This document shows, one piece after another, positions 1-24,566 of a stretch of 24,566 nucleotides of DNA; position 1 is the first letter of the stretch, and each line of letters begins with the position of its first letter. A model generated the notes under the pieces. The model was not told the origin of the DNA and made no database searches. It saw only the letters and a list, made by a program, of their open reading frames with translations. The stretch lies in IMG/VR virus record IMGVR_UViG_3300043409_000331, positions 1 through 24,566 of that record; one strand, written 5' to 3'. The stretch is from a virus. The position numbers and the translations under genes are program-made.

Positions 1-971
1 CCTGCTTCCATGAGTACTTCTTTGCGAGACCTTCCCGTTCCAAGTTCCCTAACCTCAACGTCATGCGGTAAGAACTGCTCCCACCGCGCATAGTCATTGT
101 CTTGCAGCCAGCGTACATACCAGTCCAGACCTTGTCCGTGGTTTTCGACGCAGTCAATAAGCCGCACTTCTTTGCCAACCAGTTGAGCCACCCATAGACA
201 AGTAGAATCGCCCATGCCCAAGTCCCAAGCAACAAAAGACCTACAAAGATCGTCGCGCTCAATAGGGGTGACATGGCCTTTTTCCTCGATAGTATTGATG
301 ATCTGACCATAGTAACTACCCTCTACCGCAGCGTTAAATGAACATTCAAACTCTTGGTTATACTTGTCATCACCCATCTCTTTACGGGCAGAATCAAGCT
401 CAGACTCAGGCAGAATCTTGGTCTCGCTGGCCTTAAACTCTAGCAGCTTCCAATCGTCAGCACTATCAGCCCTATCTCTTAGGTCAGCAAAGTGGTTTCG
501 CCCCTTAGGAGTGCCAACGAACATACACCAGCCAAGGCGATCAGACAGAGCTGGCCTAATAATCTCATTCCAAATCTTCGGGTCTTGATCTCCGATCTCA
601 TCCAATATAACTCCATCGAAGTATTGACCACGCAAGCTATCAGGATTGTCGCTACCATAAAGACTAATGCGGCGTCCCCAGAAGTCAGCCCTGAGTTCAG
701 AAATGTTGTGAGTTGCATTTAGTGGCCTTGTGAATTTGGTTAGGTAATCCCATGCCACCCTCTTAGCCTGGCCATAAGTAGGCGCAATGTAAGCGAACCT
801 AGGCTCATCCTTATCACACTCTACAGCAGACTTAATCAAATGGTTAATGGCCGCTACAGTCTTACCCATGCGACGATGGGCTACAACTACAGCGAATCTA
901 GTGCCATCCATAGCCTCGTGCATCTGTAACTGAGGCTCTCTGGGCTGATACGGGATAACTATTTCTGCCAT
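1..971 (-). CDS. terL: Terminase large subunit, 3' end cut by window edge
   Basis: This is the ATP-driven packaging motor and headful/cos nuclease that fills the prohead with DNA. My translation from the ATG at 971-969 gives 323 residues before the window ends. A Walker A-like motif AHRRMGKT lies at about residues 31-38 and a Walker B VILDE at 121-125. The coupling segment FVGTPKG is at 151-157. The RNase H-like nuclease domain starts with AWDLGMGDS at about 248-256, with a second acid in LIDC near 273 and a PHD near 302-304. The start overlaps the small terminase-like gene by 13 bp, in the usual TerS-TerL order. Family members are usually 420-550 residues, so roughly a quarter or more is missing to the left. 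Confidence 0.95.
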   Translation of the reverse strand, partial: MAEIVIPYQPREPQLQMHEAMDGTRFAVVVAHRRMGKTVAAINHLIKSAVECDKDEPRFAYIAPTYGQAKRVAWDYLTKFTRPLNATHNISELRADFWGRRISLYGSDNPDSLRGQYFDGVILDEIGDQDPKIWNEIIRPALSDRLGWCMFVGTPKGRNHFADLRDRADSADDWKLLEFKASETKILPESELDSARKEMGDDKYNQEFECSFNAAVEGSYYGQIINTIEEKGHVTPIERDDLCRSFVAWDLGMGDSTCLWVAQLVGKEVRLIDCVENHGQGLDWYVRWLQDNDYARWEQFLPHDVEVRELGTGRSRKEVLMEA

Positions 972-1267
972 GTGACCACGTGCTGTTGCGCTCCACCGTC
1001 TGCGCCTGTTACTTCAGTCCTAGCCAACTTAGGTATATGGTACTCACTGAGCTTGTTCATCAAGTCTAGTGCCTTATACGGGTCTTCTTGCGCTACTTCA
1101 TTGAGCCATCTATCCATGTTCGGAGCATTGCGCTCTAATAAATTAGCAATAGCCTCCCTAACTATCTGCGTTGACTTGTTAGGTACTCCCTTAGTCCTAC
1201 CTTTACCCATGTTAGTAAGATTAGCTATTCGTGCATCTTCCTGCACTTTGGTGATTTCTGTTTCCAT
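959..1267 (-). CDS. Probable terminase small subunit
   Basis: A 102-residue basic protein sits immediately before the large terminase and overlaps it by 13 bp. The segment KGRTKGVPNKSTQIVREAI (about residues 22-40) resembles the N-terminal DNA-binding region of many short phage proteins annotated as small terminases or terminase-associated proteins. A second helical part (residues 45-80) follows, with a C-terminal tail containing GADGG. Small terminases recognise the packaging site and hand DNA to TerL. The ATG at 1267 has an AAAGGT-like site upstream; Met20 is an alternative start. The role rests mainly on position and this N-terminal motif, because small terminases diverge strongly. Confidence 0.7.
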   Translation of the reverse strand: METEITKVQEDARIANLTNMGKGRTKGVPNKSTQIVREAIANLLERNAPNMDRWLNEVAQEDPYKALDLMNKLSEYHIPKLARTEVTGADGGAQQHVVTWQK

Positions 1268-1294
1268 TTTTGCATTACCTTTCAGGTGTCATGC

Positions 1295-1978
1295 TTAATA
1301 ATACGTATCGTACACATCCGGCCTATTCTGCCGTATCCATGCCCTACTATCCTCATGACATTTAGCAAAATCGCTGCCTACTGTCTGGCTTCCTGCGTGA
1401 TGCACATAGCCTCTGCTTACCCAATGCGTGAATCCAGCCTTAGTCATGTCATCGCAGATAATGTTATCAGAATACCAGTTTACGCTTGGAAACTTAGCTG
1501 CTTTCCATGCTTCCTTTGATACCGCTGCAAATATTGGCGCAATGGTATTTGCTTTCTTTATAAATCCCTCGCTGCGATAGCGTAAACCTACAAAGTCATC
1601 ATCGACGATAGGATAACGTATATTCTGCTCAGGCAATACAAAGTCAGACCTAGTACCCAAGAAACCAACTTTATATCCTGCGTTCTTGAGTAAATCCCAA
1701 TCTACTGCCATTTTAGTAATAGTGCTAGGTGTAGGTACTACGTCATCATTAGCCAGGATCACAGAATCATATCCCTGAGCAAACACGTGGTTTGTAGCTA
1801 CATTGTAGGCATCACCAAAGTTAGATTCCATGTTCGGAATCATCTTTATGTGCTTACCGAAACATTTAGGCGTATTGCAGCTTATGTACACTGGTATTTG
1901 AGGCGCATAGACCTCTAAAGCAGTTACCAGTACCGTTAAGCCGACGTTCCCTGTACTGCATATCACGATTGCTTGCAT
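1295..1978 (-). CDS. GT-A-fold glycosyltransferase-like protein
   Basis: This 227-residue protein looks like a family 2-type nucleotide-sugar glycosyltransferase. It opens with a hydrophobic beta strand (QAIVICSTGNVGLTVLVTAL) and has SVILANDDVVPTP at about residues 72-84, where N77-D78-D79 stands in for the metal-binding DXD motif. Late motifs include DNIICDDMTKAGF and WVSRGYVHHAGSQT, as in the acceptor side of GT-A enzymes. It lacks membrane segments, so it should act in the cytoplasm. Its start lies 16 bp inside the methyltransferase gene, so the two are probably translated as a pair. The target (virion protein, DNA base or host glycan) is not visible from sequence. A 27-bp gap separates it from the small terminase. 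Confidence 0.75.
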   Translation of the reverse strand: MQAIVICSTGNVGLTVLVTALEVYAPQIPVYISCNTPKCFGKHIKMIPNMESNFGDAYNVATNHVFAQGYDSVILANDDVVPTPSTITKMAVDWDLLKNAGYKVGFLGTRSDFVLPEQNIRYPIVDDDFVGLRYRSEGFIKKANTIAPIFAAVSKEAWKAAKFPSVNWYSDNIICDDMTKAGFTHWVSRGYVHHAGSQTVGSDFAKCHEDSRAWIRQNRPDVYDTYY

Positions 1979-2484
1979 AAGCCCCAGAAGTAAAGATCAG
2001 CAGGTGAGTCATTAGTCGAGAATTCGTATTGCTCAAACTTGCTTAAATCGCACTTATCTCTAAAGTCTTGCTCTGTCAGGTTAAGATAATAATCGCCAAG
2101 AAAAGGATTGTCAGCCCTGCTAGTCCTGCTGGTTCCATGCTCAGGCCTCCCAGTAGTAGCGCAACTAAAAAATACTAATCCGTTAGCCATTCTGACCATA
2201 TTCTCAAAGGTTTTAACCCATTGTTCGTTATGCTCAAAACATTCACAACTTGCCACTACATCGAAGTAGCTCTCAGGAAATACTAAATCCTCTCCCCTGG
2301 CTACAACGTCAACTCCACGACCCTCTCCAACGTCCACGCCAATATAGCTAGTAGTATCAAAAAAGGTACGAATAGAGCCATTGATGTCAAGAGAGCCAAT
2401 TTCTAATACCTTTTTGTCGGTAAAGTAATCAGGGAATCTAGCTTTTACACCAGCAACGAAGTCAATCTGGCTTTGATGACTCAT
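1963..2484 (-). CDS. Class I SAM-dependent methyltransferase
   Basis: This 173-residue Rossmann-fold methyltransferase has motif I VLEIGS at residues 26-31, an acidic residue ending the second strand (YIGVDVG, D51), and a motif IV region YFDVVASCECFEHNEQW at 73-89. This is the pattern of the Methyltransf_11 family, which includes enzymes acting on sugars and small molecules. It lacks an NPPY or DPPY motif, so it is unlikely to be an adenine-N6 or cytosine-N4 DNA methylase. Its start overlaps the preceding small gene as ATGA, and its end overlaps the glycosyltransferase. The pairing suggests sugar methylation of a glycan built by that enzyme, which is inference. Confidence 0.85.
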   Translation of the reverse strand: MSHQSQIDFVAGVKARFPDYFTDKKVLEIGSLDINGSIRTFFDTTSYIGVDVGEGRGVDVVARGEDLVFPESYFDVVASCECFEHNEQWVKTFENMVRMANGLVFFSCATTGRPEHGTSRTSRADNPFLGDYYLNLTEQDFRDKCDLSKFEQYEFSTNDSPADLYFWGLCKQS

Positions 2485-2693
2485 TTTTTCTTAGCTTTGC
2501 TTGTAGCTGTACGCTGACCACGCTTAGGCATAGCAACCATAATTGCTACAGTCATGCCTTTTTTGCCATTTTTACCGTTTTCACCATTTTTACCAGAATA
2601 TTCCATGCTTTCTTCTTTTTCTTCCCTCATGCAATTCTTACCACCTTTGCACTCACCGCCTTTGCATTTACCGCAGTTTTTTAAACCTTTCAT
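2481..2693 (-). CDS. Small Lys/Gly/Cys-rich protein, function unknown
   Basis: This 70-residue, strongly basic protein is not recognised. Residues 7-21 carry four cysteines in a Lys/Gly setting (CGKCKGGECKGGKNC), which could bind a metal. The middle is a low-complexity GKNGENGKNGKKG run, and the C-terminus is Lys/Arg-rich. It lies between ATGA overlaps on both sides, with the DUF6496 gene upstream and the methyltransferase downstream. This supports translation despite the biased composition. The preceding A/G-rich stretch (GAAAGGAAAGAAAAA) offers a ribosome site. Its basic character would suit nucleic-acid or virion DNA binding; that is a guess. Confidence 0.6.
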   Translation of the reverse strand: MKGLKNCGKCKGGECKGGKNCMREEKEESMEYSGKNGENGKNGKKGMTVAIMVAMPKRGQRTATSKAKKK

Positions 2694-2854
2694 TTTTTCT
2701 TTCCTTTCTTGGCAATTTTTGCCTCTGATAATGCAATTGCGATAGCTTGGCGAGGATTCTTTACTACAGGGCCGCCTTTGCCTGAGTGCAATGTACCGCC
2801 TTTAAACTCCTTCATTACTGAGCCAACTTTCTTTTCAGCTTTCGTCTTTTTCAT
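2690..2854 (-). CDS. DUF6496 family small basic protein
   Basis: A 54-residue protein was read directly from the minus strand. It starts MKKTKAEKKVGSVMKEFKGG, and its core GTLHSGKGGPVVKNPRQAIA continues into an alanine-rich helix and a Lys-rich tail. The combination of KVxxVMxEFKxGTLHSG with PVVKxxxQAIAIALSEA is the recognisable DUF6496 signature, a family of short phage and bacterial proteins of unknown role. Its ATG overlaps the YbcO-like stop codon as ATGA, and its TGA overlaps the next ATG the same way. It is therefore embedded in a translationally coupled string of genes. Confidence 0.8.
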   Translation of the reverse strand: MKKTKAEKKVGSVMKEFKGGTLHSGKGGPVVKNPRQAIAIALSEAKIAKKGKKK

Positions 2855-3144
2855 TTAGCAACCTCTAAATAATTATTTTCGAATAATAAAGAAATTGTTT
2901 TTCTATGTGATTCCTCCCACATATCAACTCTTTCTTGTTTGTTAAGATTTTTTCCTTGGTCTAGCTCCATATGACAAATAAAACAAAGTGCAGCTATGCG
3001 ATAATCATGCGCTTTTATACCACGACCTTTACCATCTCGCAATTGGTTTGAATGAGCTGCGACAACAGTACCATCATCAATTCCACAATGCTGACAAGGG
3101 AAAGTTCTTACTTTTTCAAGTAACTTTTTGTTTCTGTAAAGCAT
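2851..3144 (-). CDS. YbcO-like (DUF1364) putative nuclease
   Basis: This is a 97-residue protein from the ATG at 3144; an in-frame GTG at 3165 lacks a ribosome site. The zinc-binding core is CQHCG at residues 17-21 and CFICHMELD further on. Between them lies the conserved VVAAHSNQLRDGKGRGIKAH block, typical of DUF1364/YbcO, a compact His-Me-finger-like phage nuclease family encoded near lambdoid recombination genes. It may process branched or damaged DNA. Its start overlaps the 3' end of the homing endonuclease gene by 29 bp. Its stop overlaps the DUF6496 start as ATGA. Confidence 0.8.
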   Translation of the reverse strand: MLYRNKKLLEKVRTFPCQHCGIDDGTVVAAHSNQLRDGKGRGIKAHDYRIAALCFICHMELDQGKNLNKQERVDMWEESHRKTISLLFENNYLEVAK

Positions 3145-3661
3145 ATCTTTTCTTTTGAGCCTCACTTTGACGTTTTTTTGTTTCTTCGCTTTTTTTTACT
3201 CCCAAATTAAAAGTAAGTAATTTTTTCTTTAATTCATCTGTCATCTTTCTTCCATACATTGGATGTTCTTTGCCAGTTGGATAATTGCCATGTTTTTTAC
3301 GGTCAGCATTATTATTTGCATGAGTGTCCCAACGTAAATTTTCTATTCTATTATCAAAAGCAATTCCATTATTGTGGCAACCTTCTTGTCCAATCTCTGG
3401 CATACCAACAAAAGCAAACAAAACTAACCTATGAACACCAATTGTAAATTTTTGCTTACTTATTCCTAAATGAACACTCATATGACCATATTTATCAGTC
3501 TTCGATGGTGAAAGAATTTTTTCTTTATATGTTTGCTCAACAATTTTATTATGCAAACCACAAAATTTTTTAATATTTCTTTCTTTAACTTTAATTCTTC
3601 CAAGGTTAGATGCCATATAAAAATCACCATAACCAGGTATGTTTTTCCAAATTTCTTCCAT
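3116..3661 (-). CDS. Free-standing HNH homing endonuclease with NUMOD4 domain
   Basis: The protein starts MEEIWKNIPGYGDFYMASNL, the classic NUMOD4 DNA-binding motif. It continues through VHRLVLFAFVG and the HNH_3 nuclease core CHNNGIAFDNRIENLRWDTH with the following NNADRKKHG. A Lys-rich C-terminal part ending in KKRYALQKQKVT includes GRKMTDELKKK, a NUMOD3-like DNA-binding repeat. The gene is visibly more AT-rich than its neighbours, as expected of a mobile homing gene. I favour the ATG at 3661 because GGAT precedes it and because NUMOD4 proteins begin with this motif; an in-frame ATG at 3733 would add 24 residues and overlap the upstream gene. It cuts a specific DNA site and so spreads its own gene. 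Confidence 0.85.
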   Translation of the reverse strand: MEEIWKNIPGYGDFYMASNLGRIKVKERNIKKFCGLHNKIVEQTYKEKILSPSKTDKYGHMSVHLGISKQKFTIGVHRLVLFAFVGMPEIGQEGCHNNGIAFDNRIENLRWDTHANNNADRKKHGNYPTGKEHPMYGRKMTDELKKKLLTFNLGVKKSEETKKRQSEAQKKRYALQKQKVT

Positions 3662-3725
3662 ATATTTATCCAGTGATGTTATTGAAATCAATGGAATTGT
3701 ATCATGAGTTAATTTGAAAAAATCC

Positions 3726-3911
3726 TTAGTCATCAATATCGTCTATAAGTCTTTGCAGGTAAACAGCCAAATCCATTGCTTCCTCTTGTGCGTGAATAAG
3801 CCATTGCTTTGCAGATAAGTCTGTACGCTCTGTGCTGACACCATACTTCATCATTCCAAACTCAGCTCGATCTGCTAGTTTTTGCCTGACTGCTTGCACG
3901 TTCTTATCCAT
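3726..3911 (-). CDS. Small MazG-like helical phage protein
   Basis: This 61-residue protein has the block KYGVSTERTDLSAKQWLIHA followed by QEEAMDLAVYLQRLIDD. It resembles short phage proteins with a single EExxDxxxY helix related to MazG/dCTPase-type all-alpha pyrophosphohydrolases. Only one acidic helix is present, not the paired ExxE and ExxD helices of a full MazG domain, so catalysis is uncertain. It overlaps the upstream gene as TAATG, and a full MazG-like protein is encoded elsewhere at 11651-11953. The homing endonuclease gene follows directly downstream. Confidence 0.65.
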   Translation of the reverse strand: MDKNVQAVRQKLADRAEFGMMKYGVSTERTDLSAKQWLIHAQEEAMDLAVYLQRLIDDIDD

Positions 3912-4234
3912 TACATTGTCCTTTTATCTATACTGCGATTAGATGCCTCATAAGAGCGCCAAACATCAACTCTAGCCTGTGCTGCTATCAGCATCCAGCG
4001 AAGCCTCTCAGCCTCCTCTACGGCTTCTCTAAGACCTTCCAATACAGCCTGATATTCTGGATGAGCATAAGCGTCAGCTTCTTTCTCTGCCATTGTTGTA
4101 CGTGGGCTTGATTGAAAACAAATAGCTTTCTTAGTCTTGCGGTACTCAGTCAAGTAAGTAACTTGAGCTTTAGCTTTAGCATAAGCCTGTGAGTGCTTGA
4201 TTATGTAGTCTATTGCTTCATTAGGATTTGTCAT
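3911..4234 (-). CDS. Conserved phage protein of unknown function, coiled-coil
   Basis: This 107-residue helical protein begins NPNEAIDYIIKHSQAYAKAK and carries AYAHPEYQAVLEGLREAVEE and ERLRWMLIAAQARVDVWRS. This arrangement is familiar to me from many siphovirus and podovirus genomes, where it is left as hypothetical near recombination and replication genes. The heptad-like Leu/Ala pattern suggests a coiled coil. It overlaps the upstream nuclease-like gene by 14 bp and the downstream small gene by one base. No catalytic motif is visible. Confidence 0.75.
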   Translation of the reverse strand: MTNPNEAIDYIIKHSQAYAKAKAQVTYLTEYRKTKKAICFQSSPRTTMAEKEADAYAHPEYQAVLEGLREAVEEAERLRWMLIAAQARVDVWRSYEASNRSIDKRTM

Positions 4235-4697
4235 TTTTAAATTTATTTAGATATTCTTGATTTAATCCATATCCAATACCATGACCTAAATCAATTTTGT
4301 TTTTATCAGAAAATAACTCGTCATTACTACACCACCCAACAATATCAGCTCCAAAATCATCCACAATAGCCAGAACATAAATATCGCAAGGATCATCAAC
4401 TTTTTTTAATGTCGCAAGTAATCTGCCATTTTTATGTCGCGTAGATTTAACATCAATTGTTTTTCCTTTTGAGCTAATTAAATCAACACCACCACTTCTT
4501 ACGCTAACAGTTAAATCAGGACATATATTTAACATTTTAGCAACGCAGTATTCAGAAACAACGCCATCAATATCAATTGACCATGTATCATCTTTACCGA
4601 CCTGTTTGTTTGATACTTTGTGCATTGCTTCAGCTCTACGCATAACACCTAGCATTCTGCAAACAAATAACTCAGCTTCAGTTAAATTTATCCTCAT
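4221..4697 (-). CDS. PD-(D/E)XK nuclease-like protein
   Basis: This 158-residue protein has the order expected of a PD-(D/E)XK fold: an acidic residue in a helix (VVSEYCVAK, E49), an aspartate in SGGVDLISSKG (D72), and the D-x-K strand KTIDVKSTRHKNGRLLA (D82, K84). The spacing of about 10 residues between D72 and D82 matches this superfamily. Members cut DNA with two metal ions and include restriction, repair and Holliday-junction enzymes. The substrate is unknown. Its start forms an ATGA overlap with the preceding gene. Its AT-rich codon use is closer to the homing endonuclease than to the replication genes. Confidence 0.65.
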   Translation of the reverse strand: MRINLTEAELFVCRMLGVMRRAEAMHKVSNKQVGKDDTWSIDIDGVVSEYCVAKMLNICPDLTVSVRSGGVDLISSKGKTIDVKSTRHKNGRLLATLKKVDDPCDIYVLAIVDDFGADIVGWCSNDELFSDKNKIDLGHGIGYGLNQEYLNKFKNDKS

Positions 4698-5152
4698 ATT
4701 TGCACGTATAAGTTAGAAACATCATCTAAAGCTCCTGCGTTTTTAAATACGTAGTCGATAGCTTTTGATAATTGTTTTCTTGTTATTGATAGTTGCAGGT
4801 TATCGACAGTAACTAATCCATCGCCAATGCTTTTAAGATCGTCACCAGATAATCCCCACCTGCCAGTATTTAAGAATCGCTCTCGCACATTAACAATTGC
4901 TTTTAAACTATCCATTAACAAGTAATACTCAGGGTCAAAGTCTGCTTGGTATGCAGCCACTAGCCCAACATTTAATCGAGCTGTGATCGTATTCCAGCCT
5001 ATCTCGTCGCCTACACCTTCACGGAACTTCATTAACTCAGTATGCGGTACTAACTGCAATGTCTGCTCACTTTGCGCATTGTGTCGAATAGTCATTGGCA
5101 AGATGTTCCTACGCGGTACATGACGCTTACGTGGCTTTTTGTTATTTGCCAT
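4694..5152 (-). CDS. Conserved phage protein of unknown function
   Basis: This 152-residue protein has a basic N-terminus (KKPRKRHVPRRNILPMTIRH), a region about a glutamate/glycine loop, and a helical C-terminal half with YYLLMDSLKAIVNVRERFL. The basic tail followed by two helical bundles resembles a recurring family in betaproteobacterial phages that starts with a KRKYRPKP-type tail and counts as hypothetical. No catalytic or metal-binding motif is seen. It overlaps the VRR-NUC gene by 11 bp upstream and the nuclease-like gene as ATGA downstream. A role beside these nucleases, perhaps in DNA binding, would be inference only. Confidence 0.7.
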   Translation of the reverse strand: MANNKKPRKRHVPRRNILPMTIRHNAQSEQTLQLVPHTELMKFREGVGDEIGWNTITARLNVGLVAAYQADFDPEYYLLMDSLKAIVNVRERFLNTGRWGLSGDDLKSIGDGLVTVDNLQLSITRKQLSKAIDYVFKNAGALDDVSNLYVQI

Positions 5153-5435
5153 TGGTATGCGCTAAGACAGCTAGAATTGCTTGCTCTGGACTAGTGACAA
5201 CCTCAACTTGTCCTTTCCACATCTTATGAAATATTACCTGCTGCGCTGTCAACTTACGCTCTGACTCAGGCTTTCTACCGTCCTTGATCTCCATCAAAAT
5301 GTTTAGTCCCTTATAGCCTACTAAGATGTCTGGACAGCCTTCACCGACGTTATGCAAATGCTGAACAGTAAAACCTTCTTTACGTAAACAATTGACAATG
5401 TGCTTTTGATTTACGTCAACTCTAGCAGCTCTCAT
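5142..5435 (-). CDS. VRR-NUC domain endonuclease
   Basis: This 97-residue single-domain nuclease starts at the ATG at 5435, which overlaps the previous stop as ATGA and follows AGGTGG. Features in order are a helix with ARVDVNQKHIVNCLRKEGF, the metal-binding strand GCPDILVGYKG (D36), the catalytic ILMEIKDG (E49, K51), and a C-terminal QQVIFHKMWKGQVEVVTSPE element. The PD...ExK arrangement and the VVTSPEQA ending are typical of stand-alone phage VRR-NUC proteins. These act as structure-specific or Holliday-junction-type endonucleases during recombination and packaging. An in-frame TTG at 5471 is less likely as the start. Confidence 0.88.
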   Translation of the reverse strand: MRAARVDVNQKHIVNCLRKEGFTVQHLHNVGEGCPDILVGYKGLNILMEIKDGRKPESERKLTAQQVIFHKMWKGQVEVVTSPEQAILAVLAHTNGK

Positions 5436-5626
5436 TCCTGCCACCTTGCGCGGATAGCCTCTGAGCAACATTTAGCCGACCATCGCTCATCACTATTTCC
5501 AAATAATTGAGCCGCATCACAAATTTTTGCACAATCCTCGCGTTCCATATCTACTGCCCACTCAATTCTTTGTTTTAGACTTCGTTCCCCCATAAGGGCC
5601 AACTTAATAATGTCATCTCTAGTCAT
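5432..5626 (-). CDS. Small acidic phage protein, paralogue of next gene
   Basis: This 64-residue protein begins MTRDDIIKLALMGE and has a central VDMEREDCAKICDAAQ helix and a C-terminal CSEAIRARWQE. The ERExCAKxC helix followed by a terminal AIRxR element occurs in many small phage accessory proteins without assigned function. It shares the start motif, the central helix and the ending with the gene at 5675-5920, so the two look like a tandem duplication. A strong AAAGGAG site precedes the ATG. Its stop overlaps the VRR-NUC start as ATGA. Confidence 0.75.
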   Translation of the reverse strand: MTRDDIIKLALMGERSLKQRIEWAVDMEREDCAKICDAAQLFGNSDERWSAKCCSEAIRARWQE

Positions 5627-5674
5627 TTTTAATCTCCTTTATTTTATTTACTGCTTCGTCGCAGGGTCAGTTTT

Positions 5675-5920
5675 TTATCGGTCATATTCCCACCTTGATC
5701 GGATATAATCAGCAGCATCATCATAAATAAATCTTGCAACTTTATTGCGAATTTTTCCTAAACTTTCACATTCTTTTGCACATTCCTCTCGCTCTACATC
5801 TGCGATTAAATAGGCAAAGCGCTCAATCTCGTCCCATGTCATAACAATACCAAACAATAGTTCTTCTGTTGAGTCAATAGATTCCATAGCTAATGACTTT
5901 ATCTCATCTCGTGTCATCAT
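5675..5920 (-). CDS. Small acidic phage protein, paralogue of previous gene
   Basis: This 81-residue protein starts MMTRDEIKSLAMES and carries a longer middle (LLFGIVMTWDEIERFAYLIA) before VEREECAKECESLG and a C-terminal YIRSRWEYDR. The opening and the ER(E/D)CAK helix match the 64-residue neighbour. The ATG at 5920 overlaps the upstream stop as ATGA, and TTGGAGGGAG just upstream is a good ribosome site; an upstream in-frame TTG is not needed. Two cysteines in CAKEC could bind metal or be incidental. Its function is unknown. Confidence 0.75.
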   Translation of the reverse strand: MMTRDEIKSLAMESIDSTEELLFGIVMTWDEIERFAYLIADVEREECAKECESLGKIRNKVARFIYDDAADYIRSRWEYDR

Positions 5921-6120
5921 TTCCAATCTCCCTCCAATCCTCTATTCTTACGCTCCCATTGTTCAGCAGAATCCTTCCTTAACCTATCCGCTGCATCTTG
6001 GCCTCTTTTATTTGCTACCGCTTGCAGGTATTCCATTGCCTTGTTTCTATCTTGCATACGCCACTTGATAACCTGGCGTACTTCACATCTGTGCCGTTCT
6101 TCTTCAAAAAACTCATGCAC
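5917..6120 (-). CDS. DUF7696-like small phage protein, GTG start
   Basis: This is a 67-residue protein whose core RHRCEVRQVIKWRMQDRNKA and AVANKRGQDAADRLRKDS match a known pattern of short phage proteins (DUF7696-like: HxCEVR followed by KRGxxAAxxLR). I chose the GTG at 6120, preceded by AAGGA, so the gene starts 8 bp inside the helicase stop region. The open frame extends further upstream to 6231, but that part lies in another frame of the helicase C-terminus and looks non-functional. Function is unknown; position after the helicase suggests the early replication operon. Confidence 0.65.
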   Translation of the reverse strand: MHEFFEEERHRCEVRQVIKWRMQDRNKAMEYLQAVANKRGQDAADRLRKDSAEQWERKNRGLEGDWK

Positions 6121-7069
6121 CTCTAAACCGTCCTTTATTGTCAAAATCACTCGGAAAGCCCTGCCATTTCTCAATAAACTGGCTGCTTTCAAAGTGAAAC
6201 CACATGTGATACCACTCAGTGCTTTCTCCATTACGCTGCTTTTCGTTCATTAAAATCATGTCAGGCGCAGACATATCTGTCTCCATGCCCTTGTTTACTT
6301 CGTTCTCTTTTTTCTTATTGCGCCAGACGATAAAAACATTGTCAACCTGATCCGTAATAGAGCTACTACCACGAAGATCATTCTTATTCGGCATCAACTC
6401 GTCAGACTGCAATTTGCGGATATGGTGGACAAGATGCACATGGATATTGTGATCTCTAGCCAATGCAGTGATCTCATCAACAAAGCGCTTTTGACCGTTG
6501 TAGTCATCCTCGCCAGCAACGCACTTCATCAAGCTATCAATAAACACATGCGTTACACCTAACTCAACAGCGCAGTATCTTGCCATCGAGATAACTTGAT
6601 CTGCTGTTACCGTACCCTGTTGATCATAGAACCAAATATTGCCAGTACCAAAAGCCTTAAAACGGTCATACAAGGCGTGTTTATAGGGCAGTCCATGGGT
6701 AGATGCCAACTGCTCGACGTTTTCGCCTGCAAACTGCCTTATAAGTCGTTTAATCGATACTTTGGGTTTCATCTCAAAGCTCGCAACGCATACTTTCTCG
6801 CCACGCTTGACTAAACCTAGTGCAATCTGGCCTGTCAGCAAAGACTTGCCGCCACCGTTAGAACCTGCCCAGACAGTTACCTCACCAGGTCTAAACGCAA
6901 AGTTCTTCGTACACTCCCATTCCATAGGAGTAGATTTTTCAATAACAGGATTTTCAAGATTGTCTGTAAGTTCATCAACCCATGTTGATACGTCCTTGAC
7001 GTTTTGCTTTAGGTCTGTAGCCCGTAAGTAGGCTGAAAAATCAATATCTTCACGCAGGAACATAGTCAT
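6113..7069 (-). CDS. Replicative DNA helicase, RecA/DnaB-type without primase
   Basis: This 318-residue hexameric-type helicase would unwind DNA at the phage fork. Motifs in order: Walker A GSNGGGKS (69-76), the catalytic glutamate region VASFEM (95-100), Walker B HVFIDSL (174-180), motif III-like HVHLVHHIRK (210-219), and the DnaB motif 4 block RGSSSITDQVDNVFIVWRN (233-251). The closest groups are the C-terminal domains of T7 gp4, Twinkle and DnaB. There is no zinc-finger or TOPRIM primase part, so priming must come from the host or another gene. AGGGAG lies eight bases before the ATG at 7069. It follows the O-like gene and an unknown gene, forming a replication block. Confidence 0.92.
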   Translation of the reverse strand: MTMFLREDIDFSAYLRATDLKQNVKDVSTWVDELTDNLENPVIEKSTPMEWECTKNFAFRPGEVTVWAGSNGGGKSLLTGQIALGLVKRGEKVCVASFEMKPKVSIKRLIRQFAGENVEQLASTHGLPYKHALYDRFKAFGTGNIWFYDQQGTVTADQVISMARYCAVELGVTHVFIDSLMKCVAGEDDYNGQKRFVDEITALARDHNIHVHLVHHIRKLQSDELMPNKNDLRGSSSITDQVDNVFIVWRNKKKENEVNKGMETDMSAPDMILMNEKQRNGESTEWYHMWFHFESSQFIEKWQGFPSDFDNKGRFRGA

Positions 7070-7400
7070 CTAATACGCTCCCTGAAGGTAAGATTAAGCA
7101 TTTTTTAGAGGATACGAAAACCGATTTAGCCTTTGCAGAAACAAAAGCGTTATGGATTTTCTTTAGTTTTGTAATGTTTTCGTTGCTTGCAATGTGTACT
7201 GTCAAGCCTACAGCAAACCGCAAGTCTAGTTGATTGATATTTTCTATCGGCAATATCTCAATTTCAGGAAACGCCAATGTGTCTCCAGCCTTAGACCAAG
7301 TATTCCACCCCTTTAGTGGATCATGCCCGTAGCATACCCATAAACCTCTTGGCTTCAAACCCTGCATACGCAGCTTGAGTAGTTCTACATGGCCTTTCAT
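7050..7400 (-). CDS. Unknown protein in replication operon
   Basis: This is a 116-residue protein from the ATG at 7400, which overlaps the O-like gene stop as ATGA. GGGAGAAGGGATACC lies just upstream as ribosome site. Visible segments are GLKPRGLWVCYGHDPLKGWN near residues 15-35 and a hydrophobic beta-like LRFAVGLTVHIASNEN. The C-terminus ends ILPSGSVLDDYVPA and overlaps the helicase start by 20 bp. I do not recognise a family. Its place between an O-like initiator and a helicase is where helicase loaders or small primase-like factors can lie, but no motif supports either. Confidence 0.65.
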   Translation of the reverse strand: MKGHVELLKLRMQGLKPRGLWVCYGHDPLKGWNTWSKAGDTLAFPEIEILPIENINQLDLRFAVGLTVHIASNENITKLKKIHNAFVSAKAKSVFVSSKKCLILPSGSVLDDYVPA

Positions 7401-8041
7401 GATTGGTATCCCTTCTCCCAATACTTCAAGCCATTGTTAGATTTTCCTACCGTTAAATCATCTTCCCAACGTCGAGCATTGAGCCAACTTGCAGGGTAAG
7501 GAATAAACTGCTCCTCACGTTCAAGAAGTTTTTGTTCAGAAATCGCATGAATAATTCTTTTCGTTAAATCAACATCTGGAGCAATCTTCATCCATGCTTT
7601 TTCTGCATTTGGCTTTGCTATCTTTTTTGGATAACATTTCCAAAACTCAATAAATCCAAGTTTTACATCTTGCGCTAACTGCCTCTGTCTCTCCCTCTCC
7701 TCTCTCTCTCCCTCTGTCTCTGGTCTAGCACCTTGCAAGCATTCTGCTAGCACTCCGCTAGCACTCAGGAAAAATCCCTTATCAATCAATGGTTTAAGTC
7801 CAGACTCAACTTCCTTAGCAGTGAATCTTAATCTAAAGACAAGTTCTTCTATAGACCCATCAAACTCACCTGTTTTAGACTCACTTGCAAGCAGCCAAAG
7901 TAATGGTGCTAGCGCTTTGCTAGCAATAGGCAAGCACATAAATTGTTTATCATTTAGTAATTCTCGATGCAGCTTTACCCAAGGTGGGCAGCGATCTTTG
8001 TAATGCTGGAAAATAGTCCAGTTCTTTGGAACAAGTTTCAT
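7397..8041 (-). CDS. O-like phage replication initiation protein
   Basis: This 214-residue protein has an N-terminal winged-helix-like region (WVKLHRELLNDKQFMCLP through EELVFRLRFTAKEVESGLKP), a charged linker rich in Glu/Arg at about 107-122, and a C-terminal domain with FIEFWKCYPKKIAKPNAEKA and FIPYPASWLNARRWEDD. The last block is typical of phage replisome-organiser or DnaT-like proteins that bring the helicase to the origin. The helicase is two genes downstream. The linker is encoded by a 40-bp purine-rich tract, and GCTAGC repeats lie on either side, like the lambda origin inside gene O. GTGAGGT precedes the ATG. Confidence 0.75.
   Translation of the reverse strand: MKLVPKNWTIFQHYKDRCPPWVKLHRELLNDKQFMCLPIASKALAPLLWLLASESKTGEFDGSIEELVFRLRFTAKEVESGLKPLIDKGFFLSASGVLAECLQGARPETEGEREERERQRQLAQDVKLGFIEFWKCYPKKIAKPNAEKAWMKIAPDVDLTKRIIHAISEQKLLEREEQFIPYPASWLNARRWEDDLTVGKSNNGLKYWEKGYQS
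7682..7721. repeat. Polypyrimidine/polypurine tract with 11-bp direct repeats
   Basis: Forty bases are pyrimidine on the plus strand apart from two G residues (7687 and 7716). CCTCTGTCTCT occurs at 7682-7692 and again at 7711-7721, and the whole block is close to mirror-symmetric. Such tracts can form triplex (H-DNA) or melt easily. It lies inside the O-like gene, where it encodes an Arg/Glu-rich linker, beside the GCTAGC repeats. Confidence 0.8.
7725..7924. repeat. Iteron-like GCTAGC pairs, candidate replication origin
   Basis: The palindrome GCTAGC occurs at 7746-7751, 7757-7762, 7908-7913 and 7919-7924. Within each pair the copies are exactly 11 bp apart, about one helical turn. A related CTAGCAC lies at 7725-7731, and CTAGCAC is also the core of the first pair (7747-7753, 7758-7764). 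In the second pair the neighbouring bases are inverted (GTGCTAGC). Repeats inside an O-type gene recall lambda-like origins, so I read this as a candidate initiator-binding region; function is inferred. Confidence 0.45.
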
Positions 8042-8053
8042 TTGTACCTCACG

Positions 8054-8155
8054 TTATTGGTAGCCGTTACAGTAGAAGGAACTGGCAGGACGGTAACGAA
8101 TCGTCTTTTCGGGAGCTACCCTAGCCATTCCATATCGCACCGCCAAGTACGACAC
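8054..8155 (-). CDS. Possible very small ORF, low support
   Basis: An open frame of 33 codons starts with GTG at 8155 and ends at TAA 8056-8054; an internal ATG at 8128 would give 24 residues (MARVAPEKTIRYRPASSFYC plus four). There is no convincing ribosome site for the GTG, while ATGGA stands just before the ATG. It fills the 124-bp gap between the zinc-binding small gene and the O-like gene, which is otherwise featureless. It may equally be untranslated leader. Confidence 0.25.
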   Translation of the reverse strand: MSYLAVRYGMARVAPEKTIRYRPASSFYCNGYQ

Positions 8156-8165
8156 GATTTATAAA

Positions 8166-8309
8166 CTATATCTGAACTTTTCTAAGTACGCAAATCCTAC
8201 ATAGATCACCACCTTCAAAGTTCTTTTCTGATCTCGTTCTCTTGCATCCTGGGCATGTTTTTTGTTTAAATACATAGTCAGGAATCGGCTTTTTAGAAGC
8301 GGTAGACAT
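8166..8309 (-). CDS. Small CxxC/CxxC zinc-binding protein
   Basis: This 47-residue protein was read directly from the minus strand. It starts MSTASKKPIPDYVFKQKT and carries CPGCKRTRSEKNFEGG followed by LCRICVLRK. Two CxxC pairs about 17 residues apart suggest one zinc knuckle, as in HNH-associated or regulatory small phage proteins; CRxC with KNF between is also seen in the N-terminal finger of phage HNH proteins. The start overlaps the end of the upstream gene by 17 bp. It has no other domain, so it may act as a DNA- or RNA-binding factor. Function unknown. Confidence 0.6.
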   Translation of the reverse strand: MSTASKKPIPDYVFKQKTCPGCKRTRSEKNFEGGDLCRICVLRKVQI

Positions 8310-8679
8310 GATCTGCAATGCTTGCTCCTAAACCAATGTATGAAATTTCCCTGAGTGGCTCACCGCGTGGACTAACCTTTGGCAACATGCACTTGTCAGA
8401 CAACTCCCGAAATGGGACTGCTTCGCGTGGCTTAACCAGTCCAGGCTTATCAAACGATTGCACTGCCAGCCGTAGCTCATAGGTAGGCATATAAGCCTCT
8501 TTAAGTTTCTTAATACAGCCAGTAGTGCATAAGTAATTCATTTCAGACGAAAGCCGCTTCTTGTCTCTAAAGCCGAATAAACCGTATTCCTCTACTACGC
8601 TATGTAATGTCATCGTGCCAGAATTAGCAAAAGCCACACAAATCTGGTATCTGCGACTATCTTTCTTTGGTAAGTCCAT
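8293..8679 (-). CDS. Unknown protein with winged-helix-like N-terminus
   Basis: This is a 128-residue protein. Residues 8-60 (RRYQICVAFANSGTMTLHSV and the following SSEMNYLCTTGCIKKLKEAY) read like a winged-helix domain, with a helix, a loop and a beta wing ending in TYELRL. The second half is basic and Pro-rich, with KPREAVPFRELSDKC and PRGEPLREI, which is common in short phage DNA-binding proteins. I recognise no specific family. It overlaps the zinc-ribbon gene upstream as TAATG. Its place in the leftward early operon suggests a regulatory or DNA-binding role. Confidence 0.65.
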   Translation of the reverse strand: MDLPKKDSRRYQICVAFANSGTMTLHSVVEEYGLFGFRDKKRLSSEMNYLCTTGCIKKLKEAYMPTYELRLAVQSFDKPGLVKPREAVPFRELSDKCMLPKVSPRGEPLREISYIGLGASIADHVYRF

Positions 8680-8834
8680 TATTTAGTCTCCTCGTATGGT
8701 GCTATGCAATCTGGATTTCCACATTCAGGGCAAATATCAACAGGATCAGCAAACACCATATCGCAAATTCCTGTCTCTACATCTTCTGCGTCACCAATCC
8801 ATCCACAATCCGAACATCTAGCTAATTCTTGCAT
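8679..8834 (-). CDS. Small zinc-ribbon protein, first leftward early gene
   Basis: This 51-residue protein has CSDCGWIGDAEDVETGICD and CPECGNPDCIAPYEE, giving CxxC pairs typical of a zinc ribbon, with acidic residues in between. I chose the ATG at 8834 because a strong AAAAGGAG lies in front of it. An in-frame ATG at 8864 with its own GGAG six bases upstream would add ten basic residues, so two starts are possible. It is the first gene after the leftward promoter candidate. Such ribbons often modulate transcription or bind nucleic acid; the target is unknown. Confidence 0.75.
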   Translation of the reverse strand: MQELARCSDCGWIGDAEDVETGICDMVFADPVDICPECGNPDCIAPYEETK

Positions 8835-8891
8835 TTTTATTCTCCTTTTGCGCCATAAACTCATAAAAATCTCCGTTTGTTGCTGGATTTA

Positions 8892-8921
8892 ATTATGCAG
8901 CTATTCCTGGTCTTGTGTCAT
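8892..8921 (-). promoter_or_regulatory. Leftward early promoter candidate
   Basis: Read on the minus strand, ATGACA (8921-8916) and CATAAT (8897-8892) match sigma70 -35 and -10 boxes at five of six positions each, with an 18-bp spacer. Transcription would begin near 8885, about 50 bases before the zinc-ribbon start. It faces away from the rightward promoter, as expected for a divergent early region. Confidence 0.5.
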
Positions 8922-8965
8922 TGATTGTTTCTATCGATGAACAAATATTCATAGAAAAGTATTTC

Positions 8966-8994
8966 TTGCAGCGAATAACTTATGCCGCTATAGT
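8966..8994 (+). promoter_or_regulatory. Rightward early promoter candidate
   Basis: TTGCAG (8966-8971) and TATAGT (8989-8994) are separated by exactly 17 bp, a good sigma70 arrangement. The start site would be near 9001, followed by AAGGGGAA and the ATG at 9029. The 8835-9028 stretch is the only sizeable non-coding gap between opposing gene blocks, which strengthens the call. Confidence 0.55.
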
Positions 8995-9028
8995 TCAGTC
9001 ATACCAACAAACAGCGAAGGGGAACAAA

Positions 9029-9172
9029 ATGCTAAAAGTTACTTTTTATGTGTACAGCAAAATTCTTAATAAAGAGTTTCGCAATACTGAAATTCACAGC
9101 TCAATGGCAAATGCAAATTTGCGAGCTTTAGCTTTAAATTGGCAAATTGAATCAGTAGAGCAAATGAAATGA
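9029..9172 (+). CDS. Small early protein, unknown function
   Basis: This 47-residue protein starts at the ATG at 9029 after AAGGGGAACAAA, a strong ribosome site. The open frame extends upstream to 8915, but that part overlaps the promoter and has no ribosome site. The sequence MLKVTFYVYSKILNKEFRNT followed by SSMANANLRALALNWQIESV suggests one beta hairpin and a helix. It is the first rightward gene and overlaps the next by ATGA. No family recognised. Confidence 0.65.
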   Translation: MLKVTFYVYSKILNKEFRNTEIHSSMANANLRALALNWQIESVEQMK

Positions 9173-9327
9173 TTGAAGAACTGGACGATTTGCTAGTTTG
9201 CCTGGCAGCGTATCAAGAAGATGAAGCAGACGCACTTTGGGTAGCAGCAAGAGATAAAAAAGAATCAGAAGATAACGCAAAATTCGATAGATGGTTTTTT
9301 GGAGGAATGAAAAGTGACTTACTCTGA
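9169..9327 (+). CDS. Small acidic early protein, unknown function
   Basis: This 52-residue protein was read directly. It starts at the ATG that overlaps the previous stop (ATGA) and ends at TGA 9325-9327. It is acidic and helical (MIEELDDLLVCLAAYQEDEA), with a charged middle and a C-terminal KFDRWFFGGMKSDLL. Its last bases contain the GGAGG ribosome site of the next gene. Small acidic early phage proteins often inhibit host enzymes, but nothing here identifies a target. Confidence 0.6.
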   Translation: MIEELDDLLVCLAAYQEDEADALWVAARDKKESEDNAKFDRWFFGGMKSDLL

Positions 9328-9505
9328 AGGAATTGAGGCAGGAATGGCAATAGCTTTGGATCAGATCAATGAGGAGCTAGGCACTGAGTTTAATCATTTA
9401 GGACAGTTTATTAATCACTTGTGGGATGTCCAGCGCAAAGCAACAGTTATCGGCGTTCCATACACTACAGCTAACTTTTTAAAAATGAAAGAAGAACAAC
9501 AATGA
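9314..9505 (+). CDS. Small early protein with GTG start, unknown function
   Basis: This 63-residue protein begins with GTG at 9314, nine bases after a GGAGG, inside the end of the preceding gene. The sequence MTYSEGIEAGMAIALDQINE and LGQFINHLWDVQRKATVIGV looks all-helical. It ends KMKEEQQ, and its stop overlaps the next start as ATGA. No family recognised. Its place near the head of the rightward operon suggests an accessory or host-takeover role. Confidence 0.6.
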   Translation: MTYSEGIEAGMAIALDQINEELGTEFNHLGQFINHLWDVQRKATVIGVPYTTANFLKMKEEQQ

Positions 9506-9600
9506 AACTACTAGCTACTGATGATTGGCTTGCAAGACATCCGAAAGTGATTGCAGTTTTATTGATTGCAGGGTATCTTTTAGTTTCTTACATTCAATAA
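9502..9600 (+). CDS. 32-residue single-pass membrane peptide
   Basis: A tiny ORF was read directly: MKLLATDDWLARHPKVIAVL followed by LIAGYLLVSYIQ. Residues 15-31 form a hydrophobic transmembrane segment behind an N-terminal polar part, with the positive residues R12 and K15 at the membrane edge. The start overlaps the previous stop as ATGA, and a GGAGAG for the next gene follows its stop. Comparable small membrane peptides in phages affect host membranes or lysis timing. Function unknown. Confidence 0.55.
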   Translation: MKLLATDDWLARHPKVIAVLLIAGYLLVSYIQ

Positions 9601-9608
9601 GGAGAGAA

Positions 9609-9782
9609 ATGAACGACACCAAATCAATCTTAGACCCAAGGTTTAAATATGTTCACTCTAGCAAAACAAATGTGGCTAAGACTTTTGACCGTATTCGCAA
9701 GGAGCAGGCTAAGAGTGCGGAAGTTCAAACTGTATCGAACCTTCGGACACTCAATACTGTCATCGCTAAAAAATTCAAATAA
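9609..9782 (+). CDS. Small basic protein upstream of ERF, unknown function
   Basis: This is a 57-residue protein from the ATG at 9609, preceded by AAGGAGAGAA. The open frame runs further upstream, but that stretch overlaps the membrane peptide in another frame. The sequence NDTKSILDPRFKYVHSSKTN continues into a basic helix (VAKTFDRIRKEQAKSA) and ends VIAKKFK. Its basic charge and its position 12 bp before the annealing protein suggest nucleic-acid binding, without direct support. Confidence 0.65.
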   Translation: MNDTKSILDPRFKYVHSSKTNVAKTFDRIRKEQAKSAEVQTVSNLRTLNTVIAKKFK

Positions 9783-9794
9783 AGGTAAATAATC

Positions 9795-10433
9795 ATGCGC
9801 CAGCAACAAGAGCAAGAAGAACAGCAACAATGGCTAGTCTACGAAAAACTGCAAAAAGCCCGTATCAGATTGCAGCACACAGAGCTAAAGAAGTCAGGCC
9901 ACAACAAATTTGCAGGATATAAATACTTTGAGCTTGGCGACTTTCTGCCAGCCATTCAGTCAATTTTCTTTGAGTTAAAACTTTGCCCTGTCGTTTCGTT
10001 TGGTACTGAGTTAGCTACTCTACGCATCATTGATACTGAAAATGGTGGCTGCGTAACGTTTACTAGCCCAATGGCAGAAGCGCAGCTAAAGGGGTGTCAT
10101 CCCATACAGAATTTGGGCGCAGTAGAGACCTATAGCCGCCGTTACTTATACGTCACAGCACTTGAGATAGTCGAACACGATGCAATCGATTCTAGCGAGC
10201 CTGTGTCAGCTAAACCGATTACAGTTGATGTGTTTGAGTCTATGCACAAAGAAGATCAAGAGACTATCCGTAGTATTGGCGTAGAAGCTATCTCATTGCT
10301 TGCAAAGAATGATATTGAAGGCGCAGTAGATTACATCAATGGATTAGACTTAGACGCAGATAGCAAAACAGCTCTTTGGTCTTTGTTTGATAGCAAGCAG
10401 CGCAGTGCAATTAAGAAGTTCACCACACGATAA
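9795..10433 (+). CDS. ERF-family single-strand DNA annealing recombinase
   Basis: This 212-residue protein matches the ERF superfamily, which pairs complementary single strands in phage recombination. A Gln-rich N-terminus precedes the core: KKSGHNKFAGYKYFELGDFL at residues 32-51, VTFTSPMAEAQLKGCHPIQN at about 87-106, and NLGAVETYSRRYLYVTALEI at about 106-125. The last two are the conserved ERF Gly and Tyr/Arg blocks. The C-terminal part is acidic, with EDQETIRSIGVEA and DLDADSKTALW, as in other ERF tails that contact partners. An SSB-like gene follows after 9 bp; VRR-NUC and other nucleases are on the opposite arm. Confidence 0.92.
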   Translation: MRQQQEQEEQQQWLVYEKLQKARIRLQHTELKKSGHNKFAGYKYFELGDFLPAIQSIFFELKLCPVVSFGTELATLRIIDTENGGCVTFTSPMAEAQLKGCHPIQNLGAVETYSRRYLYVTALEIVEHDAIDSSEPVSAKPITVDVFESMHKEDQETIRSIGVEAISLLAKNDIEGAVDYINGLDLDADSKTALWSLFDSKQRSAIKKFTTR

Positions 10434-10442
10434 AGGTAAATC

Positions 10443-10682
10443 ATGGCATACGATCCAAAACCAGGCAGCTTCTCACTTTTCAAGAATCAACAAAAGCAAA
10501 GCGATACACATCCTGATTACTCAGGCGATGGCAAAGACTTAAACGGTAACGCAGTCTATGTATCAGCCTGGCTCAAAGAAGGTAAATCCGGCAAGTTTAT
10601 GAGCTGCTCATTTAAGTTGAAGGAAGCAAAGAAAACAGTAGAAGAAAAACCGTTAGATATTGACGATATACCTTTTAATTAG
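10443..10682 (+). CDS. SSB-like protein with acidic IPF tail
   Basis: This 79-residue protein has GSFSLFKNQQKQSDTHPDYS and NAVYVSAWLKEGKSGKFMSC followed by SFKLKEAK. It matches a class of short phage proteins with a single OB-like beta sheet that are usually found next to recombination genes (DUF736-like). The C-terminus, LDIDDIPFN, closely resembles the DDDIPF tail by which bacterial SSB recruits repair and replication proteins, with one extra Asn after the Phe. The gene is coupled to the annealing protein upstream (a 9-bp gap holding AAAGGTAAATC). It likely coats or guides single strands for ERF. Confidence 0.65.
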   Translation: MAYDPKPGSFSLFKNQQKQSDTHPDYSGDGKDLNGNAVYVSAWLKEGKSGKFMSCSFKLKEAKKTVEEKPLDIDDIPFN

Positions 10683-10690
10683 AATGGGTC

Positions 10691-10725
10691 TATAATGGCT
10701 ATATTCTCCACACAAAGGATATAGC
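10691..10725 (+). promoter_or_regulatory. TATAAT box and hairpin that masks the HNH ribosome site
   Basis: TATAAT lies at 10691-10696. GCTATATTCT (10698-10707) pairs with AGGATATAGC (10716-10725) through ten base pairs, one a G-U, round an eight-base loop. The 3' arm contains the AAAGGA ribosome site and abuts the ATG at 10726. A transcript starting near 10703 would lose half of the 5' arm and free the site. No good -35 box is seen (a TTGACG is 25 bp away). Confidence 0.6.
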
Positions 10726-11187
10726 ATGATTCATTCAAAACAATGCTTTAAGTGTCTGGCCATCAAGCCACTAGATGAGTTTTATGCTCATTCAGCAATG
10801 GCTGATGGTCATGTAAATAAATGCAAAGAATGTAATAAAAAAGATGTTCTTGAGCATAGATTAAAAAATATTGAAAAAATACGTTCTTATGATAAAGAGA
10901 GATCAAAATTACCTGCTAGAAAAAAATTAGCAACTGAAGTAAGTGCAGCATGGAGAAAAGCAGACAAAAGACGAATAAAGTGTCATAACGCAGTTGCAAA
11001 GGCAATTAAATCTGGAGCTTTAGTTAGACAACCATGCTGTAAATGCAACTCATTAAAATCGTTAGCTCATCATGAAGATTATGACAAACCTTTAGACGTA
11101 GTATGGCTATGTCAGCCATGCCATAAACAAAGGCATAAAGAAATAAATAGATTGATGTTTGCACGCCTAGCCGGTAGTGGCGGGTAA
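10726..11187 (+). CDS. HNH endonuclease with N-terminal zinc finger
   Basis: This 153-residue protein has an N-terminal finger (C7xxC10 and C33xxC36 in KQCFKCLAIKPLDEFYAHS and CKECNKK), a basic linker, and a C-terminal HNH-like zinc domain: CCKCNSLKSLAHHEDYDKPL with LCQPCHKQRHKE (C104, C107, H115, H116, C129, C132, H133, H137). This layout is a common free-standing phage HNH type, likely a selfish or homing nuclease. The gene is AT-rich relative to the ERF gene and sits alone between the SSB-like and regulator genes, as an insertion would. A hairpin covers its ribosome site. The last residues (LAGSGG) run into a GC-rich structured stretch. Confidence 0.8.
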   Translation: MIHSKQCFKCLAIKPLDEFYAHSAMADGHVNKCKECNKKDVLEHRLKNIEKIRSYDKERSKLPARKKLATEVSAAWRKADKRRIKCHNAVAKAIKSGALVRQPCCKCNSLKSLAHHEDYDKPLDVVWLCQPCHKQRHKEINRLMFARLAGSGG

Positions 11188-11247
11188 CACCGGCAGCAGG
11201 GGCCAGATTCTCCTTCATGTATTCTCGAACTGGTGACCCTGCACTAC
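11170..11247 (+). other. GC-rich structured element after the HNH gene
   Basis: This short stretch is much richer in GC than the HNH gene. Complementary segments are GCCGGT (11170-11175) with ACCGGC (11189-11194), GCAGGG (11196-11201) with CCCTGC (11237-11242), CCAG (11203-11206) with CTGG (11230-11233), and GTAGTG (11174-11179) with CACTAC (11242-11247). The last pair encloses 74 nt. It does not meet tRNA rules. It could be a structured RNA or the scar of the HNH insertion. Confidence 0.4.
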
Positions 11248-11262
11248 TTATAAAGGATAAAA

Positions 11263-11463
11263 ATGGAATTGTTAGACTATTTAATTAAAAACCACGGTTT
11301 CAAAAATGATCGTGCTATTGCTTTGCATATGAAGATCGGTATCTCTACCCTGTCAAAGATTCGCAATAAGAAGATAGTCCCGTCAGCAGAAATCATCCTG
11401 CGAGTGCATGAGACTTTTGGTATTGATATCAAAAAGATTAGGCAGCTATGCACTGGGGAATGA
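11263..11463 (+). CDS. Cro/CI-like HTH transcriptional regulator
   Basis: This 66-residue protein is essentially one helix-turn-helix domain: FKNDRAIALHMKIGISTLSK at residues 13-32, then IRNKKIVPSAEIILRVHETF and GIDIKKIRQL. This is the HTH_3 pattern with the turn around KIGIS. It binds DNA, probably as a dimer, and being within the rightward early operon it may switch early or late transcription. AAAGGATAAAA precedes the ATG at 11263. No integrase or partner repressor is visible in the window, so a lysogeny switch is not shown. Confidence 0.8.
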   Translation: MELLDYLIKNHGFKNDRAIALHMKIGISTLSKIRNKKIVPSAEIILRVHETFGIDIKKIRQLCTGE

Positions 11464-11651
11464 TCTTAATCGTAGTTGTAGCGTCTGTACCTGGCATCGG
11501 TTTAGGTGTTATGAACAGGATGCAACACGAATACCACCGTGGATTCACTGAAGGAGTAGCGTCAGTCACATCGCCAGACATTGACAAACAATGCGTAGGC
11601 TGGATGTTTGAGTCTAACTTTAAAGACGCAAAGAAAAGGATATGTAAATAA
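11448..11651 (+). CDS. Small single-pass membrane protein
   Basis: This 67-residue protein has an N-terminal transmembrane or signal-anchor segment (MILIVVVASVPGIGLGVMN), then a charged part with HEYHRGFTEGVASVTSPDID and a final KQCVGWMFESNFKDAKK. The ATG at 11448 overlaps the regulator by 16 bp; an ATG at 11460, which overlaps the regulator stop as ATGA, is equally plausible and would remove four residues. The GFxEG pattern after a membrane segment is common in small phage inner-membrane proteins. Function unknown. Confidence 0.65.
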   Translation: MHWGMILIVVVASVPGIGLGVMNRMQHEYHRGFTEGVASVTSPDIDKQCVGWMFESNFKDAKKRICK

Positions 11652-11953
11652 TGTGGACATCACTAGAGCTTGACGTTATCCGATGGGCAGAAGCTCGCGG
11701 GATTATTCCAAATGCCGAAGCCAGCACTCAGCTAATGAAAACAGTGAGTGAGCTAGGTGAGCTATGCGACGCTGAGATTAAAGACGATATGCCAGCAATT
11801 AGAGATGGTGTCGGTGATGTGCTGGTCACACTAATAATTTACTGCGCCATTAAAGACATCTCTATCGTTCACTGCTTGCAAGACGCTTATGCAGAAATTA
11901 AAGACCGCAAAGGTTTTCTAAATTGCAATGGAGTATTTGTCAAAGATGAGTGA
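11651..11953 (+). CDS. MazG-like nucleotide pyrophosphohydrolase
   Basis: This 100-residue all-alpha protein has the MazG pattern. KTVSELGELCDAEIKDD contains E34 and E37 of the ExxE helix, and AIRDGVGDVLVTLIIYCAI holds D52 and D56 of the second metal-binding helix; a conserved tail YAEIKDRKGFLN follows. Enzymes of this kind hydrolyse (d)NTPs to monophosphates, in phages probably shaping the nucleotide pool or the alarmone response. It overlaps the membrane protein by one base (TAATG). Met1 fits the usual length of the short phage type. Confidence 0.85.
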   Translation: MWTSLELDVIRWAEARGIIPNAEASTQLMKTVSELGELCDAEIKDDMPAIRDGVGDVLVTLIIYCAIKDISIVHCLQDAYAEIKDRKGFLNCNGVFVKDE

Positions 11954-12395
11954 AATGAAATACAACACAAAGCCATCTGAAGTAAGAATGGCTAAGTTGC
12001 TCAAAATCCTAGAGACACCATCAACATACACGGAGATAGAAAAGCAGTTCTTTATCTCTAATAAATGGATGAAGGGCTATATCAAGCATTTACGCAAGAT
12101 CAAGCTCGTCTACATTGATAGCTGGATAAAAGAACAAAAAGATATAAAAGAAGTCTATGTGCCTGTGTTTTGCATTGGCAACTATAACGATGCTGCTAGA
12201 CCTGCGCCTCTTACATCAAAGGAAAGAGCGCAAATAGCACGTAATAGACTTAACCAGGATATAGACAAGAAAGACCTATTCTTAGCTAAACGCAGGGCTA
12301 AACTCCAACCAGTTAAGGCTGATTGGACATCGAGCTGGATTAAACCGCGATCACCTGCCCTCGAAAACACACAAGACCTTTATCCTCATCAATGA
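11946..12395 (+). CDS. Winged-helix-like DNA-binding protein
   Basis: This 149-residue protein starts at the ATG at 11946, which overlaps the MazG stop. An earlier in-frame ATG at 11928 exists. Residues 14-60 (RMAKLLKILETPSTYTEIEK and the following WMKGYIKHLRKIKLVYIDSW) resemble a winged helix. A polar C-terminal half contains TSKERAQIARNRLNQDIDKK and a Trp-rich WTSSWIKPRS. It is the last rightward gene. Its final 56 bp overlap the opposing metallophosphoesterase gene tail to tail. It may regulate transcription; the target is unknown. Confidence 0.7.
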   Translation: MSEMKYNTKPSEVRMAKLLKILETPSTYTEIEKQFFISNKWMKGYIKHLRKIKLVYIDSWIKEQKDIKEVYVPVFCIGNYNDAARPAPLTSKERAQIARNRLNQDIDKKDLFLAKRRAKLQPVKADWTSSWIKPRSPALENTQDLYPHQ

Positions 12396-13296
12396 CTTCT
12401 AACATCTCCGGAGGCAGTAACTTGCCTTCGTAGAATGTCAGCACTACAAAGCCGCTTCGATGGTTTCTAGTACCGTCCTCTGTATATTCAAATTGAGCGC
12501 CCCATACGTCGGCTAGAGAGCCTGTATCGACACCGTAGCGAGTACCTGTCAGATCAGTCCAAGGAGTGACTTTAAGAGAGTGTAGATGACCATTAACTGT
12601 AGACACGCCAGACTTAACAACAGCATTATAAGCAGCGTGAACTCCGTTGTAATTCCTGTGCTTGATCTGAGTGTGGTCATTTATCATCACCGAAGTAGAA
12701 AACTTCCAACGTGGAAAGTGATCCGTCAAGTTCATGCCGTGGATGCCCTCAAACTCTGGCGCCTGTGAGGATAGTCGGCTATTCCAACGAATGTCGTGAT
12801 TGCCCCAAGTCCAATGCAGTTTGGCATTACCAGCAGCATCTTCGATTTCACAGATACGATCCCTGCACGCCTCCAGCTCTTGTTTAACGCTAGGCCTGGC
12901 TTCCCAACCTGTACGTGGATGACGAGAGATATTAGCCCCGTCAAACGCGTCGCCATTCATAATGACCATCTTAGGGCTTAGCTCTTTAACAGCCACTACA
13001 AAGGCCCTGTGAGCCGTAGAGATAATGCCTGGCCAATAATGAGCGTCTGAGCCAACGATAACAACGCCTGATTCCAATCCAACATTAACTCTAACGCCAT
13101 TGGCTGGCAAAGTTACATTGAAATCAGGGCTATTTTTAGCAGTAGCAAGCAATTGGATGCCTTGCCGCTTTTCGATGTCTCTACGCTTGCGATTAACCAA
13201 TCTGTGATTAATGCCTAGAATATCAGCTACCTTAGTAACTGATCCGCATGAGTTCCATGCCGCTATGAACTCCTCATCTGTTACGTGGTGAGTCAT
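12340..13296 (-). CDS. HTH-calcineurin-like metallophosphoesterase fusion
   Basis: This 318-residue protein has an N-terminal helix-turn-helix of the FIAAWNSCGSVTKVADILGI type (10-29, followed by RKRRDIEKRQG). The two-metal phosphoesterase domain has SDAHYWPG (D84, H86), MNGDAFDG (D116), TWGNHDIRW (N166, H167) and a late VNGHLHSL (H237, H239). All the usual ligands are present, so it should be active. Known members cleave phosphodiesters or nucleotides; phage versions with a DNA-binding head are often annotated as phosphatases or nucleases. It is the last gene of the leftward late block, overlapping the previous gene as TAATG. Confidence 0.9.
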   Translation of the reverse strand: MTHHVTDEEFIAAWNSCGSVTKVADILGINHRLVNRKRRDIEKRQGIQLLATAKNSPDFNVTLPANGVRVNVGLESGVVIVGSDAHYWPGIISTAHRAFVVAVKELSPKMVIMNGDAFDGANISRHPRTGWEARPSVKQELEACRDRICEIEDAAGNAKLHWTWGNHDIRWNSRLSSQAPEFEGIHGMNLTDHFPRWKFSTSVMINDHTQIKHRNYNGVHAAYNAVVKSGVSTVNGHLHSLKVTPWTDLTGTRYGVDTGSLADVWGAQFEYTEDGTRNHRSGFVVLTFYEGKLLPPEMLEVIDEDKGLVCFRGQVIAV

Positions 13297-13499
13297 TATG
13301 ACACCTGCCTTTTAAATTCACCGCACCATTCGGTAACAGACGTAATAGGGAAAAAGCTATCAAACTCATCGTCACCTAGATAGATTGTCTTAGGTGGAAA
13401 CCGTCTACAAATACCAACATCCTCATTTTTCTCACGTTCAAAAAATGAACAGCTTTGGCACATCGGCATACAGTCAGCAGGTATTTTCTTAGTAACCAT
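13296..13499 (-). CDS. Small Cys-rich metal-binding protein
   Basis: This 67-residue protein from the ATG at 13499 has CMPMCQSCSFFEREKNEDVG, then ICRRFPPKTIYLGDDEFDSF and a final TSVTEWCGEFKR. The CxxC...GxCRRxPP...FP...WCGEF layout recurs in many small phage and bacterial proteins and should bind one metal ion or cluster. Its function is unknown. An in-frame ATG at 13514 lacks a ribosome site. The gene overlaps the endolysin end by 11 bp and the phosphoesterase start by one base. Confidence 0.7.
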   Translation of the reverse strand: MVTKKIPADCMPMCQSCSFFEREKNEDVGICRRFPPKTIYLGDDEFDSFFPITSVTEWCGEFKRQVS

Positions 13500-13965
13500 A
13501 CATTGCTCTTTCATCTTTACGACGATTAACTAAACCCTTGAGAACCTTACCACCGCCTCGTGTATATTTCATGAATTCACTACCAGCACCCTCAAAGTCA
13601 CCTCGGTTGTGTTTTTGGCGTAACGTACTCCGCTGTAAAGTGCCTAGCCCTACATTAAAGCTAAAAGAGACGAGAGCATCGAATTGCCCTTGAGTAAGAG
13701 AATTAGGGCAATAACGTAGTACACCTCGCTCAAAACGCTGCAAGTCTTTTTTAAGAATCGCATCTACCTCATCCTTAGTAAATATTCGATTGTCCTTTGG
13801 ATCAAGCGGCATTAATAGCCTGTCAGATAACGTCATTAGTCCCTGTTTAGGATATAAAACGCTTCCAACGCCAATCGTCCACAAATTTGCAGGGCAGCGG
13901 TAGGGTTTATACCTCACGCCCTCATGGTGAATAATAGCTTTAATAGCTTTATCGCTTACTTTCAT
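13489..13965 (-). CDS. Endolysin, GH24 lysozyme
   Basis: This 158-residue muramidase of glycoside hydrolase family 24 cuts the peptidoglycan sugar chain at lysis. The catalytic glutamate is E15 in IIHHEGVRYKPY. C24 and T30 in YRCPANLWTIGVG follow at the spacing E-8-C-5-T known for lysozymes with Cys in place of the T4 Asp. FDALVSFSFNVGLG near residues 94-107 and LKGLVNRRKDERAMY near the end are typical of the family. No signal peptide or SAR segment is seen, so a holin must release it. The start overlaps the holin-like gene as ATGA. Confidence 0.93.
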   Translation of the reverse strand: MKVSDKAIKAIIHHEGVRYKPYRCPANLWTIGVGSVLYPKQGLMTLSDRLLMPLDPKDNRIFTKDEVDAILKKDLQRFERGVLRYCPNSLTQGQFDALVSFSFNVGLGTLQRSTLRQKHNRGDFEGAGSEFMKYTRGGGKVLKGLVNRRKDERAMYGY

Positions 13966-14447
13966 TTCTTGCTAAACGCCTGTGTGCCAAACCAGAAACT
14001 TATAACAGAAGCCCAAATAGTCTGCGTGTCGTCATCCCAAACTAGCGCCATCATTTCCTTAAACGGAGCATCTTGCGTCCAGGCATACCAGACACCGGCA
14101 ATGTCAATAGCAACGAGTAGCAGGAATAGACCGTAAGTAATCGTAGGACGTACCATAGCGCGAGCATTAACAACCCACTGACTAGCACCCTTACCGATCT
14201 CAATATCATGCGAATAGAGAGCAATACGCTCATCTGCTTGCGTTTGAATACCGATCTGCTCAGTCTTAATATCTTCAATGTGCGCTTGAGCCTCAAAGCC
14301 CTTATTAGCCATCTCTAGTTGCTGTGCCATCTGTAGTTGAGCAAGTGCTAACTCATGCTTCTTATCTTGCTTGTCTTGGAAGAAGTCCAAGAGTTTAGGC
14401 AAGCCACCAGATAGAAAAGAGATTAGCGTAGTAATTAAGGTCATCAT
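13962..14447 (-). CDS. Holin of the GTA 3TM type
   Basis: This 161-residue protein resembles the three-TM holins of gene-transfer agents and phages. The N-terminus is amphipathic or hydrophobic (LITTLISFLSGGLPKLLDFF). A charged, helical middle holds EDIKTEQIGIQTQADERIAL. Next come the signature block ARAMVRPTITYGLFLLLVAI with the following transmembrane part, and a C-terminal TIWASVISFWFGTQAF segment. Holins form lesions in the inner membrane to free the endolysin, whose gene follows directly with an ATGA overlap. It shares one base with the preceding gene (TAATG). Confidence 0.85.
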   Translation of the reverse strand: MMTLITTLISFLSGGLPKLLDFFQDKQDKKHELALAQLQMAQQLEMANKGFEAQAHIEDIKTEQIGIQTQADERIALYSHDIEIGKGASQWVVNARAMVRPTITYGLFLLLVAIDIAGVWYAWTQDAPFKEMMALVWDDDTQTIWASVISFWFGTQAFSKK

Positions 14448-14986
14448 TAGTCTTTACCCCCGTTTTTAAACATCCACCATATTGCATACATTACGAAACT
14501 ACTAATAGAAACGCCTAGCACTACAGCTAACCATTCCTGAATATTCTGTATTTTTTGCTCTTTCTTGCGACGTATTTCAGCCAAACGCATACGTTCTTCA
14601 CGTTCAGCATCTTCTATCTCTTGTTTTCTTTCTAGGATAATTGCATCTCGACGATGACACATCTCGTCGTATAGACCTGACTCCTGGCTACCGTAGATTA
14701 GAGCCTCTTTAAGTTCTTTTTCTAGCCGGATCATCTCTCTATGTGCAAAGGTAGCTTCCAACGCCTCTGCGGTAGCGCTACGCTGTGGCTTGCCTTCTTT
14801 AGCAGCCTGTATCTTCTGTTTCTTTTGCTCGATGACAGCAAGCTCTACTTCTGTTTGCTTATCGAAGAATGTTGCTATGTCGTGATAGCAATCTTGAATT
14901 TCGTGGCCTAAAGAGATTAGCTCTTTAACTCCGGCAACAGCAGTTTTAGCAATGGCAACTGCTGCGCCGATAGTTAGCGGGTCGAT
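14447..14986 (-). CDS. Coiled-coil membrane protein with non-ATG start
   Basis: A 179-residue frame continues without stop from about 15010 to the TAA at 14447-14449. The first 77 codons from 14992 contain no ATG, GTG or TTG; the first canonical start is a TTG at 14761. GGAG at 14996-14993 stands six bases before an ATC at 14986, which would give a protein beginning with Ile/Met, DPLTIGAAVAIAKTAVAG and VKELISLGHEIQ. This beginning resembles the MDPxTxG start of phage coiled-coil virion or lysis proteins. A coiled coil and one transmembrane segment (EWLAVVLGVSISSFVMYAIW) near the C-terminus follow. An ATT at 14992 is a less well spaced alternative. Function unknown; lysis or virion role possible. 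Confidence 0.6.
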   Translation of the reverse strand: MDPLTIGAAVAIAKTAVAGVKELISLGHEIQDCYHDIATFFDKQTEVELAVIEQKKQKIQAAKEGKPQRSATAEALEATFAHREMIRLEKELKEALIYGSQESGLYDEMCHRRDAIILERKQEIEDAEREERMRLAEIRRKKEQKIQNIQEWLAVVLGVSISSFVMYAIWWMFKNGGKD

Positions 14987-14987
14987 T

Positions 14988-15194
14988 TTAATCTCCGAAT
15001 ATTTTTTTAACGCTTAAAGTAATAACGGAGCCAAGTGCGCCAGCAGCAAAGATGATCGTGTATAGACCACCTTTGCCTTGATTAAGCATAGCAGTAACAT
15101 CAGCCATTTCTTTGCGGAGTAAATGTATCTCAGAAGTTAATGTTTTAACGTCTGCTTGCAATGCGCCGAATTCTTGTGGATTGATGTCTGACAT
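14988..15194 (-). CDS. Small XhlA-like coiled-coil/TM protein
   Basis: This 68-residue protein starts at the ATG at 15194 with GGTGGGTG upstream, two bases after the fibre stop. The first half (LQADVKTLTSEIHLLRKEMA) is a coiled coil; the second (GGLYTIIFAAGALGSVITLS) is a transmembrane segment ending in a short Lys tail. This is the layout of hemolysin XhlA-like and accessory holin-like proteins found next to lysis genes. It may help anchor or time the lysis complex. The neighbouring coiled-coil gene starts a few bases downstream. Confidence 0.75.
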   Translation of the reverse strand: MSDINPQEFGALQADVKTLTSEIHLLRKEMADVTAMLNQGKGGLYTIIFAAGALGSVITLSVKKIFGD

Positions 15195-15196
15195 GA

Positions 15197-16735
15197 TTAC
15201 ACCCACCAAATATTAATTTGACCTCTACCGCCTGAATATGTATTAGTATCACTAGAGCCTGATGCAGCACCGCCGCCTGGAATAGCCCCGTTTGCACCTG
15301 TTACTCCAAAAGTTCCTGATCCGCCTCTTGGAGCGCTACCGCCAGCACTAAATGAAGGAACACTAGTATTAGCTGGTTGTGCGCCACCATTACCGCCCAC
15401 TATATTAATAGTTCCACCTGCTGCTGCACCGCCAGCCGCTAATCCAGTACCACCAGCAAGTCCACCTGTACCGCCAGATGCAGAAATTGTGGAAAATGTA
15501 CTTGTTCCCCCATCACCACCTGGAGTTCCGCTAGTAGTACCACCTGCACCAACAGTAGCAGTTATAGTTCCGGCAGGAGTTGTACTAAACCACCCTGCTG
15601 CATACCCACCAGCACCTGCTGCTGTGCTTTTAGTAGCTCCACCACCACCACCCCAACATTCAACATAAACTCTAAATACGCCAGCAGGTACAGTAAATGT
15701 ATTAGAGCCAGACGTATAAACTACTGAATTATTGCCAGCCAAACGATTAAGAAGAAACGCAGTGCCAGTAGATTGAATTAGCCAAATGTCACCAGGATTA
15801 CAGACAGCAGTTGTTGCACCACCAATAAGCTCAGAGCCATTAGGATCAAGCGTAACTACACCAGTACCAGTATTTCTATAATAACAATACCATCCAGAAG
15901 CCAAACTTGAAACTGCGGATATTGTCTGTGTAAAAGTTCCACTTGTTATATTAATTAACGTACTGTTATCAGACGAGCTTAATATTGTATTAGATGTTCT
16001 GCTTGAAACAGCTAATGAAATACTAGGTGTGACTGCTGTACTAATCCACTCTGATCCATTTGACTGTAAAAAGTTACCGTTAGTGCCAGGAGTAGTTAAG
16101 CCAGTTCCACCTATTGATGGCGCAAAAGCACCAGAGACTGTATTAACACCTAAAGCAGTAACTACACCAGTTCCAGTAGTTGTAGTAGCAGGAGCAGCGC
16201 CAGCACCACCACCAACGACAATAGCGCTTGCAGCTAATACGCTAGATGATGTCCATGTTGAACCACTACTAAAATATGGGATACCGCCAGATGTACCTGC
16301 AACAGTAAGCGCAGGAGTAGTCGTCGCTGTAGCTACAGATACAATACCGCCTGTCCAGCCTACAGTTGAAACGCAACTACCAAATGACAATGTGCCAGCG
16401 CCATCTGTTTTAATAGCTTGGCTGCTTGTGCCATCAGCCGTAGGCATTGTTAGCGTATAGTTTGCAGCTAACGTAGTAGGTGCTTGCAATGCAACATAGT
16501 TAGATGAGTCAGCATCCGATAGTCTGACATCGCCTTGAGCCAAAACAGTAAGATTACCGCCAACAGTAAAGCTATCGCCGTCTGTACCTGACTGCTGATT
16601 CTTGAGTTGCGACATAAGCTCACGAATAGCGTTGTTAATGCCGCTAGGAGCGCATCCCTCTGCAATGTTAATACTGTCAATGTCAGTATTTAACGCAGGG
16701 TTTGTGTCGAATTCACTAATCTTTGTCTTTGCCAT
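15197..16735 (-). CDS. Tail fibre with Gly-rich C-terminal tip
   Basis: This 512-residue protein from the ATG at 16735 follows GGGGA. The N-terminus AKTKISEFDTNPALNTDIDS and INIAEGCAPSGINNAIRELM is the fibre attachment motif seen in many phages. A long Ser/Thr/Gly-rich beta region follows, with short repeats such as GTGVVTALGVNTVSG and GTGLTTPGTNGN. Near residue 350 FTVPAGVFRVYVECWGGGGG opens a Gly-rich stretch of about 150 residues ending GGRGQINIWWV. Such Gly-rich tips can fold as polyglycine-II bundles (as in the S16 gp38 adhesin) and read receptors. It probably decides host binding. A chaperone gene is not obvious. Confidence 0.8.
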   Translation of the reverse strand: MAKTKISEFDTNPALNTDIDSINIAEGCAPSGINNAIRELMSQLKNQQSGTDGDSFTVGGNLTVLAQGDVRLSDADSSNYVALQAPTTLAANYTLTMPTADGTSSQAIKTDGAGTLSFGSCVSTVGWTGGIVSVATATTTPALTVAGTSGGIPYFSSGSTWTSSSVLAASAIVVGGGAGAAPATTTTGTGVVTALGVNTVSGAFAPSIGGTGLTTPGTNGNFLQSNGSEWISTAVTPSISLAVSSRTSNTILSSSDNSTLINITSGTFTQTISAVSSLASGWYCYYRNTGTGVVTLDPNGSELIGGATTAVCNPGDIWLIQSTGTAFLLNRLAGNNSVVYTSGSNTFTVPAGVFRVYVECWGGGGGATKSTAAGAGGYAAGWFSTTPAGTITATVGAGGTTSGTPGGDGGTSTFSTISASGGTGGLAGGTGLAAGGAAAGGTINIVGGNGGAQPANTSVPSFSAGGSAPRGGSGTFGVTGANGAIPGGGAASGSSDTNTYSGGRGQINIWWV

Positions 16736-16736
16736 A

Positions 16737-18599
16737 TTAATCCCCAAGTAATCCAGTAATCATGCCAGTGGCAGCAGCACTAGGAACACCACCAACTTGC
16801 TTACTTTGTGTTCTGCGTTTTAATTCTTCCAAAATAGCTTTTTGTTCAATAGGGTCAACAGCAAATAGACGCTTTTGCAATTCAGCAGATGTCTCGCTAC
16901 TTATGCCTCTAGTCCTAGCAAGCAATGATCTTCCTGTTGCCATAGCAGCACCAGCTAATCCACCTGTAGCAGCACTTTGTGCAATCTGCCCTAAATCTGA
17001 TGTAGCCTGACTTGTAGCAAGTCTTTCGCCAGTTTGTGAGCCACCCATAAGAGACTTAGATGTTTTAGATTGCTCACCAAGCGCATCAACATAAGCAGCA
17101 AATTGCTTGTATTGGTTTTGATCTGTGAAAGCATAACGAAGCAATGATTTTTGTTTGTCGCTTTTAAATATTTGGCGAGAAAAATCACCACCCTTAAAAT
17201 TATCAAGACGATAGTTTACGTCTGCCATCATCCCAAGTCTAAATGCCTCTTTTTCTGAGTCATTCATTTTCTTTAGCTTATCTAATGCTTCCTTAGTATC
17301 AAGTTTTTGATATTTTTGGCCTGTTTCAAATGCTGATCGAATACGCTCATTGTCTGCAAACTCAGCATTAGCTTTTGCATAGATAGGATTTTTGTCTTTA
17401 ATTAAATCATTAAATTCACGTTTTACATTAGAAACATCACGGCCATAAGCAGTCATTTTCCCAGTAATAGAATCTGTTTGACCTTCTACAATACGATCTA
17501 AACCAATCTTAATTTTATGTAGTACATCAGTAGGAACAAATTGAGCATTTCGTATTTGTTCTAAATCAGGCAATGTTTCACCATAAACACCAGCGCGTTT
17601 TTGAGCTTCTTGATATGCGTCAATAAATACAGGTCGATCTACGTACTTCCTAAAGTCTCTTGCATCAACAGCTTTGCTATACGCTAAAGGATACTTAGAG
17701 CTTGCTGCTGCTTGTTGATTTTTAGCTAAAGCATCAAGATACTCATATCCGCTAACATTTTTATCAATACCTGCTTTTTTTGCCAATCCTTTAACTAATT
17801 CATCGGGCTGGTCAACCATGCGTGATTCTAAAAATTTAGCAGTAGCAGCTTTTTGTCCAGATGGAACTACATACGCAGAATAAGCAAGGTCTTGCATATT
17901 CTTGCCAATATCAGCCAGGACAGGACGCGGCACACCAATTCGCTGTAATTCAGCAAGTAAATCAGCAGCTTCGTCAGGAGTTAAATTCTCTTTTTTTAGT
18001 GCAGACGCAATCATTTTAGATGCAGCCGCAGGTTGATCACCTACTCCAGATGCAATCAATATATTTTTGACCATTGCTCCTGCACCCTTGAGTACCAAAG
18101 GAACAGTACCACCCAATACGCCACCAGCAACGCCTGTTTGAATTGCTTGACCTGCTACATCTTGCTCTGCTGTGCCAGCGCCAGTTAATGCGCCAGTTAA
18201 ACCGCCAACAGCAACACCACGTGCAGCTTGGCCTCCAAGAGTTTCACCTGTCACCATAGACTGAACAGCAGGAGCAGCAGCACCAAGAGCTTTATATGCA
18301 GCCATTGGGCCAGCCATAGCACCTGTCAATTCAATAGGAGTAGCGACATTTGGGTAGTCTTGTCTAAATTGCGATTGTTGACCACGCAATTGATTTCTTA
18401 TATCTGTGTAGCTTTTATCAGAGAATGGAGCGCGAATACCTGCTTCAATTTCCTCACCAAAGCCAAATGTTGGCCCTTGAGCAAAAGCACGAACAGTCTC
18501 AGCCAAACCAGAGTAAGGCACTTTAGGTCTAAACACGGAACCTTGTAGATTATCCTTTGCAGGTTCCTCATAAAGAGGATCATTATCCCAGCTAGCCAT
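16737..18599 (-). CDS. Large internal-virion or ejection-like protein
   Basis: This 620-residue protein overlaps its upstream neighbour as TAATG. The N-terminus (LAETVRAFAQGPTFGFGEEI) is followed by a Gly/Ala-rich hydrophobic stretch around residues 90-190 with membrane-like segments (AARGVAVGGLTGALTGAGTA; LGGTVPLVLKGAGAMVKNIL). A long helical, charged middle (residues 200-520) contains DEAADLLAELQRIG and EREKNxxxKK-like heptads, and a second Gly/Ala segment comes near the C-terminus. Such proteins are typically packed in the head and ejected to make a channel across the envelope in podoviruses. No enzyme motif is recognised. Its order in the tail/ejection block supports this. Confidence 0.6.
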   Translation of the reverse strand: MASWDNDPLYEEPAKDNLQGSVFRPKVPYSGLAETVRAFAQGPTFGFGEEIEAGIRAPFSDKSYTDIRNQLRGQQSQFRQDYPNVATPIELTGAMAGPMAAYKALGAAAPAVQSMVTGETLGGQAARGVAVGGLTGALTGAGTAEQDVAGQAIQTGVAGGVLGGTVPLVLKGAGAMVKNILIASGVGDQPAAASKMIASALKKENLTPDEAADLLAELQRIGVPRPVLADIGKNMQDLAYSAYVVPSGQKAATAKFLESRMVDQPDELVKGLAKKAGIDKNVSGYEYLDALAKNQQAAASSKYPLAYSKAVDARDFRKYVDRPVFIDAYQEAQKRAGVYGETLPDLEQIRNAQFVPTDVLHKIKIGLDRIVEGQTDSITGKMTAYGRDVSNVKREFNDLIKDKNPIYAKANAEFADNERIRSAFETGQKYQKLDTKEALDKLKKMNDSEKEAFRLGMMADVNYRLDNFKGGDFSRQIFKSDKQKSLLRYAFTDQNQYKQFAAYVDALGEQSKTSKSLMGGSQTGERLATSQATSDLGQIAQSAATGGLAGAAMATGRSLLARTRGISSETSAELQKRLFAVDPIEQKAILEELKRRTQSKQVGGVPSAAATGMITGLLGD

Positions 18600-20071
18600 T
18601 ATGGTTTCACCTTTCTAAGACCTTGAGGATCAATATAATCTGAGCCTTTAGGTAAACGCGCATAATCTGCCTCAGTAAACACATAAGGAAGAAATTTAGG
18701 AATATCCAAACTTACCTCTGGTTCGCCAAGTTTTGCATTTTTACGTCTACGAGAAATAGCATTTTTCTGATCGTTTGCTATTCTAATTTGATAATTTCTA
18801 AGCACTTGCATAGCTGATGCTGCGTCAGAAGCAGATTCAGCACTTTGTATTTCTTTAACCGCCCTTAAAGCATCGGTATCTGTTTGAGTTCCTTTATTTT
18901 GGCGTAAAGTTTCATTTATTAATTTAGTTTTAAAACGCTCAAAATCATTTCTTGCAACAACATCGGGGTCATCAGAGCCAAAAAGATTACGAGTAGCAAT
19001 GCCTGCTCTATTTAACCTGCCAAATTTAATTTGACCTTGATTAATACTAGATAAATATTTATCAGCATCATTAGCCAAGTTAATTGCAGCAGTTGCAGAC
19101 GTATAATCTTCTTCTTCAGCTTTTTGAATTACTGGTGGCAATGGCTTTGTTGAAATAACGCTAGCAAAATCTGAGACAGGCTTACCTTGTAAATCAAGAA
19201 CAGGTAAACCTGGTCTAGTCGGCAAAAATACCATTCTGCCATTAGCGTCTGCAATTGGTGATTTTGAATACAGTGATTCTGGTGCTTTAGCCTCTTTAGG
19301 AGCTGTATAGATTGGCTTACCTGTTTCAGTATCAACCAAAACTCCACCAACTACAGCAGTTTTTCTATCTCTTGGTGCAATAGGAGCCTGATAGATAGGC
19401 TGACCAGTAGCAGGATTAACAAGTGCATTACCAACAACAACAGGCTTTTCTTGTGCTGCTGGTGCTTGATAAATTGGCAAACCAGTATCAGTATCAACTA
19501 CTACGTTATTAACAATAGCAGTATTGCGTTTGCGTGGAGTACGCGCCTCTTTTTCAATGTCAGCAATAATCCTAAATGCGCCAGCAGGATTCGTATCCAA
19601 CTCATCAGCAAGCTCTGGATACTTTAATTTCATTGCTTGCACACCAGCTTGTTGACGCTTTTGCATCATTAATTGTTGCTGCTGGCTATAACTTTGTATC
19701 CCTTGCTGCACTGCTCCTTGTGAAGCCTGTAAACCACCACTAAGAGCGCCAGCAATATTCTGTGCCGCAGTAGTACCGCGAGTACCCATGCCTCCTAGTA
19801 ATCCTATAGCAGCACCTAGCAAGCCTTGTGTATTTGCTCTGCTTTGCAGCGCTTGTGTTTCTGTAGGCCCCAACAATCCTTCGTAATAGCTAGGAACAGT
19901 ACCTAAAATATTTTGCAAAAAGTTAGATTGTGCAGGTTGATTGCCACGAATAGACAAGTTACTACGCTGTGCATTTTGAGCTTCCATAGCAGCCTGATAT
20001 TCTGCTGCTCTACGCAATTCTTCTTGTCTTAATTCCTGATCGTATCCAGAAGTACCGAATTCATATGCCAT
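18599..20071 (-). CDS. Internal-virion-like protein with triple repeat
   Basis: This 490-residue protein begins MAYEFGTSGYDQELRQEELR, has a Gly-rich hydrophobic patch at about 83-113 (TQGLLGAAIGLLGGMGTRG) and a Gln-rich helix (SYSQQQQLMMQKRQQAG). Three tandem repeats lie at about residues 184-258, each with a VV-V(D/N)..TG(L/Q/K)PIY(Q/T)AP core. A charged helical C-terminal half follows, with NDFERFKTKLINETLRQNKG. Size, composition and position next to other Ala/Gly-rich proteins suggest a structural, possibly ejected protein. No known family is assigned. The stop and the next start share a base. Confidence 0.55.
   Translation of the reverse strand: MAYEFGTSGYDQELRQEELRRAAEYQAAMEAQNAQRSNLSIRGNQPAQSNFLQNILGTVPSYYEGLLGPTETQALQSRANTQGLLGAAIGLLGGMGTRGTTAAQNIAGALSGGLQASQGAVQQGIQSYSQQQQLMMQKRQQAGVQAMKLKYPELADELDTNPAGAFRIIADIEKEARTPRKRNTAIVNNVVVDTDTGLPIYQAPAAQEKPVVVGNALVNPATGQPIYQAPIAPRDRKTAVVGGVLVDTETGKPIYTAPKEAKAPESLYSKSPIADANGRMVFLPTRPGLPVLDLQGKPVSDFASVISTKPLPPVIQKAEEEDYTSATAAINLANDADKYLSSINQGQIKFGRLNRAGIATRNLFGSDDPDVVARNDFERFKTKLINETLRQNKGTQTDTDALRAVKEIQSAESASDAASAMQVLRNYQIRIANDQKNAISRRRKNAKLGEPEVSLDIPKFLPYVFTEADYARLPKGSDYIDPQGLRKVKP
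19298..19522 (-). repeat. Three protein-level tandem repeats, about 26-27 residues each
   Basis: Inside the 490-residue virion gene the segments AIVNNVVVDTDTGLPIYQAP, VVVGNALVNPATGQPIYQAP and AVVGGVLVDTETGKPIYTAP follow one another with short Lys/Arg/Pro linkers. The shared core is a beta hairpin (VV-x-x-V/L-V-D/N) followed by TG-x-PIY-x-AP. Repeats could extend or shorten by recombination. Confidence 0.8.
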
Positions 20072-20074
20072 AAT

Positions 20075-20653
20075 TTACCCTAACAATGAAGTGCGACGCT
20101 GCATCTGTGGTGACTTTTGGCTAAGTAAGCTCATAAAGTCTACAGGAGCGAATTGACCGCTTTGAATTGGTGGTGCTTGCAGTACTTGTGGTGGTGGTGG
20201 AGGCTGCATCATCCCACCAGCAGCTTGTTTAGCCACGCTAGTTAATGCAGGATTCTCGTTCATCAATCCTTGAATGTTTTGACCTGTGTTAATAGCAGAC
20301 TGCATCATTGTTGGCGCTTGTGGCCCCATAAATGTCTGTGGGCCAACAAATGCAGGATTAGCTGACGATAAAGCAGCAGGAAACGCTTGAGTAGGAATAA
20401 TATTTGCAGCCGCAGGAGTAATTAAACTTCCAGCTGCTCCACCATTAACCAGTGAAGTAACTAAAGGATTAGCTGATATAGCCCCCATACTTCCAAGCCC
20501 ACCAGCACTAGCACCCATAGCTCCTAATACCCCTGGAGCAGCAGTTGTAGCAGCAGTACCAGCAGCACCCATTAACCCCATTGTAAAAGGAGTAGCAACA
20601 GCAGGAGCAGCAGTAGCAGATAATAAAGCAGCAGCAGTAACTGGATCAGCCAT
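20075..20653 (-). CDS. Ala/Gly-rich hydrophobic virion-like protein
   Basis: This 192-residue protein is dominated by Ala, Gly, Thr and Pro. It opens MADPVTAAALLSATAAPAVA, continues through several glycine-interrupted hydrophobic stretches (FTMGLMGAAGTAATTAAPGV; LGAMGASAGGLGSMGAIS), and has a proline run (MMQPPPPPQVLQAPP) near residue 148. The basic C-terminus ends KSPQMQRRTSLLG. The repeated Gly-zipper-like pattern suits membrane insertion during DNA ejection. It lies between two larger ejection-like genes with gaps below ten bases. Exact function is unknown; it could also be a head-internal scaffold-like component. Confidence 0.55.
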   Translation of the reverse strand: MADPVTAAALLSATAAPAVATPFTMGLMGAAGTAATTAAPGVLGAMGASAGGLGSMGAISANPLVTSLVNGGAAGSLITPAAANIIPTQAFPAALSSANPAFVGPQTFMGPQAPTMMQSAINTGQNIQGLMNENPALTSVAKQAAGGMMQPPPPPQVLQAPPIQSGQFAPVDFMSLLSQKSPQMQRRTSLLG

Positions 20654-20661
20654 AATATTCC

Positions 20662-21963
20662 TTATCTTTTTATTGCAGAAGTCCAGCCGGTGTCGCTGTA
20701 TTGACCGGAGCTAGCAGCCGCAGCAGCTTTTTCTGCTTCTGTTTGAGGCGCAACGTATTCTTGAGTAATGCCGCCACGCGGCAAGCCAGTGATAAACGCA
20801 CCATAGTTTTGCAACGTTTGATACGGTAACTGTGCTGTGTAATCGTAGCGAGCCTTATCAGCAGCTTGTTGAGCAGCCGTGTAGCCTTCACCAACTTGAC
20901 CAGCAGCAAGCAACCTATCAATATCAGCATAGTCAGCAGCAGCAAGGCCAGGAGCAGCTTGAGCAGCAGCCATACGTGTAGCTATATCCTCACCTCTTAC
21001 GCCTTGAGCGCCAGCAAGTGCAGCCATTTGATTAGCATAGTCGCTCTGATACACATTCTGACCTGCTTGAGCCGCAGCCATACGGTTAGCAAGATCAGCA
21101 CCGTAAACACCTTGAGCCGCTTGTGTAGCACCCATTTGATTAGCGTAGGCTTGCTGTGCGGCAGTGCCAAGACCTTGAGCGCCTGTGAGTTGATTGACAA
21201 AACCTTGTTGCGATAGACCACCAAGAGATTGCAGTGCTTGCTCTTGCAGACCACGCTCTTGCTGGTAGTTTTGCAGATATGCTTGTTGATTTTGTTCAGC
21301 CAAAGCACGCGCCGCAGCATCAGTCATCTTTCCAGCTAATTGTTGCTCTGCACCAGAACCATAACGACCTGCCATTGATGTTTTGCTTTGCAGACCACGG
21401 ATACCTTCTTGTAATGATTCAGCAGATAAACGATTAGCCTGGCTTAATGCGCCCTCAAGGTATGGACTACCACCAAGATATGCACCTTGTGACGTTGCGC
21501 GAGTGCCAGCTAATGCCTCATTCTGCATTGCACCGCCACGCATCCCCTCATAGAAGGATTGATTAGGATCAACGTAAGCATTTTGAGCTAACCCAGCAAA
21601 TTGCTGCTGATACGGGCTTTGTGCTTGACCGATCTGATCAAATACAGAGCCATAACCACTTTTTTGACCTGCTCTACTAGCATATTGTGATTCGTAAGGA
21701 CTTTGAGCGCCCATTAAGCCACTAATGGTTCCTTGAGCATCACCCAATAATGGATTTCCAGCAGCAGCACGACTTTGAGCCAACTGCAAAGCTACTTGAG
21801 TGGTTGTGCTAGGCTTAACGTAGGTTTCACCACCATAGTAAGCAGGGCCACCAGCTTGTCGAAGTCTCTCTGCCTCACTCAGCGCTGTGTCAACGTAAGG
21901 ACGCAGCGTAGGATCTAGTTTTGTCTCAGTAGGAGTAAAACTTTGTTGCGATGGGCCACCCAT
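20662..21963 (-). CDS. Gln/Ala-rich virion-like protein with 18-residue repeats
   Basis: This 433-residue protein has a Pro/Thr-rich start (GGPSQQSFTPTETKLDPTLR), YAxxxG-type short motifs, and a Gln/Ala-rich middle ending in five 18-residue repeats at residues 273-362 (for example LANRMAAAQAGQNVYQSD). The repeats have hydrophobic residues at fixed positions, so they should form a continuous helical rod. The C-terminus is YQTLQNYGAFITGLPRGG plus a polar tail. Similar proteins in podoviruses are tail or internal virion parts. No catalytic residues are seen. It is the first of the four ejection-like genes and follows the GNAT-like gene. Confidence 0.55.
   Translation of the reverse strand: MGGPSQQSFTPTETKLDPTLRPYVDTALSEAERLRQAGGPAYYGGETYVKPSTTTQVALQLAQSRAAAGNPLLGDAQGTISGLMGAQSPYESQYASRAGQKSGYGSVFDQIGQAQSPYQQQFAGLAQNAYVDPNQSFYEGMRGGAMQNEALAGTRATSQGAYLGGSPYLEGALSQANRLSAESLQEGIRGLQSKTSMAGRYGSGAEQQLAGKMTDAAARALAEQNQQAYLQNYQQERGLQEQALQSLGGLSQQGFVNQLTGAQGLGTAAQQAYANQMGATQAAQGVYGADLANRMAAAQAGQNVYQSDYANQMAALAGAQGVRGEDIATRMAAAQAAPGLAAADYADIDRLLAAGQVGEGYTAAQQAADKARYDYTAQLPYQTLQNYGAFITGLPRGGITQEYVAPQTEAEKAAAAASSGQYSDTGWTSAIKR
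20878..21147 (-). repeat. Five tandem 18-residue (54-bp) repeats
   Basis: Residues 273-362 of the 433-residue protein read YANQMGATQAAQGVYGAD, LANRMAAAQAGQNVYQSD, YANQMAALAGAQGVRGED, IATRMAAAQAAPGLAAAD and YADIDRLLAAGQVGEGYT. Each unit is exactly 54 bp; the first four end in Asp and the fifth is degenerate. Unit similarity falls from left to right of the protein. The pattern suggests duplication within the gene. Confidence 0.85.
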
Positions 21964-21965
21964 AA

Positions 21966-22364
21966 TTAAACCTCACTTATCCATAGTCTAGGGCTAAATC
22001 CAAGACTCTTAGCCCTCTTAATCCAGCCTTTTCGATGACTGGAAAATGTTATATATTTTGCGCCACCTTGACGTGCTACCTCTTTTATGTATTTTAATCC
22101 ATTTTCGAGGTTATCATGTCTATTTTCTAACGACCAACCAGCCCAAACGTGCAATTTATCGCCGTCTGGCTGTAATACCCAATATCCTATAACTCTACTG
22201 TTATCAATCAACGCCCAAAGCATCGATCTACCGTTATAGCAATCTACATACACATCCTCAACAATCCAATCTTCAGGACTTTTTGTCTTAACATTCTCTA
22301 GTCCTGGTCTAACGGAAGGCCACCACGACCTTAGCTCTTGCGGAGTAATGTATTTAGTTTCCAT
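21966..22364 (-). CDS. GNAT-like acetyltransferase-fold protein
   Basis: This 132-residue protein has the mixed alpha/beta order of a GNAT domain: a strand region with SMLWALIDNSRVIGYWVLQP, KLHVWAGWSLENRHDNL where the acetyl-CoA site begins, and a helix GLKYIKEVARQGGAKYITFS ending in SHRKGWIKRAKSLGFSPRLW. The usual R/QxxGxG/A loop is not clear, so activity is uncertain. Small phage proteins of this shape often sit among head or tail genes. It overlaps the upstream gene by one base and is AT-rich relative to its neighbours. Confidence 0.6.
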   Translation of the reverse strand: METKYITPQELRSWWPSVRPGLENVKTKSPEDWIVEDVYVDCYNGRSMLWALIDNSRVIGYWVLQPDGDKLHVWAGWSLENRHDNLENGLKYIKEVARQGGAKYITFSSHRKGWIKRAKSLGFSPRLWISEV

Positions 22365-23164
22365 TAGCCAACAATAACATAATCGTAGGTTCTCCCTGCT
22401 ACTGTATTTGCTGCGTGAGTAATAACAGCACTACCTTGTGATTTTGAGCTTATGAATGGATCTTCAAATGTATTGCTTGTGTATCCATTAGAGGAAACGT
22501 GTTGTATCGTAAAAATCACAGATGGAGTTGCTGGCCTTGTAGGGCTTGTTTGAGCAGGAATATTCTGCATTGATACAGTTGTATTGCTTGCGCGCCACAT
22601 AATCTCAACATAATCATTTTTAGCCATTGGCAAAAAGAAATTAAGTGCTGCAATTAAGCCGCCATCTGTAGAGCCATGTCTGTTACTAATACTGAATTCG
22701 CTATTTGATTTAGGTACGTCTACACCGTTCTGTCTAAACCAGATACTAATGTCTTGAATTTGAGAGTCTGTATTTAAAAACTGAGAGCTAAATTGAATGT
22801 TCCATAAACCAGAATAAGCTACAGTTACCCTTGACCCGCTAACCACAGACACGCCTAACGCATAATCTAAAGTGTTATACGTCATTGGATAGGCAGTTGT
22901 CGTGCTTGCAATAGTCTGATCTGTATCGTCTTGGAATGCACCATACGGAACATAAGATGTTGACGATACCAATGCAGTAGGAGTTAATAGAATTACACTA
23001 TCGTAGCCTATACGCTCATTGTAGATTGTCGTGCTAGTAGCGCCACCAGTAGCCAACGTAACAGAGCCAGTATTATTAGTCTTGCCATCCATAATGCCTC
23101 GCACTACTTCTGCGACAGCTCGCTGATCTCCACCAAATGGAGGAAGCGTTCTAAACTGTGTCAT
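22364..23164 (-). CDS. Structural protein with C1q/TNF-like jelly roll
   Basis: This 266-residue protein begins with a short helical part, RTLPPFGGDQRAVAEVVRGI, which occurs at the start of various phage tail or decoration proteins. Then come LYNERIGYDSVILL-like strands, and a beta sandwich with VAYSGLWNIQFSSQFLNTDS, ISIWFRQNGVDVPKSNSEF and LPMAKNDYVEIMWRAS. The last three resemble the C1q/TNF-like core seen in phage adhesion and decoration proteins. It overlaps the tail-hub gene as ATGA. I infer a surface-exposed virion protein. Confidence 0.65.
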   Translation of the reverse strand: MTQFRTLPPFGGDQRAVAEVVRGIMDGKTNNTGSVTLATGGATSTTIYNERIGYDSVILLTPTALVSSTSYVPYGAFQDDTDQTIASTTTAYPMTYNTLDYALGVSVVSGSRVTVAYSGLWNIQFSSQFLNTDSQIQDISIWFRQNGVDVPKSNSEFSISNRHGSTDGGLIAALNFFLPMAKNDYVEIMWRASNTTVSMQNIPAQTSPTRPATPSVIFTIQHVSSNGYTSNTFEDPFISSKSQGSAVITHAANTVAGRTYDYVIVG

Positions 23165-24566
23165 CGGCCACCTTGTTTAGTAATATCAACATCTACACCC
23201 ACACAAGTAGACCAGGAGCCAGACGGAATAGTCTGCACTCGCATATATCTACCAGCAGATCGTAATGACGCTCTACCCTCTGTATCAGCCGCTACAGGCG
23301 TCGTATAACTAATAGCATCAGATAGGTTAGCTCTAGCTGAAACAGCAACAGAAGCTGATCCACCGTCTACCAATGGCCTAGCAAGAGTAATCACAGACCT
23401 GCCAATATCAATATCGCCAGTGACAATAGACGCTGTTTTGTTAGCGCCACCAAAGGTAATGATCTTCTGGCCTGATACACCTGCAAATAGCGGATCACCA
23501 CCAGCCCATTGACGAGCATCTAACGATACCGTCAGCGCATCAATACTAGTACTGTATAAGTCCAATCCTTCAAGTGTTACCGATGGCGTAATAGCAATAG
23601 CAACAGCAGATGCAGTAGTCTCAACGTAAGACCATTTACCTGTATCAATGCTATAGATTAAGATTAATTGACTAGCAAATACGTTAGTAAAACACCAAGC
23701 AACAAGACGCTTAACAGGATCAACAGCAGATGACATTATGCCAAAGCTATTAGGATCAGCGTTATCAAAGAACCATTTATCTACCTTACCAGCACTAATA
23801 GACTTAACGGTCTGACCGTCAGATACATAAAATCCATCATTAGCTAAAAAGTAAGTTAGGCCATTGTATTGAGAGATACTGCCATTGGATAAGCAGCCAA
23901 TGCCGCGAGAGATAGCATCAAACTGGAAGAATAACGGACTACCAATATAAGTCATGCGGTAGATAGCTTTTTCAAGCAAAACCAAGCCATACTCACCACC
24001 AGCCAAGCCCATGATGTCACCACCATCAGCAATTACCTGCGTGTCTGATTGACTTGTTGCGCCAGGCGTCCAGTTAGACTCGTCGTTAATATCAGACCAA
24101 TAAACCTTGTTTTCAAAGCCAGTTTCATTTGCAGCAACTACAAAGTCACGTACTACAGTAATATATTTGGCGGTAGGCGCAGCAGCAGCTACATCCACAA
24201 ATAAATTAGCCGTATTTAGATCAACTGCTTGTATTTTGCTAACTCCATTAGCCAGCAGCATTACATCGCCAAACTGAGCAGCATCCCAATACTCAATACC
24301 AATGTAACCAGTAGTGGTCATTGCATTTAATGCACGAGTAGAGTTATCGTATTTAAATACCTGTGTAGCGCCAGCAGCAAATAACGTAGATGTCTGAGCA
24401 TACTTACCAGCAAAGGCTGTTAGCAAAGTTTGACCTGCGCTCCCGCTCAAATCTGCCTCTGACTGCATTGGCTCATAGCCATTAGTTACAGGTATACAGT
24501 TCTTAGCTTCCGTAAGCGCACCAGTAACGCCAGGTTGATCTGGCAACCATTCAGCAAATACAATTT
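23161..24566 (-). CDS. Tail-hub or DNA-stabilisation-like protein, 5' end cut
   Basis: The frame is open to the right edge, so the start lies outside. The visible part begins IVFAEWLPDQPGVTGALTEA followed by KNCIPVTNGYEPM, which matches the N-terminal FGEWLPDQP..NPG...A.NVIP pattern of a family of podovirus tail/hub proteins. The body is a series of beta strands with Gly-Trp/Tyr blades (KVYWSDINDESNWTPG; GLVLLEKAIYRMTYIG; QYNGLTYFLANDGFYVSDGQ), probably a beta propeller. It likely forms the nozzle or plug through which DNA leaves the head. Some databases name these phage stabilisation proteins; that exact label is uncertain. A TTG at 24546 is not the true start. Confidence 0.7.
   Translation of the reverse strand, partial: IVFAEWLPDQPGVTGALTEAKNCIPVTNGYEPMQSEADLSGSAGQTLLTAFAGKYAQTSTLFAAGATQVFKYDNSTRALNAMTTTGYIGIEYWDAAQFGDVMLLANGVSKIQAVDLNTANLFVDVAAAAPTAKYITVVRDFVVAANETGFENKVYWSDINDESNWTPGATSQSDTQVIADGGDIMGLAGGEYGLVLLEKAIYRMTYIGSPLFFQFDAISRGIGCLSNGSISQYNGLTYFLANDGFYVSDGQTVKSISAGKVDKWFFDNADPNSFGIMSSAVDPVKRLVAWCFTNVFASQLILIYSIDTGKWSYVETTASAVAIAITPSVTLEGLDLYSTSIDALTVSLDARQWAGGDPLFAGVSGQKIITFGGANKTASIVTGDIDIGRSVITLARPLVDGGSASVAVSARANLSDAISYTTPVAADTEGRASLRSAGRYMRVQTIPSGSWSTCVGVDVDITKQGGR

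Follow-up and report, generated by a model that had tools for sequence, protein, structure and literature searches.

The leader of an apparently mobile HNH endonuclease gene, which lies directly behind the single-strand DNA-binding protein gene (ssb) of a virus, is probably a promoter-gated translational switch, as judged from its sequence and that of its relatives. Two RNA stems, one within the other, would close the start region of the nuclease gene on messages that read through from ssb, while RNA begun at a -10 box located between the strands of these stems would escape them. The architecture is conserved in about 105 leaders of the HNH family. The window, i.e., the whole stretch of DNA that was analyzed, corresponds to one strand of the IMG/VR record IMGVR_UViG_3300043409_000331, positions 1-24,566 (24,566 nt), and its relevant features are collected in Table 1.

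Genomic context and mobility of the HNH gene

The genes erf, ssb and HNH follow one another in that order on one strand, and the SSB protein ends with the tail DIDDIPFN. Two CxxC pairs and several histidines form invariant columns in the HNH family. The structure of the HNH product was predicted with a pLDDT of 93, and its closest fold in the PDB is that of the beta-beta-alpha-Me enzyme Hpy99I; because this match is non-significant (E 0.15), the HNH identity is based on the PHROG match and on the motif. A Pfam search of the product did not match an HNH domain, and a PDB sequence search with it returned no match.

Table 1. Features of the erf-ssb-HNH region, in window coordinates.
Feature	Position	Strand	Basis
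ERF-type ssDNA annealing protein gene (erf)	9795-10433	+	Pfam ERF 4.7e-11; PHROG 155 2.5e-22
ssb (single-strand DNA-binding protein) gene	10443-10682	+	PHROG 18154 3.9e-10; ORF list
Insert of about 475 bp, its ends known to within a few bases	10677-11151	+	Empty sites CCTTTT-TGATGTTTGCACGCC in L081-L101
Outer stem, 5' strand TTAGAATGGGTC	10679-10690	+	Covarying pairs in the 63- and 89-sequence sets
-10 hexamer TATAAT, unpaired between both stems	10691-10696	+	Found in 98/103 leaders
Inner stem, 5' arm GCTATATTCT	10698-10707	+	Folding, covariation
Predicted transcript start, 7th base after TATAAT	10703	+	Purine in 88/103 leaders, no more conserved than neighboring columns; predicted
Inner stem, 3' arm AGGATATAGC, with Shine-Dalgarno AGGA at 10716-10719	10716-10725	+	Folding, covariation
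HNH endonuclease gene, 153 aa	10726-11187	+	PHROG 2340 endonuclease 3.6e-33; CxxC pairs, histidines
Outer stem, 3' strand GATTCATTCAAA, in the coding sequence (from the end of HNH codon 1 to codon 5)	10728-10739	+	Covariation

Comparison with related loci delimits an insert at the ssb stop codon, which comprises the promoter signal, the hairpin and most of the HNH gene. Among 21 relatives with ERF identities of 79-100%, the 3' end of ssb is empty in 20, where it reads CCTTTT followed by TGATGTTTGCACGCC or TAGAGTTTGCACGCC, and is occupied in the remaining one (L098). The final 11 codons of the HNH gene (MFARLAGSGG and the stop codon; 11152-11187) lie in the recipient's own flank downstream of the insert, and the empty-site relatives share this conserved sequence. 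Members of the family are also found directly after an ssb-type gene with an acidic ..DDIPF tail in L368-L392 and in the phage loci L279-L287, the genomes concerned being assigned to many phyla and including phages of Xanthomonas, Vibrio, Escherichia and Pseudomonas. In several of the Escherichia and Pseudomonas phages, the ssb tail is about 15 residues longer (FAPIGLQYG-like) and is overlapped by the HNH gene. Altogether, the empty sites, the covariance-model matches described below and the positions after ssb suggest that the gene moves to the 3' ends of ssb genes as one unit with its promoter signal and hairpin, and the HNH gene appears to be a mobile, putative free-standing homing endonuclease. 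Domain exchange is suggested by two loci (L109:4008-4415 and L136:3899-4306) that share this leader and the N-terminal zinc-finger half and in which the C-terminal nuclease half has diverged, the overall identity being 51-54%.

A further gene of the window, at 3116-3736 on the minus strand, encodes an unrelated endonuclease of the homing type (NUMOD4, HNH_3); upstream of it, no comparable promoter or hairpin was obvious on inspection by eye. An int-alpA RNA (RF02996) exceeds the gathering score at 8064-8131 on the minus strand, as it does in the relatives L081 and L083. A sub-threshold match to the Rfam Proteo-phage-1 RNA (23.7 bits, for a cutoff of 42) in the G+C-rich flank after ssb, at 11127-11198, was not reproduced in nine related loci.

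Two stems around the start region

The original prediction was that of a ten-pair stem with one G-U pair, which contains the AGGA ribosome site and adjoins the ATG, with TATAAT directly upstream of it. Both elements were confirmed in the window. The inner stem comprises ten pairs, one of them G-U, around a loop of 8 nt, and its 3' arm ends one base before the ATG at 10726; the predicted energy of this hairpin is -9.9 kcal/mol, and none of 200 shuffled sequences was equally stable. Its described size did not hold, as an outer stem that extends into the first HNH codons had been missed. In class 1, the larger of the two classes of leaders defined below, TTARAAYGGGTC before the -10 box pairs with these codons, and TATAATG remains unpaired between the inner and outer stems. 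The outer stem of the window forms 11 of 12 pairs, with one A-A mismatch, and its 5' strand includes the ssb stop codon (10680-10682). No Rfam family matched the leader above its gathering score.

A stem of at least ten pairs abutting an ATG arose in 3 of 20,000 shuffled leaders and is found at 5 of the 878 ATG triplets in the window. Such single-sequence statistics are inadequate as proof, given that they establish the rarity of the stem, which is not decisive; the decisive evidence is comparative.

Conservation and covariation of the pairing

The loci examined were 80 from IMG/VR and 80 more collected by profile, complemented by a scan for AAYGGGTCTATAATGG and by bacterial assemblies. The viral sets yielded 103 distinct leaders with a -10-like hexamer before the HNH gene, and three bacterial assemblies (L368-L370) provided three further leaders. 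Classes were assigned by the -10 pattern and its spacing, independently of the hairpin, giving 89 distinct leaders in class 1 and, identified through their -10 box, 14 in class 2. The HNH gene was directly downstream in 103 of the 115 placed matches to the 16-base motif; the other 12 are unremarkable, since about 28 matches would be expected by chance, as estimated from the size of the collection.

Alignment of the leaders of related phages, which had been proposed as a check of the hairpin, has revealed compensatory changes in both arms among the 89 distinct class-1 leaders, and RNAalifold predicted both stems unaided. The outcome named as refuting the hairpin, a lack of conserved pairing in relatives, is clearly contradicted by these data. 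In a 63-sequence alignment, 92.8% of the cells were paired, as compared with 34-47% after sliding by 1-3 columns, and changes on both sides were present in 14 of 22 pairs. Double-change cells numbered 167, versus 39.5 +/- 7.5 in shuffles; none of 500 shuffles was as high, and none was as good on every pairing measure. Against a tree-based null, in which independent columns were simulated on the coding-region tree, five column pairs reached E < 0.05, all five inside the structure, these E-values being derived from 200 purpose-written simulations for sequences that are related to one another. Along the branches of the tree on which both sides changed, pairing was kept in 9 of 9 and 10 of 10 cases for two outer pairs, and in 14 of 14 for one inner pair. 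The leader of the Patescibacteria assembly L370 is fully paired with different sequences (TTAGAACTGTGC/GCACAGTTCTAA and GGCATAT/GTATGCC). Conservation is lower near the loop, as class-1 inner pairs 8-10 are kept in only 60-85% of the sequences, and in L179-like leaders the inner stem is reduced to 4 basal paired bases.

A covariance model of the leader matched HNH leaders only, in 588 kb of sequence that included many empty-site loci, and the sole marginal match (L060) is also an HNH leader. It detected exactly one site in each of the three bacterial assemblies (E 5e-17 to 3e-10), all three leaders being training sequences. The residues specified by the outer-stem codons vary (MIRS, MIHS, MVRS, MTRS, MARF, MVDS and others), and class-2 proteins are devoid of them. 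The first HNH codons thus seem to have been shaped by RNA pairing.

Class-2 leaders and predicted access to the ribosome site

The class-2 leaders, of the GGGTATAAT type, form shorter hairpins of unrelated sequences that bury the start codon in the same layout, and in several of them, such as L319, L363 and L162, bases of the -10 box pair with the start codon region. The mean folding z-score is -2.8 for class 1 and -3.7 for class 2, versus 0.17 for seven other gene starts in the window. Opening the region from the Shine-Dalgarno sequence to +6 is predicted to cost 12.3 kcal/mol in class 1 and 8.4 kcal/mol in class 2 on read-through RNA, as against 5.1 and 3.0 kcal/mol, respectively, on RNA that starts at base 7 after the -10 box, and access is predicted to be better from the local start in 88 of the 89 class-1 leaders and in all 14 of class 2. 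The protein tree is poorly resolved; a single supported clade of 57 contains both classes intermingled, and two class-1 leaders branch outside it, which makes gain, loss or exchange of leader types likely. An additional stem between the ssb tail and the block before the -10 box (CCCNTTTT/AAAANGGG) seemed paired in some class-2 leaders but was rejected, as its middle position was, by eye, mismatched in more leaders than it was paired.

Several loci depart from these patterns. Further arrangements of -10 box and hairpin are present in the Vibrio phages L280 and L287 and in L372, and L377 has a complete promoter (TTGACA-17-TAAGAT) and no hairpin over the Shine-Dalgarno sequence. L046 (2940-3005) combines an intact HNH frame with the loss of the -10 box and of both 5' arms, in whose place stands sequence similar to an empty 3' end of ssb; L047 and L048 have the full leader, and L046 may be a chimeric assembly. 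In L177 and L345, the leader at a contig end appears inverted, flanked by copies of the outer-stem repeat, which is probably a snap-back assembly artefact.

The -10 box and the question of a promoter

The hexamer is TATAAT in all but five of the 103 leaders, which have TATGAT or TATTAT, and TACAAT occurs among leaders outside this filter. It is located 1 nt before the inner 5' arm in 98 of the 103. Because it is unpaired in class 1, pairing cannot account for its conservation. The absence of a -35 box, recognized from the start as the weak part of the local promoter, extends to the whole set: at spacers of 15-19, the best candidates match 2-3 of 6 positions in 102 of the 103 leaders, with a maximum of 3-4 of 6. 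No extended -10 was found in the leaders either, and a promoter scan of the plus strand of the window found no sigma-70-type site; it is therefore the conservation of the hexamer that points to promoter activity. The predicted start, A10703, falls midway along the inner 5' arm, and the frequent purine at this position does not constitute independent evidence for a start site, since its column is conserved like its neighbors. A candidate phage-wide promoter motif, GGGTNTATAATGG, was discarded, as its only mismatch-free occurrence in the window is at 10686-10698 and weaker matches are at chance level. The 'late' timing that the parallel with phage T4 might imply has no support in the sequence: the consensus for T4 late promoters is TATAAATA and not TATAATGG, and a phage sigma factor was not identified.

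Proposed mechanism and alternative explanations

On mRNA reading through from erf and ssb, the inner stem, of about 10 pairs, would hide the Shine-Dalgarno sequence, and the outer stem, of up to 12 pairs, would join the stretch preceding the -10 box to the first HNH codons. Jointly, the two stems, whose pairing is indicated by covariation, would bury the entire start region and presumably silence the gene. RNA begun about 7 nt after the -10 box would be devoid of the whole outer 5' strand and of half of the inner 5' arm, and according to folding predictions its ribosome site is open because these 5' arms are missing. Production of the nuclease would then depend solely on its own promoter, with level and timing independent of the ssb operon. 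The empty sites show that leader and gene were inserted as a unit at the ssb stop codon. As this codon lies in the outer 5' strand, an SSB ribosome terminating there may disrupt the outer stem; the inner one, starting about 15 nt past the stop, should persist. The initial proposal that silencing would affect read-through mRNA only is supported by the covariation of the arms, the position of the -10 box next to the arm and the lack of a hairpin signal where there is no local -10 box.

An RNA hairpin that acts without a promoter, and merely lowers HNH translation on the ssb mRNA or couples it to that of ssb, with TATAAT kept for other reasons, appears unlikely. It could be opened by ribosomes finishing ssb, by a trans-acting protein or by temperature, and both the missing -35 box and the ssb stop in the outer 5' strand, where the terminating ribosome would stand, are in line with it. 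However, the inner stem starts past the footprint of that ribosome and is sufficient to hide the Shine-Dalgarno sequence. Moreover, all variants of the unpaired hexamer (TATAAT, TATGAT, TATTAT, TACAAT) conform to the -10 pattern, and the hexamer adjoins the hairpin in class 2 as well; no hairpin signal was detected (mean z -0.15) in the 19 members of the family that have no local -10 box.

It is considerably less probable that selection acts on an inverted repeat in the DNA, to which the HNH protein would bind as to an operator or cruciform, or which it would cleave. The repeat does flank the -10 box, and I-TevI represses its own promoter through an operator that overlaps the late promoter (PMC2988022), but the arm sequences diverge widely among close homologues, with the pairing preserved. 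In addition, G-U (G-T in DNA) combinations outnumber A-C by 273 to 39 over both stems, which fits one RNA strand and not duplex DNA, so that the conserved structure is one of sense-strand RNA. An additional operator may be present within the invariant block. Finally, a chance hairpin beside an unrelated AT-rich hexamer, for which the five ATG triplets with comparable stems in the window might speak, is refuted to near certainty by conservation and covariation in 63-89 distinct leaders, by the shuffles, none of which was as good, and by the matches in the three bacterial assemblies, whose leaders belong to the training set.

Beyond the promoter-gated switch in this virus, opinion is evenly balanced on a more general reading, in which a mobile nuclease family specialized on ssb 3' ends would carry a portable, start-gated translation switch that has been rebuilt repeatedly. 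Taken as a whole, this reading would have the first codons of class 1 evolve chiefly as part of an RNA stem that encloses the -10 box, part of the class-2 -10 box pair with the start codon, and the members without a -10 box of their own lack the hairpin. If true, such a switch would represent a general solution for genes that parasitize early operons, and no peculiarity of T4.

Comparison with known systems

The logic of a promoter combined with a hairpin has been described for I-TevI, I-TevII, I-TevIII, segB, mobE of Aeh1 and gene e of T4 (PMC2988022, PMC3014915). I-TevI, encoded in the td intron of T4, is similarly a homing-type endonuclease embedded in the transcript of another gene, with a ribosome-binding site that is buried on upstream-initiated transcripts and a promoter immediately upstream that yields RNA without the 5' arm (PMC2988022, PMC3014915). 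It differs in being an intron-encoded GIY-YIG enzyme that is expressed from a T4 late promoter and whose control has been proven by experiment, whereas the system of the window, as read from sequence, is a free-standing HNH gene behind ssb, with TATAATGG as its -10 box and an outer stem that reaches into the coding sequence. The parallel with I-TevI drawn in the original prediction thus stands for the ribosome site buried in read-through RNA, may extend to the local promoter and the translation of its transcript, and fails for the T4-type late promoter; because TATAATGG replaces TATAAATA, the leader is classed as working like that of I-TevI, and not as a T4-type late-promoter case.

Closer in gene type is mobE of the Aeromonas phage Aeh1, a free-standing HNH gene whose ribosome-binding site is sequestered by an RNA hairpin with a promoter nearby, according to the account in PMC2988022 of the work of Gibb & Edgell (2007, 2009); it lies in the ribonucleotide reductase gene of a T4-like phage, and the comparison is one of descriptions. 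In T4, segB, e and soc also have a hairpin over the translation start on read-through transcripts (PMC2988022, PMC3014915), and the late promoters of gene e lie within the 5' strand. These genes and their promoters are different ones, and e and soc are not mobile nucleases. With respect to the target, the nearest likeness is T4 segG, a free-standing homing endonuclease gene located between genes 32 and 59, the product of which targets gene 32, an SSB gene; by contrast, segG encodes a GIY-YIG enzyme in a promoter-less cassette for which a hairpin switch is not described (PMC2988022).

A literature search, with most subscription papers outside its scope, found no paper on the leader of this HNH family. 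The family offers a setting in which intron splicing is not at stake, and its dozens of natural variants, including the class-2 hairpins, the promoterless members and L046, represent material for testing why mobile nucleases would need silencing on read-through mRNA. Control of endonucleases by a promoter in a hairpin was earlier associated with a few T4-like phages, and the present leaders add evolutionary support for it from many phages of environmental samples. That this logic, known from T4-like phages, would also operate in an unrelated, ssb-targeting HNH family is well supported by the comparison of its leaders.
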